Translations under genes and position numbers: made by a program
Shown here: positions 1 to 64,000 of the stretch, one piece after another
How positions within the stretch are numbered: the stretch's first letter is position 1
Layout of the letters: every line of letters begins with the position of its first letter
Assembly: GCA_947449575.1 (NCBI GenBank)
Contig: CANFRV010000009.1
Span: 54,088 to 118,087 of the forward strand
DNA: 64,000 nt
From: Flavobacteriales bacterium
GTDB lineage: Bacteria > Bacteroidota > Bacteroidia > Flavobacteriales_D > Crocinitomicaceae
Direction: 5' to 3'
The notes under the pieces: model-generated
Databases searched by the model: none
What the model was told of the DNA's origin: nothing
What the model saw: only the letters and a program-made list of their open reading frames with translations

Positions 1-483
1 TGAACCAACACCGGGTAGCGTTTGAACTACCTTAGACACATCAAAACCACCGCCAGGATTCGATTTAATTTCTTCCGAAGTTAATTGTTGAACGGACAAA
101 GGCGTAATCATGTCTGTTGTAGCCGCTTTTTTATTTTTGTCGTATTTTACAGTAACCTCTACTAAATTTTGCACTTGACCCACAAGCTCAAAATTTACTT
201 GTTGCACCCCACCAGAACTAATAACAATGTTATACTTTGTATCTCCTACAAAACTAGGAGCAAGAACTTTTATATTATATGTTCCAATAGGAATTGATAA
301 TTTATAATTTCCATCGACATCAGTCAACGTCGCCGTTGCAGTATTTTCAATAAATACTTTGGCGCCAAAAATTACTTCTTGTGTGTTTTTATCTTTTACG
401 TATCCTGTTAAAATTCCATTTTGAGAATAAACAGTTGCTTGTCCAAAACATAAAAAAATAAAAAGGAAAAATGTTTGCTTCAT
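1..483 (-). CDS. TonB-dependent receptor, N-terminal part (truncated by window edge)
   Basis: Reading the minus strand from an ATG at 483 gives 161 codons that run off the left edge, so only the N-terminus is visible. It starts with a signal peptide (hydrophobic core FFLFIFLCF, likely cut after YSQ). A carboxypeptidase-regulatory-like beta domain of about 80 residues follows (GYVKDKNTQEVIFGAKVFI, then LTDVDGNYKL). After that comes the beginning of a plug domain (SVQQLTSEEIKSNPGG, VVQTLPGVG). This order is typical of Bacteroidota outer-membrane TonB receptors that import large nutrients or siderophores. The substrate cannot be told from this part. It lies 30 bp downstream of the antiporter gene on the same strand and could be cotranscribed. 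Confidence 0.85.
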   Translation of the reverse strand, partial: MKQTFFLFIFLCFGQATVYSQNGILTGYVKDKNTQEVIFGAKVFIENTATATLTDVDGNYKLSIPIGTYNIKVLAPSFVGDTKYNIVISSGGVQQVNFELVGQVQNLVEVTVKYDKNKKAATTDMITPLSVQQLTSEEIKSNPGGGFDVSKVVQTLPGVGS

Positions 484-513
484 TCTAATCATTGCTCGTA
501 TTATCTTATTCTA

Positions 514-2679
514 TTAATTTCCTTTTTTAAAAATACTCCCCACCTCTTTACCAATTTTTTGAATGGTTTCTACCCCTTTTAAAATAGGAGTTGTTGAGAT
601 ATCATCATAACCAATGAATAAATTATCTTCAATTTCTTGAGATGGATAAATCAAAATCTGGTCATTCGTAGGCATTGCTTTCTCTAATTTCGCCAAGAAC
701 GAATCAACCCCTGAATAGTAAGAAACAGAACCAGAGCGGGCGGACACAAAAATGACTAAATCCTCTTCAGAACCTTTATTATTGACTAAGAAAAAATCCT
801 CTGTTTCTACCAAGGGAACAAAAGAAATTTCCGCAAATATTTTCACTTGTTTAGATACACGCACAAATGCATCATGCATCTCAGGAGTACCATATATTTC
901 AATCGTAATATTTAATTCTTTTGCCAAGCGTAAAATTCTTTCACACCAACTAGAAAAACTACTTTCTAATTCAGCGTAAGGTGGGCAAATTAAAACAATC
1001 CTATCATACGAAACAAATGCCCTTTCCAATTGACAGAAGAAGATGGTTTTTTCACAAACATCTAATAAATGTTCTCTGTCATCTCCAACTATTCGTTTCA
1101 ATAAATTCATGTTTTTATTGTCGTTTAAAACAACAATATCTGTAAACAATTCTTTGGAAACTCGCGCAATTCCAGAAGATAAATTATGATCTATAGTAGC
1201 CACCACATTGACTGGAAATTCTCCACTTGAAAAATGCTTCACGATCTCATCCATTTCCTTTCTAGAGGTCCGAATACGTTGCTCAGCTTCTTTATTATTA
1301 GGCAATACGCTGACGACAGATATGGGGTTTAATACCCTTTTATCAGTAATGAGAACACTAAAATCAATCAATAATTCATTTTCATTTAATTCATTGATCG
1401 CAATCAAAAGATGTTGGTTTCGAGAAACCCTCTTCTTTTCAATTTCCCCTCCTGACTCTGCTAACTGTATCAATAATTTTTTTCCCGCATTTTCAGAAAC
1501 AAAGGAAGCAACCATACACGTGACTAAAATCAATAAAATGGTACCATTCACAATTTGACTACTTAATATCCCTGTTTCATACCCTCGAATAATAATTGCT
1601 AATGTAGCAGCCGCATGTGCTGTACTTAAGCCAAAAATAACCTGTCTTTCCACATTGGTCATTTTAAATATTATTTGGGTTACCAAGGCAGCTAACCACT
1701 TACTAAACAATGCAAAAGTGGTTAATATAATGGCAACAATAATTGTATTAGGTCCGCTTAATATCAATTTGTAATTCACAACCATTCCCACCGAAATAAG
1801 GAAAAAAGGAATAAAGAGGGCATTTCCAATAAAATCAATTCGATTCATCAAAGCGGAGGAATGAGGAATTAATTTGTTTAATACTAAACCAGCTACGAAT
1901 GCTCCTATAATATGCTCAATACCTGCCACTTCAGCAAGAAAGGCTGCGAAGAAAACGACAGATAATACGAAAATGTAATGTGCTGTTTTTTCACTGTCCA
2001 ATTTACTGAAGAACCATCTTGCAATTTTTGGGATAATATAGAACATGATGAAAGAAAAAATCACCATAGAAGAAATTAACCGTATCCAAAACGTATAATC
2101 TAAACTTCCTGTTTTGGAACTAATAATAATAGCTAAAATAATTAAAACAGCGGTATCTGTTAGAATTGTTCCTCCCACAGCAGTTGCAACAACAGTATTT
2201 TTTGAAAGGCCTAATCGACCAATAATTGGATAAGCTACTAAAGTGTGCGTTGCAAACATACTTGCAGTTAAAATACTTGCAGTTGCATCCAAATTTAACA
2301 TGTATCTGCAGATGGGATAACCCAAAGCAATTGGAATAATAAAGGTCAGAAAACCAAATGTAAAACTCTTTACCCTGTATTTTTTAAATTGAGACATGTC
2401 CAATTCTAGACCTGCCATAAACATAATATACAAAAGACCAATTGTCGCAAATAATTTTACCGATCCATCAGATTCTAATAGCTTTGGGCCAATTAAACCA
2501 ATACCATGAGGACCAATAATTACTCCTGAAATAATGAGACCGATAATCGCTGGAATTTTTAATCTTCGCAAGACTATTGGGGACAGTAAAATGATAAATA
2601 ATATGGTAGAAAAAATCAAAACAGGATTTTTCAAAGGGAAATGAAATTCCTTTAATAAATGCTGAAAAAAACTCTCCAT
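514..2679 (-). CDS. Cation:proton antiporter (CPA2 family) with cytoplasmic C-terminal domain
   Basis: A 721-residue inner-membrane protein. Residues from about 15 to 410 are a run of roughly a dozen hydrophobic segments with CPA2 (KefB/NhaS-like) features: LKIPAIIGLIISGVIIGPHG near the start and the FLAEVAGIEHIIGAFVAGLVL stretch in the middle, where acidic residues usually serve ion exchange. The last 310 residues are soluble and resemble the universal-stress-like tails seen on Bacteroidota CPA2 proteins; they lack an obvious TrkA-N nucleotide-binding signature. The expected role is Na+/H+ or K+/H+ exchange for pH and salt homeostasis. The ATG at 2679 is preceded by a good promoter. Ion specificity is not readable. 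Confidence 0.88.
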   Translation of the reverse strand: MESFFQHLLKEFHFPLKNPVLIFSTILFIILLSPIVLRRLKIPAIIGLIISGVIIGPHGIGLIGPKLLESDGSVKLFATIGLLYIMFMAGLELDMSQFKKYRVKSFTFGFLTFIIPIALGYPICRYMLNLDATASILTASMFATHTLVAYPIIGRLGLSKNTVVATAVGGTILTDTAVLIILAIIISSKTGSLDYTFWIRLISSMVIFSFIMFYIIPKIARWFFSKLDSEKTAHYIFVLSVVFFAAFLAEVAGIEHIIGAFVAGLVLNKLIPHSSALMNRIDFIGNALFIPFFLISVGMVVNYKLILSGPNTIIVAIILTTFALFSKWLAALVTQIIFKMTNVERQVIFGLSTAHAAATLAIIIRGYETGILSSQIVNGTILLILVTCMVASFVSENAGKKLLIQLAESGGEIEKKRVSRNQHLLIAINELNENELLIDFSVLITDKRVLNPISVVSVLPNNKEAEQRIRTSRKEMDEIVKHFSSGEFPVNVVATIDHNLSSGIARVSKELFTDIVVLNDNKNMNLLKRIVGDDREHLLDVCEKTIFFCQLERAFVSYDRIVLICPPYAELESSFSSWCERILRLAKELNITIEIYGTPEMHDAFVRVSKQVKIFAEISFVPLVETEDFFLVNNKGSEEDLVIFVSARSGSVSYYSGVDSFLAKLEKAMPTNDQILIYPSQEIEDNLFIGYDDISTTPILKGVETIQKIGKEVGSIFKKGN

Positions 2680-2705
2680 ACTCGTTTACTTGATTATATT
2701 TTACG

Positions 2706-2738
2706 CAAAAATAAGCATTAACAAATAACAAAATCAAA
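2706..2738 (-). promoter_or_regulatory. Bacteroidota-type promoter for the antiporter gene
   Basis: On the minus strand TTTG (2738-2735) is followed after 21 bp by TATTTTTG (2713-2706), matching the Bacteroidota consensus of TTTG and TAnnTTTG. The predicted start of transcription is about 20 bp before the ATG at 2679. Confidence 0.55.
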
Positions 2739-2821
2739 AATCTTAAAATTTCATAATTTGTTAACCTACCTTTTTATACTCTTATATATCTTAAAAAGTT
2801 ACCTTTGTAAAAAATTATCCA

Positions 2822-4174
2822 ATGCGGTTCGAATTAACAAAGGACTTTCTCGACAAATTACGTCAGGCAATCATTGAAGAAAACAATGACTGGATAATTG
2901 AACACATCCATGAACTTCACTTTGCTGATATTGCTGATTTAATAGATCAGTTAAGTAATGAAGAAGCTAAATATGTCTATTTCCAGTTAACTCCAGACGA
3001 ACAAGCAGACGTTTTGATGGAGTTGGAGGAAGAAATTCGAGATCGTTTCTTGAAATCACTTTCTTCAAAGGAAATGGCAGATCAATTAGAAAACCTGGAT
3101 TCTGATGATGCTGCTGACATTTTAGGGGATCTTTCAGAGGAAAAAATTCAGGAGGTCATATCTCAAATGGAGGATGATGAAGCTGCTGAAGATATAGTCG
3201 AACTTTTAAATTATGACGAAGATACAGCAGGTGGTTTAATGCAAAAAGAGTTTATTCAGGCTAAAATGGATTGGCCTGTTAATCGCTGTTTGGTTGAACT
3301 TCGTCGCCAAGCTGAAGATGTTGAAAATGTCTACACCATTTATGTGGTAGATGACATGAATAGATTGGTCGGATTACTTTCGTTGAAACGGCTTTTATTT
3401 GCGGGAATTCAAACCCATATTCGAGATCTTTATTCAAAGAAAAATATTATTTCTGTCAAAACGAGTGACAGTAGTGAACATGTTGCTAAAATAATGGACA
3501 AATACGATTTGGTTTCTGTACCCGTTGTCGATTTACAAAATAAATTAGTAGGTAGAATTACCATCGATGATATCGTCGATATTATAAAGGAAGAAGCAGA
3601 TAAAGATTTTCAAATGGCGTCTGGTATTTCCGATAAAATCGAATCAACTTCAAGTGTTTGGCATATTTCTAGAGCAAGATTGCCGTGGCTTTTGATTGGA
3701 ATGTTGGGTGGTATTTTTGCAGCGAATGTAATCTCCAAATTCACTGGCGAAATAAGCGATATACCAACTTTGGCTTTATTTATCCCGCTAATTACAGCAA
3801 TGGGTGGTAATGTTGGGGTTCAATCTTCCGCTATTGTTGTACAAGCTTTAGCAAAAGGGAATGGTCAATTTGATAACATAGCAAAAAAAGTAGCAAAAGA
3901 AACATCCGTTGGATTATTAAATGGTGCCTTTTTAGCCTCAATTATCTATGGAATTGCAACTTTCTACGGCAATACAACTTTAGGTTTTGTTGTAAGCATT
4001 TCCCTTTTTGTTGTCATCGTTTTTGCCGGAATTTTCGGTACTTTAATTCCCTTAATCTTAAATAAATATAAAATTGATCCCGCATTGGCTACTGGTCCAT
4101 TCGTTACCACATTAAACGATGTTTTGGGTTTATTTATTTACTTCTCTGTTGGCGCTTTATTATACAGTATTTAA
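2822..4174 (+). CDS. mgtE: Magnesium transporter MgtE
   Basis: A 450-residue protein with the full MgtE layout. An acidic alpha-helical N domain covers about residues 1-130 (repeated LSNEEAKYVYFQL and DSDDAADILGDLSEE type units). Two CBS domains follow at about 135-255 (VYTIYVVDDMNRLVGLLSL, then SVPVVDLQNKLVGRITIDD). A five-helix membrane domain closes the protein and carries the signature PLITAMGGNVGVQSSAIVVQ. In characterised MgtE the N and CBS domains sense cytoplasmic Mg2+ and gate the pore. Length is normal. A TACCTTTG box at 2800-2807 sits just upstream of the ATG. It is followed within 15 bp by the dehydrogenase gene, so the two are probably cotranscribed. Confidence 0.95.
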   Translation: MRFELTKDFLDKLRQAIIEENNDWIIEHIHELHFADIADLIDQLSNEEAKYVYFQLTPDEQADVLMELEEEIRDRFLKSLSSKEMADQLENLDSDDAADILGDLSEEKIQEVISQMEDDEAAEDIVELLNYDEDTAGGLMQKEFIQAKMDWPVNRCLVELRRQAEDVENVYTIYVVDDMNRLVGLLSLKRLLFAGIQTHIRDLYSKKNIISVKTSDSSEHVAKIMDKYDLVSVPVVDLQNKLVGRITIDDIVDIIKEEADKDFQMASGISDKIESTSSVWHISRARLPWLLIGMLGGIFAANVISKFTGEISDIPTLALFIPLITAMGGNVGVQSSAIVVQALAKGNGQFDNIAKKVAKETSVGLLNGAFLASIIYGIATFYGNTTLGFVVSISLFVVIVFAGIFGTLIPLILNKYKIDPALATGPFVTTLNDVLGLFIYFSVGALLYSI

Positions 4175-4186
4175 TATTTCTTGCTT

Positions 4187-5119
4187 ATGACGGTTCTTTT
4201 TTTAGATGAGGTTCATGAAATTTTAGCAACTCGATTATCTGCTGCTGGTTATTTATGTGTTCAAGCGGCTTCGTTTTCTGTTGAAGAATGCAAAATCGCT
4301 ATGAAAACAGCAGATGGAATTATAATTCGTTCTCGGTTTCCTATGAATGAATCGTTTTTAAAAGATACTCCAAAACTTCAATTTATTGCACGGTCTGGAG
4401 CTGGAATGGAAAATATAGACGTAAACTATTGTGAAAATCGTGGAATTACCCTCTATAATTCTCCTGAAGGAAATCGAAACGCGGTGGGAGAACATGCCTT
4501 AGGAATGCTTTTAGCGCTCATGAATAATTTACATACTGCTGATCAAGAAGTGAGACATGGAAAATGGGACCGCGAAGGAAACAGAGGTATTGAACTAGAT
4601 GGAAAAACCGTGGGAATTATCGGATATGGTAATAATGGTAAAGCATTTGCTAAAAAATTACGTGGCTTTGATGTAAATGTTTTAGCCTATGATAAATACA
4701 AACAAAGTTTTGGTAGCGACTTTGTTAAAGAATGTACATTGGAATCTATTATGGATCAGGCAGATGTGATTAGTTTTCATATCCCTCAAAATGAAGAAAC
4801 GACTTATTTCGCCAATGCTGAATTCTTTGAAAAAATTGATAAATCGATCTTTCTTTTAAATCTTTCAAGGGGAAAAATAGTCGATACTACTGCGCTTGTC
4901 AATGCAATTGAAAGCGGTAAAGTACTAGGTGCAGGATTAGACGTTTTGGAATATGAAAAATCAAGTTTTGAGTCCTTTTTCGAACAAGAATTACCAAAAC
5001 CTTTTCAATATTTACTCTCCTCCAAAAAAGTAATTCTTTCACCACATGTGGGAGGATGGACTAATGAAAGTTACTTTAAATTGAGTAATGTTTTAGCTGA
5101 TAAAATCCTAACTATTTAA
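4187..5119 (+). CDS. D-isomer-specific 2-hydroxyacid dehydrogenase (SerA-like, no ACT domain)
   Basis: About 310 residues with the two-domain fold of NAD-dependent D-2-hydroxyacid dehydrogenases. Visible are the NAD-binding GIIGYGNNGKAFA, the catalytic Arg in NLSRGKIVD and the catalytic His in ILSPHVGGWTNES. The substrate-domain motif ARSGAGMENIDV resembles 3-phosphoglycerate dehydrogenase, but there is no ACT regulatory tail, so a role in serine synthesis is possible but not shown. A TTG at 4181 lies in frame two codons earlier; the ATG at 4187 is preferred because the strand of the first Rossmann-like sheet (VLFLDE) begins right after it. It ends overlapping the convergent lipoprotein gene by 4 bp. 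Confidence 0.85.
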   Translation: MTVLFLDEVHEILATRLSAAGYLCVQAASFSVEECKIAMKTADGIIIRSRFPMNESFLKDTPKLQFIARSGAGMENIDVNYCENRGITLYNSPEGNRNAVGEHALGMLLALMNNLHTADQEVRHGKWDREGNRGIELDGKTVGIIGYGNNGKAFAKKLRGFDVNVLAYDKYKQSFGSDFVKECTLESIMDQADVISFHIPQNEETTYFANAEFFEKIDKSIFLLNLSRGKIVDTTALVNAIESGKVLGAGLDVLEYEKSSFESFFEQELPKPFQYLLSSKKVILSPHVGGWTNESYFKLSNVLADKILTI

Positions 5120-5472
5120 GGTTCAATCGTGAATTTTTGGGTTACCGTTGTTGATTTATTCCTTTTTTCATTTCTGTGCGTTACGGTTCCTTTCAAACTG
5201 ATTGTATAAACTCCTGGTTTCGTATACGTATGAAAAGTACTTACTCCTTCTTGTATCGCTGTAGTATCACCAAAATCCCATTCATATTTATTGGCATCTC
5301 TTTCACAAAGCACTTGAAAATCTATCGGAACATTGACATGACTGCTTGTCGTTGTGGTTTGATAACCAATATTATTCGTAAAACATACGTTAGGCGCTTT
5401 ACCGCAAGACACTAAAAACATCAGAAAACCGAAGGAAGTAATTTTAAGAATTTTTTTATTTGTAGGATTCAT
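5116..5472 (-). CDS. Small lipoprotein with PKD domain
   Basis: A short exported protein. The ATG at 5472 is chosen over one at 5490 because it puts a basic n-region (NPTNKKILK) directly before a hydrophobic stretch and the lipobox LVSC, which marks a lipoprotein. The mature part is essentially one PKD-type beta-sandwich: YEWDFGDTTAIQEGVSTFHT followed by YTKPGVYTISLKGTV. PKD domains mediate protein or sugar contacts on the cell surface. No catalytic residues are seen. Its stop codon overlaps the convergent dehydrogenase gene. A CAAATTTA box at 5515-5522 (TAAATTTG on its strand) could be its promoter. Confidence 0.75.
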   Translation of the reverse strand: MNPTNKKILKITSFGFLMFLVSCGKAPNVCFTNNIGYQTTTTSSHVNVPIDFQVLCERDANKYEWDFGDTTAIQEGVSTFHTYTKPGVYTISLKGTVTHRNEKRNKSTTVTQKFTIEP

Positions 5473-5577
5473 CGTTTCAAAATAAGTCATTCAATACTTC
5501 ATATATTGATTCATCAAATTTAGGAAAAAAAACGTAATAAATTAAAGAAGTACTAATTTTTAATCTACCGCCAAAAA

Positions 5578-5604
5578 AAAGGGTTTTCAGTATGAAAACC
5601 CTTT
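5578..5604 (-). terminator. Rho-independent terminator of the ALDH7 gene
   Basis: A perfect 11-bp hairpin (AAAGGGTTTTC, 5-nt loop, GAAAACCCTTT) followed on the minus strand by a run of T residues. It lies 19 bp beyond the stop codon of the aldehyde dehydrogenase. Confidence 0.85.
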
Positions 5605-5622
5605 AAAGTAAGTCTTTTTTAC

Positions 5623-7179
5623 TTATAATTCAAACTTAATTCCTTGCGCTAAAGGCAGGCTATCTGAATAATTAATTGTATTTGTTTGTCTTCTCATGTA
5701 TACTTTCCAAGCATCCGATCCAGATTCTCGTCCTCCACCTGTTTCTTTTTCACCTCCGAAAGCACCTCCAATTTCAGCACCAGATGTTCCAATGTTTACA
5801 TTTGAAATTCCACAGTCTGAACCAACACACGATAAAAACAATTCAGCTTCTTTCAAGTTATTTGTCATAATCGCAGATGATAATCCTTGAGGAACACCAT
5901 TTTGAATTTTGATTGCATTTTCAACTCCTCCAGCATATTTCATCACATAAAGAATTGGAGCAAACGTTTCATGCTGAACAACAGCATAATGATTTTCAGC
6001 CGCTACGATAGCTGGTTTGACATAACAACCAGATTCATATCCTTCACCTGATAAAACACCTCCTTCTACAATAATTTTTCCTCCTTGCTTCACCGCTTGT
6101 TCTAAAGACTCAAGATACATTTTTACAGCATCAGTATCAATTAGTGGCCCCACGTGGTTTGTTTCATCTAAAGGATTTCCAATACGAAGTTGTGTATATG
6201 CTTTTACCATCGATTCGACCACTTTATCATAAATATCTTCATGAACAATCAAGCGACGAGTCGTTGTACATCGCTGTCCAGCAGTACCAACAGCTCCAAA
6301 AACAGCTCCGGGAATTACCATCTTTAAATCACAACTAGGAGCCATAATGATCGCATTGTTTCCCCCTAATTCTAATAATGAACTTCCTAAACGAGCACCA
6401 ACTGCTGCACCAACTGATTTCCCCATACGTGTAGAACCTGTTGCAGACACAAGAGGAACTCGTTTATCTTCAGCCATTAATTTTCCGATTTCAGCACCTC
6501 CGATTAACACGCATGAAACGCCTTCAGGCACATCATTTGCTTCAAAAACTTCAGTTGTAATATGTTGACAAGCAATCGCAGTAAGTGGTGTTTTTTCTGA
6601 AGGTTTCCAAATACAAACGTCACCACAAATCCATGCCAAAGCAGTATTCCAATTCCAAACCGCAACAGGGAAATTGAACGCAGAAATAATTCCTACTATT
6701 CCGATTGGGTGATATTGTTCGTACATTCTATGACCTGGGCGCTCAGAGTGCATTGTTAAACCATATAATTGACGAGATAACCCAACAGCAAAATCACAGA
6801 TATCGATCATTTCTTGAACCTCTCCTAGACCTTCTTGTAAAGATTTACCCATTTCATAGGAAACCAATTTACCTAAAGAATCTTTGTAAAAACGCAAACG
6901 ATCTGCAAGTTGGCGAACAATATCTCCTCTTTTTGGAGCTGGAACCGTTCTCCAAATTTTAAATGCTTCAGTAGCTTTTAAAACAGCAGCCTCGTAATCA
7001 GCTTCAGTTGCAGAATTTACAGATGCAATTAATTTTCCATCAACAGGAGAATATGAATCTATTCTTTCTCCTCTTGTCTTAAACCATTTAATTCCTAAAG
7101 AAGCTCCATTATTAATTTCCTCAATTTCAAATTGAGCTAAAATTTCTTGTATACCAAGATCTTGCATTACTTCAGCCAT
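5623..7179 (-). CDS. amaB: Aldehyde dehydrogenase, ALDH7 family (probable L-aminoadipate-semialdehyde dehydrogenase)
   Basis: A 518-residue aldehyde dehydrogenase. The catalytic Cys lies in GTAGQRCTTTRRLIV and the general-base Glu in LLELGGNNAI, both diagnostic for the antiquitin (ALDH7) branch. So are PIGIVGIISAFNFPVAVWNW and the C-terminal GGAFGGEKETGGGRESGSD. Family members oxidise 2-aminoadipate 6-semialdehyde to 2-aminoadipate in lysine degradation, or related semialdehydes. A CAAAATTA box at 7210-7217 could be its promoter, and it ends in a strong hairpin, so it looks monocistronic. The substrate is inferred from the family; glutaryl-CoA dehydrogenase elsewhere in the window fits that route. 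Confidence 0.88.
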   Translation of the reverse strand: MAEVMQDLGIQEILAQFEIEEINNGASLGIKWFKTRGERIDSYSPVDGKLIASVNSATEADYEAAVLKATEAFKIWRTVPAPKRGDIVRQLADRLRFYKDSLGKLVSYEMGKSLQEGLGEVQEMIDICDFAVGLSRQLYGLTMHSERPGHRMYEQYHPIGIVGIISAFNFPVAVWNWNTALAWICGDVCIWKPSEKTPLTAIACQHITTEVFEANDVPEGVSCVLIGGAEIGKLMAEDKRVPLVSATGSTRMGKSVGAAVGARLGSSLLELGGNNAIIMAPSCDLKMVIPGAVFGAVGTAGQRCTTTRRLIVHEDIYDKVVESMVKAYTQLRIGNPLDETNHVGPLIDTDAVKMYLESLEQAVKQGGKIIVEGGVLSGEGYESGCYVKPAIVAAENHYAVVQHETFAPILYVMKYAGGVENAIKIQNGVPQGLSSAIMTNNLKEAELFLSCVGSDCGISNVNIGTSGAEIGGAFGGEKETGGGRESGSDAWKVYMRRQTNTINYSDSLPLAQGIKFEL

Positions 7180-7386
7180 AGCTAATTATATTTTATTTAA
7201 AAAGTGACACAAAATTAACCCAAAAAAATGAGTTAACGGAATAATAACCATTTTCTCTTAACTTTTTAATCATTTTTATGATTTTAAAGTGAAATAAAGA
7301 TAAAATGCTATATCAATCAATAAAAAATGAGCCCGTGAGAAAATAAATCCAAACTGAAAGATGCAAGATGAATTAGAAGAAAACGG

Positions 7387-8556
7387 TTAGCGCACAATTA
7401 ACTTAACCAAGTTGCTGGCATATTCTCTTGCCTCTTCATCACTTGCTACGTAATCTTCATACGCTGGATTATCTTTACAAAGACAATTATTCAATGTTTC
7501 TTCATTGATCCGAGAAATATCTAGGAAACTAATTTTCTCTTTTAAAAAAGCGTCTACAGCTATTTCATTTGCTGCGTTTAAAATACAAGCAGCGGTCCCT
7601 TCCATCTCCATCGCTTTATAAGCCAAATCTAGATTTTTAAAGGTTTCTTTATCCGCTTTTTCAAATGTTAATTGAGGATAATCCATGAAGTTAAATCGTG
7701 GAAAATCTGTTTTTAAACGCGCTGGATACGTAAGAGCAAATTGTATGGGTAATTTCATATCTGGCAACCCCATTTGCGCTTTCATACTACCATCTTCAAA
7801 CTGCACCAAAGAATGAACAATTGATTGAGGGTGCACAATTACATCGATTTGTTCTGCTTTCAAGTTAAACAACCATTTTGCTTCGATTACTTCTAATCCT
7901 TTGTTCATCATTGAAGCAGAATCAATGGTGATTTTTGCTCCCATTGCCCAATTTGGATGTTTTAAAGCTTGCGCTAAAGTAACGTCTTTTAATTGCTCAG
8001 TCGACCAACCTCGGAATGGTCCTCCGGAAGCCGTGAGGTATATTTTTTCAATCTTATTTTCAAATTCTCCCACCAAGCATTGGAAAATCGCTGAATGTTC
8101 AGAGTCGACAGGGTAAATATTGACCCCATATTCTCGCGCCAACTTTGTGACCAACTCTCCAGCGCACACCAAGGTTTCTTTGTTCGCAAGAGCAATCGTT
8201 TTTCTGGCGCGAATAGCTGCAATTGTAGGTTTTAACCCTGCATATCCAACCAAAGCTGTTAAAACGGTGTGCACTTCATTATATTCTACTACTTGCGATA
8301 AAGCAGCTTCTCCTGTATAAACCGTAATATCATGCTTTTCCAGCGCTAATTTCACTTTGTCATACAGTTTTTCGTTGACAATTACTACTGCATTGGGTTG
8401 AAATTGAATCGCCTGCGCAATTAATAAATCTGCATTTGAATACGCTGTAATTACCTGTAAATCAAAAATTTCTGGATATGATTCAATAACTTCTAAAGCT
8501 TGAGTTCCAATAGATCCTGTTGATCCAAGAATAGCGATGCCTTTTTTTACACTCAT
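7387..8556 (-). CDS. dxr: 1-deoxy-D-xylulose 5-phosphate reductoisomerase
   Basis: A 389-residue cytoplasmic enzyme of the MEP isoprenoid pathway that turns DXP into MEP with NADPH and a divalent metal. The NADPH motif ILGSTGSIGTQALEV is at residue 9. The substrate/metal motifs PVDSEHSAIFQCL and YLTASGGPFRG follow, then TIDSASMMNKGLEVIEA. Length is normal. The start at 8556 is forced, since the Rossmann motif begins eight residues later and no other start lies between. A full promoter ends 4 bp before this ATG, so the mRNA from it would be nearly leaderless. The exonuclease gene lies 52 bp upstream on the same strand. Confidence 0.96.
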   Translation of the reverse strand: MSVKKGIAILGSTGSIGTQALEVIESYPEIFDLQVITAYSNADLLIAQAIQFQPNAVVIVNEKLYDKVKLALEKHDITVYTGEAALSQVVEYNEVHTVLTALVGYAGLKPTIAAIRARKTIALANKETLVCAGELVTKLAREYGVNIYPVDSEHSAIFQCLVGEFENKIEKIYLTASGGPFRGWSTEQLKDVTLAQALKHPNWAMGAKITIDSASMMNKGLEVIEAKWLFNLKAEQIDVIVHPQSIVHSLVQFEDGSMKAQMGLPDMKLPIQFALTYPARLKTDFPRFNFMDYPQLTFEKADKETFKNLDLAYKAMEMEGTAACILNAANEIAVDAFLKEKISFLDISRINEETLNNCLCKDNPAYEDYVASDEEAREYASNLVKLIVR

Positions 8557-8560
8557 GCTA

Positions 8561-8594
8561 CAAAAATAGTGTTAATGAAATGGAAAATTGCAAA
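8561..8594 (-). promoter_or_regulatory. Promoter abutting the dxr start codon
   Basis: On the minus strand TTTG (8594-8591) is followed after 22 bp by TATTTTTG (8568-8561). Only TAGC separates this from the dxr ATG at 8556, so transcription would begin at or next to the start codon. Confidence 0.5.
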
Positions 8595-8608
8595 ATATTT
8601 TAAAAATT

Positions 8609-9334
8609 TCACTTCGAATAAACCACTTCATCTTCATGAACGAGCGCATCTCCTTTCATTTTTAAAAACACTTGAATAAGTGCCACAACATCTTTTTCAC
8701 AATACACTTTTATTCTTTCCAAATCATTTTCTTCATAATAAACGCGGGCAACATCAGCACCAGAAATATCATCTTTTGGAGTGGGGATATTAAAAATATT
8801 ACAAAGTAATGGAAGTGACGTGTAGGATTTATAATCGCCAAACTTCCATAATTCCATGGTGTCTAAATGAGGGACTTCCCATGGTTTTTTTCCAGCAATA
8901 TCTAATACAACGGGGAGTTTCAATCCATTTACAAGCATTCTGCGACAGATATAAGGGAAATCAAACTCTTTTGCATTGTGTCCACATAAAATATGTTGCA
9001 AGGTGTTGTATCGATCATCAAGCAAGGAAATGAATTGACGCAATAATGTTTCTTCATCATCATGATAGAAAGATTTTAATCGAATCTGCTTTGATCCCGT
9101 TGATGTGGTATGCACAAAGCCAACGGAAATGCAAATAATTTTTCCAAACTCAGCATAAATGCTCGATCTTTCACCGTATATCATTTCATACGACTTTTCT
9201 TCATTGTGCATGAATCTTGTTTTGGATTCAAATAAATGCTTTTTTGACGAATCGAGATCATCATATTTATAGGTTTGAGGCGCTGTTTCTATATCTAAGA
9301 ACAATACTTTCTCTAGGTTTATTTTTTCTAACAT
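8609..9334 (-). CDS. Predicted 3'-5' exonuclease, DEDDy (PolB-like) family
   Basis: A 241-residue protein with the three Exo motifs of the DnaQ-like superfamily. Motif I is VLFLDIETAP near residue 12. Motif II is LCGHNAKEFDFPYICRRM in the middle. Motif III is KVYCEKDVVALIQVF near the C-terminus, with the tyrosine typical of DEDDy enzymes. It matches the stand-alone exonucleases related to the proofreading domain of polymerase B that are common in Bacteroidota. It probably degrades DNA ends with two metal ions; the cellular role is not established. It may be cotranscribed with dxr. Confidence 0.82.
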   Translation of the reverse strand: MLEKINLEKVLFLDIETAPQTYKYDDLDSSKKHLFESKTRFMHNEEKSYEMIYGERSSIYAEFGKIICISVGFVHTTSTGSKQIRLKSFYHDDEETLLRQFISLLDDRYNTLQHILCGHNAKEFDFPYICRRMLVNGLKLPVVLDIAGKKPWEVPHLDTMELWKFGDYKSYTSLPLLCNIFNIPTPKDDISGADVARVYYEENDLERIKVYCEKDVVALIQVFLKMKGDALVHEDEVVYSK

Positions 9335-9633
9335 ACTTTCAATTGGATGACTATTTTGTTATTTATTACTTGACTTTATTTATTTTATCCCATTTTCACT
9401 TCAATTATCTCCTGTTACTAGTATTCTTATTTTTTAATTCTTTGAACCAACATCTACCGCTTTTCCTGAGATAATCATCCGATTTAAGAAAATAACAGTC
9501 GAATATTCCTATCTAATTTAATCAAATAGTTGAATTACTGCAAGAATAATAAGATTTTTTAATTACACAAACAATCTCCGCAAAACATTGCAAATTAGAT
9601 AGAAAAAAAGCAATTTTGTTGTAAAATAATCGC
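9335..9633. other. Intergenic spacer between divergent exonuclease and msrC genes
   Basis: A 299-bp very AT-rich gap between divergent genes. No ORF with coding character, no tRNA and no clear hairpin was seen. It must hold the promoters of both genes, but no box matching the full TAnnTTTG consensus at good spacing was found. Confidence 0.6.
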
Positions 9634-10113
9634 ATGGCAGAAGATTTGGAAATAGTTGGAAATACCAAAGAGGAATTATATATTAATTTAATTCCCCAAA
9701 TTTATGCCTTAGTTCAAGGAGAAACCGATAGCGTAGCCAATTTAGCCAATACTGCGGCGGCTTTGAAAGAAGCTTTTGGCTTTTTTTGGGTTGGATTTTA
9801 TATGGTGCAAGACAATGAATTAGTGCTAGGCCCCTTTCAAGGTCCAGTTGCTTGTACACGCATAAAATTGGGTCGAGGTGTTTGTGGGCAGGCTTGGGCA
9901 AATTCTGAAACACTTTTAGTACCAGATGTAGAGCAATTTCCAGGACATATTTCCTGCAGTTCATTGTCAAAAAGCGAAATTGTTGTTCCTTTGCTCAAAA
10001 ATGGGATTGTCATTGGCGTTTTGGATGTTGACAGTAAGCAGCTAAACGATTTTGATGGAACCGATAAATTCTATTTAACTCAATTGTGCACATGGCTTTC
10101 AGAACGTTTATAA
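9634..10113 (+). CDS. msrC: Free methionine-(R)-sulfoxide reductase (GAF domain, fRMsr)
   Basis: A single GAF domain of 159 residues. The three cysteines of fRMsr are present at positions 74, 84 and 108 (PVACTRI, GRGVCGQAW, HISCSSLSKSEIVVP), with the same spacing as the catalytic set of the E. coli enzyme. It reduces free methionine-R-sulfoxide in the cytoplasm, using thioredoxin, to repair oxidised methionine. Length fits the family. The following lipoprotein gene starts inside its last codons, so the two are translationally linked. Confidence 0.9.
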   Translation: MAEDLEIVGNTKEELYINLIPQIYALVQGETDSVANLANTAAALKEAFGFFWVGFYMVQDNELVLGPFQGPVACTRIKLGRGVCGQAWANSETLLVPDVEQFPGHISCSSLSKSEIVVPLLKNGIVIGVLDVDSKQLNDFDGTDKFYLTQLCTWLSERL

Positions 10114-11675
10114 TTGTTGGTCTTCTTTTTTTAATTCATTCATGTGCACAAGTTGGAACTTTGACAGGTGGCGAAAAAGATATCATCGCGCCGATTCCAA
10201 TCGCATCTAAAATGAATCCAGAAAATGGTTCCACTAATTTTACCACCTCTGTTATAAAAATCCCCTTTTCTGAATACGTTAAATTGAATAATCCCGAAGA
10301 AACAATAGTGATTATTCCTCCCCATGCAAAACTGGATACTAAATTATCGAGGAAAACGGTATACATTTCATGGAATGATACGTTAAAAAACAATACTACG
10401 TATACCATTTATTTGAACGGGACCATTCAAGATCTAACCGAGGGAAATGATTCCTTGATGCAATATGTTTTTTCTACCGGTAACTTTATTGATTCCATTT
10501 CATATCATGTAAAAGTAATTGATGCTTTGTCGAATCAACCCAAGAAAAATTGTTTGGTCGGTTTATACGAAGGAGCTACAGATTCTGTACGTCCCACTTA
10601 TTTTGTGAAAACAGATGAACAAGGGCTAGCAAAATTTGCGCATTTAAAAGAAGGTGAATTTTCAATTCTTGCATTTGAAGACACGAATAAAGATATGTTA
10701 CTTCAATTAGATGAAAAAGTCGCTTTTAAAAAAGAGAAAATCATTCTCACTCCTTCAGTTTTGGATTCAAATTCTTTACTTTTAGATTCTATTCCTCTTA
10801 GATTATTCAAGCCAGAAGTAAAGCCCAGGTTGAATAGTATTACCTTCAAAGCACCGGGGATGTACTTAATTGGTTCAACTCAATCGCTTATAAATTCTAA
10901 GTTTTCCTTGAATAATAGTCCACTTGACAAAAAACAATTTGAATTAATATCTTCAGATTCTTTACGTTTTTTCTACCATTCAGGCGATAGTGCGAATGTT
11001 GTATTTAGTGCTACTTCAGAGTTATTTACGGACACCATTTCACTTCGTTTATTAAAAAAAGAAAAGGAAGGGAAATTGAGCTTTTCAAATAATTTAATTG
11101 ATAGCTTTCTTTTCCCTACAGACACCTTGACAATTTCATTTTCAGATATTATAACTGAATTTGACACGACTCTTTTTACGTTGGTAAATGCAGTAGATTC
11201 TACAAATATTTCATACAATAAAATTCTTTTTAAAAGAAATCAATTATTCATACTTTTTACAAAAAATAAAATAAAAGCTGTCGAATTCAATTTACTTCCA
11301 AATGCAATTAAAACAGTTTCAACCACTTTGAAAGATTCAGTAAAATTAAATTTTCAGCTAAAAAAAGATACTGATTTTGGGACTATAAAATTGGATGCAA
11401 GTGCTTATTCAGAACCTATTGTTGTAGAAGTTATGTTGGGAGAAAAAACAATTCGATCAATTCCTTTACACGATAAAAAAGCAATATTAATAGAACAATT
11501 AGTCCCAGGTGATTATTCTTTTAAGGTAATAATAGATGAAAATAAAAATGGGAAATGGGATACTGGGAATAGAATATTGAACTATTTTCCTGAAAAATTA
11601 CTCACTTTTTCTGAGATAACTAAAGTTCGAGCGAATTGGGAAATTGACATTAAATTGACTGCAAAACCGTATTAA
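10092..11675 (+). CDS. Ig-like (SbsA-type) lipoprotein
   Basis: A 527-residue exported protein with a lipobox (LLFLIHSC) about 15 residues after the ATG. Right after the lipid anchor it has TLTGGEKDIIAPI, the start of a bacterial Ig-like domain of the SbsA type, with FTTSVIKIPFSEYVKL and WNDTLKNNTTYTIYL as typical strands. The rest is beta-rich with no catalytic motif; DENKNGKWDTGNR near the C-terminus looks like a calcium-loop or prealbumin-like element. This is a common Bacteroidota lipoprotein of unknown role. A GTG at 10086 is in frame, but the ATG at 10092 gives the normal short signal peptide. It overlaps msrC by 22 bp. Confidence 0.8.
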   Translation: MAFRTFIIVGLLFLIHSCAQVGTLTGGEKDIIAPIPIASKMNPENGSTNFTTSVIKIPFSEYVKLNNPEETIVIIPPHAKLDTKLSRKTVYISWNDTLKNNTTYTIYLNGTIQDLTEGNDSLMQYVFSTGNFIDSISYHVKVIDALSNQPKKNCLVGLYEGATDSVRPTYFVKTDEQGLAKFAHLKEGEFSILAFEDTNKDMLLQLDEKVAFKKEKIILTPSVLDSNSLLLDSIPLRLFKPEVKPRLNSITFKAPGMYLIGSTQSLINSKFSLNNSPLDKKQFELISSDSLRFFYHSGDSANVVFSATSELFTDTISLRLLKKEKEGKLSFSNNLIDSFLFPTDTLTISFSDIITEFDTTLFTLVNAVDSTNISYNKILFKRNQLFILFTKNKIKAVEFNLLPNAIKTVSTTLKDSVKLNFQLKKDTDFGTIKLDASAYSEPIVVEVMLGEKTIRSIPLHDKKAILIEQLVPGDYSFKVIIDENKNGKWDTGNRILNYFPEKLLTFSEITKVRANWEIDIKLTAKPY

Positions 11676-11676
11676 A

Positions 11677-12858
11677 ATGGGTCAAAAATTTGATGTTCAA
11701 GATGATGTAATCAAAAAAGCATTCAGTTGGTGGAAAATTTGGTTGGCTATTTCAATCGGTCTTGCCATTGCTACTTGGATGATCTACAAAAGCTTGAATC
11801 AACAACAAATGATTCCTGTAGAAAATGGTAAAGGAGATTATGTCTGGATGGGGAATAATTCCTCAAATGCGCCAAATTTGTCCGCCATTTCTGATTTTAA
11901 AAAGCAAGCAGGGTCTAATTATAAAATCGAAACATTATCGGACACCTTAGCTTCAATTAATTGGACTGCCAGTTCCTTTTTATGGTTATTAGCCGCCATT
12001 TTTTTCATGATTGGAAGAGATTTTTTTTACATTGTTCGAATTAAGCTTCTTGCGAAAGGAGGGCTAACATGGAAAAACGGTTTTAATGTTATTATGCTTT
12101 GGGAATTTGCTTCTGCATTAGCACCTGGCGTTATGAGTGGAGCTTCTGTCGCAATGTTTATTTTACATCGAGAGAAAATTCCTTTAGGTCGATCAACTGC
12201 AATGGTTATTGTTACCGCGTTCATGGATAATTTATTTTATCTTTTATTTATTCCAATTATTTTTATTTTTATAACGCAAGATTTTTTATTTCCTGCAAAC
12301 TTTTCAGGAGCAACTCCTGTAAAGTGGGTGTTTTGGATTGGTTATTCTTCAAAAATAGCACTGTGCTTTTTCTTATTTTCATGTCTTTTTCTTTTTCCTA
12401 CATTAGCAACTAAAGTTTTGGCAGGTATTTTTCGTTTACCGTTTCTAAAAAAATGGAGAGAGAAAGGCATAAAGACCGGACAAGAAATTGAAATAGCATC
12501 CTACGAATTCAAAAGTGAACCTTTTCATTTTTGGCTTTGGACATTTTTGGCAACAATTGGGAGTTGGCTCTGCAGATATTTAGTGATTAACTGTATTTTA
12601 AACGCATTTTTCAACCTAAATTTACTAAATAACCTCCAAATCTTAGGAAAACAATTTATCCTATGGTTGCTGATGATGGTCAGCCCAACTCCTGGCGGAA
12701 GTGGAGTTGCTGAATATGCTTTTGGAGAACTGATGTCCTCTTTTTCAACCTCAGTGATTCTGATAGCTGGATTAGCGATTCTGTGGCGATTGATTTCCTA
12801 TTTCCCGTATCTATTTATTGGCGCGATTATTTTACCTCGTTGGTTGAAGAACAAATAA
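11677..12858 (+). CDS. UPF0104 / lysylphosphatidylglycerol-synthase-like membrane protein
   Basis: A 393-residue integral membrane protein with about eight hydrophobic segments. The stretch FEFAS-like LWEFASALAPGVMSGASVAM and the C-terminal MMVSPTPGGSGVAEYAFGEL are hallmark motifs of the UPF0104 (YbhN/AglD-like) family, which shares the membrane domain of MprF flippases. Members are thought to move lipids across the membrane; no substrate can be named here. There is no aminoacyl-transferase tail, so it is not full MprF. The ATG lies 1 bp after the stop of the lipoprotein gene, suggesting one operon with msrC. Confidence 0.8.
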   Translation: MGQKFDVQDDVIKKAFSWWKIWLAISIGLAIATWMIYKSLNQQQMIPVENGKGDYVWMGNNSSNAPNLSAISDFKKQAGSNYKIETLSDTLASINWTASSFLWLLAAIFFMIGRDFFYIVRIKLLAKGGLTWKNGFNVIMLWEFASALAPGVMSGASVAMFILHREKIPLGRSTAMVIVTAFMDNLFYLLFIPIIFIFITQDFLFPANFSGATPVKWVFWIGYSSKIALCFFLFSCLFLFPTLATKVLAGIFRLPFLKKWREKGIKTGQEIEIASYEFKSEPFHFWLWTFLATIGSWLCRYLVINCILNAFFNLNLLNNLQILGKQFILWLLMMVSPTPGGSGVAEYAFGELMSSFSTSVILIAGLAILWRLISYFPYLFIGAIILPRWLKNK

Positions 12859-12870
12859 GCTGAACTCAGG

Positions 12871-14313
12871 TTAATATTTGATAAATACATTTTTAGGTTC
12901 TGTAAAAAATCGCAATGCCTCCAGTCCTCCTTCTCGTCCAACACCTGAAGCCTTCATTCCTCCAAAAGGTGTTCTAAGATCTCTCACCATCCAAGAGTTG
13001 ATCCACACAATTCCAGATTGTGCCTCGTCTGCAATTCGATGTGCTCGTTTTAAATCAGAAGTCCAAAGTGTAGTTTGTAAACCATATTCGGTTGAGTTTG
13101 CCATCATTAAAACCTCTTCTTCTGTATCGAATGGAGTTATGGTAACCACAGGTCCGAAAATTTCTTCTTGGTTCGTCCTGCAATCATAGCTTAATCCTTC
13201 AATAACCGTCGGCCGCATATAATATCCTTCATTATAAGGCGCTTCGAGATGAACCCTCGTGCCACCAGTCAAGACCTTACCTCCTTCTTGTTTCGCTAAT
13301 TCGACATAGGATAGAACTTTTTCTAAATGAGGCAATGAAACGAGTGCGCCCATTCTAGCATTTGGATCTGTAGGGAAAGAAACAACTGTTCGATTTACTT
13401 TTTCTACAAACGCAGTTTTAAATTTTTCATAAATAGGTCGCTCAATGAAAATGCGAGATCCGCACAAACAAATCTGACCTTGATTCGCAAATGAGGAACG
13501 AATAGTAGTGCTCAACATGTCGTCAAAATCACAATCAGCAAAAATAATAACTGGATTTTTCCCCCCTAATTCTAAAGATAATTTCTTGAACATGGGAGCA
13601 GCCGTTCTCGCTAAATATTCGCCTGTTTTTGAACCTCCTGTAAAAGAAATGGCTTTGATTTTTTTATGTTTTACAATAGCATCTCCCACTTTGTGACCTA
13701 AGCCATGCAAGATATTTAACACTCCAGCAGGAATTCCCGCTTCTTGCGCAATTTTCCCTAATAAATAAGCGGTGTAAGGAGTTATTTCAGATGGTTTTGA
13801 AACGACGCAATTTCCTGCAGCCAAAGCAGGCGCAATTTTCCATGAAAATAAATACAAAGGTAAATTCCATGGAGAAATACATCCAACAATACCAATTGGT
13901 TTTCTCAGCGTATAATTAATTCCTTCTCCTTCCATATAATGTGATTCAGAAGAAAAATGAGTAATTGCAGTTGCAAAAAAATGGAAGTTAGAAACAGAAC
14001 GAGGAATATCAACATGCGCCGCAAGAGAAACAGGTTTCCCGTTATCTCTCGATTCTGCCTGAACAAATTCATCCATTCTGCGCTCAATTCCTTCTGAAAA
14101 TTTTACCAGAATCTTACTTCTTTCTTCCGTAGTCATTTTAGACCAAATAGGAAATGCTTTTTCAGCAGCCTCAACAGCCAATTCGACATCTCTTTCGTCT
14201 GAATCAGGAATTAAACAATATACTTTTCCCGTTGCAGGTTCCATATTATCTATATATGAATCCCCAATTGGAGCAACATATTTTCCGTTGATAAAGTTTT
14301 GTATTTTTTCCAT
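12871..14313 (-). CDS. Aldehyde dehydrogenase, ALDH8 type (probable 2-aminomuconate-semialdehyde dehydrogenase)
   Basis: A 480-residue NAD-dependent aldehyde dehydrogenase. The catalytic Cys is in NQGQICLCGSRIF and the Glu in LSLELGGKNPVI. Residues 1-30, PIGIVGCISPWNLPLYLFSW, AISFTGGSKTGEYLA and TPFGGMKASGVGREGG match the ALDH8 / hydroxymuconic-semialdehyde branch. It lies downstream of kynU and kmo on the same strand. The likely reaction is therefore oxidation of 2-aminomuconate semialdehyde to 2-aminomuconate in tryptophan breakdown. Assignment to this exact substrate rests on family resemblance plus neighbours. The dioxygenase and decarboxylase that should supply the substrate are not in the window. 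Confidence 0.85.
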   Translation of the reverse strand: MEKIQNFINGKYVAPIGDSYIDNMEPATGKVYCLIPDSDERDVELAVEAAEKAFPIWSKMTTEERSKILVKFSEGIERRMDEFVQAESRDNGKPVSLAAHVDIPRSVSNFHFFATAITHFSSESHYMEGEGINYTLRKPIGIVGCISPWNLPLYLFSWKIAPALAAGNCVVSKPSEITPYTAYLLGKIAQEAGIPAGVLNILHGLGHKVGDAIVKHKKIKAISFTGGSKTGEYLARTAAPMFKKLSLELGGKNPVIIFADCDFDDMLSTTIRSSFANQGQICLCGSRIFIERPIYEKFKTAFVEKVNRTVVSFPTDPNARMGALVSLPHLEKVLSYVELAKQEGGKVLTGGTRVHLEAPYNEGYYMRPTVIEGLSYDCRTNQEEIFGPVVTITPFDTEEEVLMMANSTEYGLQTTLWTSDLKRAHRIADEAQSGIVWINSWMVRDLRTPFGGMKASGVGREGGLEALRFFTEPKNVFIKY

Positions 14314-14342
14314 TTTTTCTAGATTCTAAACTATTAGAAATT

Positions 14343-14484
14343 AGACCACTCTGCTCAAAGACTGATACATTTTGTTAAATCCTTTAGTCAACTATAAATT
14401 CAATTATTTAAAATAAACCTTTTTAATGTGATTTTCAAAGAAATCAGTCTACTATCTAACATCTAAATATCTACTATTAATGTC
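14343..14484. repeat. Repeat-like spacer element between kmo and ALDH8
   Basis: The spacer contains GACTGAT (14360-14366) and its inverted copy ATCAGTC (14443-14449), followed by the phrase ATCTAACATCTA. The spacer between kynU and kmo has the same arrangement, so this looks like a small intergenic repeat rather than unique leader sequence. Confidence 0.45.
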
Positions 14485-14488
14485 TTTC

Positions 14489-15823
14489 TTAAACTAAAGA
14501 TAACATTTTATCCATCACTTCTTGATTATCCCAATTTTCATGAATATTTGAAATACTCATAACTTCTTCCATAATAGCATCTTGATCAATTCCATTTTGA
14601 AAAACGGTATGATAACGAATATGACTGAAAGTAACTTGAGAATACAATGGAATCCACTTATCTGGATACAGAGCACTGAATTTACCCTCTATTTTTTTTC
14701 GGAGTAAAAAGTCTTTATTTCCTGTTAAATCTCTCATTTCCACGTAATTTCTTAGTGATAAATCAATAATTGCATTTCCGTCTTTCACTCTTTCCTTCGA
14801 ATATGCACTTAAAAGCCCTTCCCAATTACCATTTGATTCTTCCAACATTTCTTGGAAAACAGTACAATCTTCGAAGCCACAATTCATTCCTTGGCCATAA
14901 AAAGGAACGGTTGCATGCGCAGAATCACCTAGTAATAAAATTTTGTCTTCATAATTCCATGGGCTGCATCTCACCATCACTAGTGTGGATGTTGGATTTT
15001 TCATGTAATCATCTAATAATGTTGGCATTAAAGGAATAGTGTCGATAAATGTTTCTTTGAAAAAAGCGCTCACTTTCTCTTTTGTATTTATTGTATCAAA
15101 AGATTTCTCTCCAAACATAGGAAAGAACAATGTACACGTAAAACTACCATCTAAATTTGCTAATGCAATCATCATGAACTCTCCTCTTGGCCAAATATGT
15201 AGACAATTTTTATCTAATTTATGAGAACCATCTTCATTTGCAGGAATTACTAATTCTTTGTACCCATGGTCTAAATATTTTTGAGAATAATCAAACATAG
15301 GTGATTTTTGCATTCTAAAACGAACCGCTGAAAAAGAACCATCCGTAGCAAAAATGGTATCAAAAGTATGATTTTCCTCTTCCTGTGTTACACTGTTTTC
15401 AAAAATCAATGTGTTTGATTTCAAATCAACATCCTTGCATTTTCTATTAAAATTATATTTGATGGATGGATAATTGTCTGCCAAATTCATCAACTTTTGA
15501 TTTAATTCACCTCTGGGAACTGAATAAATCGCTTGATCGTCTTTTCCATATTGTTGGTAAGACAATGTCCCGTCTAAAGCGTGCATACAACGTTTGTACA
15601 TTGGAATCGAAATAGCTTTGATGTCTTCTTCAATTCCAGCTTCTCTCAAGGCTTTTAATCCTCGGTCAGAAAGCGCCAAATTTATTGATTTTCCTGCTAA
15701 TAATTTCGCTTTACGTAAATCCGGTCTATTTTCGAAGACGGTTACATCATACCCTTTTTTAGCCATCAAGATAGCCTGCAAACTTCCTACTAATCCTGAA
15801 CCTACAATTCCTATTTTTTTCAT
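14489..15823 (-). CDS. kmo: Kynurenine 3-monooxygenase
   Basis: A 444-residue FAD monooxygenase that hydroxylates L-kynurenine to 3-hydroxykynurenine with NADPH and oxygen. The FAD motif IVGSGLVGSLQAILMAKKGY opens the protein, and the second flavin motif LLLGDSAHATVPFYGQGMNC, followed by FEDC, is typical of KMO. SINLALSDRGLKAL near residue 50 is also a KMO hallmark. Length is normal. The order kynU, kmo, ALDH8 on one strand supports an aerobic kynurenine route. The 123-bp spacer upstream carries a repeat-like element. Confidence 0.95.
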   Translation of the reverse strand: MKKIGIVGSGLVGSLQAILMAKKGYDVTVFENRPDLRKAKLLAGKSINLALSDRGLKALREAGIEEDIKAISIPMYKRCMHALDGTLSYQQYGKDDQAIYSVPRGELNQKLMNLADNYPSIKYNFNRKCKDVDLKSNTLIFENSVTQEEENHTFDTIFATDGSFSAVRFRMQKSPMFDYSQKYLDHGYKELVIPANEDGSHKLDKNCLHIWPRGEFMMIALANLDGSFTCTLFFPMFGEKSFDTINTKEKVSAFFKETFIDTIPLMPTLLDDYMKNPTSTLVMVRCSPWNYEDKILLLGDSAHATVPFYGQGMNCGFEDCTVFQEMLEESNGNWEGLLSAYSKERVKDGNAIIDLSLRNYVEMRDLTGNKDFLLRKKIEGKFSALYPDKWIPLYSQVTFSHIRYHTVFQNGIDQDAIMEEVMSISNIHENWDNQEVMDKMLSLV

Positions 15824-15839
15824 AATTCTGTTTTTTTAG

Positions 15840-15938
15840 ACTTTAGATATTTAGACAATGATCCTTCGCTTTGGAAAATTTTAGACTGATGCGTCATGAT
15901 TAATAACACCTATTCATCAGTTTAATGTCTATCATCTA
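15840..15938. repeat. Repeat-like spacer element between kynU and kmo
   Basis: Contains AGACTGAT (15883-15890) and CATCAGT (15915-15921) as an inverted pair. Then comes ATCATCTAACATCTAT. The same parts in the same order occur in the next spacer of the cluster. Confidence 0.45.
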
Positions 15939-15946
15939 ACATCTAT

Positions 15947-17224
15947 TTAAATAGCTTTTTCTAATATTTGACCGAAGTAATAAACGTCTTCAAAGGTGTT
16001 ATATAGTGGCGCAGGAGCAACTCGAATAACATTTGGCTCTCTCCAATCAGAAATCACGCCTTCATTTGTCAACGTGTCAAATAATTCTCTTGCTTTTCCA
16101 TGCACTAAAATTGATAATTGTGCTCCTCTTTTCGTTTTTTCTCGCGGAGTAATGATTTCAAAAGAACATTTTTCCTTATTTCTATCCGAAATTTCATCTA
16201 CAATAAACTCTAAATAAGCGGTCAATAAATCTCTTTTTTCACCGATTCGATCCATCCCAGCCTCCATGAAAACATCCAGAGAAGCATTATGTGCAGCCAT
16301 TCCTAAAATTGGAGCATTACTTAATTGCCAACCTTCTGCTCCTTGCATTGGTTTAAATCCTGGCTCCATTAAAAATCGCGTTTCTTTTTCATGACCCCAC
16401 CAACCAGCAAAACGAGGAAGTTGCGGAGAGTTAGCATGACGCTCATGAATAAACATACCCGAAACACCTCCCGGAGATGAATTTAAATATTTATAACTGC
16501 ACCAAGAGGCAAAATCTACTCCCCACTCATGAAGTTTTAAATTGATATTTCCCGCAGCATGCGCTAAATCAAAGCCTGCAATCGCTCCCACTTTATGAGT
16601 CGCTTGGGTAATTGCTTGCATATCGAATAATTGTCCTGAATAATAATTTACTCCGCCGATCATTACCAACGCCAATTCATCTCCCACTTCTGCAATTTTG
16701 GCTAAAATATCTTCTTCACGAATCAAATGTTCACCTGCTCTTGGAGAAATTTCTATTAAATTCTCTTTCAAATTTAACCCATGAAATTTCACTTGAGATT
16801 CTAATGCATATTGGTCGCTTGGAAACGCTTTTGCTTCACATATTAATTTTGTACGCTTCCCAACTGGACGATAAAACGACACCATCAATAAATGCAAATT
16901 CGTTGTTAAAGAATGAGTAACAACCACTTCAATTGGCAAAGCACCAACCACTTCAGCGACTTTATTTGTTAAATTTTCATGGTAAGAAAACCAAGGTTTT
17001 TTCGCTAGAAAATGTGCTTCTACCCCATAGGTTGACCATGCGTCTAATTCTTCAAGAATATAATCCTTCGTAGATTTTGGTTGCAATCCCAATGAATTTC
17101 CAGTAAAGTACCGAATTTGTTTTTCATGAAAATTAGGGATATTAAATCGATCTCTAAAGGATTTCAAAGGATCTTTTGCATCCATTTGTTGCGCAAAAGA
17201 AAGTGAATTTTCAAAATGACTCAT
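15947..17224 (-). CDS. kynU: Kynureninase
   Basis: A 425-residue PLP enzyme that cleaves 3-hydroxykynurenine (or kynurenine) to 3-hydroxyanthranilate and alanine. The PLP lysine lies in SWCSYKYLNSSPGG and the preceding phosphate/pyridine site in GFDLAHAAGN. RYFTGNSLGLQPKS at the N-terminus and PRFAGWWGHEKETRFLM are kynureninase signatures. Length is normal. It is the first gene of the minus-strand cluster, with a TATATTTG box upstream. No tryptophan dioxygenase or formamidase is nearby, so those must be elsewhere. Confidence 0.95.
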   Translation of the reverse strand: MSHFENSLSFAQQMDAKDPLKSFRDRFNIPNFHEKQIRYFTGNSLGLQPKSTKDYILEELDAWSTYGVEAHFLAKKPWFSYHENLTNKVAEVVGALPIEVVVTHSLTTNLHLLMVSFYRPVGKRTKLICEAKAFPSDQYALESQVKFHGLNLKENLIEISPRAGEHLIREEDILAKIAEVGDELALVMIGGVNYYSGQLFDMQAITQATHKVGAIAGFDLAHAAGNINLKLHEWGVDFASWCSYKYLNSSPGGVSGMFIHERHANSPQLPRFAGWWGHEKETRFLMEPGFKPMQGAEGWQLSNAPILGMAAHNASLDVFMEAGMDRIGEKRDLLTAYLEFIVDEISDRNKEKCSFEIITPREKTKRGAQLSILVHGKARELFDTLTNEGVISDWREPNVIRVAPAPLYNTFEDVYYFGQILEKAI

Positions 17225-17268
17225 TATACAATAAACAGTTTATGGGAAAAACACTCCCTATGATGTTT

Positions 17269-17276
17269 CAAATATA
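17269..17276 (-). promoter_or_regulatory. Probable -7 box of kynU
   Basis: CAAATATA reads TATATTTG on the minus strand, a perfect TAnnTTTG box 45 bp before the kynU ATG. No good TTTG partner is seen at the usual distance. Confidence 0.35.
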
Positions 17277-17488
17277 ACAATTTGCTAATTATTTTATCCT
17301 CGTTTTATGATTTTTAGTGGGAATGGTGATTAATTCTCTGTGAAAAGAGTAGAAATGTAGTAAGTGGAATTTTTATTTACCTAGTAAAGACACTTTTTTA
17401 CAGAAAAACACGTTCATTTGGAATAATCTTTTTGAGATCAATTTTAAAATTAATTGGGCGTTCATTTTTTGTTCCTTCAAAAATCTGA

Positions 17489-17517
17489 TTGAAAAACAAA
17501 ATAATACCTTAAATTCG
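17489..17517 (+). promoter_or_regulatory. Promoter-like pair before the Wzz-type gene
   Basis: TTG (17489-17491), 18 bp, then TAAATTCG (17510-17517), one mismatch from TAnnTTTG, ending 21 bp before the ATG. Confidence 0.35.
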
Positions 17518-17538
17518 CGCACTAAAAGTTAGATAATA

Positions 17539-18534
17539 ATGGAAATTGAACATACGGAAATAGAGCAAGAAAGACAAAACCTACTGCTTTTTATTTGGAA
17601 AAAACGCAAACCAATTTTGATGGTTACTACTATTGCTGCTGTGTTATCTTTAATTGCTGCACTCCTAATGAAACCTCTGTTTCTTTCGACAGCAATCGTT
17701 TTTCCTGCAGCAACTAGTTCTGTTTCTTTTTCAGAACAACGGAATGCAAAAGCTTCTTCAATGGATTTTGGTGAAGAAGAACAGGCAGAACAATTGGTTC
17801 AAATACTGCAATCTTCTAGAATTCGCGATCTTGTAATTCATCAATTCGGATTAATGGAGCATTATGGAATTGATTCCACTGAAGAAAATAAATATTTTAA
17901 ACTACTAAAAGAATATGAAGGTCATATTAGCTTTGTACGAACGAGGTATGGCTCAATTTCTATTGATGTTTTGGATGAAAAACCGGAGTTGGCGGCAGAA
18001 ATTGCTAATAAAATTGTTGATTTAATTGATACAGTAAAAAACAGTATGATTGCTGAAAGAACGGTGCCTGCTTTTGAAATCAACAAACGGAAGAGAGATT
18101 TATTGGATCAAGATCTAAAAACAATTCTAACTCAATTAGATACTTTAGCTGATAAAGGGGTTGTTTCTTTAGAGGGAAGAGCAAATTTATTTACGGCTTT
18201 TGTTGAAGCAAAATCTGCACAAGACCGAGATTTCTTAAAACAGCAAATTGATGTCAACCTAAAATATGGTTCTAAATTCGATGGATTAGAACAAATGCGA
18301 GATGAAAAAATTATCAAATTAGAGAAATTTTTAGACTCGTACGAACAAGCAGAATCAGATGCATATACCAATTTCACCCATAAATTTATTGTGGAACGAG
18401 CTGTTGTTGCAGACAAAAAAGACAAGCCAAAACGCATGATTATCGTTCTACTAGCAACATTGGGAACATTTATTTTTATGGTCTTCCTTCTATTGATTAA
18501 TGAGCGATTCAAAGAATTGAAAAAACAAGCTTAA
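17539..18534 (+). CDS. Polysaccharide chain-length determinant (Wzz-type)
   Basis: A 331-residue inner-membrane protein with the classical Wzz layout. One membrane helix is near residues 24-48 (PILMVTTIAAVLSLIAALLM) and a second near 300-322 (MIIVLLATLGTFIFMVFLLL). Between them is a long periplasmic alpha-helical segment. The first periplasmic part (FLSTAIVFPA) is the usual Wzz beta element. There is no cytoplasmic tyrosine kinase. Such proteins set the length of O-antigen or exopolysaccharide chains. The next gene, an O-antigen ligase/polymerase type protein, starts 3 bp later, which supports a shared role in surface glycan assembly. Confidence 0.85.
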   Translation: MEIEHTEIEQERQNLLLFIWKKRKPILMVTTIAAVLSLIAALLMKPLFLSTAIVFPAATSSVSFSEQRNAKASSMDFGEEEQAEQLVQILQSSRIRDLVIHQFGLMEHYGIDSTEENKYFKLLKEYEGHISFVRTRYGSISIDVLDEKPELAAEIANKIVDLIDTVKNSMIAERTVPAFEINKRKRDLLDQDLKTILTQLDTLADKGVVSLEGRANLFTAFVEAKSAQDRDFLKQQIDVNLKYGSKFDGLEQMRDEKIIKLEKFLDSYEQAESDAYTNFTHKFIVERAVVADKKDKPKRMIIVLLATLGTFIFMVFLLLINERFKELKKQA

Positions 18535-18537
18535 ATT

Positions 18538-19971
18538 TTGTTTAAAAATAATAAATCTCTTCTTTTATTAGGCGTACTTTACGTTTTGTTAACCTTGTAT
18601 TTCGTTTGGAATGATCAAGCCTATTTTTCACTTGCTTCCCTTGGAATTCTTGCTGTTTACTTCGCTATTTACTACACAGATAAAACATTTCTTGCCATTG
18701 CCTTTTTTACACCTTTGTCGATTAATATAGAAGAATACACACAAAGTTTTGGATTATACATTCCCACTGAGCCAATCTTGTTTGGAATGATGCTTCTATT
18801 ACTGATGATGAATAGTAAAAAACAGATTTTCCCCGCTGGCATATGGAAAAACCCAATCATTTGGACTGTTTGCTTTTATATTCTTTGGATTTTTATTACT
18901 TCAATAACTAGTTCTTCCCCTCTTATTTCCTTTAAGTTTTTACTTTCTCGCTTGTGGTTTATGGTGCCTTTATTGTTATATGGTCCCGTTGTTTTTAACA
19001 AGGAAAAAAATATTCGAATATTTCTCTGGCTATATATTATTGGGATGATGATTGCTATTTTGTATACATTAATCGTTCATGCATCGTATGGTTTTGGTGA
19101 ACAAGAAGGTCATTGGGTAATGTTTCCTTTTTTTAAAGATCATACGATTTATGGGGCTATGGTTGCCTTTACTGTTCCTATGGTTTTTGGAGTATACTTC
19201 TCAAAAAAACATTCTCCTCTTATTCAAGCGATATTGTTAAGCTTTATCGCTTTAAATATAGTTGGACTCTACTTTTCATATACACGCGCTGCATGGTTAA
19301 GTGTTTTTGCCGCTATCGGTGTGTGGGGATTAATTCATTTTAGAATTAAATTTACTCTGATTGCAGGAACTGTTGCCGTGGTTGGAACTCTACTGTATTT
19401 TTCTTGGGATTCTATTCAAATAAATCTGTCTCGAAATAAGTCCGAACACACCACAGAAGATTTTGGAAAAAAATTAGAAAGCGCCACCAATGTTACCACA
19501 GATGCTTCTAATTTAGAGCGATTAAATAGGTGGTCCTGTGCAATAAGTATGTTTCAAGATAGACCCATTTTTGGTTATGGACCAGGAACCTACGCAAATG
19601 AATATGCCCGTTTTCAAAGACCTGAGAACTTAACAATCATCTCGACAAATTTTGGTGATGGAGGAAATGCACACAGTGAATTTCTCGGACCTATGGCTGA
19701 AATGGGATTTTTGGGATTAATTGCAATGCTGCTAATAGTTTCTGCTATATTTTACAAAGGAATTCATCTCTACCTTCAATGGCCTGATCAGGAAAAAGAG
19801 ATGAAGACTTTGATTCTTGCCATGATATTATCATTAACAACCTATTTTGTGCATGCCTTTCTAAACAATTTCTTAGATACTGATAAAGCGGCTGTTCCTA
19901 TTTGGGGATTCTGCGCAGCTTTTATTGCCTTAGAGATGAAGTTGAAGAAAAAAGAGTTGTATCACCAATGA
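18538..19971 (+). CDS. O-antigen ligase/polymerase family membrane protein
   Basis: A 477-residue protein with about eleven hydrophobic segments and one large loop near residues 300-390 holding the Wzy_C-type core. That core contains SNLERLNRWSCAISMFQDRP, FGYGPGTY and GNAHSEFLGPMAEMGFLGL. This loop with its His is typical of WaaL ligases and Wzy polymerases that transfer undecaprenyl-linked glycans. Ligase and polymerase cannot be separated by sight. The start is a TTG at 18538: no ATG occurs before the first membrane helix, and the preceding gene ends 3 bp upstream. The C-terminus overlaps the convergent gene by 10 bp. Confidence 0.82.
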   Translation: MFKNNKSLLLLGVLYVLLTLYFVWNDQAYFSLASLGILAVYFAIYYTDKTFLAIAFFTPLSINIEEYTQSFGLYIPTEPILFGMMLLLLMMNSKKQIFPAGIWKNPIIWTVCFYILWIFITSITSSSPLISFKFLLSRLWFMVPLLLYGPVVFNKEKNIRIFLWLYIIGMMIAILYTLIVHASYGFGEQEGHWVMFPFFKDHTIYGAMVAFTVPMVFGVYFSKKHSPLIQAILLSFIALNIVGLYFSYTRAAWLSVFAAIGVWGLIHFRIKFTLIAGTVAVVGTLLYFSWDSIQINLSRNKSEHTTEDFGKKLESATNVTTDASNLERLNRWSCAISMFQDRPIFGYGPGTYANEYARFQRPENLTIISTNFGDGGNAHSEFLGPMAEMGFLGLIAMLLIVSAIFYKGIHLYLQWPDQEKEMKTLILAMILSLTTYFVHAFLNNFLDTDKAAVPIWGFCAAFIALEMKLKKKELYHQ

Positions 19972-20996
19972 ATTGCTAATTTCCCAATTGTTGTTCCACT
20001 TTCTAGCTCTTCATGTGCTTTCGCAATTTCAGATACTGGATAATTACCCCCAATTTGAGGAACTATTTCTCCCGCCTTATACAATTGAACAACTTGCTGC
20101 AGACAATGCGTCATAATTTGCGGTTTATTATCGGCGATTTTCAACATGTTTACGCCCAAAACACTTTTTGACCTCATCATTAATCCAATTGGAATGACCA
20201 TTCCCATTTTTCGAACAAAATTTAACGTCGATAAAATACCCCATTTTGTTCCCGACATTTCTGCTCCCCCAAAAAGTAGTAATCTTCCTCCTGAGCCCAA
20301 CAACTTGAAATCTTTTTTGAATGTTGCACCTGCGATTGGATTATAACTGATGTCCAAACGGGCTCCATTTAAATAGTGTTCCATTTGTTTTACATAATCA
20401 CTTTGTTTGTAATTAATTACAAAATCTGCCCCCAATGATTTTACTAAATCATGTTTCAATTCTGAACCTATTTTAGCATACACAACCGCACCCATTTTTT
20501 TTGCTAATTGTATTAAAATAGTTCCAACACCACCTGCAGCTGCATGAATTAAAACATGATCTCCAGCGCGTATTGGTGAAATAAAATTGGCCATATAGTA
20601 AGCCGTAACTGATTGTGTACATAAAGACAAAGCATCGCCAGCATTCATGTCTTCAATTTCGACAATAGCGGTTTCACTCGTAACCACGTGTCTAGCATAT
20701 CCGCCAAAGCGACAAAAACCAACGACTCTTTTTCCAAGCCAATCACTCGAAACTTTTGAACCCACTTTTGTGACTTTTCCAACAACTTCATAGCCAATCA
20801 CGCACGGGAAGGGTGGGGCTTCTCGGTATAATCCATTTCTAGCCATAACATCTGCATAATTCAGTCCAAAGGATTCGACTTCAATTAATACTTCATTATC
20901 ATTTGGCTCTACTAGTTGGATTTTTCTTATTTCAAAAGCCTTTTGAGCTTTCCCTTTCTGAATGAGAACTACTGCTTCAGTATTAATTTTTTCCAT
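19962..20996 (-). CDS. Medium-chain dehydrogenase/reductase, quinone-oxidoreductase-like
   Basis: About 344 residues of the zinc-free MDR superfamily. The GroES-like N domain includes FGLNYADVMARNGLYREAPP and PCVIGYEVVGKVTKVGSKVS. The NADPH site is IHAAAGGVGTILIQLAKKMG. No structural-zinc cysteine quartet is present, which points to quinone oxidoreductase or VAT-1-like proteins. The substrate is unknown. A TTG at 21008 is in frame, but the ATG at 20996 fits better. Either start lies inside the end of rsmI, so translation is probably coupled. Confidence 0.82.
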   Translation of the reverse strand: MEKINTEAVVLIQKGKAQKAFEIRKIQLVEPNDNEVLIEVESFGLNYADVMARNGLYREAPPFPCVIGYEVVGKVTKVGSKVSSDWLGKRVVGFCRFGGYARHVVTSETAIVEIEDMNAGDALSLCTQSVTAYYMANFISPIRAGDHVLIHAAAGGVGTILIQLAKKMGAVVYAKIGSELKHDLVKSLGADFVINYKQSDYVKQMEHYLNGARLDISYNPIAGATFKKDFKLLGSGGRLLLFGGAEMSGTKWGILSTLNFVRKMGMVIPIGLMMRSKSVLGVNMLKIADNKPQIMTHCLQQVVQLYKAGEIVPQIGGNYPVSEIAKAHEELESGTTIGKLAIHW

Positions 20997-21663
20997 TTTT
21001 TCCTTCAATAATGATCACGATTTCCCCTTTTGGCGGGTGCAGTTCATAGTATTCCTTCACTTCCTTACAAGTTCCTCTTTTATATTCTTCATAAATTTTT
21101 GTAAGTTCTCGAACCACACACACTTTTCTTTCAGAACCCATAAATTCTTCAATTTGCGCTAAACATTTCACCAAACGATGTGGTGATTCATATAAAACAA
21201 TGGTTCTGTCTTCTTTTTCGATTGCAATCAATTTCGTTTGTCTTCCTTTTTTATGCGGAAGAAACCCTTCAAAACAAAAACGATCGCACGGAAAACCACT
21301 AGCCACCAATGCAGGAACAAAAGCGGTTGGTCCAGGTAAACACTCTACATCAATTCCTTCAGCAACGCACTCTCTGGATAATAAAAATCCGGGATCTGAA
21401 ATGCCAGGAGTCCCAGCATCTGATACTAACACAGCTAAAGAACAACTTTTTATCTTATCTATAGTTGAACTTAATGCTTTATGCTCATTGTGTGAATGAA
21501 ATGGTAATACGTGCGCACTAATTTCAAAATGATTTAATAATTTTTTTGTGACACGCGTGTCCTCGGCAAAAATAATGTCCGCTTCTTTTAAAATCCTTAA
21601 AGATCTTAAAGTAATATCTTCTAAATTTCCAATCGGAGTAGGAACTAAACAAAGTTTCGCCAT
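20983..21663 (-). CDS. rsmI: 16S rRNA (cytidine-1402-2'-O)-methyltransferase
   Basis: A 226-residue SAM-dependent enzyme that methylates C1402 of 16S rRNA at the 2'-O in the decoding centre. The tetrapyrrole-methylase fold motifs are clear: LVPTPIGNLEDITLRSLRIL at the N-terminus, FAEDTRVTKKLLNHF, VSDAGTPGISDPG and LPGPTAFVPALVASGFP. It is slightly short because the C-terminal extension of the E. coli protein is missing, as is usual in Bacteroidota. Its 3' end overlaps the MDR gene by 14 bp. Confidence 0.94.
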   Translation of the reverse strand: MAKLCLVPTPIGNLEDITLRSLRILKEADIIFAEDTRVTKKLLNHFEISAHVLPFHSHNEHKALSSTIDKIKSCSLAVLVSDAGTPGISDPGFLLSRECVAEGIDVECLPGPTAFVPALVASGFPCDRFCFEGFLPHKKGRQTKLIAIEKEDRTIVLYESPHRLVKCLAQIEEFMGSERKVCVVRELTKIYEEYKRGTCKEVKEYYELHPPKGEIVIIIEGKNGKN

Positions 21664-21861
21664 AAAATTAATTTATCGAGTGACTAATGAACAAATCACT
21701 AATTGAAATCAACGTATCTTGATTTTATTCATTACACCTTTTTATTGCCTATAAATATAAGTAGAAATATAGTGCGAAGGCAAGATCAGAAGGAGGTATT
21801 ATTTAACTCTGTAGATTCGTCGTTCTAAAGCAATTAATTAAGGTGTTATTTTTTAATAAAA

Positions 21862-22287
21862 TTATAAATAAAACCCCACAATTAGTAAATACCGAAGAAA
21901 CTTTCCCAAAACAAGTAAAATAAGGACCTTTGTAAACGACACTCTAAAAAATCCTAAGCCAATCACTAAAGGATCTCCAATTAATGGTATCCAAGAAAGC
22001 AATGCTAACCAACTTCCATATTTTGCAATGTTCCTATTATATTTCTGCAGTTTCAATTCATTGATTCCCAATTTTTGTAACCATTTTGGGTTTCCCAATT
22101 TTCCAATACCATAGTTTGTAATTCCTCCTAAACTATTGCCGATAGTTGCGATGGTTAAACAGGTCATTGGGTCAAAATCCTTTGCTAGCATTGCTACTAA
22201 AAAGGCTTCAGACAAAATCGGTAAAATCGTTGCTGAAAGGAATGTCAATAAAAACAAACCTGTAAACCCGAGAGAAATTGTATCCAT
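21862..22287 (-). CDS. Small DedA/YqaA-like membrane protein
   Basis: A 141-residue membrane protein. The segments FLSATILPILSEAFLVAML and TIGNSLGGITNYGIGK, then WIPLIGDPLVIGLGFFRVSF, match the YqaA branch of the SNARE-associated/DedA superfamily. In this superfamily the G-x-x-x-G and proline-bearing re-entrant loops are thought to help move lipids. The ATG at 22287 is preferred to a TTG three codons earlier. A CAAAAATA box (TATTTTTG on its strand) lies about 30 bp upstream. Function is unproven. Confidence 0.75.
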   Translation of the reverse strand: MDTISLGFTGLFLLTFLSATILPILSEAFLVAMLAKDFDPMTCLTIATIGNSLGGITNYGIGKLGNPKWLQKLGINELKLQKYNRNIAKYGSWLALLSWIPLIGDPLVIGLGFFRVSFTKVLILLVLGKFLRYLLIVGFYL

Positions 22288-22450
22288 AAAAAACAAATCT
22301 CAGATAATCTAAGACGCTGCAAAAATAGGGATTCATAAATTAATTTATTCTTCTTTTTTCAATCGGATGCAAATAGCATGCAAATTATCCAAAAACAAAA
22401 AGCGATTACTTTAATTTGCAATCGCTTCTTAGAATTTTATGTATGTGTTT

Positions 22451-23200
22451 TTATTTCTTTTTCAAAGATTCTTTTACAAATAGTTCAATTGCTGCAGTCA
22501 TCGAAGGAGCATTTGGCATTGGAGCATGCACATCTAGGCGTAAATTATTTTTAATAACCGCATTTGCAGTTGTTGGTCCAAAAGCAGCAATAGCAGTATT
22601 ATTTTGCTTAAAATCCGGGAAATTTTTAAATAATGACTCGATTCCTCCGGGACTAAAAAAGACTAACATGTCATAAGAAACATCTTCTAAATCAGATAAA
22701 TCAGAAGCAACTGTTCTATATAAAGTAGCTTTTGTGAATGGAATATTATGTAATTCTAACGTTTCCGGAATTTTGTCACGCAATATATCTGTACAAGGCA
22801 ATAAAAATTTCTCTTTCTTATGCTTTTTCATTACATCCATCAATTCTTCAATTGTCTGTTTTCCAAAGAAAATTTTTCGTTTTCTATAACTAACATATTT
22901 TTGAAGATAGTACGCTATCGCTTCAGAAATACAAAAATATTTCATCGTATCAGGAACCGTAAATCTAATTTCTTCTGCCATTCTAAAAAAATGATCAATA
23001 GCAGCTTTTGATGTCAAAATAATAGCTGTATGCTCAGGAATATTTACACGTTGAGTTCTAAATTCTTGCGCGTTAATTCCTTCGACAAGTATAAAAGGTC
23101 TGAAATCAATTTTCAACTTATACTTCTCCGCTAAATCAAAATATGGTGATTTTTCACCTTCCGGTTTTGGTTGAGAAACCAAAATTGTTCTAATAGCCAA
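22451..23200 (-). CDS. hemD: Uroporphyrinogen-III synthase
   Basis: A 249-residue protein of the HemD fold, which closes hydroxymethylbilane into uroporphyrinogen III in haem synthesis. The N-terminal ILVSQPKPEGEKSPYFDLAE and the C-terminal MLVFFSPGGIESLFKNFPDF, IAAFGPTTANAV are typical of Bacteroidota HemD. These proteins diverge strongly from proteobacterial ones, so the call rests on these motifs and on linkage to DUF4271. The start codon is TTG at 23200: an in-frame stop lies two codons upstream and no ATG precedes the first strand. The DUF4271 gene ends 23 bp upstream on the same strand. Confidence 0.85.
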   Translation of the reverse strand: MAIRTILVSQPKPEGEKSPYFDLAEKYKLKIDFRPFILVEGINAQEFRTQRVNIPEHTAIILTSKAAIDHFFRMAEEIRFTVPDTMKYFCISEAIAYYLQKYVSYRKRKIFFGKQTIEELMDVMKKHKKEKFLLPCTDILRDKIPETLELHNIPFTKATLYRTVASDLSDLEDVSYDMLVFFSPGGIESLFKNFPDFKQNNTAIAAFGPTTANAVIKNNLRLDVHAPMPNAPSMTAAIELFVKESLKKK

Positions 23201-23223
23201 TGTCTAATAATTTAAATCAAAAA

Positions 23224-23943
23224 TCAAAAATAATCACTGAAATTTTTCGATGCATAGTAATAAACTATGACAAAGGGTAAAATTTCAAGAGTGCAAAAGT
23301 ACAAAATAATATAATACCATGATACTCCCTTTCTTAAAACTGAATAAAGACTTTTAAAAAATCTTATTAAAAAGCCCAAACAAAGAATAACACCAAAGGT
23401 TAGCAGAAAATAATGCGCATATCGGGGGTTAAGCACCCAAATTAGCGCTAAGAAAAAAAGTAAAAAACCTATTAATTCAATAATGACTGTTGTTTCTAAT
23501 AAAGGAGTGGTGACCATCTTCATTTCTTTTGTGATGGCGCCGATCAACCATAAGCTGATGATTTGAAAAGTAAAAACTGCTGCTGGAATTCCTGCGGAAA
23601 TTAAAATTGCTTGTCCAGTTGTTACATCGAATTTTGAATCAATACTTAAAAAAACACACGTCGAAACGATTAAAAAATAATTGATTATTAAAGCAACGGA
23701 TCCTGAAGATCCTATTTTTAGATCTTCCTTCAACACTTGCTCAAAATTCTTATTCGCAAAAATTAATTTAAATAATGAATTAAAAATGGATTGATTTTGA
23801 AATTTAGCAAAAGTGATGATGACAAAAGATAGCACAACTAGCGGAATTACTTGATGTGACAAATTATTTTGACGTAGCAGCAAATGTGTTGGAACTTCAA
23901 CAAATTCACCATTTCCAAATATTTGCTGTATAAATAATATCAC
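23224..23943 (-). CDS. DUF4271 membrane protein
   Basis: A 239-residue protein with about six to seven hydrophobic segments and no soluble domain. It matches the DUF4271 family that sits next to hemD in many Bacteroidota. The motif PLVVLSFVIITFAKF and the C-terminal ILYFCTLEILPFVIVYY are the usual first and last membrane segments. The function is unknown, and linkage to hemD suggests but does not prove a link to haem. The apparent start is GTG at 23943; no ATG lies in frame before the first membrane segment. Confidence 0.78.
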   Translation of the reverse strand: MILFIQQIFGNGEFVEVPTHLLLRQNNLSHQVIPLVVLSFVIITFAKFQNQSIFNSLFKLIFANKNFEQVLKEDLKIGSSGSVALIINYFLIVSTCVFLSIDSKFDVTTGQAILISAGIPAAVFTFQIISLWLIGAITKEMKMVTTPLLETTVIIELIGFLLFFLALIWVLNPRYAHYFLLTFGVILCLGFLIRFFKSLYSVLRKGVSWYYIILYFCTLEILPFVIVYYYASKNFSDYF

Positions 23944-24023
23944 AGGTAAGACTATTTCTTGCTTTTTTTCACAAAGTTAACAACCAAATTGAGGAATAAT
24001 TCTTTCAACACAAAAAAAAGAAT

Positions 24024-24031
24024 TATTTTTG
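24024..24031 (+). promoter_or_regulatory. Probable -7 box of gcdH
   Basis: TATTTTTG matches TAnnTTTG and lies 28 bp before the ATG at 24060. A TTTG partner at the usual distance is not evident. Confidence 0.35.
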
Positions 24032-24059
24032 TACTTTATCATACTTGAAACTAATAATT

Positions 24060-25277
24060 ATGGCAACAGATTTATACGTTCATCCCGATTACTACAATAT
24101 GGATGATTTGCTTACAGAAGAGCATAAAATGATTCGTGACGCTGCACGCGCATGGGTAAAAAAAGAAGTTTCTCCGATTATTGATGAGCATTATGAAAAA
24201 GCTACTTTCCCAATGCATATCCTTAGTGGTTTAGGCGAAATTGGAGCTTTCGGACCTTATATTCCAGAAGAATATGGTGGGCCAGGTTTAGATCAAATTT
24301 CATATGGTTTAATAATGCAAGAATTGGAACGTTGCGATTCAGGTTTAAGATCGACAGCTTCAGTTCAAAGTTCTTTAGTGATGTACCCTATTTGGAAATA
24401 TGGTTCTGAAGATCATAAAAATAAATACCTTCCAAAATTAGCAACTGGTGAAATGATGGGTTGTTTTGGTTTAACCGAACCAGATCATGGATCAAATCCT
24501 GGTGGAATGATTACCAATTTTAGAGATGCTGGCGATGGGGAAAATGTGATATTGAATGGTGCTAAAATGTGGATTTCAAATGCTCCATTTGCAGATATCG
24601 CTGTAGTTTGGGCGAAAGATGAAACAGGAAGAATATACGGAATTATTGTAGAGCGTGGAATGGAAGGTTTTTCAACTCCTGAAATGCATGGCAAATTATC
24701 TTTAAGAGCTTCTGCAACAGGAGAGTTGATTTTTGTGGATGTAAAAGTTCCGAAATCTAATATTTTACCAGGAAGAAGTGGTTTAGGTGCTCCATTGAGT
24801 TGCCTAGATTCTGCTCGTTTTGGTATTGCTTGGGGTGCTTTAGGTGCTGCCATGGATTGCTACGATCAATCTGTTCGTTATTGCAAAGAAAGAACTCAAT
24901 TTGGGGTTCCAATTGGCGCATTTCAACTACAACAAAAGAAATTAGCTGAAATGATTACAGAAATCACAAAGGCGCAATTATTGACACTTCGTTTAGGTCA
25001 ATTAAGAAATGAAGGAAAAGCAACTTCTGCTCAAATATCTATGGCAAAAAGAAATAACTGTGAAATTGCTTTAAATATCGCAAGAGAAGCTCGTCAAATT
25101 CATGGTGCAATGGGAATCACTAGTGAATTTTCAATGATGAGACACATGGCTAATCTAGAATCCGTTTTAACCTATGAAGGAACTCATGATGTTCATTTAT
25201 TAATCACAGGGATGGATGTAACAGGTATTCCGGCTTTTACAAGAGAAATGCCTGAAGAATATTTAGTAAAAAATTGA
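24060..25277 (+). CDS. gcdH: Glutaryl-CoA dehydrogenase
   Basis: A 405-residue acyl-CoA dehydrogenase. The catalytic Glu is in VLTYEGTHDVHLLITG. The Arg that binds the distal carboxylate of glutaryl-CoA is present in DSGLRSTASVQSSLVMYPI, which separates GCDH from ordinary acyl-CoA dehydrogenases. FAD-binding motifs CFGLTEPDHGSNPGGM and WISNAPFADIAVVW also match. It oxidises and decarboxylates glutaryl-CoA to crotonyl-CoA, the common end of lysine and tryptophan catabolism. The ATG at 24060 is favoured over the TTG at 24045. It stands alone and ends in a strong terminator. Confidence 0.93.
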   Translation: MATDLYVHPDYYNMDDLLTEEHKMIRDAARAWVKKEVSPIIDEHYEKATFPMHILSGLGEIGAFGPYIPEEYGGPGLDQISYGLIMQELERCDSGLRSTASVQSSLVMYPIWKYGSEDHKNKYLPKLATGEMMGCFGLTEPDHGSNPGGMITNFRDAGDGENVILNGAKMWISNAPFADIAVVWAKDETGRIYGIIVERGMEGFSTPEMHGKLSLRASATGELIFVDVKVPKSNILPGRSGLGAPLSCLDSARFGIAWGALGAAMDCYDQSVRYCKERTQFGVPIGAFQLQQKKLAEMITEITKAQLLTLRLGQLRNEGKATSAQISMAKRNNCEIALNIAREARQIHGAMGITSEFSMMRHMANLESVLTYEGTHDVHLLITGMDVTGIPAFTREMPEEYLVKN

Positions 25278-25300
25278 GAAAAAAATATATAAAATTGAAA

Positions 25301-25333
25301 AGCCATTTATCAACCGATAAATGGCTTTTTTTA
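25301..25333 (+). terminator. Terminator between gcdH and the convergent Lrp gene
   Basis: A perfect 11-bp stem AGCCATTTATC / GATAAATGGCT with a 4-nt AACC loop, followed by seven or more T residues. A short T tract also follows on the other strand, so it may serve the convergent gene too. Confidence 0.88.
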
Positions 25334-25343
25334 TTTAATCAAT

Positions 25344-25790
25344 TTAATCCTTCAACGTATTCATTACAAACGCTGTTTGAACATTGGCAATATTTGGAAT
25401 ATTGGCTAATGATTTCTTTAAGAAAATTTGATATTCGTCCATATCTGCAACTTCTATATACAAGGAGTAATCAAAATCTCCTGCAATATGATAGCAAGCT
25501 GAAACTTCGCTAAGGTGAATAATTGCATTTTCAAATCCTTCAATAATTTCTGAACTGTGAGATTTAAGTGAAACCTGACAAAAAACTTTTAACCCTTTTC
25601 CAATTTTTGATTTATCAATTACAGCAACATAGCGTTTAATAACTCCTTTTCTTTCCAATCTTCTGATTCTCTCAAATGTAGGTGTTATTGATAAGCCGAT
25701 TGAATTGGAAACTTCCTTATTTCCCATTTTCCCGTTTTTTGATAATAAGTCAATTATCTGTAAATCAGTTTCGTCTAATTGCAACTTCAT
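25344..25790 (-). CDS. Lrp/AsnC family transcriptional regulator
   Basis: A 148-residue regulator. The N-terminal winged HTH is LDETDLQIIDLLSKNGKMGN, then SIGLSITPTFERIRRLERKG. The C-terminal part is the RAM/AsnC ligand domain (EGFENAIIHLSEVSACYHIA, GDFDYSLYIEVADMDEYQIF). Such proteins sense amino acids and control amino-acid metabolism as octamers. Because it lies next to glutaryl-CoA dehydrogenase, control of lysine or tryptophan breakdown is a guess worth testing. It ends in the shared terminator with gcdH. Confidence 0.9.
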   Translation of the reverse strand: MKLQLDETDLQIIDLLSKNGKMGNKEVSNSIGLSITPTFERIRRLERKGVIKRYVAVIDKSKIGKGLKVFCQVSLKSHSSEIIEGFENAIIHLSEVSACYHIAGDFDYSLYIEVADMDEYQIFLKKSLANIPNIANVQTAFVMNTLKD

Positions 25791-25903
25791 AGGATGAATT
25801 TCTTAATTTAACTTAATTTTAAGCAAAATAAAGATTATTATTCTATTAATTTAATTTTTTAAGAATAATTTACTAAAATAGCTGATTTATAAAGAATTAA
25901 AAA

Positions 25904-25911
25904 TATCTTTG
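25904..25911 (+). promoter_or_regulatory. Possible orphan -7 box in the Lrp/recJ gap
   Basis: TATCTTTG matches TAnnTTTG, but no gene follows on this strand. A hairpin with a T run ends about 105 bp later. No TTTG partner was found. Confidence 0.25.
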
Positions 25912-25973
25912 TGAAAGAAAATTAATAAGCAATTATTCAATTACTTCATAATTATCTACTATAACTATGCGTC

Positions 25974-26019
25974 AAAAAAGGGTGTTACTTAGCTGTATAT
26001 GAGTAACACCCTTTTTTTT
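25974..26019 (-). terminator. Strong terminator downstream of recJ (symmetric)
   Basis: A 16-bp perfect stem AAAAAAGGGTGTTACT / AGTAACACCCTTTTTT with a 12-nt loop. It has T tracts on both strands and lies 42 bp past the recJ stop, so recJ termination is the simplest reading. Confidence 0.85.
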
Positions 26020-26060
26020 GACTTAATTCAGCTCAATTCTTTATTTTAGTGTTCAAAAAT

Positions 26061-27788
26061 CTAAAGCACAGCTCTTATATCCTTAATATTTAATTGCAGA
26101 GTTTCGCGATCTTTCCACACGTTGGTTTCTAAAGTATACAGCACGTCAAAAGGTATTCCTGATGCTACTAGTTCCATTTTATTTGCCATTTTAAATCCTA
26201 TTCCTTCTATAACAACATCGCAATTGGGCTGTGTCATTGATATTTTTAAATGTTCTTCTTTTAGTAATTTTACACTTGTACTAAAAACATTCCTCGACAT
26301 GAATACGGGTTTCATATTACCTGGTCCGTGCGGTTCTAATTGGTTTAATATTCGTTTCAAACGAGGAATTTTCATTCTATTTTCATCCATCGTGAATATT
26401 TCATCAAATGAAATCTCGATATCTACATTTTCTTCTGGTGTCAAATCTTCAGTTGCAATTGTTTCAGCAACTACTTTTTCGAATCGTTCTTGAAATTTCA
26501 CTAAATTATCTGGACGTAATGACATCCCTGCTGCGTGTTTATGTCCCCCGAATTGTTCTAAGAGGTCCTCGCATTTTATCAACGCTTCATGAATATCGAA
26601 GTCATTGACAGTTCTTGCAGAACCTGTAATTATTCCATTTGATTCTGTCAAGACAATCGTTGGACGAAAATGTTTTTCAATCAATCGGGAAGCAACTATT
26701 CCTACCACCCCTTTGTGCCAATCATTTTGAAATACAATCGTAGATTTTCTGTTTTTGTAAGATGGGTCTTTTTCAATTTGCTCTAAAGCCTCGAATGTAA
26801 TTTGTTGGTCAAGAATTCGTCGTTCTAAATTATCATTATTAATTTCATTAGCAATTTTGACTACTAAATCATATTCTTCCGAAATCATCAATTCAACAGA
26901 ATGTTTGCCTGAACGTAATCTTCCTGCGGCATTAATTCTCGGAGCGATAATAAAAACAACATCTGTAAGCGTCACTGGAAACTGCCGTTTTGCTATCGTC
27001 ACTAATTCACGAAAAGCCAATCGTGGTTTTGCATTTAGGCGCAACATACCATGGTAGCATAAAATTCTATTTTCACCCGTGATAGGCACAATATCAGCTC
27101 CAATGCTCACCGCTACTAAATCTAATGATTCGAATAATTTATCTTTGTTCCAGTTATTTTTTTCACATAGACCTTGCAGCAATTTAAAACCAACGCCGCA
27201 TCCCGACAGTTCTTTGTAGGGGTAAAGACAATCTTTTCTCTTCGGATCTAAGATAATTCCATCTGGTAATTCTTCGCCGGGATTATGGTGGTCACAAACA
27301 ATAAAATCGATTCCTTTCTCTTTTGCATAGGCAACCTTGTCATTCGATTTAATCCCACAATCCAGTGAGATAATTAATGTATATTTATTTTCGGAGGCAT
27401 AATCTATCCCTAGAAAACTAACTCCATACCCTTCTAAATAACGATCTGGAATGTAAAATTCAATATTTTCATATTCAGCAATTAGAAAAGAATACATAAG
27501 TGCAACCGCAGTTGTGCCATCTACATCGTAGTCCCCAAACAATAGTATTTTTTCATTATTCGAAATAGCTACGTTAATTCTATCAACTGCTCTATCCATG
27601 TCTTTCATAAGAAAAGGATCATGAATTCCTTGTATGTCGGGCCTAAAAAATGCTTGCGCTTCATCGAAGCTTGTGATATCTCTTTGAAGTAATAATTGCG
27701 AAACAATTCTATCTATTTTGAGCGTTGAACGAAATTCTTCTACAATTGAACTTTCATTAGGTGTTTTTACAAGCCATCTTTTTTGCAT
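26061..27788 (-). CDS. recJ: Single-stranded-DNA-specific exonuclease RecJ
   Basis: A 575-residue 5'-3' ssDNA exonuclease for recombination and repair. The DHH phosphoesterase motifs are all visible: LLFGDYDVDGTTAVALMY, ISLDCGIKSNDK, FIVCDHHNPGEELP and IVPITGENR. The DHHA1 part has NDWHKGVVGIVASRLIEK and FGGHKHAAGMSL. An OB domain closes the protein. Length is normal. The unknown exported gene starts divergently only 25 bp away, so promoter elements of each must lie in or near the other's coding sequence. Confidence 0.95.
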   Translation of the reverse strand: MQKRWLVKTPNESSIVEEFRSTLKIDRIVSQLLLQRDITSFDEAQAFFRPDIQGIHDPFLMKDMDRAVDRINVAISNNEKILLFGDYDVDGTTAVALMYSFLIAEYENIEFYIPDRYLEGYGVSFLGIDYASENKYTLIISLDCGIKSNDKVAYAKEKGIDFIVCDHHNPGEELPDGIILDPKRKDCLYPYKELSGCGVGFKLLQGLCEKNNWNKDKLFESLDLVAVSIGADIVPITGENRILCYHGMLRLNAKPRLAFRELVTIAKRQFPVTLTDVVFIIAPRINAAGRLRSGKHSVELMISEEYDLVVKIANEINNDNLERRILDQQITFEALEQIEKDPSYKNRKSTIVFQNDWHKGVVGIVASRLIEKHFRPTIVLTESNGIITGSARTVNDFDIHEALIKCEDLLEQFGGHKHAAGMSLRPDNLVKFQERFEKVVAETIATEDLTPEENVDIEISFDEIFTMDENRMKIPRLKRILNQLEPHGPGNMKPVFMSRNVFSTSVKLLKEEHLKISMTQPNCDVVIEGIGFKMANKMELVASGIPFDVLYTLETNVWKDRETLQLNIKDIRAVL

Positions 27789-27813
27789 CTTTACATAAAT
27801 TTTACTTGAAGAT

Positions 27814-28461
27814 ATGAAAATATTTGGTTTACTACAGCTTCTTTCAATCTCTTTTTTTGGTTTCAGTCAAGATTCTTTCGATTTTTCTACTGCACTGCCA
27901 GTTGGAGAGAAAGCAGTTCAAGCCGTTGAGAAAAATTACTTTGGAAGTTATGCTGCAGATAATAATGAGACTTTCTATGAATTTGACGCACAAGGTGTTT
28001 GGATCACTTCAACGATTTATAGTTCGATTTCGAGAGAAACGATTCGAGAATCTTCAAAATACATCGTTCGAAATGGATATATTTTTGGGATTGCTTTAAA
28101 TGACTCATTACCCTGCGAATTGGAAGGAGAATTGTATCATTTTGGTCTAAGAAATAAAGAGCAAATTATTGGACCTCATTCTGAGAATGTACTAAAAAAA
28201 ATAAATGCATCTTCCTATCTAATTTGTTTTTATGAAAATGGAGGCTATACCCCAAGTCATTTTACATTTTCAGGAAAAAAATTAGATGTGAAACATTTTG
28301 ATTATGAAATTGGAACAGCTATTTTTTCGAACATTGAAAGAAAAACTTCTAAAACAGTAAATGGGATGAATTATATCACTCTAAGTCCAACTATTGACGA
28401 GTGCAAAGAAATTTTTTCAGAAACTATTTTTGGGCCAATTTTTTCATATTCAAAAGAATAG
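27814..28461 (+). CDS. Exported protein of unknown function
   Basis: A 215-residue protein with a clear signal peptide (LLQLLSISFFGFSQ, probably cut after SQ). No family is recognised. The mature part is predicted mixed alpha/beta, with EFDAQGVWITSTIYSSISRE and FSGKKLDVKHFDYEIGTAIF as the most structured stretches. Only two cysteines occur in the mature part, and there is no lipobox, no sorting domain and no membrane segment. It is likely periplasmic or secreted. It lies divergent from recJ and is followed by a T9SS cargo gene with its own promoter box. Confidence 0.65.
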   Translation: MKIFGLLQLLSISFFGFSQDSFDFSTALPVGEKAVQAVEKNYFGSYAADNNETFYEFDAQGVWITSTIYSSISRETIRESSKYIVRNGYIFGIALNDSLPCELEGELYHFGLRNKEQIIGPHSENVLKKINASSYLICFYENGGYTPSHFTFSGKKLDVKHFDYEIGTAIFSNIERKTSKTVNGMNYITLSPTIDECKEIFSETIFGPIFSYSKE

Positions 28462-28575
28462 CCGATTTCCTTGTTTAGTATTTAACAAATAACAAAATTT
28501 CCGTTCAAAGAGCGTTTTTTAAACTATATTTTTAAAATTCTTCTGTTATTTAATGGAATTAACATAAAAATAATC

Positions 28576-28583
28576 TAAATTTG
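28576..28583 (+). promoter_or_regulatory. Probable -7 box of the PA-domain protein gene
   Basis: TAAATTTG matches TAnnTTTG, 17 bp before the ATG at 28601. The upstream partner is weak. Confidence 0.4.
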
Positions 28584-28600
28584 TTTTAAAATAATTAACT

Positions 28601-30346
28601 ATGAAAAAATTAATACTATCGATTGTTGTCGCTACAGGATCTTTTGTAGCAACATCTCAAGTAATTTTCTCGGCACAATCTCCTGCGAGTGTAGCTGGAT
28701 TATACTCTTTTACAAGTAATGGAGATGGATCAAGTTGGGGTCTGCTTAATTTAAACAATCCTGCAGATGCTATCACAGCAGAATTAATGTTGGTAGAAGA
28801 TGGTACTCCAGGTACAAACCCACAAGGACATCCTATCTCACAAGAAGGATGTGATCCTCTTACAAATGATTTAACAGGTAAAATTGCGGTTATTTACAGA
28901 AACACTTGTACTTTTGGTGTGAAATGTTTGAACGCTCAAACTGCTGGAGCTATCGGTGTTATTGTTGTAAATAGAGAGCCAGGACTTATTAATATGGCTG
29001 GAGGAACAGAAGGAACAACGGTTATGATTCCAGTTACTTTTATCAGTGATACGGACGGTGCTGCTTTAATCACTGCAATGGATAGCGGACCAGTAGTTGT
29101 TTTTATTGGAAACAAACAAAATGTTTTTGCAAATGATATCGGAAGTTTAGTAAAAGACCGTATCGTACCAACTGCATTTTCATATCCTACAACTATCTCA
29201 AACACTGCAGCAGAATTATCCTTTGATTTAGGTATTCAAGTAAGAAATTTTGGAAGTGCAAATCAAACAGGAGCAACTGTTACTGCAAATGTTGATTTCG
29301 GTGGTTCTAGTGTTTATAATGAAGTCTCTCCTGCGTTTGATATTCTTTCTGGAGATAGCGCAATGATTACTTTTTCTCCTTTGTCATTGGCTTCATACTC
29401 AAATGCTGGAAAGTATTCTTTGTCATACACTATTAATTTAACATCTCCTGATGATGATACTACAGATAATGTATATACGACAGAATTTCAGTTAAATGAT
29501 ACATTATTTTCTTTAGCTCCTCTTGATGCGGTTACTAATTATCCTATTTCAACAGGAGGTACTCAACCAGCTACTTTTACAAATGAATATGGATCATGTA
29601 TTCTTTTTAGAAACGCTAAAGCGGATAGTATTGCAGCGCGAGGTATTTATTTTAGCGCTATGACCAATCTTGTTGATTCTTTGATGGGGCAATCAATTAA
29701 TGTAGCTGCATATAAAGTGCTTAGTACATTTGTTGACACAACTGATATGCCTGCAGCTGGAAGTGTTGATATTGGTGACCCCGTTGCTATCGGTTACTAC
29801 TACTATCCTGATGGGTTACAATCGAATTTACAAAAAACAGTCATTTATCAACCTTTTGATAATGAAATAGTTTTAGAAAATGATGCAAGGTACTTATTTT
29901 GCGCATCTGCTTCTTCTAAAAAAGTTTTCATAGGGTATAATACCAAATTAAATTATGAAATGAATTATAAACATTACGCTCAACCTTTAGTACCTGTAAT
30001 TACGGATGGTTCTACTAATCTTGTTGGTTTTGGAGGAGATAATGTTCCTGCAATAGCTGTTCAAGTAGAGTCTATTTTAAGTCTTGGTGTAAAAGAAAAT
30101 AAAACAATCGAAGGAAAAGTGTATCCTAATCCAGCAACAGATGAAGTATATGTTTCAATGAAAGCAGAAGGTTCTGCTAAATTAATCGTAACTGATATTT
30201 CTGGTAAAACGGTTATGAATAACACAATTAACTTAGTAGACGGAAAATATAAAGTTAATATGGCTTCATTGACAACAGGAATGTATATTTTCAATGTTGT
30301 TCTTGAAAACGGAACTTCATCACAATTCAATGTTGTGAAAAAATAA
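28601..30346 (+). CDS. PA-domain protein with T9SS type A sorting domain
   Basis: A 581-residue secreted protein. After a signal peptide, a protease-associated (PA) domain spans about residues 55-170, with DLTGKIAVIYRNTCTFGVKC and AQTAGAIGVIVVNREPG. PA domains often bind substrates of extracellular proteases, but no peptidase motif is present here. The middle (about 200-310) resembles CARDB-like adhesive beta domains. The C-terminal 80 residues are a type A T9SS sorting domain (GKVYPNPATDEVYVSM, KLIVTDISGKTVM, LTTGMYIFNVVLENG). It is therefore probably anchored on or released from the cell surface. It ends in a strong hairpin. Confidence 0.82.
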   Translation: MKKLILSIVVATGSFVATSQVIFSAQSPASVAGLYSFTSNGDGSSWGLLNLNNPADAITAELMLVEDGTPGTNPQGHPISQEGCDPLTNDLTGKIAVIYRNTCTFGVKCLNAQTAGAIGVIVVNREPGLINMAGGTEGTTVMIPVTFISDTDGAALITAMDSGPVVVFIGNKQNVFANDIGSLVKDRIVPTAFSYPTTISNTAAELSFDLGIQVRNFGSANQTGATVTANVDFGGSSVYNEVSPAFDILSGDSAMITFSPLSLASYSNAGKYSLSYTINLTSPDDDTTDNVYTTEFQLNDTLFSLAPLDAVTNYPISTGGTQPATFTNEYGSCILFRNAKADSIAARGIYFSAMTNLVDSLMGQSINVAAYKVLSTFVDTTDMPAAGSVDIGDPVAIGYYYYPDGLQSNLQKTVIYQPFDNEIVLENDARYLFCASASSKKVFIGYNTKLNYEMNYKHYAQPLVPVITDGSTNLVGFGGDNVPAIAVQVESILSLGVKENKTIEGKVYPNPATDEVYVSMKAEGSAKLIVTDISGKTVMNNTINLVDGKYKVNMASLTTGMYIFNVVLENGTSSQFNVVKK

Positions 30347-30368
30347 CACTAAAAAATAGTACTTTTTA

Positions 30369-30402
30369 AATAGGCTGTTCGTTTGAACAGCCTATTTTTT
30401 TT
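30369..30402 (+). terminator. Terminator of the PA-domain protein gene
   Basis: A perfect 13-bp stem AAATAGGCTGTTC / GAACAGCCTATTT with a 4-nt GTTT loop and a run of T. Confidence 0.9.
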
Positions 30403-30480
30403 TGCCCTGTTTGAATCAGATCGATTATTTTCATAGAACATCTTTTCAACCTATTTATTTTTAAAAAAAGGATTATTTCA

Positions 30481-30506
30481 TTTATTAATCGTAATATTGC
30501 AATAAA
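30481..30506 (+). promoter_or_regulatory. Possible arsR promoter/operator
   Basis: TTTATT (30481-30486) and AATAAA (30501-30506) flank TAATATTG (30492-30499), which is one mismatch from the TAnnTTTG box. The dyad is imperfect in the centre. Autoregulation by ArsR at this site is a family-based guess. Confidence 0.3.
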
Positions 30507-30512
30507 TAAAAC

Positions 30513-30848
30513 ATGGGACTTACAAAATCAGAGATATTTTCTGTTGAGCAAAACGTCTTAGCAACTCAAGCAAGAGTATTAGCTCATCCTGCTCGAATAG
30601 CCATTATTCAGGAATTAATCAAAATGGATTCTTGTGTTTGCGGAGATTTAGTGACTGAAATTGGTTTAGCACAAGCAACGATTTCTCAACATTTGAAAGA
30701 ATTAAAATCAATAGGATTGATTCAAGGAACCATTGATGGAACTAGTGTTTGCTATTGTATTAATGCCGAAAAATGGGAAGAAATAAAGAATAAATTTGCT
30801 GCTTTTTTCGCGCTCCCTGCAGATAAAAAAACGAATTGTTGTACTTAA
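30513..30848 (+). CDS. arsR: ArsR family transcriptional regulator
   Basis: A 111-residue winged-HTH repressor. The metal-binding stretch MDSCVCGDLVTEIGLAQATI includes the CxC of the classical ArsR metalloid site at the start of the recognition helix. HLKELKSIGLIQGTIDGTSV, then CYCINAEKW, forms the wing and dimer helix. Additional cysteines lie in TNCCT at the C-terminus. Related proteins release DNA on binding As(III) or Sb(III). The genes that follow (DUF6428, arsC, MIP channel) make an arsenic-inducible operon likely. The gap to the next gene is 12 bp. Confidence 0.9.
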   Translation: MGLTKSEIFSVEQNVLATQARVLAHPARIAIIQELIKMDSCVCGDLVTEIGLAQATISQHLKELKSIGLIQGTIDGTSVCYCINAEKWEEIKNKFAAFFALPADKKTNCCT

Positions 30849-30860
30849 AATAACTAAAAA

Positions 30861-31328
30861 ATGAAATTATCAGACTTTAAAACAAAACTAAATACACTTG
30901 ACACATTACGTTTTATGCTTCCTGATGGAACATATATTCCTAAACATTTTCATATTACTGAAGTTGGCGAAGTCTCTAAAAATTTTATAGATTGTGGTGG
31001 AACCGTTCGTTTGGAAAAAGTGGTGAATTTTCAGTTATGGGAAGCAAATGATTTTGATCATCGGTTAACTCCTGATAAATTAGATTCTATTATTGGTCTT
31101 TCACAAACGGTACTAGGAATCGGTGATTTAGAAATCGAAATCGAATATCAAAAGGATACAATTAGCAAGTATGGTGTTGAATTCATAGAGGGGGAATTTG
31201 TATTTACTTCCTTGCATACCAATTGTTTGGCATTGGATAAATGTGGTGTTTCTCCGGAAAAATTAAAAGTAAATTTAAAAGATATTTCCTACTCTAATAC
31301 CTGCACGCCGGGCGGTGGTTGTTGCTAA
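30861..31328 (+). CDS. DUF6428 family protein in the ars operon
   Basis: A 155-residue cytoplasmic protein lacking a signal peptide or membrane segment. MLPDGTYIPKHFHITEVGEV and NFIDCGGTVRLEKVVNFQLW are the conserved parts of a family found beside arsR in Bacteroidota. The C-terminus ends in CTPGGGCC, a compact set of three cysteines that could bind soft metals. Two more cysteines lie nearby (TNCLALDKCG). The function is unproven; a metallochaperone or ArsR-linked sensor role is inferred from position and cysteines only. The arsC gene starts 48 bp downstream. Confidence 0.7.
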   Translation: MKLSDFKTKLNTLDTLRFMLPDGTYIPKHFHITEVGEVSKNFIDCGGTVRLEKVVNFQLWEANDFDHRLTPDKLDSIIGLSQTVLGIGDLEIEIEYQKDTISKYGVEFIEGEFVFTSLHTNCLALDKCGVSPEKLKVNLKDISYSNTCTPGGGCC

Positions 31329-31376
31329 TTACAAGGGAAGCATTTTTAATTAATTCTTAGATTATTTGTAAAAATT

Positions 31377-31838
31377 ATGGTAAAAAAAGTAAAAGATATC
31401 CTGGTTCTTTGCACGGGAAATAGTTGCAGAAGTCAGATGGCAGAAGGTTATTTACGTTTTTTCTCGCAAGAAAAAGCAACTATTTACAGCGCAGGAATCG
31501 AAACTCATGGCGTAAATCCCCACGCTATACAAGTAATGATGGAAGATGGAATTGATATTAGTTCCCATACATCCAATAACATAAATGAATATACTGAAGT
31601 TGATTTTGATTTAATTCTTACCGTTTGTAATAACGCAGAAACAAATTGTCCTTATTTCCCTTCAAAAGCTTTGCGTTTCCATTATAATTTTCCAGATCCG
31701 GCAAAAGCAATCGGCACAGAAGAAGAAATTATGAATGAATTTCGAGCAACAAGAGATTTGATAAAGATGTATTGTGAAAAATTTCTCAAAATCCACCTCA
31801 CTTCAAATGGAAAAAGTTTCGAAAATTTCATACTATAA
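31377..31838 (+). CDS. arsC: Arsenate reductase, thioredoxin-type (LMW phosphatase fold)
   Basis: A 153-residue protein of the low-molecular-weight tyrosine-phosphatase fold. The P-loop CTGNSCRSQMAEGYL (C12 to R18) and the redox pair C84 and C91 (LTVCNNAETNCPYFP) match the three-cysteine mechanism of Staphylococcus ArsC, which reduces arsenate to arsenite with thioredoxin. Length is slightly longer than that enzyme. It lies between DUF6428 and the MIP channel, with only 17 bp to the latter. Confidence 0.9.
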   Translation: MVKKVKDILVLCTGNSCRSQMAEGYLRFFSQEKATIYSAGIETHGVNPHAIQVMMEDGIDISSHTSNNINEYTEVDFDLILTVCNNAETNCPYFPSKALRFHYNFPDPAKAIGTEEEIMNEFRATRDLIKMYCEKFLKIHLTSNGKSFENFIL

Positions 31839-31855
31839 TTCTGAAAAAAGGAGGA

Positions 31856-32509
31856 ATGAAAAGGTATTTAGCTGAAATTATCGGAACATTTGCTTTAGTT
31901 TTTTGCGGAACTGGAGCAATCATTATCGATCAACAATCGGGAGGAACAGTCACACACGTAGGTGTGGCAATCACGTTTGGATTAATTGTCGCTTCGATGA
32001 TTTATGCCATTGGAGATATTTCTGGTGCCCATTTAAATCCAGCCGTCTCAATTGCCTTTTGGGTAGCAAAATTATTTCCCGCGAAGGAAGTGATTCCTTA
32101 TGTCCTTAGTCAAGCAATTGGAGCATTTTTAGCAAGTTTTACACTAAAATTTTTATTTCCTACGAATACAACACTTGGTTCAACTTTGCCTGCGGGAGAT
32201 CCTATGCAATCTTTCGTTTTAGAATTTATTCTTACGTTTCTCTTAATGTTTATTATTATTCATGTTGCAAAAGGGAGTAAGGAACATGGAATGTTTGCTG
32301 GAATAGCAATAGGTGGCGCAGTATTACTAGAAGCAATGTTTGCTGGACCTATTTCTGGAGCCTCTATGAATCCGATTCGTTCCATTTCTCCGGCAATTGT
32401 TTCTGGTCATATAGAACATTTGTGGGTGTATCTCTTGGCGCCGATTTCAGGAGCTATCCTTGCGGTGCTTTCTTGGAAAATTTTGAAAAACAAAGAACTC
32501 TTCGATTAA
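31856..32509 (+). CDS. MIP family channel (aquaporin/aquaglyceroporin) in the ars operon
   Basis: A 217-residue channel with six membrane helices and two half-helices. The first half-loop is canonical (SGAHLNPAVSIAF). The second reads SGASMNPIRSISPA, with Ile in place of the usual Ala of the NPA box, while the selectivity-filter Arg is kept. Such substitutions are known to alter solute range in some MIPs. Because it follows arsC and no ArsB or Acr3 pump is present, it probably lets As(III) leave the cell, as AqpS does in Sinorhizobium. An AAGGAGG sits only 1 nt before the ATG, too near for normal use. Confidence 0.85.
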   Translation: MKRYLAEIIGTFALVFCGTGAIIIDQQSGGTVTHVGVAITFGLIVASMIYAIGDISGAHLNPAVSIAFWVAKLFPAKEVIPYVLSQAIGAFLASFTLKFLFPTNTTLGSTLPAGDPMQSFVLEFILTFLLMFIIIHVAKGSKEHGMFAGIAIGGAVLLEAMFAGPISGASMNPIRSISPAIVSGHIEHLWVYLLAPISGAILAVLSWKILKNKELFD

Positions 32510-32539
32510 TTCACTAATTTGGTCATATAATTACGATAT

Positions 32540-34165
32540 ATGCAATTTACAGTTGAAGGAAACATCGTTGATGTATTGCACAAGAACATCTACAAAGGGA
32601 TCGTTTTTATTGAAGATGGAATTATCACTTCAATTGAAAAGAAAAATGTTTCTTCAGATCTTTACATTCTGCCTGGTTTTATAGATTCTCATGTTCATGT
32701 TGAAAGTTCAATGCTTATTCCTTCTGAATTTGCACGTCTAGCATCTCCACATGGTACAGTCGCCACCATTTCTGATCCACATGAAATTGGGAATGTTCTG
32801 GGGGTTGAAGGGGTAAAATACATGATAGAAAATGGGAAGAAGGTTCCGTTTAAATTCTATTTCGGAGCACCTTCTTGTGTTCCTGCAACTCCCTTTGAAA
32901 CTGCTGGAGCAGAAATTGGGGTGAAAGATATCGATGAATTACTGAAAATGCCTGAAATTATTTACTTAACAGAAATGATGAATTTCCCTGGCGTTTTAGC
33001 GAAAGATGAAACGGTCATGCAAAAAATAGCATTGGCACATAAATACAATAAAGTGGTTGACGGGCATGCTCCGGGACTTAGAGGAGAAGATGCTAAAAAT
33101 TACATTGCTGCTGGAATTTCGACCGATCATGAATGTTTTACATCGGAAGAAGCGTTAGAAAAATTGAAGTATGGCATGAAAATTCTAATTCGTGAAGGAA
33201 GTGCCGCAAAAAACTTCGAAGCGCTGATTGACTTAATGCATGAACATTCAGAAAATATGATGTTTTGCTCAGACGACAAGCATCCAAACGACCTAGTTAT
33301 TGGTCACATAGACTTATTGGTTAAACGAGCCTTAAAAAAAGGGGTTGATTTAATGAAAGTTTTGCGCGCAGCTTGCGTAAATCCGGTGCTCCATTATGGA
33401 ATGAATGTTGGGCTTTTACAAGTAAATGATCCTGCTGATTTCATCATCACAAATAATTTGAACGACTTCGAGATTCTAGCAACATATATTCAAGGAGAAA
33501 AAGTGGCAGAAAACGGGAAAACCACTATTCAATCCGTAAAAGCAGAAATCGTTAATAATTTTAATTGCTCTAAAATTTCAGTTTCTGATTTAAAAGTAGA
33601 ATCAAAAAGTAATAAAATCAAAGTAATAACTGTTGAAGACGGTCAATTGATTACTCGAAAATTAATAGCAGAAGTTGAAAGTGTAGACAATCAAATTGAG
33701 GGTGATCTTTCTCAAGACATTTTAAAAATGGTGGTTGTGAATCGATATAATACAGCTCCTCCAGCGATTGCATTTGTAAAAAATGTTGGTTTAAAACAAG
33801 GAGCTTTGGCATCAAGTGTTGCGCATGATAGTCACAATATTATAGCGGTTGGAACAAATGATAAAGATATTGTTAGGGCAATTAATTTATTAATTGAACA
33901 AAAAGGGGGTGTTTCTGCTGCAAATGGCGAAATTGAAACCATCCTTTGTTTGCCAGTTGCAGGATTAATGAGTACGGAAGATGGCTATAAAATTGCTGAA
34001 AAATACGAGATCCTCGATCAACTTAGTAAAAAATGGGGAAGTACTTTACAAGCACCCTATATGACACTTTCTTTTTTAGCATTACTCGTAATTCCTGAAT
34101 TAAAATTGAGTGACAAAGGATTATTTGATGGGAATAAATTTGAATTTACTTCTTTGTTTGAGTGA
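32540..34165 (+). CDS. ade: Adenine deaminase
   Basis: A 541-residue metal-dependent amidohydrolase that converts adenine to hypoxanthine in purine salvage. The first metal motif is GFIDSHVHVESSMLIPSEFA; PHGTVATISDPHEIGNVLG and VVDGHAPGLRG carry further ligands. MFCSDDKHPNDLVIGHID supplies the late Asp. The C-terminal domain (VAHDSHNIIAVGTNDKDIV, GGVSAANGEI) is typical of Ade. Length is normal. It starts 30 bp after the channel gene, but a purine role makes a functional tie to arsenic unlikely; it may simply read on from that operon. Confidence 0.94.
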   Translation: MQFTVEGNIVDVLHKNIYKGIVFIEDGIITSIEKKNVSSDLYILPGFIDSHVHVESSMLIPSEFARLASPHGTVATISDPHEIGNVLGVEGVKYMIENGKKVPFKFYFGAPSCVPATPFETAGAEIGVKDIDELLKMPEIIYLTEMMNFPGVLAKDETVMQKIALAHKYNKVVDGHAPGLRGEDAKNYIAAGISTDHECFTSEEALEKLKYGMKILIREGSAAKNFEALIDLMHEHSENMMFCSDDKHPNDLVIGHIDLLVKRALKKGVDLMKVLRAACVNPVLHYGMNVGLLQVNDPADFIITNNLNDFEILATYIQGEKVAENGKTTIQSVKAEIVNNFNCSKISVSDLKVESKSNKIKVITVEDGQLITRKLIAEVESVDNQIEGDLSQDILKMVVVNRYNTAPPAIAFVKNVGLKQGALASSVAHDSHNIIAVGTNDKDIVRAINLLIEQKGGVSAANGEIETILCLPVAGLMSTEDGYKIAEKYEILDQLSKKWGSTLQAPYMTLSFLALLVIPELKLSDKGLFDGNKFEFTSLFE

Positions 34166-34254
34166 AGCTAAAAAATTCTAAAACCCCTTTTTAATTTTCA
34201 TATTATTTTGTATCTTTAAAAGAAGTATACATTATTAAGCCCCTAAATCAATTT

Positions 34255-34755
34255 ATGGAAATTGAAATATTACAACAGAAAATATATGAAATCAGAGGTC
34301 AACGAGTAATGTTGGATTATGATTTGGCGGAATTATATGAAGTTGAAACAAAATACCTTAAAAGGTCAGTGAAAAGTAATCTTAAAAGATTTCCACCTGA
34401 TTTTATGTTTGAGATTTCTAAAGAAGAATGGAATGTTTTGAGGTGCAATTTTAGCACCTCAAAAGGAAGTGGTGGTGCTAGATATTTACCTTATGCTTTT
34501 ACAGAACAAGGGTTAGCTATGTTAAGCGGAATACTTAGGTCAGACAAAGCGATTGAAGTAAATATTTCAATTATGAGAGTTTTTGTTTTTATGAGAAAAT
34601 ACGCAATATCTAATTTAGATTTGTCTCAGCAATTGAAACAACTAGAAAACCTCTATAACAAACAGTTTGATGATGTTTTCGAAGCGATAAATTATTTGAT
34701 TAAAAAAGACAATCTAGCACAACAACAAATAGAACGAAAGAAAATTGGGTTTTAG
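34255..34755 (+). CDS. ORF6N domain protein (phage-type DNA-binding)
   Basis: A 166-residue protein whose first 110 residues match the ORF6N domain: KIYEIRGQRVMLDYDLAELY, then ETKYLKRSVKSNLKRFPPDF and YLPYAFTEQGLAMLSGIL. The tail (LSQQLKQLENLYNKQFDDVF) is a short coiled-coil. ORF6N is found in phage antirepressor-like proteins and, often alone, in bacterial chromosomes. No phage structural, integrase or lysis gene is near, so it is a stand-alone accessory gene. Role unknown, probably DNA binding. Confidence 0.85.
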   Translation: MEIEILQQKIYEIRGQRVMLDYDLAELYEVETKYLKRSVKSNLKRFPPDFMFEISKEEWNVLRCNFSTSKGSGGARYLPYAFTEQGLAMLSGILRSDKAIEVNISIMRVFVFMRKYAISNLDLSQQLKQLENLYNKQFDDVFEAINYLIKKDNLAQQQIERKKIGF

Positions 34756-34830
34756 CTATTGCTTCTACCTTTTAACAATTATTTTAACAAAGATTAAAAA
34801 AAACATCTATATTTAACAAAAAAACCTAAC

Positions 34831-35616
34831 ATGAAAAGTTTAAGTTTATCCCTCTTTATTATTTGTTCAATTTGTTTAAATGTTATTAGTCAAGAGGAAA
34901 GTAAAATTTCCTTAAGTAAAAAGGTTATTTTGGAGTTGAACGCTTCATCGGCAGATTCGGTTTTATTTAGACCGTATTCAAAGCCTTGGGCATCTTGGGG
35001 TTGGGCTGGAGAACAAAGTGAACAGCAGTACAACAATCGTTTTAGGGGTAGATATGAAAATTTATGGACAGTTATGCACCCGTATATTATGAGTGGGGAA
35101 TTAAAATTATATTCTGCCTGGGATCCAAACCATTATATGACTCTTGATGAAGGAGAATTAAGATTCCCATTAAGTCAGGGATCTTATTTCAGCGATTCAA
35201 TCTCAAATAATACACTTAAACCAATATTGGGTTATTACGGTGAAGAGAAAACAACACCCCTTGCTAATTCATGGGGTGAAGATAGTATGATTGTTTTGGA
35301 TGATGGAATAAATGTATTTGTTTATCCAGCCCGAGATTATATATGGTATAGTGACGCGCACGTGGTGAAATATAAAATAAGGATTAATGTACAGTATAAC
35401 AAAAAAGGGAAAGAAATTAAACGATATGTCGCAGCAATTGCCCCTGTGATAAAAAACCCTTTTGATGGAGCAGGTTTTGAAAGTGAAGTATGTTGGATAA
35501 AATTTGATGATTTAAAAATACTTCTAAAAGATATTTATTTTTTTAATTCAAATGGTAAGCCAGAAACGTTTATAAACTATATTGAGAATAAGGCGCTGAA
35601 GAGCTTTATTAAATAA
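34831..35616 (+). CDS. Exported protein, possibly GldN-like
   Basis: A 261-residue protein with a signal peptide (SLFIICSICLNVISQ). The mature part is not a confident family match. Its plan resembles that of GldN, the gliding/T9SS ring protein: an early YENLWTVMHPYIMSGELKLY, then YSAWDPNHYMTLDEGEL, and later VVKYKIRINVQYNKKGKEI with AAIAPVIKNPF. These similarities are weak and judged by eye. The gldKLMN partners are not nearby. It ends in a hairpin terminator. Confidence 0.5.
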   Translation: MKSLSLSLFIICSICLNVISQEESKISLSKKVILELNASSADSVLFRPYSKPWASWGWAGEQSEQQYNNRFRGRYENLWTVMHPYIMSGELKLYSAWDPNHYMTLDEGELRFPLSQGSYFSDSISNNTLKPILGYYGEEKTTPLANSWGEDSMIVLDDGINVFVYPARDYIWYSDAHVVKYKIRINVQYNKKGKEIKRYVAAIAPVIKNPFDGAGFESEVCWIKFDDLKILLKDIYFFNSNGKPETFINYIENKALKSFIK

Positions 35617-35655
35617 TTATCTAAATAATGTGAGTACAGAAGAACGTTAAAATTT

Positions 35656-35693
35656 AAACCCTTGTAATTTAATATTTTACAAGGGTTTTTTTA
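35656..35693 (+). terminator. Terminator of the possible GldN-like gene
   Basis: A perfect 12-bp stem AAACCCTTGTAA / TTACAAGGGTTT with a 9-nt loop and seven T residues after it. Confidence 0.85.
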
Positions 35694-35794
35694 TAGAATA
35701 AACCAGATTAAAAGATAATTGATATATGGTTTTTAATTTCAATTTTTGAAAGTAGAAGTTGCTTTTAAAGAACCGTTTCAATATAGGATTTGTC

Positions 35795-36361
35795 CTATTT
35801 GCACAAAGAATTGTATAATTTAATAGTTTCAATAAAAGGTTTTTCTCTCGTACTGAAATCACCTTTGTAATTACTTGCAAAGGCAGGACACTTCAATAAA
35901 TAAGGCTTGATAAAATTCTTTAAGTTCTTTTTATTATTAATTTTATAAAAAGTACCATCAGGTAGTTTAAGAAAAAACCTGTAAGTACCTGAAGAGCTAC
36001 CACTACTATATGTTTGATAAGCAAGGTAAACTTTTAATGGCCCATCAACAGATCTACAAGTATAACGAATATAACTATCTGGCTTATCTGCCTTTAGAGG
36101 AATTTTATCATCCGTTTGTCCATGATGATAAAATGTCTGAACATCAGGTACATTTTTTTTAATTTCAACTGGTTTACCAGTAAGATCTGTATATTTAAAG
36201 CTCTTTAAATATCCTTGTGCAGTTGTATTATAAGTTAATTCCGTACAAAATACCGTGTCAGTTTTTGTAACAAAATAATCTTTCGGCTTATTTGTTTGAG
36301 CAAATAATAAATCGCAAGAGTTTAAAAAAATGGCACTTAAAAAAATAACTTTTTGAAACAT
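35795..36361 (-). CDS. Exported protein of unknown function
   Basis: A 188-residue protein with a signal peptide (VIFLSAIFLNSCDLLFAQ) likely cut after FAQ. A cysteine lies in this region, but it is not at a good lipobox. The mature part has DYFVTKTDTVFCTELTYNTT, a repeat-free beta-rich core, and two late cysteines (LLKCPAFASNYKG, LYNSLCK). TGTYRFF-like and YKINNKKNLKNFIKPYL stretches resemble small Bacteroidota exported proteins of unknown role. It is not clearly in an operon. Confidence 0.6.
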   Translation of the reverse strand: MFQKVIFLSAIFLNSCDLLFAQTNKPKDYFVTKTDTVFCTELTYNTTAQGYLKSFKYTDLTGKPVEIKKNVPDVQTFYHHGQTDDKIPLKADKPDSYIRYTCRSVDGPLKVYLAYQTYSSGSSSGTYRFFLKLPDGTFYKINNKKNLKNFIKPYLLKCPAFASNYKGDFSTREKPFIETIKLYNSLCK

Positions 36362-36573
36362 TTTATATGTATTTTAAAAATTAAAAAAAGGCAAATATAA
36401 AAATAAGAAATAGACTATAGCTTAAAATCTTTTAAAAATAGAAATTTTAGATTTTCCCAGATAAATCAATTAACAAGCATAATCAGGATTAATTTTTTGT
36501 ACTTCTTTGATACTTCCACTTTACCACTTATCAATTGAAATATATAAGACAACTGAAGCCAAAAATAGTGCAC

Positions 36574-36602
36574 AAAAAAGCCTAGAGAAAAATCCCTAGG
36601 CT
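36574..36602 (-). terminator. Terminator of the sdh operon
   Basis: On the minus strand AGCCTAG, a 10-nt loop and CTAGGCT are followed by TTTTTTG. It lies 25 bp past the sdhB stop. Confidence 0.75.
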
Positions 36603-36626
36603 CAACTTAATGAAAATCATATAAAA

Positions 36627-37376
36627 CTATTCAGCAGAAATCATTCCTTTGAAGTATTCTCTATTCATTCTTGCAATATTATCCAAAGAAATTTCTTTTG
36701 GACATTCAACAGCGCAAGCTCCAGTGTTTGTGCAATTTCCAAACCCTTCTTCGTCCATTGTTTTAACCATGTTTAAAACACGTTCTTTTGCTTCTACTTT
36801 ACCTTGAGGTAATAATGCTAATTGAGACACTTTTGCCGCTACGTATAACATGGCAGAAGCATTGACACACGTTGCAACACATGCTCCACAACCAATACAA
36901 GTAGCAGCTTCGAATGCTTTGTCTGCATCAATTTTAGAAATTGGAATTGCATTGGCATCTACTGTGTTTCCTGAAGTGTTCACAGAAACAAATCCTCCTG
37001 AAGCCATGATACGGTCAAAAGCTCCACGATCTACTACTAAATCTTTTATAACAGGAAAAGCTTTTGCTCTCCAAGGTTCGATATAGATCGTATCTCCATC
37101 GTTAAATTTACGCATATGTAACTGACACGTTGTAACAGCTCTGTCGGGTCCATGCGCCTCTCCATTAATAAACAAAGAACACATTCCACAAATTCCTTCG
37201 CGGCAATCGTGATCAAACGCAACAGGATCTTCTCCTTTCACGATTAATTCTTCATTCAAAACGTCCATCATTTCTAAAAATGACATGTCTCCCTCAATCC
37301 CATCAATAGGGTAAGTTACCATTTGACCTTTGTCAGTTGCACTATTTTGTCTCCAGATTTTTAATGTTAATTTCAT
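36627..37376 (-). CDS. sdhB: Succinate dehydrogenase/fumarate reductase iron-sulfur subunit
   Basis: A 249-residue Fe-S subunit of respiratory complex II. The [2Fe-2S] cluster lies in [15 protein letters not shown]. The [4Fe-4S] and [3Fe-4S] clusters lie in [17 protein letters not shown] and [15 protein letters not shown]. The frame extends 17 codons upstream, but those codons are translated heptad repeats and are not part of the family; the ATG at 37376 gives [10 protein letters not shown], the normal start. sdhA should lie directly upstream; here a four-helix-bundle gene lies between them. A repeat starts 12 bp before the ATG, so ribosome access could be affected. Confidence 0.94.
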
Positions 37377-37387
37377 ATCTTTAGTTA

Positions 37388-37417
37388 TTGGGTGTTGGGT
37401 GTTAGGTGTTGGGTTAG
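37388..37417. repeat. Left inverted-repeat end of the four-helix-bundle cassette
   Basis: Four heptads in tandem: TTGGGTG, TTGGGTG, TTAGGTG, TTGGGTT. The same phrase in inverted orientation, with few changes, occurs at 37848-37881 on the other side of the four-helix-bundle gene. Confidence 0.85.
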
Positions 37418-37442
37418 ACCCACTCACACAAATCCAACTATT

Positions 37443-37808
37443 TTATACTTCAATCTTTAGTTCAATGGATTTTATTAATCCGTTTATCATTTTTCCTATC
37501 TGTTCAATTACAAGTGAGTAATTGTCTATTATTTCAGTTGAGATATATCCTAATTTATTACTTAATAATAAACAAGTTTCAGTTTCGTATAGGGAGCCAC
37601 GTGCTATTTTAAGAAAGTGAGAGTAGCTTTTAATAGATCCTCTTCCCCAACCTTCTGCAATATTTAAAGCAATAGATGAAGTAGATCTTCTAAGTTGAGA
37701 AGTTAATCCAAATTGTTCATTTGACGGAAATAATTTAGTAACAGTATAAATCTCAACTGCGAAATCCATACTCTTATTCCAAACCATTAAATCCTTAAAT
37801 GAACTCAT
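37443..37808 (-). CDS. Four-helix-bundle protein (S23 / 23S rRNA intervening-sequence type)
   Basis: A 121-residue all-helical protein. FKDLMVWNKSMDFAVEIYTV at the N-terminus, SNEQFGLTSQLRRSTSSIAL, then NIAEGWGRG and FLKIARGSLYETETCLLLSN are the four helices and conserved linkers of the S23 family (also related to Avd of diversity-generating retroelements). First described in 23S rRNA intervening sequences of Leptospira, its biochemical role is unsettled, with nucleic-acid binding favoured. It is inside the sdh operon on the same strand and flanked by inverted repeats. No reverse transcriptase or variable repeat is nearby, so a retroelement role is unlikely. Confidence 0.88.
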   Translation of the reverse strand: MSSFKDLMVWNKSMDFAVEIYTVTKLFPSNEQFGLTSQLRRSTSSIALNIAEGWGRGSIKSYSHFLKIARGSLYETETCLLLSNKLGYISTEIIDNYSLVIEQIGKMINGLIKSIELKIEV

Positions 37809-37847
37809 AAAATTTATTTTACTTTAATTGTACTATAACCTACACAG

Positions 37848-37881
37848 CCCTAAAACCGAACACCTAATCCCCAACACCCAA
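37848..37881. repeat. Right inverted-repeat end of the four-helix-bundle cassette
   Basis: Reads CACCTAAT then CCCCAACACCCAA on the plus strand. Its reverse complement is TTGGGTGTTGGG, GA, TTAGGTGTT, then CGGTTTTAG, matching the left end closely. It stops 4 bp before the sdhA stop codon. Confidence 0.8.
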
Positions 37882-37885
37882 AAAA

Positions 37886-39889
37886 TCACTTATAATTTCT
37901 CTCTACCAACTTAATCTCCTCAAACACTAATTGTTCTTTGTGTAAGATTGCTTCAGCTGGTTTTCCTGTGTATTCCCATGCCGCAACATAAGCGAAATCT
38001 TTATCGTTTCGTTTTGCTTCTCCTTCTTCCGTTTGAGATTCTTCACGGAAGTGACCACCACATGATTCAGTTCTATTTAAAGCATCTACAGCCATTAACT
38101 CTCCTAATTCTAAAAAGTCGCAAACTCTATTCGCTTTATCTAATTCTGGATTGAAAGAATCAACAGTTCCAGGGATACGAAGATCATTATAGAATTCTTC
38201 ACGTAGTTTTTGAACTTCGTTGATTGCCCATTTTAAACCTTCCTCATCGCGAGACATTCCAACTTTATCCCAGATGATTTTCCCTAAACGTTTATGGAAA
38301 TAATCCACTGATTTCGTTCCTTTGATATTCATTAAACGATCAATTCCAGCTTTTACATCTGCTTCTGCTTGAATAAATTCAGGCAATTCAGTTGAAATTT
38401 TACCGGTTCTAATTTCGTCCGCTAAATAATCAGCAATTGTATAAGGCAATACGAAATAACCATCGGCTAATCCTTGCATTAAAGCAGAAGCTCCTAAACG
38501 ATTCGCTCCGTGATCAGAAAAATTTGCTTCACCCGTTGCATAACATCCAGTAATTGTTGTCATCAAGTTGTAATCTACCCAAATTCCACCCATTGTGTAA
38601 TGCACAGCTGGATAAATCATCATCGGAGTTTTATAAGGATCTTGATCTACGATTTTATAATACATTTGGAATAAGTTACCATATTTTGCTTTAACAACTT
38701 GGGTTCCTAGTTCCATAATTTCTTCTATTGAAGCATTTTCATTGTGTGCTATTTTTGCTTTTTCACGTCCATAACGTTCAATTGCAGAGGCGAAATCCAA
38801 ATAAACAGCTTCGCCAGTCGCATTAACGCCATATCCAGCATCACATCTTTCTTTTGCAGCACGAGAAGCAACATCACGAGGAACTAAGTTTCCAAAGGCA
38901 GGGTAACGACGTTCTAAGAAGAAATCTTTATCTTCATCTTTGATATCCGTTGGTTTCATTCTTCCTTCACGAATCGCTTTTGAATCCTCTAAATTTTTAG
39001 GAACCCAAATACGTCCATCATTTCTTAATGATTCTGACATCAAAGTTAATTTTGACTGATGATCTCCAGAAACAGGAATACACGTTGGGTGTATCTGTGT
39101 ATAACAAGGATTAGCAAAGAAAGCTCCTTTTTTATGAATTTTCCATGCAGCAGTAACGTTAGAACCCATCGCATTTGTCGATAAGTAAAAAACATTTCCG
39201 TAACCACCAGAAGCTATAACCACAGCGTGTGCAGAGAATCGCTCTAATTTACCAGTAACCAAGTTACGTGCTATAATTCCTCTTGCTTTTCCATCAACGA
39301 TTACTAAATCTAGCATTTCGTGACGGGTGTGCATTTTAATTTTTCCTTTACCAATCTGACGAGACATAGCAGAATAAGCTCCTAACAATAATTGTTGCCC
39401 CGTTTGACCTTTTGCGTAAAATGTACGAGAAACTTGAGACCCTCCAAATGAACGGTTATCTAAAAGTCCTCCATATTCACGAGCAAAAGGAACGCCTTGC
39501 GCTACACATTGGTCAATAATTGAAGCTGAAACTTCCGCCAAACGGTATACGTTTCCTTCACGAGCTCTGTAATCACCCCCTTTGATAGTGTCATAGAACA
39601 AACGGAAAACTGAATCACCGTCTCCTTGGTAGTTTTTTGCAGCATTGATACCTCCTTGCGCTGCGATAGAATGTGCTCGACGCGGAGAATCTTGAAAACA
39701 GAAAGAATGAACGTTGTATCCTAATTCAGCCAAAGAAGCAGAAGCAGAACCTCCAGCTAAACCTGTACCTACAACGATAATATCTATATTTCTTTTATTT
39801 GCTGGATTTACTAAACGAATGTGATCTTTATAAGAAGACCATTTTGTGCTCAGTGCTCCAGAAGGTATTTTTGAATCTAAAACTGACAT
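37886..39889 (-). CDS. sdhA: Succinate dehydrogenase/fumarate reductase flavoprotein subunit
   Basis: A 667-residue flavoprotein of complex II. The FAD motif [20 protein letters not shown] is near residue 40 and the covalent-FAD His is in [38 protein letters not shown] and [19 protein letters not shown] are active-site stretches. It is the long Bacteroidota/Epsilonproteobacteria-type (FrdA/SdhA of type B) form. It oxidises succinate in respiration or, reversed, reduces fumarate. sdhC ends 26 bp upstream on the same strand. Its stop lies 4 bp from the inserted cassette. Confidence 0.95.
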
Positions 39890-39915
39890 AGTATAAATGT
39901 TTAAAATCTATTTAC

Positions 39916-40830
39916 TTATGAAATGAAAATATATAATGGTATAAGCGCAAATAAGGCAGGAACCACAATCGCAAAAATTATTCCGAACATCTTAATTAAG
40001 GGAGTATAGCGAGGATGACGCAAACCTAATGTTTGAAATGCAGCGGCAAAACCATGCAATAAATGGAACGATAAAACAGCCATAGATAATGTATAAAATA
40101 ATATTGCAATTAATGCATATTGATTTTTCTTTTGTCCTTGGGCATCTTTTCCAAAGAAAGTCATCACTGCTGTATGCAAATCTTTGTATCCTTCAGATAC
40201 TTTTAATTTAGACGATTTGTCATACACCATTGTTTCATGTTTAATATCGTATCTCTCTTGAGTCTCTCCAGTCTTAGGGTTTTTGTATTTGTGATCTAAA
40301 TACTCACCCTTTATTGATAAAATGTAAGATACTTCAATGTCTTCATTCACATATTCACCCGTTTGTGGATTTTGCCCAATTGGCATGTTTACTGTTTTAG
40401 TTGTTGTATGTAACTGCAAACCTCCAAAGTGCATTTTAGCCCAAAAATTTACCATGTGTGTAGCAATGAAGATTAAAATAATACTTCCTAATATCGCCAT
40501 TTTTCTTGAAGCTGATGAAGAATTAGAAGCTGCATTATCCATTGCATATTGAATAGGTCGCGCTTTTTTATTTTGAAAAGCTAAAAGAATTCCATCAATC
40601 GCATGAAATAAAATGGATAAATATGTCACATACGACATTACTTTTATTAGTGGATTATGTTGCATGAAATAAGCATATTCATTGAATGCTCTTCTTCCTT
40701 CTTCTCCTCCAGCGAATAATTGTAAATTACCTATTAGATGCCCCACCAAAAAGAGGCACAAAAACAATCCTGTAAATGCCATCCAATACTTTTTAGCAAT
40801 TGAGGATTTTAATAAAACTGACTTACTCAT
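39916..40830 (-). CDS. sdhC: Succinate dehydrogenase cytochrome b subunit (type B), with enlarged loop
   Basis: A 304-residue membrane anchor with five helices and haem-ligand His residues (VGHLIGNLQL, SILFHAIDGILL, TMVNFWAKMHF region, LSFHLLHGFAAAFQTLG). Typical Bacteroidota homologues are about 220-230 residues. The excess lies between helices three and four (about 135-237), a hydrophilic loop with two NPxTGE motifs (NPQTGEY, NPKTGET). Whether this lies outside the membrane or faces the cytoplasm is not resolved here. A CAAATTTA box (TAAATTTG) at 40860-40867 lies just upstream. Confidence 0.9.
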   Translation of the reverse strand: MSKSVLLKSSIAKKYWMAFTGLFLCLFLVGHLIGNLQLFAGGEEGRRAFNEYAYFMQHNPLIKVMSYVTYLSILFHAIDGILLAFQNKKARPIQYAMDNAASNSSSASRKMAILGSIILIFIATHMVNFWAKMHFGGLQLHTTTKTVNMPIGQNPQTGEYVNEDIEVSYILSIKGEYLDHKYKNPKTGETQERYDIKHETMVYDKSSKLKVSEGYKDLHTAVMTFFGKDAQGQKKNQYALIAILFYTLSMAVLSFHLLHGFAAAFQTLGLRHPRYTPLIKMFGIIFAIVVPALFALIPLYIFIS

Positions 40831-40859
40831 AAATAGTATATTTTTGTAAAAAATGTATA

Positions 40860-40867
40860 CAAATTTA
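40860..40867 (-). promoter_or_regulatory. Probable -7 box of the sdhCAB operon
   Basis: Reads TAAATTTG on the minus strand, 30 bp before the sdhC ATG. A TTTG partner at standard distance was not found. Confidence 0.4.
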
Positions 40868-41062
40868 ACAGTTAGAAATCATAAATAACGCTTTTTTCAT
40901 TATTTAGATTGAATATAATTAAGGGAATTTTACTTCTTTTACATAAATGCGCAAAAATTGCATGAAAATCAGTAAAATAAGTAGAAAAAATTAAACTATA
41001 GAATGTAATATCCTTTATTTTTCTTCGTTGTTGTAGTTATAAATCTCTCCAAAATAAAAATT

Positions 41063-41398
41063 ATGAAAACGACCTTATTTTTCACCTGTCTTTTATTCAC
41101 GAAACTAATTTTTAGTCAACAAGAAATAAATCCAAGTTCATCAGAAAACAAACCTTTACTTTCTCATTCGCAGGAAATGGAAGTTCTTATCTATCCCAAT
41201 CCTGTTGCTGATAATTGCAGGATTCAGGGAGAAGTAGGTGCTTCTTGCACGGTATACAGTTCTTCCGGTATTTATATTGGAAAATGGGTATTCGATAATT
41301 CAAATACATTGATGCTTGATAATTTGCCTTCAGGTGTTTTACAAGCGATTGTAGAAAAAAATGGAATTGTTATCGTGAAAAAAATTATTGTCTTATAA
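41063..41398 (+). CDS. Short secreted protein, mostly a T9SS sorting domain
   Basis: A 111-residue protein made of a signal peptide (LFFTCLLFTKLIFSQ), a 20-residue linker and a T9SS type A-like sorting domain. The domain shows VLIYPNPVADNCRIQGEVG, CTVYSSSGIYIGKWVF, then LDNLPSGVLQAIVEKNG and the terminal strand IVIVKKIIVL. There is almost no cargo before the domain, which is rare. It may be a remnant of a larger gene or a free sorting module. Sequence changes from the consensus (SGVL where GVY is usual) leave some doubt that it functions as a signal. Confidence 0.7.
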   Translation: MKTTLFFTCLLFTKLIFSQQEINPSSSENKPLLSHSQEMEVLIYPNPVADNCRIQGEVGASCTVYSSSGIYIGKWVFDNSNTLMLDNLPSGVLQAIVEKNGIVIVKKIIVL

Positions 41399-41484
41399 AC
41401 CCTATTGATTTGGCGCTATGATGAAATCGAATTCCTCTTATTCGCCTCAACATTTGGAGATAAACGAATGAAAAAGTAACAGCT

Positions 41485-42384
41485 TTAACCGAAAGTTAAT
41501 TTTCCTCCTGTAGAATCAACTGTCAATTCTACTTCTCTACCAAAAACTAATGCTCGATTATCATCGATATGGCCCGCTGGAAAACCAAAAAGTATGGGGA
41601 TTTTACGAAATTGGAAATGCTCCAAAATAATTTCTTCGTATGATTTACCAAATGGAACAGCCGTATCTTTCATGTCGGTCATTCCACCAATGATTAATCC
41701 GCTGATTCTTTCTAAAATTCCTGCCTTTTGAAACGCAAAAAATATTCGATCTAAATGGTATAATTGTTCTGACAAATCTTCAATAAATAATACTGTATCG
41801 GTATAGTCAATTTGGTCATCTGTGCCTAATAAACTGTATAAAATAGAAAGATTTCCTCCAACGAGTTTTCCACTTGCTGTACCTTGTTTATTCCATTTAC
41901 AATAAGAAACATCTATACTATATGTTTGCTTCTTCATCGCACATAATAAGGTAGTAAGCGATTCTTCAGAGTTTGAAGAAAAATTCAACGGCATAGTTGC
42001 ATGAATACTTTCTAAACCAAAACGTTGCATTTTCTGATGAAAAACAGTCACATCGCTAAAACCAACAATAAATTTGGGGTCTCGTAACATACCTGCCCAT
42101 TCCAACGTGTCGACTATCCGAATGCATCCGTATCCGCCGCGTGCACATACAATTGCTTTTACTTCGGGATTATCAATCCCCTTTTGAAAGTCAGCGGCTC
42201 TTTCTCCATCTGTCCCAGAAAAATAATGATATTCTCCTAAACAATGTTCACTCACTGCTACTCGAAACCCTTCCTTTTCGAAGAAATTTTTAGCAAATTC
42301 TACACATGCAGCATCAATAGCTTTTGCTGGTGCCGTAATATAAATTAAATCTCCCGTTTGGAGTGCTGGAATTGATGCATTCAT
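41485..42384 (-). CDS. ldcA: LD-carboxypeptidase (peptidase S66)
   Basis: A 299-residue serine peptidase that removes D-Ala from murein tetrapeptides in cell-wall recycling. The nucleophile Ser is in FIVGFSDVTVFHQKM, the Glu in LFIEDLSEQLYHLDR, and the His in FGFPAGHIDDNRAL, the S66 catalytic triad. ARGGYGCIRIVDTL is the family loop before the nucleophile. No signal peptide is present, so it is cytoplasmic as expected. It lies divergent from hemL. Confidence 0.92.
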   Translation of the reverse strand: MNASIPALQTGDLIYITAPAKAIDAACVEFAKNFFEKEGFRVAVSEHCLGEYHYFSGTDGERAADFQKGIDNPEVKAIVCARGGYGCIRIVDTLEWAGMLRDPKFIVGFSDVTVFHQKMQRFGLESIHATMPLNFSSNSEESLTTLLCAMKKQTYSIDVSYCKWNKQGTASGKLVGGNLSILYSLLGTDDQIDYTDTVLFIEDLSEQLYHLDRIFFAFQKAGILERISGLIIGGMTDMKDTAVPFGKSYEEIILEHFQFRKIPILFGFPAGHIDDNRALVFGREVELTVDSTGGKLTFG

Positions 42385-42460
42385 AGTGAGGTAAATTTAA
42401 TAACAATTTTTGACACTATGGTTCATGAAATTTCAAGATAAAATAATCCTGCTTTATTCC

Positions 42461-42488
42461 TTTGAAAAAAGTTTTAATAGTACCTTTG
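42461..42488 (+). promoter_or_regulatory. Promoter of hemL
   Basis: TTTG (42461-42464), 16 bp, then TACCTTTG (42481-42488), a perfect TAnnTTTG box. The ATG at 42509 follows 20 bp later. The spacing is slightly short for the consensus. Confidence 0.5.
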
Positions 42489-42508
42489 TACTGCAAAAAA
42501 CTAGAAAA

Positions 42509-43816
42509 ATGGCAACAAAGCATACATTAAAACGGAACGTATCAGAATCCTTATTTGAAAAAGCAAAAACATATTTTCCAGGTGGGGTTAACTCTCCAGT
42601 GAGAGCTTTTAAGTCTGTTGACGGGGCGCCATTATTTATGAAAAAAGGGTATGGATGTTTTATCTGGGATGAAGATGACAATAAATTTATTGATTTTTGT
42701 TGTTCTTGGGGACCTCTAATTTTGGGACATAACCATCCGAAAGTGTATGATAAGATAGTTTCAACATTACAAAATGGTTCAAGTTTTGGTGCACCAACAC
42801 GCATGGAAAACGAATTAGCTGATTTAATTCTTTCTCGAAATCCTTTCATAGACAAAATACGATTTGTAAGTTCAGGAACCGAAGCTGTGATGTCTGGAAT
42901 TCGATTAGCGCGCGGATTTACGAAGAAAAACAAAGTTCTTAAATTTGAAGGATGTTATCACGGACACGTCGACTCAATGCTTGTAAAAGCAGGAAGTGGT
43001 TTAGTTACTTTCGGAACATCATCCACAAGTGAAGGGATTCCAGAAAGCTATATTAATGAAACGTTGGTTGTTGAATTAAATGATATCGATGCATTACGTC
43101 AATGTATTAAGGAGTACAAAGATGAAATTGCTTGCGCTATTATTGAGCCAATTCCGGCAAACAATGGTTTACTTTTGCAAGAATTAACGTTCTTAAAAGA
43201 ATTACGAAAATTATGTTCTGAAAATAACATCCTACTTTTCTTCGATGAAGTTATTTCTGGATTTCGAGTTGCATTTTCTGGGGCTGCAGAATTATATGAT
43301 ATTACCCCAGATATAGTGACATATGGGAAAATTATTGGAGGAGGTTTGCCTGTAGGGGCGTATGGAGCAAAAAGTCATATTATGGCGAGTATTTCTCCTG
43401 ATGGCCCAGTATATCAAGCAGGAACACTTTCTGGGAATCCAGTTGCAATGGCCGCGGGAATTGCTTCGCTAACAGAATTAGCCAAACCAGGATTTTACGA
43501 AGACCAAAGAGAGAGAACGGAATATTTCGTGAATTTGGTCAATAACCATGCAAAAGCAAAAGGATATAATTTTGAATTAGTAACCATAGGATCTATCTTT
43601 TGGTTATCATTTGATGGAAGCAAACACATCCGAAGAGCGGGCGAAATAAACCCTAATATGACAGGCTTCAGAAAAATATTTATGGCTTTATTAGAAAGAG
43701 GTATTTATTTAGGCCCAAGTGGTTATGAAGTTGGTTTTATTTCTCAAGCCCATACAAAAGAAATTTTAACCGAAGCTGCAACTGCTTTCTGTGAGGCTTT
43801 GGACGAAACGATTTAA
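42509..43816 (+). CDS. hemL: Glutamate-1-semialdehyde 2,1-aminomutase
   Basis: A 435-residue PLP enzyme that isomerises glutamate-1-semialdehyde to 5-aminolevulinate in the C5 haem pathway. The PLP lysine is in VTYGKIIGGGLPVGAYGAK. YFPGGVNSPVRAFKSVDGAP, FVSSGTEAVMSGIRLARGF and GCYHGHVDSMLVKAGSG are family hallmarks. An in-frame ATG 33 codons upstream exists, but the family begins near the second ATG, and a promoter box lies between the two. hemD is elsewhere in the window, so the haem genes are not clustered. Confidence 0.94.
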   Translation: MATKHTLKRNVSESLFEKAKTYFPGGVNSPVRAFKSVDGAPLFMKKGYGCFIWDEDDNKFIDFCCSWGPLILGHNHPKVYDKIVSTLQNGSSFGAPTRMENELADLILSRNPFIDKIRFVSSGTEAVMSGIRLARGFTKKNKVLKFEGCYHGHVDSMLVKAGSGLVTFGTSSTSEGIPESYINETLVVELNDIDALRQCIKEYKDEIACAIIEPIPANNGLLLQELTFLKELRKLCSENNILLFFDEVISGFRVAFSGAAELYDITPDIVTYGKIIGGGLPVGAYGAKSHIMASISPDGPVYQAGTLSGNPVAMAAGIASLTELAKPGFYEDQRERTEYFVNLVNNHAKAKGYNFELVTIGSIFWLSFDGSKHIRRAGEINPNMTGFRKIFMALLERGIYLGPSGYEVGFISQAHTKEILTEAATAFCEALDETI

Positions 43817-43823
43817 AAAACAA

Positions 43824-44075
43824 TCATTCACACTCGGCTTTCAATTTCATCATTTTTTCACCACTCATGGTTTGATAATCTTTGCAAGCAGATTTTTGCT
43901 TGTCTTTTAAGCTAATCATTTGCTGCTGAATTTTTGATGTAATAACCTGTGTAAATAAGCTTGATGAAAAATCATTCAATTCTTTTCCTGTTTTCAGGCA
44001 ATCACAAAATTGTTCGTCCTTTGATGAGCAGGAAAATAAGAGTATAAATACGGAAAGATACATACATGACTTCAT
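43824..44075 (-). CDS. Small lipoprotein of unknown function
   Basis: An 83-residue protein. The ATG at 44075 places MKSCMYLSVFILLFSC as signal peptide with lipobox LFSC. The mature part is helical and charged, with cysteines at FCDCLKTGKEL, at KSACKDYQTM and just before the end. The FCDCL...SACKDY pattern with a methionine- and lysine-rich end is seen in small Bacteroidota lipoproteins of unknown role. An upstream ATG at 44144 is in frame but would bury the signal. It ends 7 bp from the convergent hemL stop. Confidence 0.65.
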   Translation of the reverse strand: MKSCMYLSVFILLFSCSSKDEQFCDCLKTGKELNDFSSSLFTQVITSKIQQQMISLKDKQKSACKDYQTMSGEKMMKLKAECE

Positions 44076-44239
44076 AAATACTTGTTTTGAATAGTTATCC
44101 CAAAAGCTTCGGGTTTGTTTTTTAAAAATTTCATTACCGTTCAAAGATAAGTTATAATTGCACGTCCCGTTATATAAGTAGGTATATTTTAATGTAATTT
44201 TTTTGTAATCTCGAGGTAATTTCTACAAATCTGTGTACC

Positions 44240-44270
44240 TTGCCTGCCATTCAAAAACTTCTTATATTTG
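44240..44270 (+). promoter_or_regulatory. Promoter of the aminotransferase/omega-amidase operon
   Basis: TTG (44240-44242), 20 bp, then TATATTTG (44263-44270). This is a full match to the Bacteroidota consensus, 19 bp before the ATG. Confidence 0.65.
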
Positions 44271-44289
44271 ATGAAAATAAACAATAAAA

Positions 44290-45417
44290 ATGTCTAAACT
44301 TCCAAACGTAGGAACAACCATATTTACGGTAATGTCACAATTAGCAGCAAAACATGGGGCAATCAATCTTTCGCAAGGTTTCCCAAATTTTCCTGTTGAC
44401 CCAGTCTTGACAAATATTCTTAAAGAAATTTCTTCTGATTCCATTCACCAATATTTACCCATGGGAGGTTTTACTCCTTTGCTTGAAAAAATTGGTCAAA
44501 CCATTCATGAATCTTATGGCAGAAATGTTGATTCTCAAACAGAAATTTTAATAACAGCTGGAGCAACCCAAGGAATATTTACTGCCATACAAGCTTTTGT
44601 GTCACATGGACAAGAAGTTATAATCTTAGATCCTAGTTATGATTGTTATGAACCTGCTGTAATTTTATCGGGAGGAACACCTATTCGAATTGCATTAAAT
44701 ACTGACTTCACTCCAAATTGGGAGAACATTGAAGCTGCTTTTTCTGATAAAACGGCGATGATTATCATCAATAATCCTCATAATCCATCTGGTAGAATAC
44801 TGAACTCTTCTGATATAGAAAAATTAGAAGAGATTTTAGAAAAGTATCCTAAAACGCTGCTAATGTCTGATGAAGTATATGAATATATAACTTTTGAAGA
44901 AAAACATATTTCCGCAAATACACGAAAAAAATTAAGAGAGAAAACAATTATTATTTCATCATTTGGGAAAACTTTTCATATTACTGGTTGGAAAATCGGT
45001 TATGTTGTTGCTCCAGAAAACTTGATGATTGAAATAAAAAAAGTACATCAATTTTTAGTGTTTTCAGTAAATAGTGTGGCTCAAGTTGCTCTTTCCAATT
45101 ATTTAGATAAAGTAAATGTAAACGAGTTAGGTTCTTTTTACCAAAAAAAACGCGATTTATTTAGAACGTTGCTGAAAGATAGCCGTTTCAAATTGTTGCC
45201 AAGTGAAGGATCTTATTTTCAAGTCGCTTCGTATGCTTCCATTTCAGAAGAAAATGATGTCGATTTTACCAAACGATTAGTGGTAGAACATGGGGTTGCA
45301 ACAATTCCAATGTCTGTTTTTAACGCAAATGGTCGAGATGATAAATTAATTCGATTTTGTTATGCAAAAGATACTGAAACACTTACGAAAGCTGCTGAAC
45401 GATTATGCAAGATTTAA
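44290..45417 (+). CDS. ybdL: Methionine aminotransferase (YbdL-like, PLP class I)
   Basis: A 375-residue PLP aminotransferase. NLSQGFPNFPVDPVLTNIL near the start, ITAGATQGIFTAIQAF, INNPHNPSGRIL and the PLP lysine in SSFGKTFHITGWKIGYVV fit the YbdL/kynurenine-aminotransferase-like group. YbdL prefers methionine, and the companion omega-amidase gene supports a methionine transamination role. Kynurenine transamination is possible for this group but not favoured by the neighbour. It overlaps the amidase gene by 13 bp. Confidence 0.86.
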   Translation: MSKLPNVGTTIFTVMSQLAAKHGAINLSQGFPNFPVDPVLTNILKEISSDSIHQYLPMGGFTPLLEKIGQTIHESYGRNVDSQTEILITAGATQGIFTAIQAFVSHGQEVIILDPSYDCYEPAVILSGGTPIRIALNTDFTPNWENIEAAFSDKTAMIIINNPHNPSGRILNSSDIEKLEEILEKYPKTLLMSDEVYEYITFEEKHISANTRKKLREKTIIISSFGKTFHITGWKIGYVVAPENLMIEIKKVHQFLVFSVNSVAQVALSNYLDKVNVNELGSFYQKKRDLFRTLLKDSRFKLLPSEGSYFQVASYASISEENDVDFTKRLVVEHGVATIPMSVFNANGRDDKLIRFCYAKDTETLTKAAERLCKI

Positions 45418-46175
45418 AAGTAACATTGGTCCAGGCCAATCAAATTTGGGAAGATAAGCAGGCGAATCTTGCACACTACAGACGACTTTTACAAAATTGT
45501 TCAAACACTGACGTTGTCGTGCTACCCGAAATGTTTCACACTGGATTTTCGATGAATGCAGCTGAATTAGCGGAGAACATGGAAAATTCTATCGGTTTGG
45601 ACTGGCTAAAATTAATTGCGAAAGAAAAAAAAGTTGCTATTTATACTTCTTTAATCATTGAGGAAAATGGTGCATATTACAATCGCGGCGTTTTTGTAAT
45701 TCCTACTGGAGAGGTTATTTCATACAACAAAAGAAAATGTTTTGGATTAGCTGGAGAAGATAAAGTTTTCACACCAGGACAAGAAAAAACAACTGTGGAA
45801 TACAAAGGTTGGAAAATTCAATTACAAATTTGTTATGATCTTCGCTTTCCAGAAATACTGCGAAATAAATTAAGCGCCAACCTTATTCCTAGTTACGACG
45901 TTCTCATCTTTGTTGCAAATTGGCCTGAAAAAAGAAAAATACATTGGCAAACATTGCTTGCAGCGAGAGCGATCGAAAACCAAAGTTATGTCATCGGTGT
46001 AAATAGAATTGGAGAAGATGGAAAAGGGCTAATTTATTCAGGTGACAGTCTCGTGGCTGACGCTCTTGGGAATATAAAAACTTTACCAGAAAAAATAGAA
46101 GAAGTGAAAACAGTCAGTTTATCATGGGAATTACTTGAAAAAACAAGGCGGGATTTACCTTTTCTCAAAGATTAA
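45405..46175 (+). CDS. yafV: Omega-amidase, nitrilase superfamily (YafV/Nit2-like)
   Basis: A 256-residue nitrilase-fold enzyme. The catalytic Glu-Lys-Cys is seen in VVLPEMFHTGFSMNA, SYNKRKCFGLAGEDKVF and QLQICYDLRFPEIL. YafV and Nit2 hydrolyse alpha-ketoglutaramate and alpha-ketosuccinamate, the products of glutamine or asparagine transamination. With a methionine aminotransferase, this pair can regenerate methionine from its keto acid using glutamine. The ATG lies inside the end of the aminotransferase gene, so translation is likely coupled. Confidence 0.88.
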   Translation: MQDLKVTLVQANQIWEDKQANLAHYRRLLQNCSNTDVVVLPEMFHTGFSMNAAELAENMENSIGLDWLKLIAKEKKVAIYTSLIIEENGAYYNRGVFVIPTGEVISYNKRKCFGLAGEDKVFTPGQEKTTVEYKGWKIQLQICYDLRFPEILRNKLSANLIPSYDVLIFVANWPEKRKIHWQTLLAARAIENQSYVIGVNRIGEDGKGLIYSGDSLVADALGNIKTLPEKIEEVKTVSLSWELLEKTRRDLPFLKD

Positions 46176-46195
46176 TGTGTTAAAAAATTAATTTG

Positions 46196-46229
46196 TTGTA
46201 AATCAATTAATAATTAACGATTATATTTG
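46196..46229 (+). promoter_or_regulatory. Promoter of a T9SS cargo gene
   Basis: TTG (46196-46198), 23 bp, then TATATTTG (46222-46229). The leader to the ATG at 46270 is about 35 nt. Confidence 0.55.
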
Positions 46230-46269
46230 CCTAGAAAGTATTATTTCAATTAACAATATAAATCAAATT

Positions 46270-48105
46270 ATGAAAAAAGTTTACTTATCAATTTTGGGCC
46301 TTACGGTTTTAGGGACCAGTTTTGCACAAAGAAATTACGAATCTCAACAAGCTAAAACGTTTGTAACAACTGAAAGTATTTCTGCAAAAAATAAACCTGC
46401 ACTTACAGGAGAAAAAACAGCGGGAACACCATTTTGGACAGATGGATTTACGGATCCAACAACATGGGTAATAGATAATTCTGGGCAAACTGCTCCAACA
46501 TTTGGTTGGGATATAGGTGCTACAGAAGCTAGCTGGTGGACTTCTGCTGTTATTAATTCTACTTCCGATGGAAATTTTGCTGAACTTAGTAATGGAAATC
46601 CTACATTATCTCCAGGAACTCAAGCATTAGATGTGACGTATACGTTAACTTCAAGTGCTGCAATACCAGTTCCTTCAGATCAAATAAGTTTAAGTTTCTT
46701 GCAATATGGTGCTCGTTTTAATGATGCGCAAGAAATGTACGTGAGTGCTGATGGAACCAATTGGGTATTAGTAGGAGATAATTCTGATCATCCAGTTCTT
46801 TCTGCTAGTGGTGGAGCACCTTATGCAAATCCTACCCTTAAAACAATTAATCTTGCTACTGCAATTCCTGGGGCAACTTCAATTTGGATTCGTTTTAGTT
46901 GGACTACAGGATACCCAACTTCTGCTACAAATCCAAATGTTTGGGTGACGTATGGTTGGATGATTGACGATGTTACACTTTCAACGAACTCAACCGATGA
47001 TATTACTGAAAATTCCGTTATGTGGGGAACTCAAGGTTCTTGGGGAGGTGTTTTACCATACTACCAAATTCCTACAACACAAGTGCAACCAATCGATTTC
47101 GGTGGAATAATTACAAATAACGGAAGTAATGATCAAGCTGATGTTGTTTTCCATGCAACTGCAACTGGATATACAGGATTGAGTTTACCATCACCAATTA
47201 TTGCTGGTGCTTCAGATACTATTTGGGTTGAAAACCAATTAACACCTGCTACAACTTTAGCAAGTACTACGGTTTCTTTCTTGTCTGATATGACAGCAAC
47301 TGACGATAACATTCTTGACAATACACTTGCTCCTTCAGTTACATTTGCTGTAACAGATCACACATACGCAAGAGATGCAGGAACAAAAACTGGAACAACT
47401 GATAATGGAGGATTAGCATTCGAAGTAGGAAATATCTTTGATATTTTTACTGAACAAACTGTATATTCTGTGGATATTACTTTAGATAACACTACCAGTA
47501 CAGGAGCACAAGTTCGTGCTAAAATCTATGATGCTACTTCTGGAAATTTTGATGTGGCTGATTTAATAGCAGAAACAGATGATCATTATGTAGTTTCTAG
47601 TGACAAAGGGAATAATCTTTCATTAGAAATCCCTGGTGGTGCACTTTTATTAGCAAATACTTCTTATTTAGCTGTAATTCATGCAGATGGAGGAACTGCT
47701 CCAGACATCGTTTTACAAACAGCAGGTACTTCAGTTCCACAAACTTGTTACTATCAAGATGATGCTTTAACGTGGTTTTATACTACTGAAACACCTAAAA
47801 TTCGTTTAAATTTCCTAAATTCTAGTGGTTTAAATGAATTAACAAACACTGCAGGTTTATCCGTTTATCCTAACCCTTCTGCATCTCAAGCAAATGTTTC
47901 TTTTTCATTGAAAAATGAAACTGAAGTTGTTATTTCTTTAACTGATTTAACTGGTAAAACTGTTTTCACAAACAATTTAGGAACGTTAACAACAGGAGCT
48001 CACAAAACTACTATCAACACTGATGTATTATCAAATGGTGTTTATATGGTAAATTTTGTTGCGAACGGTGTTGTTTCAACTCAAAAATTGATCGTTAGAA
48101 AATAA
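46270..48105 (+). CDS. Large secreted protein with T9SS type A sorting domain
   Basis: A 611-residue cell-surface or secreted protein. A signal peptide (VYLSILGLTVLGTSFAQ) is followed by a beta-sandwich (about 50-240) with WTDGFTDPTTWVID and WMIDDVTLSTN, resembling a MAM- or cleaved-adhesin-like lectin fold. An Ig-like stretch follows, then a second beta domain from about 360 to 520 (VYSVDITLDNTTSTGAQVRA). The last 85 residues are a type A T9SS sorting domain (LSVYPNPSASQANVSF, ISLTDLTGKTVF, VLSNGVYMVNFVANG). No enzyme motif is seen. It is probably an adhesin or matrix protein. It ends in a terminator. Confidence 0.8.
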   Translation: MKKVYLSILGLTVLGTSFAQRNYESQQAKTFVTTESISAKNKPALTGEKTAGTPFWTDGFTDPTTWVIDNSGQTAPTFGWDIGATEASWWTSAVINSTSDGNFAELSNGNPTLSPGTQALDVTYTLTSSAAIPVPSDQISLSFLQYGARFNDAQEMYVSADGTNWVLVGDNSDHPVLSASGGAPYANPTLKTINLATAIPGATSIWIRFSWTTGYPTSATNPNVWVTYGWMIDDVTLSTNSTDDITENSVMWGTQGSWGGVLPYYQIPTTQVQPIDFGGIITNNGSNDQADVVFHATATGYTGLSLPSPIIAGASDTIWVENQLTPATTLASTTVSFLSDMTATDDNILDNTLAPSVTFAVTDHTYARDAGTKTGTTDNGGLAFEVGNIFDIFTEQTVYSVDITLDNTTSTGAQVRAKIYDATSGNFDVADLIAETDDHYVVSSDKGNNLSLEIPGGALLLANTSYLAVIHADGGTAPDIVLQTAGTSVPQTCYYQDDALTWFYTTETPKIRLNFLNSSGLNELTNTAGLSVYPNPSASQANVSFSLKNETEVVISLTDLTGKTVFTNNLGTLTTGAHKTTINTDVLSNGVYMVNFVANGVVSTQKLIVRK

Positions 48106-48125
48106 TACTTTCTTAATTATATCTG

Positions 48126-48159
48126 AAAGGGTCTTAGTTCTGCTAAGGCCCTTTTTTTT
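48126..48159 (+). terminator. Terminator of the T9SS cargo gene at 46270
   Basis: A 12-bp stem AAAGGGTCTTAG / CTAAGGCCCTTT with one G-U pair, a 5-nt loop and a T run of eight. Confidence 0.85.
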
Positions 48160-48239
48160 ATATATAGGCCGAAATGGTTAATAGAACTAGAACCTATTAT
48201 TTATTAACTTAGGATTTCAATAATAATGGAATATTATTA

Positions 48240-48269
48240 TTGATTAAAAACTTTAATACTCTATATTTG
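48240..48269 (+). promoter_or_regulatory. Promoter of the Omp28-like gene
   Basis: TTG (48240-48242), 19 bp, then TATATTTG (48262-48269), a good match to the consensus with a 25-nt leader. Confidence 0.6.
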
Positions 48270-48300
48270 AAATCTATTAAATAACTAAAAATAACTATTT

Positions 48301-50217
48301 ATGAAAAAAAACTTATTATTTGTAAGCGCGATCTTAGCTTCGACCTTTTCTTTTGGTCAAACTATTTTTAGCGAAAATTTTGATACCGCATTGGCATTAC
48401 CCTCGGGTTGGGCGGTCTATAATGTCGACGGATTAACTCCAGCATCAGGTGTTGCGAGTATCACATCTGCTTGGACTCCACTTGCAAATTCAGTAACGGG
48501 AACAGGTAATATGATGGTTTCTACAAGTTGGTATACGCCTGCTGGAACCGCAAATGACTGGATCGTAACACCAGGTATTTCTGTTCCAGCAACTGGATAT
48601 TTCTTCCAATTTGATGTAATGGCTCAAGATGCAGCATACCCAGATGGATATATGGTATATGTAAGTACTACAGGTAATACTGTTGCGGACTTTACAGCAC
48701 CTGCTATATCAACTGTTGGTGCAGCTCCAGTAACATTTACAGGGGTGTCCTTAGATTTATCTGCATATGCTGGTCAAACAATCTACGTAGCAATCAGAAA
48801 TAATTCTGTAGACATGTACAAACTATATGTTGATAATGTGATCGTCAGAAAACCTTCTCCAAATGATGCTATGCTTGTTAGCTCTTCTCTTAACAGATAT
48901 TCTTTAACAAGTACAAATAACACATTGGCTTTATCTGTAAAAAATGATGGTTCAAATACAATTACTTCTTTAACAGTAGATTGGAATGATGGTTCTTCAC
49001 ACAGTTCAGTAATTCCATGCAGTATTGCTGCAGGAGCAACTGCAACAATCAATCACCCAACTGCAGTCTCTTACGCTACAGCGTTAGAAAAAAACATCTC
49101 CGTTACTATTACTAATGTAAATGCAGGAACGGATCCAAATATGGCAAATAATGTTGGTGCTAAACAATTCAATACAATTAGTGCTACATCACCAAAAAGA
49201 GTTGTTTTCGAAGAAGGTACAGGTGTATGGTGTGGTTACTGTGTAAGAGGTGCTGTTGCGATGGCATATATGGATTTAAATCATCCTGATTTCATCGGTA
49301 TTGCTGTTCACAATGGAGACCCAATGACTGTTACGGCATATGATGCTGGTAATTCGGCTACTTTACCTGGATTTCCAGGTGCAAATATTGATAGAGTTAT
49401 TTTAGGATCTGATGTTGATAATACAGTTTTTGAAAGTGCTTACAATGCAAGAAAAAACCTTATTACACCTGCGGGTATATCGGCTACAGTTACTGGCACT
49501 GGGTCTGCAGTTACTGTAAATGTTTCAACTACTTTCAGAACACCTTATGCTGCAGCTAACTTAAGATTAGCAGTTGCTATAGTTGAAAATGACGTTCTTG
49601 GAACGGATGCTACGTATGACCAACACAATTATTATGGGGTTGGAGGTTCTGCTAATGCATCTTCTTTAGTTGACGTTCTTGGGTTTAACTACAATACTCA
49701 GCCGCAAACACTTGATCATACAACCTATAAATTTCATCATGTTGCAAGAGCAATCATAGGTGGATTTACAGGACTGTCTGGTTCAATTCCCACAACAATT
49801 ACTGATGGGCAAGTGGTTGCTACAACTTTCAATTATACAGTGCCTGCTACTCAAAATAGAGCGAATATGAAAGCAGCAATTTTATTAATTGACCAAGTTT
49901 CAGGAGAAATTGTTAACGCAACAGAAGTAGCTTTATCTTCTGCAGGATTAAACACTGTAACAGAGGATGACTTCAAATTAAATGTATATCCTAATCCAGC
50001 TACAGGAATAATAAATGTTGCTTTCCAAGCTTCAAATGCGAACTATGACGTATCGTTAGTTGACCTTTCAGGAAGAACGGTTGCTTCTCACAACTATTCA
50101 AACTTATCAGGTGCTCAGTCAATTGCTGTTCCAGTGAATGATGTTGCTCCAGGTACATACTTAGTAACTGTTTCAACAAATGGTGTATCATACACGCAAC
50201 AAGTTGTTATAAAATAA
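48301..50217 (+). CDS. Cleaved-adhesin / Omp28-like protein with T9SS type A sorting domain
   Basis: A 638-residue exported protein. After the signal peptide (LLFVSAILASTFSFGQ), a cleaved-adhesin (gingipain-like) beta domain spans residues 20-185 (FSENFDTALALPSGW, DWIVTPGISVPATGYFFQFD, YVDNVIVRK). The middle, from about residue 300, is an Omp28-type thioredoxin-like domain with GTGVWCGYCVRGAVAMAYMD, including the CxxC, and FPGANIDRVI. The C-terminus is a type A sorting domain (KLNVYPNPATGIINVAF, VSLVDLSGRTVASHNYS, VAPGTYLVTVSTNG). It is secreted by T9SS. The CxxC suggests a redox or disulfide role outside the cell. Confidence 0.83.
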   Translation: MKKNLLFVSAILASTFSFGQTIFSENFDTALALPSGWAVYNVDGLTPASGVASITSAWTPLANSVTGTGNMMVSTSWYTPAGTANDWIVTPGISVPATGYFFQFDVMAQDAAYPDGYMVYVSTTGNTVADFTAPAISTVGAAPVTFTGVSLDLSAYAGQTIYVAIRNNSVDMYKLYVDNVIVRKPSPNDAMLVSSSLNRYSLTSTNNTLALSVKNDGSNTITSLTVDWNDGSSHSSVIPCSIAAGATATINHPTAVSYATALEKNISVTITNVNAGTDPNMANNVGAKQFNTISATSPKRVVFEEGTGVWCGYCVRGAVAMAYMDLNHPDFIGIAVHNGDPMTVTAYDAGNSATLPGFPGANIDRVILGSDVDNTVFESAYNARKNLITPAGISATVTGTGSAVTVNVSTTFRTPYAAANLRLAVAIVENDVLGTDATYDQHNYYGVGGSANASSLVDVLGFNYNTQPQTLDHTTYKFHHVARAIIGGFTGLSGSIPTTITDGQVVATTFNYTVPATQNRANMKAAILLIDQVSGEIVNATEVALSSAGLNTVTEDDFKLNVYPNPATGIINVAFQASNANYDVSLVDLSGRTVASHNYSNLSGAQSIAVPVNDVAPGTYLVTVSTNGVSYTQQVVIK

Positions 50218-50235
50218 GTAAATTTCCTAGTAATA

Positions 50236-50274
50236 AAATGCCCAAGTTCGATAATGAGCTTGGGCATTTTTTTT
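50236..50274 (+). terminator. Terminator of the Omp28-like gene
   Basis: An 11-bp stem AAATGCCCAAG / CTTGGGCATTT, a 12-nt loop and eight T residues. Confidence 0.87.
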
Positions 50275-50310
50275 GCAATGTAAATACTAAAATGTATTAA
50301 AGGAAAAAAC

Positions 50311-51096
50311 TTATTGCCCTCCCAACATCACAGGAATTTTTCCATCTGTCATGATAATTTTTGCATTAGGAGAAGTTGAAAGCCCTCTCATCATTTCGAT
50401 ATAATTATATTTCAATAAAGATTCAGAAAGAGAACTATTAATGATTATTTGAGAGGCCTTAATTCCTTCCGCTTCAATTTTTAATCTTTCAGCTTCTTTA
50501 ATTGCTTTTTGAATAACAAACTCCATTTGAAGCGCAGATTGTTCAGCACTAGCTTTCGCTTGAATTGCTTGCGTCATTGCGTTGGGTAAAACAATTTCTT
50601 TTAAAAGTACAGCATCAATAATAAATCCTTTAGCAGAAATATCCGCAGATAATTCATCTAACATTACTTTTTCCACTAATTTTCTATCAACGGCGTACAA
50701 TTCCTTTGCATCATAACGAGCACTCACTTGTCTTGCGGTTGCAATAAAATTACTTTCTACCATCACTTTTTGATAATTTGCTCCATAATTAATATAGATT
50801 TCTCTCGCCTTGTCAAGATTTACATGGTATAACAAAATAAGTTCGGTTCTAACATTTAAACCTTCTTTTGTAGGTAATTCAAGCTCTGTATAAAACTCAA
50901 CCGTTCGAACGTTTATTTTCACAATCTTGGTGACAAATGGGTTAAACATTTTCGGTCCTGCACTAATAACTCCTGGTTTTAATTTACCGATTGTCTGTTT
51001 CATTCCAATTTGACCTGGCCGAATAACAGTGCATGAAGTCAGTACTCCAATAACAATTCCGGTCAAAATTCCCGATACAATTCTTTGACTTTTCAT
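50311..51096 (-). CDS. SPFH/prohibitin-family lipoprotein
   Basis: A 261-residue protein from the ATG at 51096, which gives a signal peptide and lipobox (GIVIGVLTSC). Starts at 51120 or 51141 are in frame but would leave a long charged leader. The rest is a prohibitin-type SPFH domain: VIRPGQIGMKQTIGKLKPGV, KINVRTVEFYTELELPTKEG and LLYHVNLDKAREIYINYG. A helical C-terminal part then forms a coiled coil (QAKASAEQSALQMEFVIQKA). SPFH proteins form membrane ring scaffolds; here a lipid anchor replaces the usual helix. Lipoprotein forms occur in Bacteroidota. Role is not known. Confidence 0.78.
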   Translation of the reverse strand: MKSQRIVSGILTGIVIGVLTSCTVIRPGQIGMKQTIGKLKPGVISAGPKMFNPFVTKIVKINVRTVEFYTELELPTKEGLNVRTELILLYHVNLDKAREIYINYGANYQKVMVESNFIATARQVSARYDAKELYAVDRKLVEKVMLDELSADISAKGFIIDAVLLKEIVLPNAMTQAIQAKASAEQSALQMEFVIQKAIKEAERLKIEAEGIKASQIIINSSLSESLLKYNYIEMMRGLSTSPNAKIIMTDGKIPVMLGGQ

Positions 51097-51250
51097 ATTT
51101 TTATCATTAACTATTTTCATCAAAAGTATCTCCCAAACCAATGTCTCGGTGTTACTTTTTTGTTATCTTTTTTAGAGATTCGCATTCTACCATTTAACAT
51201 CATAATAAAACCTGTCATCATTCTTAACTAGTAATGAAAGAAAAATCACC

Positions 51251-51258
51251 TATATTTG
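51251..51258 (+). promoter_or_regulatory. -7 box before the Cys-rich membrane protein gene
   Basis: TATATTTG, a perfect TAnnTTTG box, 30 bp before the ATG at 51289. The upstream partner is weak. Confidence 0.45.
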
Positions 51259-51288
51259 AACTTTAATAAACGTATAAATCTATAAATT

Positions 51289-51714
51289 ATGTGCTGTCCT
51301 GTTATTATTATTACTCTTTTAATGTCATTATTAGTTCTTTTAGGTGGATTCTTTTTATTAGCGTATGCAAAAAAAGAAGCCCTGGGTAAAATGACAAAAT
51401 TAGCTTCCTATGTAGCTGTCATCTTTGGTACAATATGTTTCGTTGGTGGTATTATCGGATCACTTATGTGCGGATCATGCGGCCGTGGAAAATGTGAAAG
51501 ACCTGGAATGGAATGCAGAAAAGAAATTAAAATTGAGTGCCATAAAGAAATGATGAATGGCAGTCATTGCGAAAAAAATGCAACTGAAAATTGTTGTAAA
51601 GAAGGAAAAGGTGATTGCAAAGAAGTTAAATGTGAAGGCAAAGAAGCTGAACACTGCAAAAAAGAAGGAAAAGAATGTTGCAAAGAAGCTGCAGCAGCGG
51701 AGAAAAAAATATAA
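51289..51714 (+). CDS. Small membrane protein with cysteine-rich, lysine-rich tail
   Basis: A 141-residue protein. Two hydrophobic segments (about residues 5-27 and 38-60) are followed by an 80-residue soluble tail holding 13 cysteines among many Lys and Glu, in small groups such as CGSCGRGKC, NCCKEGKGDC and EGKECCKEA. The repeated C-K-E pattern looks like metal binding rather than disulfide folding. No known family is recognised. The MCC start also places two cysteines at the N-terminus. The promoter box and terminator show it is a single-gene unit. A role in metal or thiol handling is a guess. Confidence 0.68.
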   Translation: MCCPVIIITLLMSLLVLLGGFFLLAYAKKEALGKMTKLASYVAVIFGTICFVGGIIGSLMCGSCGRGKCERPGMECRKEIKIECHKEMMNGSHCEKNATENCCKEGKGDCKEVKCEGKEAEHCKKEGKECCKEAAAAEKKI

Positions 51715-51729
51715 ATGAAGGTATGTTGA

Positions 51730-51768
51730 AAAATGGCTAACTTATTTTGGGTTAGCCATTTTTTTTGA
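51730..51768 (+). terminator. Terminator between the Cys-rich gene and the convergent SOD gene
   Basis: A 12-bp stem AAAATGGCTAAC / GTTAGCCATTTT with a 9-nt loop and a T run. Short T tracts on the other strand suggest it also serves the convergent superoxide dismutase gene. Confidence 0.85.
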
Positions 51769-51778
51769 AGTCTAAATT

Positions 51779-52483
51779 TTAATGACTTTCGGTTGCTATT
51801 TTTTTCAGCAAAGGGTCTTTCAAAGCGGCAGAATAAATTTCAGAAATTTTATTCCAATCTATTACATTCCAGATTGCGCCTAAATAATCTCCTCTTTTAT
51901 TTTGATATTTCAAATAATACGCGTGCTCCCAAACATCAATAGCGATAATAGGAATACCTCTGTCTTTGACATTGTCCATCAAAGGATTATCTTGATTGGG
52001 AGTTGAGGTCACAGCAAGTTTTCCATCTGCAGTTACAATTACCCACGCCCAACCAGAACCAAAACGAGTAGAAGCAGACTTATTGACAAACTTCTTTAAG
52101 GAATCCAGATGACCAAAATTTATTTCAATCGCTTTTTGTAATTCTGCAGAAGGTTTAGTGCCCTTAATTGGAGTTAAAATTTCCCAAAACAAAGAATGGT
52201 TATAGTGGCCACCAGCATTATTTCGGATCACTTCTGAGCGAGTACTTATGGTCAAAAGAAGGTCATTCATGGATGTATTTTCTGAACCAACTAGTGCTTT
52301 ATTCAAATTATTGATATATGCTTGATGATGAAGCGTATGATGAATTTTCATCGTTGTTGAATCAATGTAGGGCTCTAAAGCAGAATACGAATATTTTAAA
52401 GGAGGAAGTTGATGAATTTGTGAAAAACTACTAGCTGAAAATAGGAGAAAAGATCCTATGAGAAATACTTTGCCGAAGAACAT
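51779..52483 (-). CDS. sodA: Exported superoxide dismutase (Fe/Mn family, Mn-type signature)
   Basis: A 234-residue protein with a signal peptide (VFLIGSFLLFSASSFSQ) ahead of a normal Fe/Mn SOD. Metal ligands are the His of KIHHTLHHQAYINNL, the His of GHYNHSLFWEIL, and Asp and His of DVWEHAYYLKYQN. The second-shell Gln lies in STPNQDNPLM and Gly replaces the FeSOD Gln in NNAGGHYNH, which points to Mn or cambialistic use. It would remove superoxide outside the cytoplasm. Most family members are cytoplasmic. It ends at the hairpin shared with the Cys-rich gene. Confidence 0.9.
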   Translation of the reverse strand: MFFGKVFLIGSFLLFSASSFSQIHQLPPLKYSYSALEPYIDSTTMKIHHTLHHQAYINNLNKALVGSENTSMNDLLLTISTRSEVIRNNAGGHYNHSLFWEILTPIKGTKPSAELQKAIEINFGHLDSLKKFVNKSASTRFGSGWAWVIVTADGKLAVTSTPNQDNPLMDNVKDRGIPIIAIDVWEHAYYLKYQNKRGDYLGAIWNVIDWNKISEIYSAALKDPLLKKIATESH

Positions 52484-52642
52484 AACTTAAAATTTTTGAT
52501 GTAGAACAAATATACACTTATTCAATGAAAGTAAATCTTGCTGAAAAACTATTCAGGTTAACTTTTTAGAATTCGATATTTCGCCCACTGAAAAAAAATA
52601 AAAATGATAATCCTAAAACAAACGTGCAAGGAACCTTTTTTG

Positions 52643-52650
52643 TATTTTTG
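52643..52650 (+). promoter_or_regulatory. -7 box of the bacilliredoxin gene
   Basis: TATTTTTG matches TAnnTTTG, with about 42 nt to the ATG. No clear upstream partner is seen. Confidence 0.4.
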
Positions 52651-52692
52651 TAGTAATAAATAAAATATTCAAAATAATTAAAAAATAGCAAT

Positions 52693-53106
52693 ATGTATCC
52701 TCCAGAATTAGTACAACCAATGAAAGACGATCTTACAAAAGTAGGATTCAATCAATTAATATCAGCAGATCAAGTTGACAACACTGTTCAAAATTCAACG
52801 GGAACATTACTTGTCGTTGTAAATTCTGTTTGCGGATGTGCAGCAGGAAATATGCGTCCAGGAGTAAAATTATCTCTAAACAATGAAAAGCATCCATCAA
52901 GTTTAGCAACTGTTTTCGCCGGAGTTGACACAGATGCTGTAGCGCAAGCAAGAAAATACTTTTTACCTTATCCTGCTTCTTCGCCATCAATTGCTTTATT
53001 TAAAGATGGTAAATTAGTTCACTTTTTAGAAAGACACCATATTGAAGGAGGTTCTGCTCAAATGATTGCAGATAATTTAGCGGAGGCATACAAAGAGTTT
53101 TGTTAG
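52693..53106 (+). CDS. brxB: Bacilliredoxin BrxA/BrxB-type protein
   Basis: A 137-residue cytoplasmic protein of the YphP/YqiW (DUF1094) family. The CGC redox motif is in VNSVCGCAAGNMRPGVKLSL, and MYPPELVQPMKDDLTKVGFN and YPASSPSIALFKDGKLVHFL are family hallmarks. Bacilliredoxins remove bacillithiol from proteins after oxidative stress in Firmicutes. Bacteroidota members probably act on mixed disulfides of bacillithiol or another thiol. It ends in a terminator. It lies next to the exported SOD gene, so oxidative stress is a shared theme. Confidence 0.9.
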   Translation: MYPPELVQPMKDDLTKVGFNQLISADQVDNTVQNSTGTLLVVVNSVCGCAAGNMRPGVKLSLNNEKHPSSLATVFAGVDTDAVAQARKYFLPYPASSPSIALFKDGKLVHFLERHHIEGGSAQMIADNLAEAYKEFC

Positions 53107-53143
53107 TACCAGACTCTAGGTGGAAAGACAATAATTTTAGACT

Positions 53144-53187
53144 GAAAAAGCCCATTGCTAAAAATGCAATGGGCTTTTTCTTTTTTG
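53144..53187 (+). terminator. Terminator of the bacilliredoxin gene
   Basis: A 15-bp stem GAAAAAGCCCATTGC / GCAATGGGCTTTTTC with a 7-nt loop, followed by a T tract. Confidence 0.9.
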
Positions 53188-53326
53188 ATGAACATGGACA
53201 ATTACATAACATTAAATTAACATTTACTTTATTTAAACTACTGTTTTTCAGTTTTTTGAAGGTTTTTATCTATAACCATTTACCTTCTGTTAATATAAAT
53301 TATCTTTATGTTAATAAATTTGAATT

Positions 53327-53360
53327 TTTGATAAAAACATTTAAAATGGAACTATATTTG
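53327..53360 (+). promoter_or_regulatory. Promoter of the DUF47/PiT operon
   Basis: TTTG (53327-53330), 22 bp, then TATATTTG (53353-53360). Both elements match the consensus, with 16 bp to the ATG at 53377. Confidence 0.65.
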
Positions 53361-53376
53361 CTCAAAATTAATAAGT

Positions 53377-54021
53377 ATGGCTTCTAAAATATTAAAATTC
53401 TTTTTACCAAAAGACAGAGTGTTTTATACACTGTTCGAAAGCGCAAGTGCAAATCTTGAATTAATCGCTTCCAAATTAGTCAAATGTGTGCATGAGCTTG
53501 ATTTCAATAAGCGAGCAATGATTATTAAAGATATGGAAGATTTAGAGCATCAAAATGACCTATTAACCCATCAAATTTTTATCGAATTAGGTCAAAATTT
53601 TATAACACCTTTTGATAGAGAAGATATACACAGTTTAGCTACCGCATTGGATGATATTGCTGATTATATTTATTCGACAGGGAAAAAAATAAACTTATAT
53701 AAAATTGACCCTTCTGATCAAGCCATACAAAAAATGGCCGATGCTATAAAAGAATCCGTCTTAGCTGTAAATAGCGCTGTATCAGGATTAAGAGATTTAA
53801 AAAACACGCAACAAATAATGGGTTGCATTGTTAAAATCAACAGTATTGAAAACCAAGCAGATGATCTTTTTGATTTGAGTATCGAAAATTTATTCGAAAA
53901 CGAAAACGATATAAAAACGTTAATCAAAAAGAGAGAAATCTATAAATTAATGGAAATCGTAACAGATAAGTGTGAAGATGCGGGTAATGTTATGGAATCA
54001 ATTATAGTAAAATACGCATAA
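53377..54021 (+). CDS. DUF47 family PhoU-like protein
   Basis: A 214-residue helical protein. MASKILKFFLPKDRVFYTLF and EDLEHQNDLLTHQIFIELGQ, then NFITPFDREDIHSLATALDD, are the classic DUF47/PhoU-like motifs. These proteins fold like PhoU and are thought to regulate the low-affinity phosphate transporter beside them. The PiT transporter gene starts 36 bp downstream. Regulation by phosphate is inferred from family and position. Confidence 0.92.
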   Translation: MASKILKFFLPKDRVFYTLFESASANLELIASKLVKCVHELDFNKRAMIIKDMEDLEHQNDLLTHQIFIELGQNFITPFDREDIHSLATALDDIADYIYSTGKKINLYKIDPSDQAIQKMADAIKESVLAVNSAVSGLRDLKNTQQIMGCIVKINSIENQADDLFDLSIENLFENENDIKTLIKKREIYKLMEIVTDKCEDAGNVMESIIVKYA

Positions 54022-54057
54022 TCTGAATTTCTTATTCGTTAATTAAATACATTCATT

Positions 54058-55638
54058 ATGTTTACTTTATTAATTATCGTTATTGTCATAGCCTTACTCT
54101 TTGATTTGGTAAACGGTTTTCATGATGCAGCAAACTCGATTGCGACGGTTGTTGCTACGAAAGTTCTGTCTCCATTTCAAGCAGTTATTTGGGCAGCCAC
54201 TTTTAATATAATAGCTTTTTGGATTTTCGATATGAGTGTTGGTAATACCGTCGCAAAAACTGTAGATAACAACGCCATCGATTTATGGGTAATTCTTGCG
54301 GGTCTTATTTCTGCTACAATTTGGAATCTATTTACTTGGAAATTAGGTATCCCTTCTTCTTCTAGTCATACTTTAATAGGCGGATTTGCTGGTGCAGCAG
54401 TCGCTCATGGTGGATTTGATGTAATTGCCACAAGTGAAATTATTAAAGTGATTGCTTTTATTTTTCTTGCTCCATTTATCGGAGGTATTATCGCTTTTGT
54501 AATTGCATTAATTACGATGAGTAGAAAGGTTTTTTTGAAATTCTTTATTGTCTTAGCGGGTTCAGTTGGCGTGTATTTTGTGATGGATTATATGGTTGAA
54601 TTCATGGACATGAAACCTATCATGATGAACATTGTTTTAGTAATGTTAATCATCTTTATTCTTGCTTTCATCTACTATATGGTTGTTCATGGAAGAAGGC
54701 AAACAGCCATGAAAGAATCAAACATGTATAAAAGATTGCAATTACTTTCTTCTGCTGCTTTCTCTTTAGGTCATGGCGGGGCAGATTCTCAAAAAGTAAT
54801 GGGGATTATTTGTGCGGCATTGATGGTCTATGGAAACTATGCGCGAAATCCTGCACATTCAGAAAAAGTAAATGAAAATTTCAAAATATCTGAATTAATG
54901 CAAATTGAACATACGAATGGTGAAGGGAAAAAATCAAAATTTAAACCTGAATATATCACTGTAAACAATGTTCTTTTATATAAAGATGGCGATAAGATTA
55001 AAGACGCAACTTCACAAGAAGTAGTGTTTGATAAAAACGGGAAATTAAATGCATCTTACAAAAATGCACCAGAATTTGAAAAAACGAAAATTCCAAAAAA
55101 ATTCGATAAATTATTAATCTATACAAAAGGACATGATATTTATGATGCAAAAACAGATGTGAAAATTTTTGCTGATCATGAATTAAATGCCAAATATTCT
55201 AATGCTGGAGTTTTTGCTACTTGTGTCAATAAAGGAGAATTAAAATCTGGATACAAAATAAAAACAAAAGTTAATTCTGATACGATGCCTTTCTGGATCG
55301 CTTTTGGATGTTATTTCATGATTGGAATAGGAACATTATTTGGCGGTTGGAAAATCGTTAAAACAATGGGGTCTAAAATTACGAAAGTTAATGCATTAGA
55401 AGGTGTTTGTGCTGAAACAGCAGGAGCGCTAACCTTATTTGTAGTTAGTAATTTAGGGATTCCTGTTTCAACTACACATACAATTACAGGAGCAATTATA
55501 GGTGTGGGAGCAACAAAAAGATTGAGCGCCGTTCGATGGGGCGTTACTATCGGTTTACTTTGGGCTTGGGTTCTTACCATTCCAGTCAGTGGATTATTAG
55601 CTGCTGGTATTTATTATGCTATTTGCTTATTTAAATGA
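54058..55638 (+). CDS. pitA: Inorganic phosphate transporter (PiT family) with repeated cytoplasmic insert
   Basis: A 526-residue phosphate permease. Two copies of the PiT signature are seen: DLVNGFHDAANSIATVVATK near the N-terminus, and LEGVCAETAGALTLFVVSNL, then GIPVSTTHTITGAIIG, near the C-terminus. The loop between them (about residues 265-410) is long and hydrophilic and contains two related 48-residue units (LLYKDGDKIKDA with LNASYKNA, LIYTKGHDIYDA with LNAKYSNA). PiT proteins use H+ or Na+ to import metal-phosphate. The DUF47 partner precedes it. A hairpin follows the stop. Confidence 0.92.
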   Translation: MFTLLIIVIVIALLFDLVNGFHDAANSIATVVATKVLSPFQAVIWAATFNIIAFWIFDMSVGNTVAKTVDNNAIDLWVILAGLISATIWNLFTWKLGIPSSSSHTLIGGFAGAAVAHGGFDVIATSEIIKVIAFIFLAPFIGGIIAFVIALITMSRKVFLKFFIVLAGSVGVYFVMDYMVEFMDMKPIMMNIVLVMLIIFILAFIYYMVVHGRRQTAMKESNMYKRLQLLSSAAFSLGHGGADSQKVMGIICAALMVYGNYARNPAHSEKVNENFKISELMQIEHTNGEGKKSKFKPEYITVNNVLLYKDGDKIKDATSQEVVFDKNGKLNASYKNAPEFEKTKIPKKFDKLLIYTKGHDIYDAKTDVKIFADHELNAKYSNAGVFATCVNKGELKSGYKIKTKVNSDTMPFWIAFGCYFMIGIGTLFGGWKIVKTMGSKITKVNALEGVCAETAGALTLFVVSNLGIPVSTTHTITGAIIGVGATKRLSAVRWGVTIGLLWAWVLTIPVSGLLAAGIYYAICLFK

Positions 55639-55687
55639 TTGATGTTTAATGGTGGATGAAATCAAACATCCATCATTAAACATCCAA
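55639..55687. repeat. Long imperfect hairpin between pitA and tadA
   Basis: TTGATGTTTAATGGTGGATG pairs with an inverted copy at 55667-55687 (one bulge, one mismatch) over an 8-nt loop. It lies between convergent genes and may act as a terminator or be a REP-like repeat; no T tract directly follows. Confidence 0.5.
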
Positions 55688-55697
55688 TATTAGTATA

Positions 55698-56141
55698 TCA
55701 TCGTTTATTTTCAAAAAATAATTTCATTAAATCCCCACATTCTTTTTCCATAATGCCATTCATAATCAATGTTTTTGGGTGATATAATTCGTTTTTATAT
55801 CTGCCTGCTCCTCGTTTTTCATCTCTGGCACCGTAAACAATTTTATCTATTTGCGACCAATACAAAGCTCCCGCGCACATTACACATGGCTCAAGTGTGA
55901 CGTACATCGTGCAACCCGTTAGGTATTTCCCTCCTATCGATTCTGCTGCTGCAGTGATTGCTTGAATTTCAGCATGAGCAGTCACATCGTTTAATAATTC
56001 GGTAAAATTATGTGTGCGGGCAATAATTTGATTATTTACCACAATAACTGCTCCGACAGGAATTTCTCCTAAAGAAAACGCTTTTTCCGCTTCCATATAG
56101 GCTTGTCGCATAAAATATTCGTCGTTGAAGGGTGTAATCAT
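55698..56141 (-). CDS. tadA: tRNA-specific adenosine deaminase
   Basis: A 147-residue zinc deaminase that makes inosine at the wobble base of tRNA-Arg. The zinc and catalytic motifs are TAHAEIQAITAAAESIGGK and LEPCVMCAGALYWSQIDKI. YMEAEKAFSLGEIPVGAVIV is the typical TadA N-terminus, and DEKRGAGRYKNE is the substrate-side loop. Length is normal. Its ATG lies 1 bp after the stop of the glycoside hydrolase gene, so the two are on one transcript. Confidence 0.92.
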   Translation of the reverse strand: MITPFNDEYFMRQAYMEAEKAFSLGEIPVGAVIVVNNQIIARTHNFTELLNDVTAHAEIQAITAAAESIGGKYLTGCTMYVTLEPCVMCAGALYWSQIDKIVYGARDEKRGAGRYKNELYHPKTLIMNGIMEKECGDLMKLFFENKR

Positions 56142-56142
56142 T

Positions 56143-58338
56143 TTATTGTTTTAGTGTTTTTCGTTTTAATCTTCCCAAATACTGTACTTTATAGGCATAA
56201 TCTGGATTTATTTTATCTAAATTGGGAACATGAGGATAAATCGAGGAAGATAGGTTCGTTGTCAATATTTGCGTGAAAGAAGGGTCTAAAGCAAGATCTT
56301 GCCCTGTGGTTTTATAAAATTCAATTTTATAAAAATTCTTTTTAAATCCAAAGTTATGAATCAATCCTGAAATTTGAAAAGTCGGATTTTTTTCAATTCC
56401 AGCACCATCCATTCCGATAGGAACTGCTCCGCCTTTTAATGTGTAATCATCTTCATACGCACTTGCGTGAAAATCTCCTCCTTTTGGAGAATTCAAATCA
56501 TATCCACCTCCAACAAAACAGGGATGATCTAAGTTGTTTTTATCTACCAACTCCTTGATGCACGGATGTTCATTGTATAAATTTCTCCAATAAAAAGTAG
56601 AATTGTGCACCCACCCCAATATTCTTTCTTCATTTTCACTTGTTAAATAGTAATTTTCAATTTTTCTAGCAGTTGACGTTTCACTATCACTACATCGATG
56701 TGGCTTGTAGTTCATCTTTTTTAAATCTTCTCCCTTAAAAAAAGTATTAATATGTCTCAACTGTTTTTGATAACCAAAATCATGTACTCCTCGGTCCCAC
56801 CACCAGTCAAGGCCCGTCCCAAAAGCTCCCATAAAAGAGGTTGCCCATAGTGCATTGTGATATTCAATGTCCGTGCAACAATAGGTCGTTAATTTATCAT
56901 CTGCAATTCCAATTTCTTCAAAAATAATAGGCTTATGAAAAATCTTCCATTCTTTATCTGCCACAAAAGCTCTAAAATCATAATTAATGTTTTTCAAAGA
57001 TTCATACAAATGAACAGAGACCACATCAGAATTTTTCATAAACCCATCGAAAAGAGGATCGTTTTCATACGTAGGTAAAGTTGCATATGAATTTGAAAAT
57101 AAAATTTTACTATTTAGTTCTTTTAAAATGTATTTTTTTTGATGTATAAACCAATTTTTAAGTACTGAAATACCTAATTGTTCCGTATACTTCGGATTCT
57201 TTTTTGACTCTTCAGCCACAACACCTTGCACCCAATAATTTACTTCAGAATAGCCGTAGAAACTAAAACTTGTGCTATAACCCCAGCGCGAAAAGACATA
57301 CCTCAAAGATTTTAATTGCCATTCAATCGCTTCTTCATTTGTTAAATATTCTTCTTTTCTACTCAAGGCTAATCCAATTCTATAAGGGTTTTCAAACCAA
57401 CTAACACCACTCCAATCTGGACCACCAGGATTGTAATGACTATCCATCAATTCAACATGGTGACGAAAAACAATAAAATAGACGCCGTTTTTTTCACATA
57501 ATTCGACCATTTTATCAAACCCATACATTTCATCTAATTTACCATTGTAATTATTATAAATTGGCCAATCAGGCAAAGCTGCTTGCGGTTGCATATCAAA
57601 GCGCGTGAAATTTCCTCCCGCATTAATTAATTGTTGTAATCCTTCTAAATGATGCGTGTTTTGAGAAGGTTTATAACTGAAAAAACCCCCACTTGAAATA
57701 TTATTTCCTTGCGCAATAAAAGTCTCTCCCGTTTCGCTATAGGAAAGATATCGATCGCCTTCTGCACCCGTATTTGATGTTTTCAAAACCCCTTTGTATT
57801 TTGAAGGCAATGTTTCAAAACGAAGGACTGTTTCAATCGGAGTATTTTTATTTTTAGTAAACACTTCCACTAAAACCTGCCATTCTCCAATTTCATCTGG
57901 CGCAAATCTAACCCTCCAAGGAAATGAAGTCGTGTCTTTTTCCCATTGATCAACACTATGATTTTCTAAAAATGGTTGATAGTAAAAACCGTAACGCTTC
58001 GTCCGAATACCAGTTGGAGAAATAAAAACAGCTTCAAAATTAATTTGATCAGGATCAAAAGGGTTAATTCCTGCAGTGTCTTGCTTCGTTAAAAAATCGT
58101 CTATATTCTTTTGAATATTCTCAGATAATTTAAACCCAAATTCAGTTTTATCGTATTTTACAACAATTCCTGGTGTTGCTGCAGGTTGATACCAGACCGG
58201 TTCAATAAACTGCTGATCTAAAGAAGTTCTAATAACCGAATGATTCGCAAGTACTGGGAATTTCTTTGGGTGACTATTTTGAGCCCAACCAAGTGAAGAA
58301 GTTAGGGCTAGTATACAATAAAAAACAACTCTTTTCAT
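56143..58338 (-). CDS. Putative glycoside hydrolase (DUF5060-like plus GH-A-type barrel)
   Basis: A 731-residue exported protein (signal peptide VVFYCILALTSSLGWAQ). Residues about 60-175 look like a DUF5060 beta-sandwich with FEAVFISPTGIRTKRYGFYY and RVRFAPDEIGEWQVLVEV. Residues about 190-560 form a TIM-barrel-like region. FYGYSEVNYWVQGV would carry the acid/base Glu and KPIIFEEIGIADDK the nucleophile Glu of clan GH-A. The end, about 600-731, is a beta domain without a sorting motif. The substrate is unknown, and no SusC/SusD pair or other CAZyme is nearby. It probably acts in the periplasm or at the surface. tadA follows 1 bp later. Confidence 0.72.
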   Translation of the reverse strand: MKRVVFYCILALTSSLGWAQNSHPKKFPVLANHSVIRTSLDQQFIEPVWYQPAATPGIVVKYDKTEFGFKLSENIQKNIDDFLTKQDTAGINPFDPDQINFEAVFISPTGIRTKRYGFYYQPFLENHSVDQWEKDTTSFPWRVRFAPDEIGEWQVLVEVFTKNKNTPIETVLRFETLPSKYKGVLKTSNTGAEGDRYLSYSETGETFIAQGNNISSGGFFSYKPSQNTHHLEGLQQLINAGGNFTRFDMQPQAALPDWPIYNNYNGKLDEMYGFDKMVELCEKNGVYFIVFRHHVELMDSHYNPGGPDWSGVSWFENPYRIGLALSRKEEYLTNEEAIEWQLKSLRYVFSRWGYSTSFSFYGYSEVNYWVQGVVAEESKKNPKYTEQLGISVLKNWFIHQKKYILKELNSKILFSNSYATLPTYENDPLFDGFMKNSDVVSVHLYESLKNINYDFRAFVADKEWKIFHKPIIFEEIGIADDKLTTYCCTDIEYHNALWATSFMGAFGTGLDWWWDRGVHDFGYQKQLRHINTFFKGEDLKKMNYKPHRCSDSETSTARKIENYYLTSENEERILGWVHNSTFYWRNLYNEHPCIKELVDKNNLDHPCFVGGGYDLNSPKGGDFHASAYEDDYTLKGGAVPIGMDGAGIEKNPTFQISGLIHNFGFKKNFYKIEFYKTTGQDLALDPSFTQILTTNLSSSIYPHVPNLDKINPDYAYKVQYLGRLKRKTLKQ

Positions 58339-58370
58339 CTACAAAAAATTAATCAGCTACAACATTTTTA

Positions 58371-58378
58371 CAAATTTA
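58371..58378 (-). promoter_or_regulatory. -7 box before the glycoside hydrolase gene
   Basis: CAAATTTA reads TAAATTTG on the minus strand, 32 bp before the ATG at 58338. A partner at standard distance is weak. Confidence 0.35.
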
Positions 58379-58602
58379 TTAAACCTTCTCAAGTAATCTT
58401 GCCTTTTTAAGAAAAAGAACTTCGAACCTCCTCATTCCTTCCAACAAAATCGGAAAAATAATTACTTTTTAAACTAGTGTAAATACTATTTTCAAAAAAA
58501 TCTATTTACCGTGTAACTTTTTGATCAGAAGAAAGTCTTACAATCATGCGTCTAAAAAAGTAGGTGCTGTAAACATAAAAAACAAACGTAAAAAAGCTAA
58601 TT

Positions 58603-59445
58603 ATGAAACAATTTATTTACTCCGTATTCATTTGCTTAACAATAAGCCCTGTCTTTTCGCAAGAGGAAAGCACGAATACATCCGAAAAAGTTAAATCTGA
58701 TACATCTAGAACAGTTGTAGGAAAAATAGAAATAATAACGGTTAATGATAAAGTTATTTCAGCACATTACCCAGCAGTTAGCGACACAATTGACGCCTCT
58801 CCCTCAGAAGAAGAAATCGAAAAAAATGAAGCGCATTGGTCAGGATTAGAGCTAGGTGTTAATGCATTATTAAACGCCCAAAACACAACGAACTTTTCTA
58901 AAAATCCTTATTGGGAAAACGATCCTGCACAATCTTTTAGTTTTAATTTCAACTTTGCGGAAAGAAAATTTGATCTTTACAAACACTACGTAGGGGTTAC
59001 AACTGGACTTGGAATCAATTTTAACCAATTCGCGTTTTCAAATAATTATGTATTACAAAGTAACAAGGATAGTGTTTTTGGTGTTCTTGATACGGTCTAT
59101 AATTATTCTAAGAATAAATTAAAAGCTTGCTACTTGCAAGTTCCATTGTTATTGGAATTTAATACAAAAAAAAATTCAAACAAGAGTTTTTATTTAGCCG
59201 CAGGATTAATCGGAGGTATACGCTTAGCATCTAAAACGAAGCGCGAAGGTGAAGTTGATGGTAAGAACTTTGAACAAAAAGTGAAAGGAGTTTATTCATT
59301 AAATTCATTTAAAGTGGATGCGACTGTAAGAATTGGCTATGCTAAATGGGGTGCTTTTGCAACGTATTCATTAATTCCTTTATTTGAAACAACAAAAACA
59401 GTCGCTGTACATCCTTTTACAGTCGGTTTGACACATAGTTTTTAA
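58603..59445 (+). CDS. Outer-membrane beta-barrel protein (PorT-like)
   Basis: A 280-residue exported protein with a signal peptide (SVFICLTISPVFSQ). A charged region of about 70 residues precedes a barrel of alternating strands (HWSGLELGVNALLNAQNTTN, YKHYVGVTTGLGINFNQFAF, KACYLQVPLLLEFNTKKNSN, KSFYLAAGLIGGIRLASKTK). The protein ends with aromatic residues (HPFTVGLTHSF), the usual barrel sorting signal. It resembles the PorT/outer-membrane-beta-barrel group of Bacteroidota. The role is not known. It ends 7 bp from the convergent PorP gene. Confidence 0.75.
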   Translation: MKQFIYSVFICLTISPVFSQEESTNTSEKVKSDTSRTVVGKIEIITVNDKVISAHYPAVSDTIDASPSEEEIEKNEAHWSGLELGVNALLNAQNTTNFSKNPYWENDPAQSFSFNFNFAERKFDLYKHYVGVTTGLGINFNQFAFSNNYVLQSNKDSVFGVLDTVYNYSKNKLKACYLQVPLLLEFNTKKNSNKSFYLAAGLIGGIRLASKTKREGEVDGKNFEQKVKGVYSLNSFKVDATVRIGYAKWGAFATYSLIPLFETTKTVAVHPFTVGLTHSF

Positions 59446-59452
59446 CGGTAAT

Positions 59453-60397
59453 TTACTCAAAAAGGGGACACTGGGTTAATTTTGTGTTTTTAGATTTACA
59501 TGTTGTAAAAATCAATGAAACCTCATGCGTATTCAGTGTTCCTTTTCTTAAAGGTGAAAGAATAAAGTCAAAAGAATATTGAATGGTTAATTGTTTAACT
59601 TTGAAATTAGCCATCATCAGAAAAGCATCTGTATTTCTATACCCAATGCCCAAACCGAATTGATTTTGAAAATCAAAAAGTAAATTTAGATCCATGGAAA
59701 TAGGTCCAGCGGGTGGCACTCTCATTATAAATGCAGGCAAGAAAGTATATTTCTTATTCATCGAATACCGATATCCCGCATTTAAAATCATATGGAAACG
59801 AAATTTGGAATCACTTCCGATATTGTCCCATTTCGAATGAATTAAATTAGGTAGTACCAATCCAAAATAATAATTTTTACCATTCCACCATGCACCAAAA
59901 GTGGCATCTGGTTTTATAAATGAAGTCGATTTAGTAATTGAAGGGTCCGGATTGATCGTAATTGTGTTTTGAGAATTGTAGCCAAATTGAACAAATCCAC
60001 CATATAAACCTAAAGAAAGGCGCGTATCTGGCGTAAAATTAAAATGTGCTGCGTATGCAACATTTAGACGAGTAGATGAAAAATTTCCAATATTATCCAC
60101 TTCCACTTTAACGCCAATTCCATGTCGAGCGCTGAGTTTTGTTTTTCGTTTAATTCCTAAAGGAGTGCTAAAGGTGATAAATCCACTTTTTGGCGCTCCT
60201 TCAAATCCCAACCATTGCATTCGATAGAGGGAATGAACATCTAAACAATTTTTTATACCAGCATGAGCAGGGTTGAGAGACAACTGATGAGACGACCATT
60301 GGGAATATTGAGGCAGTTGTTGCGAAAAACCAAGCACCTTACAAAATAAAATAATATGTATGAGAAGAAAGTAGCGTGTTTTATTCTGCATCATCAT
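59453..60397 (-). CDS. PorP/SprF family type IX secretion membrane protein
   Basis: A 314-residue outer-membrane protein. A signal peptide (FLLIHIILFCKVLGFSQ) is followed by LPQYSQWSSHQLSLNPAHAG, the hallmark start of PorP/SprF proteins. A barrel of about a dozen strands follows (LSLGLYGGFVQFGYN, ATFGAWWNGKNYYFGLVLPN, GYRNTDAFLMMANFKVKQLT). In Flavobacterium, SprF-like proteins act with T9SS to bring type B-CTD adhesins such as SprB to the surface. Its ATG overlaps the stop of the upstream type B cargo gene by 4 bp, so this is a cargo/partner pair. Confidence 0.9.
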   Translation of the reverse strand: MMMQNKTRYFLLIHIILFCKVLGFSQQLPQYSQWSSHQLSLNPAHAGIKNCLDVHSLYRMQWLGFEGAPKSGFITFSTPLGIKRKTKLSARHGIGVKVEVDNIGNFSSTRLNVAYAAHFNFTPDTRLSLGLYGGFVQFGYNSQNTITINPDPSITKSTSFIKPDATFGAWWNGKNYYFGLVLPNLIHSKWDNIGSDSKFRFHMILNAGYRYSMNKKYTFLPAFIMRVPPAGPISMDLNLLFDFQNQFGLGIGYRNTDAFLMMANFKVKQLTIQYSFDFILSPLRKGTLNTHEVSLIFTTCKSKNTKLTQCPLFE

Positions 60398-61689
60398 CTT
60401 ATTACTGTAACACTTCCTTTTTTCACTTGTTTGTCTTTGTCGCGCAATTCAAGAACATAAAAGTAAACACCTGATGCTAATTCTTTATTATGAATTTCTC
60501 CTGTCCAAGCTTTCTCGTAAGAATAACCTGATTTTTGAAAAACGGCTTGGCCCCAACGATCATATATATAGAGCAAATTATTAGGGTATTTTTCAATTCC
60601 AACAATTTCAAAAACATCGTTTATTTCATCATTATTCGGAGAAAAGGTAGTGGGAATAATTAATTCTGTTTGAATAAAAACCGTCATGTCATCTAATAAT
60701 GTACAGCCATTTTCAACTGCACTAAACGTATACGTGGTCGTTTCTATGGGTACAGCCACAGGATTTAAAACACTACTATTTGTTACTAGAAGACCTGGTG
60801 ACCAAGAATATATCGGGGCTGATGTGGTACCTTGAAGTTGTGCAGATTGACCAGATTCAATAAACTGATCAGGGCCAGCATCGACCATAAAAGTGTATAC
60901 TACGTAAGGCGGAGTATTGGATGTGATTATTTGTGAACAAAGTGTAAAACAAGTATTTGATACCGTAATTACATCGCCCGTTTTTAAAGTGGTAGTTTGG
61001 TAAACACTGTCAGCAGTTGTAGCAACCAAAACATCATTTATATACCATCTATATCCAACGCTATCAGGGCAATTTAACATATTTGCATATAAATATACCT
61101 GCTCATTTTGACAAATATTTTGTGCACTTGAATGAATCGTAATACTAGGGGGAATCCGATCTACAGCGGTTCCTGAAAGAATAACAGAGCAGGTACATTC
61201 TGCCGCTACATTAATATTAACACCTGATTTATCGCCATTTACAACAATATAATAGGTGGTATTAGCAGCCAGAGCAAGTGCGTTAAGTGAGAAATTTCCT
61301 GTTGCATTTGATACACAATTTCCTACCTGCACATATGTATTACCATTGCAAGGAAGTACCGCGCTAAAAATACAGGCCTGTAGTTCCGTGTCTTGTGCTG
61401 CTGCCGCTTGAAAAACTAAGTTAGAAAAATCTACTTGCACATCTCCTCCGGTTGAATTGGTTGTAAATTTGAGCCAAATTGTATTGTTTGCAGGAAAACA
61501 AAAAATAAAATCATCTTCGCAATCTGGGCAAAAAGTTTTATTTGCTCCAATATTATTTATAGAAGTGCTGGTATTAGGACAAATTTCTAATGCCTGAAAG
61601 CAATCATTGTAGATGGGTTGGGCAAAAAGAAAAAAATTTCCCTTGCAAAGTATACATATTAAAAAGATCACATTTCTAACAAGATTCAT
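60394..61689 (-). CDS. Adhesin-like protein with T9SS type B (CHU/gliding-motility) C-terminus
   Basis: A 431-residue exported protein from the ATG at 61689 (signal peptide NVIFLICILCKGNFFLFAQ). Its N-terminal half has NDCFQALEICPNTSTS, DDFIFCFPANNTIWLKFTTN and TTYYIVVNGDKSGVNINVAA, a beta-sandwich common in CHU-type surface proteins. An Ig/PKD-like unit follows (DAGPDQFIESGQSAQLQGTT, YSWSPGLLVTN). The last 85 residues are the type B sorting domain (IPTTFSPNNDEINDVFEIVG, LYIYDRWGQAVFQKS, LASGVYFYVLELRDKDKQVK). An upstream ATG at 61743 is in frame but less likely. It is coupled to PorP by a 4-bp overlap. Confidence 0.86.
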   Translation of the reverse strand: MNLVRNVIFLICILCKGNFFLFAQPIYNDCFQALEICPNTSTSINNIGANKTFCPDCEDDFIFCFPANNTIWLKFTTNSTGGDVQVDFSNLVFQAAAAQDTELQACIFSAVLPCNGNTYVQVGNCVSNATGNFSLNALALAANTTYYIVVNGDKSGVNINVAAECTCSVILSGTAVDRIPPSITIHSSAQNICQNEQVYLYANMLNCPDSVGYRWYINDVLVATTADSVYQTTTLKTGDVITVSNTCFTLCSQIITSNTPPYVVYTFMVDAGPDQFIESGQSAQLQGTTSAPIYSWSPGLLVTNSSVLNPVAVPIETTTYTFSAVENGCTLLDDMTVFIQTELIIPTTFSPNNDEINDVFEIVGIEKYPNNLLYIYDRWGQAVFQKSGYSYEKAWTGEIHNKELASGVYFYVLELRDKDKQVKKGSVTVIR

Positions 61690-61843
61690 CCTGTTTCCTT
61701 TATTTTCGATGAAAGTAGCAATAATTGAATAGAAGATAATCACGTTATTAAAACTTTTTTTACTAGAACGTATTTTATTGCATAATTATTTTGAATTTTG
61801 GCATAATAATCGTTTTGAAGATTATTACTTAAAAACACACACT

Positions 61844-64000
61844 ATGAAAAAATTCACTCTTTTATCTTTTTTCCTTCTATTTCTTTCTTGTCATTTATTT
61901 TCTCAAGCGAAATTAGATTATTCTTCCAAGTGGTTTTTAGGAATAAATGTCGGTGGAACTTGGCAAACAACAGATGTGCAAAATAAATCCAATGCTGGTT
62001 ATGGTTATGGACTTACGTTAGGTAAAGCATTCAATTATGATTACGGAAAAAGAATCAGTTTTGATCTTCGTGGCAGATATCTAAGAGGTTTTTGGTATGG
62101 ACAAAATACTGATTCTACATCTATTAGCACTTCATATTCAGGTGTATTATCTCAAGAAGCAACCAATTATAAAGATTCAATTGGCTTTTCAATAAATAAT
62201 TTTCAGACAGATCTGCATCGTTTGGCAATTGAGCTCGTAATTCACGCTAACGGTCTAAAAGAGCGCACTAATTGGGATCCTTATATTTTTGGAGGAATTG
62301 GGGTTACGTGGCATCAAACCTACGGTAATTTAACAAATAATGGTCAACTGTATGATTATAAGGGGCTAACAGCGATTAATTCTTCTACTATCTCCTCTCT
62401 TTTGGATGCTACTTACGATACAACTTTAGATGGTAGTCAAAAAACAACTTATAGATCGACTCTTATGCCGAGTTTAGGATTTGGAATTGGTTATCAATTA
62501 ACAAAAGGAGTTTCAATAGGTTTAGAACACAAAACAACTTTTACGGGTTTGGATGATTTTGATGGTGTTGTGGCGGCAAGCAAATACAAACAAGATATTT
62601 ATCATTACACGAGTGGATATATTAAATTTCAATTAGGCGGTGAAAAAAAACCAAAAAATGAAATCGATCAAGTACAACTTCCAGCTCCTGCTGCAGTAGA
62701 GATTGTAAATCAATTGCCATTGGTGACTTTTGTAAACCCTTCTGCAACCAACACCGTCGTTAACTCACCAAATTATACAATCATCGCAGATGTAAAGTAC
62801 AATATTAGCGGAAGGGAATATATCCAATTTAAACAAAATGATGTATCATCTAATAATTTCACCTACAATACTGCTACCGAAAGATTAGAAAGTAATATTG
62901 TTTTAAATGAAGGCCAAAATTTAATTTATATTACGGCTCAAAATACAATTGGATCAGCTTGGAATTCAACTATTGTCATCTATAAAAAAGAACTTGGTTC
63001 ACCTCCTGTCGTGACTATCAGTAGTCCAAACACTACTCAAATTACAGTAAATAATCCTAACTATGTTCTAACTTCGAAAATTTTAAATGTGAAAGATGGT
63101 AGTCAAATTACGTTGCTTGTAAATGGCCAAAATCGTACTGATTTTACCTATACTCCTTCTACGACGATTATGTCTGCGCCTCTAACGCTGAAGGAAGGGA
63201 ATAATACGATTGTAATAAAAGGTACAAATCAATTTGGAATAGACAGTAAAAACACGACGATCCTCTATCAAAAACCGATTGTTGTTAATCCTCCGGTAGT
63301 AACATTCATAACACCAAATATTGACCCAATTACTTCACAAACTTCTTCCTATAATGTAAGTGCAACGGCTCTTAATGTAGCTGCAGCAAGTGGAATTCAA
63401 GTGAAATTAAATGGAATCAATGTCACTAATTTTGCGTTCAATTCCTCTAGCTCATTGGTTTCATTCCCTGCTAATTTAATAGAAGGTGCAAACACTATCA
63501 ACATCACAGGAACAAATACTGCAGGAACAGATACTGAAATTCAAACCATAAATTTCCAGAAACCTGTAACTATTCTTCCTCCGGTGATAACATTCATAAC
63601 ACCAAATATTGACCCAATTACTTCGCAAACTTCTTCCTATAATGTAAGTGCAACGGCTCTTAATGTAGCTTCAGCAAGTGGAATTCAGGTAAAATTAAAT
63701 GGAATCAATATCACTAATTTTGCGTTCAATTCCTCTAACTCATTGGTTTCATTTCCTGCTAATTTAATAGAAGGTGCAAACACTATCAACATCACAGGAA
63801 CAAATACTGCAGGAACAGATACTGAAATTCAAACCATAAATTTCCAGAAACCTGTCACTATACTTCCTCCGGTGGTAACATTCATAACACCAAATATTGA
63901 CCCAATTACTTCGCAAACTTCTTCCTATAATGTAAGTGCAACGGCTCTTAATGTAGCTTCAGCAAGTGGAATTCAGGTAAAACTAAATGGACTCAACGTC
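61844..64000 (+). CDS. Outer-membrane barrel protein with tandem Ig-like repeats (truncated by window edge)
   Basis: An open frame of 719 codons from the ATG at 61844 to the window end, so the gene is cut off on the right. A signal peptide (LLSFFLLFLSCHLFSQ) leads into an outer-membrane-like barrel (about residues 25-270: WFLGINVGGTWQTTDVQN, YDYGKRISFDLRGRYLRGFW, YIFGGIGVTWHQTYGNL, IGYQLTKGVSIGLEHKTTF). A linker (KNEIDQVQLPAPAAVEI) is followed by tandem Ig-like units of exactly 96 residues. Units start near residues 294, 390, 486, 582 and 678; the last three are nearly identical. It is likely a surface protein with a barrel anchor. Confidence 0.85.
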   Translation, partial: MKKFTLLSFFLLFLSCHLFSQAKLDYSSKWFLGINVGGTWQTTDVQNKSNAGYGYGLTLGKAFNYDYGKRISFDLRGRYLRGFWYGQNTDSTSISTSYSGVLSQEATNYKDSIGFSINNFQTDLHRLAIELVIHANGLKERTNWDPYIFGGIGVTWHQTYGNLTNNGQLYDYKGLTAINSSTISSLLDATYDTTLDGSQKTTYRSTLMPSLGFGIGYQLTKGVSIGLEHKTTFTGLDDFDGVVAASKYKQDIYHYTSGYIKFQLGGEKKPKNEIDQVQLPAPAAVEIVNQLPLVTFVNPSATNTVVNSPNYTIIADVKYNISGREYIQFKQNDVSSNNFTYNTATERLESNIVLNEGQNLIYITAQNTIGSAWNSTIVIYKKELGSPPVVTISSPNTTQITVNNPNYVLTSKILNVKDGSQITLLVNGQNRTDFTYTPSTTIMSAPLTLKEGNNTIVIKGTNQFGIDSKNTTILYQKPIVVNPPVVTFITPNIDPITSQTSSYNVSATALNVAAASGIQVKLNGINVTNFAFNSSSSLVSFPANLIEGANTINITGTNTAGTDTEIQTINFQKPVTILPPVITFITPNIDPITSQTSSYNVSATALNVASASGIQVKLNGINITNFAFNSSNSLVSFPANLIEGANTINITGTNTAGTDTEIQTINFQKPVTILPPVVTFITPNIDPITSQTSSYNVSATALNVASASGIQVKLNGLNV
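63299..64000 (+). repeat. 288-bp near-identical tandem repeats inside the barrel/Ig gene
   Basis: Units begin at 63299, 63587 and 63875 (the last cut by the window edge), each 288 bp, with only about a dozen differences per copy. Two older units with the same 288-bp period precede them at about 62723 and 63011 but have diverged in sequence. The period preserves the reading frame. Confidence 0.92.

Follow-up and report, generated by a model that had tools for sequence, protein, structure and literature searches.

A heptad-armed S23 cassette between sdhA and sdhB, likely a mobile operon-dwelling relative of 23S rRNA intervening sequences

Within the window, the 64,000-nt stretch of Flavobacteriales DNA analyzed here, a gene for a four-helix-bundle (S23) protein separates sdhA from sdhB, which raises the question of what this gene and its surroundings are and how they came to occupy a core operon. 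The predicted protein scored 133.3 bits against PF05635 (cut-off 33.8) and 130.1 bits against TIGR02436, and the genes run sdhC-sdhA-S23-sdhB, all co-directional (Table 1). The S23 ORF also matched PDB entry 2gsc (XCC0516; E 3e-20) and is sequence-related to PDB 2rld; each of these two entries contains five chains. The genome to which the window belongs contains two PF05635 copies.

Table 1. Positions of the S23 cassette and neighboring genes in the window
Feature	Position	Strand	Remarks
Whole cassette	37377..37885	-	509 nt, sdhA stop codon to sdhB start codon
S23 / four-helix-bundle gene	37443..37808	-	121 aa; PF05635, TIGR02436; orientation as sdhC-sdhA-sdhB
5' arm (operon sense), adjoins sdhA stop	37854..37884	-	reads TTTTTGGGTGTTGGGGATTAGGTGTTCGGTT on minus strand
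3' arm (operon sense), ahead of sdhB	37385..37415	-	5' arm inverted; 27/31 paired; pairs in predicted RNA fold
TTGGGTG heptad array	37388..37414	+	3.9 copies
sdhB, downstream flanking gene	36627..37376	-	NCBIfam
sdhA, upstream flanking gene	37886..39889	-	NCBIfam
sdhC, upstream of sdhA	39916..40830	-	NCBIfam; orientation same as sdhA

The gene is bordered by inverted arms built of TTGGGTG heptads, each 31 nt long, with 27 of 31 positions paired and perfect blocks of 12 and 9. No shuffle reached their score of 23 when the two flanks were shuffled 5000 times, and the heptad array is the only stretch of the window with a lag-7 score of 13. Dimers of TTRGGTG, allowing up to 2 mismatches, occurred 8 times in the window against an expectation of 0.81, and seven of the eight lie in or at the two arms. 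In the predicted RNA fold these arms enclose the S23 message (z -5.65), and S23 is the sole long ORF in the operon sense between them. Neither a transposase nor a reverse transcriptase (RT) was found among the nine window ORFs run through family libraries; the ORF listing covered 33-42 kb, and a few of its small ORFs near the cassette are not among the nine. An earlier note on this DNA, made from the letters alone, had described an S23 gene splitting sdhA from sdhB, heptad inverted repeats with these two perfect blocks, and no accompanying transposase or RT; the family scores, the NCBIfam assignments of the neighbors and the shuffles bear out the first two points, and the third stands for the nine ORFs. 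A search of Rfam with window positions 36000-40000 returned no match, the S23 protein had no match in PADLOC, and a search of viral contigs with this single S23 protein found no relative.

The same junction in other genomes provides a measure of what normally separates these genes. SdhB was present in 54 of 59 genomes, the window's own included, and we examined 54 sdhA-sdhB stretches; 52 had both ends resolved, and as locus L154 duplicates L045, 51 junctions were compared, counting the window. An S23 cassette of 448-562 nt occupied 15 of these junctions, and a plain spacer of 7-57 nt was present at 26. Two more junctions contained S23 remnants (a 175-nt gap in L115, which is from the window's genus and carries the same heptads, and a 313-nt gap in L135), seven had a gap of 78-123 nt, several of them with one arm-like scar, and one (L123, genome G024) had a 651-nt gap with no S23 match and seemingly another ORF. 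Because 26 of the 51 junctions measure only 7-57 nt, the heptad ends are not ordinary sdhA-sdhB spacer, an explanation the earlier note had raised against itself; they belong to the cassette and are foreign to the normal spacer. The other finding that would have counted against it, repeats at this junction in relatives lacking the gene, appeared only in a trivial form: genome G001 keeps the repeats around a truncated S23, which is an internal deletion of the same cassette, and some S23-less junctions keep one arm-like scar. One S23 (L025, genome G051) falls in the sdh group on the S23 tree yet was clustered at another site, and the sdh junction of that genome (L137) has a 98-nt gap with an arm-like scar only.

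To describe the history of the cassette, we compared substitution rates between S23 and its flanking genes. Between the window and its closest relative compared (genome G002, locus L038), dS was 0.11 for sdhA and 0.18 for sdhB, in comparison to 1.20 for S23. Identity per 75 nt was 0.93-1.00 up to the cassette and 0.57-0.80 inside it, returned to 0.97 immediately beyond, and dipped once more, to 0.85, further on; the heptads of the two genomes differ too. Given an S23 dS of 1.2 beside flanks of 0.11 and 0.18, and the sharp edges, we conclude that the cassette at the window's junction has evidently been turned over as a unit. The opposite contrasts met in one genome: for G008 and G009, dS was 0.23 in sdhB and 2.0 in S23, and for G008 and G005 it was 0.47 in sdhB and 0.076 in S23. 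Because similarity between G005 and G008 tapers gradually into sdhB, ordinary homologous recombination may have carried the cassette in this pair. In genome G038, two cassette copies with unrelated flanks are 80.9% identical over 466 nt, a shared stretch that extends from 69 nt before the start codon to 21 nt past the stop codon. From the dS contrasts, the G008 pairs and the G038 copies, we conclude that these cassettes are gained, lost, swapped and copied.

This turnover is accompanied by a signal of descent. In a tree that included 113 S23 proteins, a single change suffices to set each junction group (sdh, fad or suf) against the other two; junction labels for this count came from neighbor clustering, and 73 of the 113 rows are unlabelled and uncounted, few of them in the suf and sdh groups, the fad group lying inside a 34-row set of which 18 rows have no fad label. 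S23s of the fad type intermingle with S23s of many other sites. S23 distance tracks SdhB distance (Mantel r 0.63, 16 loci), and together with the separate lineage of sdh-type S23s this fits partly vertical descent. Since the S23s of sdh junctions form their own lineage across families, the tree indicates that sdh-type S23s have long occupied this junction, being lost and swapped there, rather than having inserted recently and at random. The proposed insertion into the junction therefore stands in one part, as the cassette is not normal spacer, and not in the other, as the sdh S23s are a long-standing lineage.

The heptad arms recur across the S23 family. PF05635 is carried by at least 51 of the 59 genomes; 118 S23 matches yielded 116 loci after removal of identical proteins, and 113 had flanks of sufficient length for the flank tests. 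The 80 stretches taken round S23 matches represent some of the matches listed. Using 150-nt flanks and the 99th shuffle percentile as the lag-7 threshold, we observed a lag-7 signal in 70 of 226 flanks from these 113 loci, compared to the 1% expected. Of the lags tested (3-15), 7 and 14 stood out, 8 and 15 did so to a lesser degree, and the others among 3-13 reached at most 2.7%. The match between the two arms exceeded the 95th percentile of mispaired loci at 70 of 113 loci, and the other 43 failed this test. In counts that rest on simple ORF calls, the lag-7 threshold was reached in 59 of 154 S23-adjacent gaps versus 23 of 330 other gaps of those stretches; arms were matched at 70 of 111 S23 loci versus 16 of 458 ordinary genes from the same stretches; and S23 shared the direction of both neighbors at 81 loci out of 116 and ran opposite to both at 8. 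The control comparison was confined to loci with full-length, N-free flanks (111 of 116, and 77 of 80 in the named set described below). Arms had a median length of 35 nt and lay 424 nt apart, and the 5' arm, read in the S23 sense, was G-rich (G>C in 64 loci versus 4; named set, 52 versus 2). S23 itself is under purifying selection, with a dN/dS of 0.05-0.28 in 8 pairs.

As the flank tests had been designed on this first set, we reran them on a named set of 80 loci taken from a scan of genomes, of which 78 were usable; phyla were assigned by record title, Kapaibacterium (L290) was placed outside Bacteroidota, and the Flavobacteriales rows may overlap the first set. The arm test was passed by 62 of these 78 loci, comprising 35 of 44 from Bacteroidota and 27 of 34 from other groups (Clostridia, Acidobacteria, Planctomycetes, Chloroflexi, Proteobacteria, candidate phyla and others). 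Lag 7 was again the standout, in 39 of 88 Bacteroidota flanks and 43 of 68 other flanks, with lags 4-6 and 9-13 at most 3. The remark in the earlier note that heptad runs accompany this family in other Bacteroidota is thus correct, and too narrow, since the arms are not limited to that phylum. Arrays in the flanks of L031 and L322 step by 8 nt (AATCTGCC, AGGAGGGC), and lag 8 is the sole other enriched basic period.

The heptad word varies by locus (TTGGGTG, TTAGTGA, GCAGATT, GTGGACG, AATGGGC, etc.), and one word is common to both arms of a locus. We did not find a fixed terminal inverted repeat of the DNA transposon or MITE kind, as words differ among loci. The suggestion of a distinct family of small mobile elements is accordingly retained insofar as there is a cassette with its own heptad ends, and is amended in that TTGGGTG is not the end of the family. 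The mean cross-arm score was 17.5 within a locus and 11.6 between arms from the same junction in another genome (suf, 17.0). Between different sites of one genome it was 10.1 (n=280), against a background of 9.75 (n=12240; label-shuffling p=0.03). We therefore rejected the word as a property of the genome for S23-bearing loci, 10.1 being barely over the background in comparison to 17.5 within a locus. On average, an arm matched its own partner better than partners taken from other loci of that junction (0 of 20000 permutations for sdh and likewise for fad; p=0.019 for suf). Ranked by duplex energy, though, the true partner came first within its junction at no more than 6 of the 15 sdh loci, 4 of the 17 fad loci and 2 of the 9 suf loci. 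Arm mismatches of the G-U and A-C types numbered 236 versus 224 at the loosest threshold and 164 versus 131 at the strictest (p=0.06). As G-U mismatches do not clearly outnumber A-C ones, these counts give no support to RNA-level selection for arm pairing.

Hairpins of similar build also occur apart from S23. At a junction whose neighbors we take to be a ubiE-like gene and a sugar-kinase-like gene, G001 and G002 have TTGGGTG/TTAGGTA arms in a 108-nt gap, G006 and G007 have TTAGTNN-type arms (~150 nt), six of the 12 genomes of the genus have a bare 22-nt gap, G004 has 46 nt, and G000 has 1426 nt of other content plus a scar. Comparing empty and filled forms of this site by eye, we saw no target-site duplication; the edges have diverged. 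Also by eye, the hairpins of G001, G006 and G007 at this site, and that of G000 at a prfC-side site, use the word found in the sdh cassette of their own genome. G002 departs from this, as its hairpin is built of TTGGGTG and its sdh S23 has a different word, a mismatch that would fit a recent swap of the sdh cassette in that genome. The window also contains, at 55638-55690, an S23-less, nearly perfect TTTGATG/TTTAATG hairpin (z -5.07), with a phosphate transporter gene on one side and a tadA-like gene on the other. Its sequence pattern is by itself not above chance; the same word flanks the second S23 of this genome (L002). Another S23-less hairpin (L160) folded no better than shuffles (z -0.28).

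Some words are dispersed in their genomes. The dimer of GTGGACG, the word of the L110 S23 arms, gave 136 matches in G053, overlaps counted, and none in the 58 other genomes; G053, a single-contig genome, also contains CCGGACG arrays and eight S23 genes. Of 10 genomes that have a suf-type S23, 7 contain the suf word, each of them also on a non-S23 contig, versus 6 of 49 other genomes (p=4e-4). AATGGGC in G023 and GGGTAGA in G044 are present in those genomes only at their S23, and AATGGGC is dispersed in G049, where the two S23 loci examined have, by eye, other words. A rule that dispersed arrays always bear the word of the resident S23 is thus not general, G002, G023, G044 and G049 being contrary to it. 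On contig C3 of the window's genome (L003, 1420-1530), S23-less hexamers (CAACCT, CTTACT) are followed by TTRGGTG-type heptads.

Plasmids provide further copies. In a sample of 11 of 44 S23-bearing plasmid records, which includes the near-copies L313 and L315, inverted arms with a score of at least 15 within 150 nt were found at 8 copies and not at L316, L317 and L318; the long arrays that flank L316 on either side run in similar orientation. A lag-7 score of at least 10 was present in at least one flank of 10 of the 11 (L322 has period 8), and 6 of 11 exceeded the 95th percentile of mispaired pairs, a value (22.7) inflated by the kinship of L313 and L315. On plasmid AZO_p2 of Azospirillum lipoferum (L320), S23 lies within a 23S rRNA gene, bounded by heptad arms that form a predicted stem of ~25 bp (z -7.4, 20 shuffles); the plasmid collection lists no feature at this site. 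On plasmids of Anabaena sp. 90 (L312) and Pseudanabaena galeata (L316), S23 with heptad arrays lies between cas6 and cas4, with inverted arms in L312 and none within 150 nt in L316. Eighteen PF05635 genes were counted in cas loci and entered among associated functions in PMC3936711. A mobile operon cassette would explain such genes without a CRISPR role.

Intervening sequences (IVSs) of 23S rRNA genes in Leptospira and Coxiella reportedly encode S23p, as Ralph and McClelland are said to have described in 1993. Our cassette resembles a 23S IVS in that an S23p/PF05635 ORF is closed in a hairpin by complementary ends. The lengths are alike, with 428 nt given for the Coxiella IVS (PMC4990558) and 509 nt for the window cassette, and heptamers stand beside the ORF in both. 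For this IVS, PMC4990558 describes three tandem heptamers (GACAGAT) upstream of S23p, the number of which varies among strains, and excision of the IVS by RNase III; heptamers adjoin the ORF in the Azospirillum copy also. The window cassette differs in sitting between protein genes of an operon and not in rRNA, and the S23 pairs tested are under purifying selection, in contrast to the reductive evolution reported for Coxiella (PMC4990558).

By analogy with these IVSs, the cassette is likely a mobile, operon-dwelling relative of them that would be cut out at the RNA level. The fuller account we prefer, to which we give about an even chance, is of an S23 cassette of ~500 bp with locus-specific 7-nt arms that has the build of an IVS and turns over as a unit, and whose transcript likely folds so that RNase III excises the S23 message. 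An RNA-level role fits the sense orientation and the arm polarity. The operon transcript would fold with its arms paired, as the fold score of -5.65 suggests; RNase III would cut the arms and release the S23 loop, in the manner reported for the IVS of Coxiella (PMC4990558); and the flanking cistrons would remain intact because the cassette fills only the gap. An S23 pentamer may bind the hairpin and promote spread or tolerance. Both arms would be rewritten jointly, through slippage within an arm and copying between arms, and S23-less hairpins with the word of the resident S23 would be non-autonomous satellites.

Two other explanations deserve weight, each of which we regard as unlikely. Under one, the cassette is a MITE-like or foldback-like DNA element whose arms act on DNA, the enzyme being encoded elsewhere and S23 being an accessory or cargo. 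This would account for an S23-less hairpin site that is empty or filled within one genus (a bare 22-nt gap in 6 of 12 genomes), the cassette copies with unrelated flanks in G038, the lack of a clear G-U preference in the arms, and the heptad dimer with 136 matches in G053 and none in 58 other genomes. However, transposases read fixed ends and the cassette ends vary by locus, no target-site duplication was seen at the S23-less site, and the sense bias (81 versus 8) and residence in 23S rRNA point to constraints linked to transcription.

Under the other, improbable to a like degree, S23 is an ordinary resident gene of the operon, its arms are processing or attenuator hairpins, and the heptads arose by polymerase slippage, a process proposed as the origin of bacterial heptamers (Mrazek et al. 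as cited in PMC4679880 and PMC4692102). The separate grouping of sdh- and suf-junction S23s across genera, the correlation with SdhB (Mantel r 0.63) and purifying selection on S23 agree with a resident gene. This view is weakened by the window's closest pair, where S23 has a dS ~7-11 times that of sdhA and sdhB and the cassette edges are sharp, by the G008/G005 pair (S23 dS 0.076 versus sdhB dS 0.47), by the many sdhA-sdhB junctions that lack S23, and by the occurrence of S23 on plasmids, within 23S rRNA and between cas genes. That the heptads are chance or unrelated simple-sequence repeats beside S23 is very improbable: heptad arrays are present in 23 of 330 gaps that do not adjoin S23, but against 59 of 154 S23-adjacent gaps and arms at 70 of 111 loci versus 16 of 458 control genes, and with both flank tests replicated in a multi-phylum set, this explanation is refuted at the family level.

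The preferred reading, an operon-dwelling relative of 23S IVSs, has partial likenesses to other systems. DGR accessory proteins Avd and bAvd share the four-helix-bundle fold and a distant sequence relation, but S23 scored under both curated cut-offs (bAvd, 25 bits, cut-off 40, 2.7e-5; Avd, 24.1 bits, cut-off 80, 3.3e-5) and no RT was among the ORFs run. The eukaryotic foldback transposons FB, Galileo and Tetris, which are related to DNA transposases, are bounded by long inverted repeats that contain short tandem repeats and vary between copies. The cassette shares inverted ends built of short tandem subrepeats and differs in being bacterial, ~0.5 kb long, located in operon gene gaps and free of a transposase between its arms. 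A possible division into a copy that encodes the protein and satellite hairpins that share its word but lack the gene recalls RAYT and REPINs; RAYT, however, is a transposase, and the REPIN consensus is fixed. The STRR repeats of cyanobacteria are a related subject. Bacterial intergenic heptamers share the 7-nt unit and a mostly intergenic location, as described in PMC4679880 (TAACTGA in Beggiatoaceae) and PMC4692102 (GGGAATC in Xanthomonas, with 70 and 75 convergent, that is inverted, heptamer pairs in two genomes, and GGGGA(T/C)T in Nostoc). The main text of each of these two papers contains 0 mentions of S23. In the open-access literature we found no paper linking heptad arms to S23 genes in general; subscription journals lie outside this scope, and an earlier description is possible.

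We also consider a broader reading, tentatively and with slightly more doubt than belief, in which S23 cassettes form a phylum-spanning, transposase-free fold-back class. The 7-nt word would be private to an S23 lineage and rewritten in both arms, some lineages would home to one junction and some would seed S23-less satellites, and 23S IVSs and part of the bacterial heptamer repeats would be the first-noticed copies. PF05635 proteins are described as having no known function in PMC4990558. In many genomes they are annotated as mere "four helix bundle protein", and one scan contained at least 564 relatives. Tying them to an element with heptad arms, polarity and an operon habitat would explain S23 inside core operons, cas operons and rRNA, and would give a shared frame for rRNA intervening sequences and scattered bacterial heptamer repeats. 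The joint change of arms 400 nt apart, beside flanking genes that stay still, poses a question in DNA rewriting.

Two further features of the window lie apart from the cassette. Downstream of an adenine deaminase gene, positions 34255-34755 encode an ORF6N-domain protein that matches the PADLOC candidate PDC-S05 (E 5.5e-55), and a tandem array with a 288-bp unit and 96% matches spans 63289-64000, reaching the window end.
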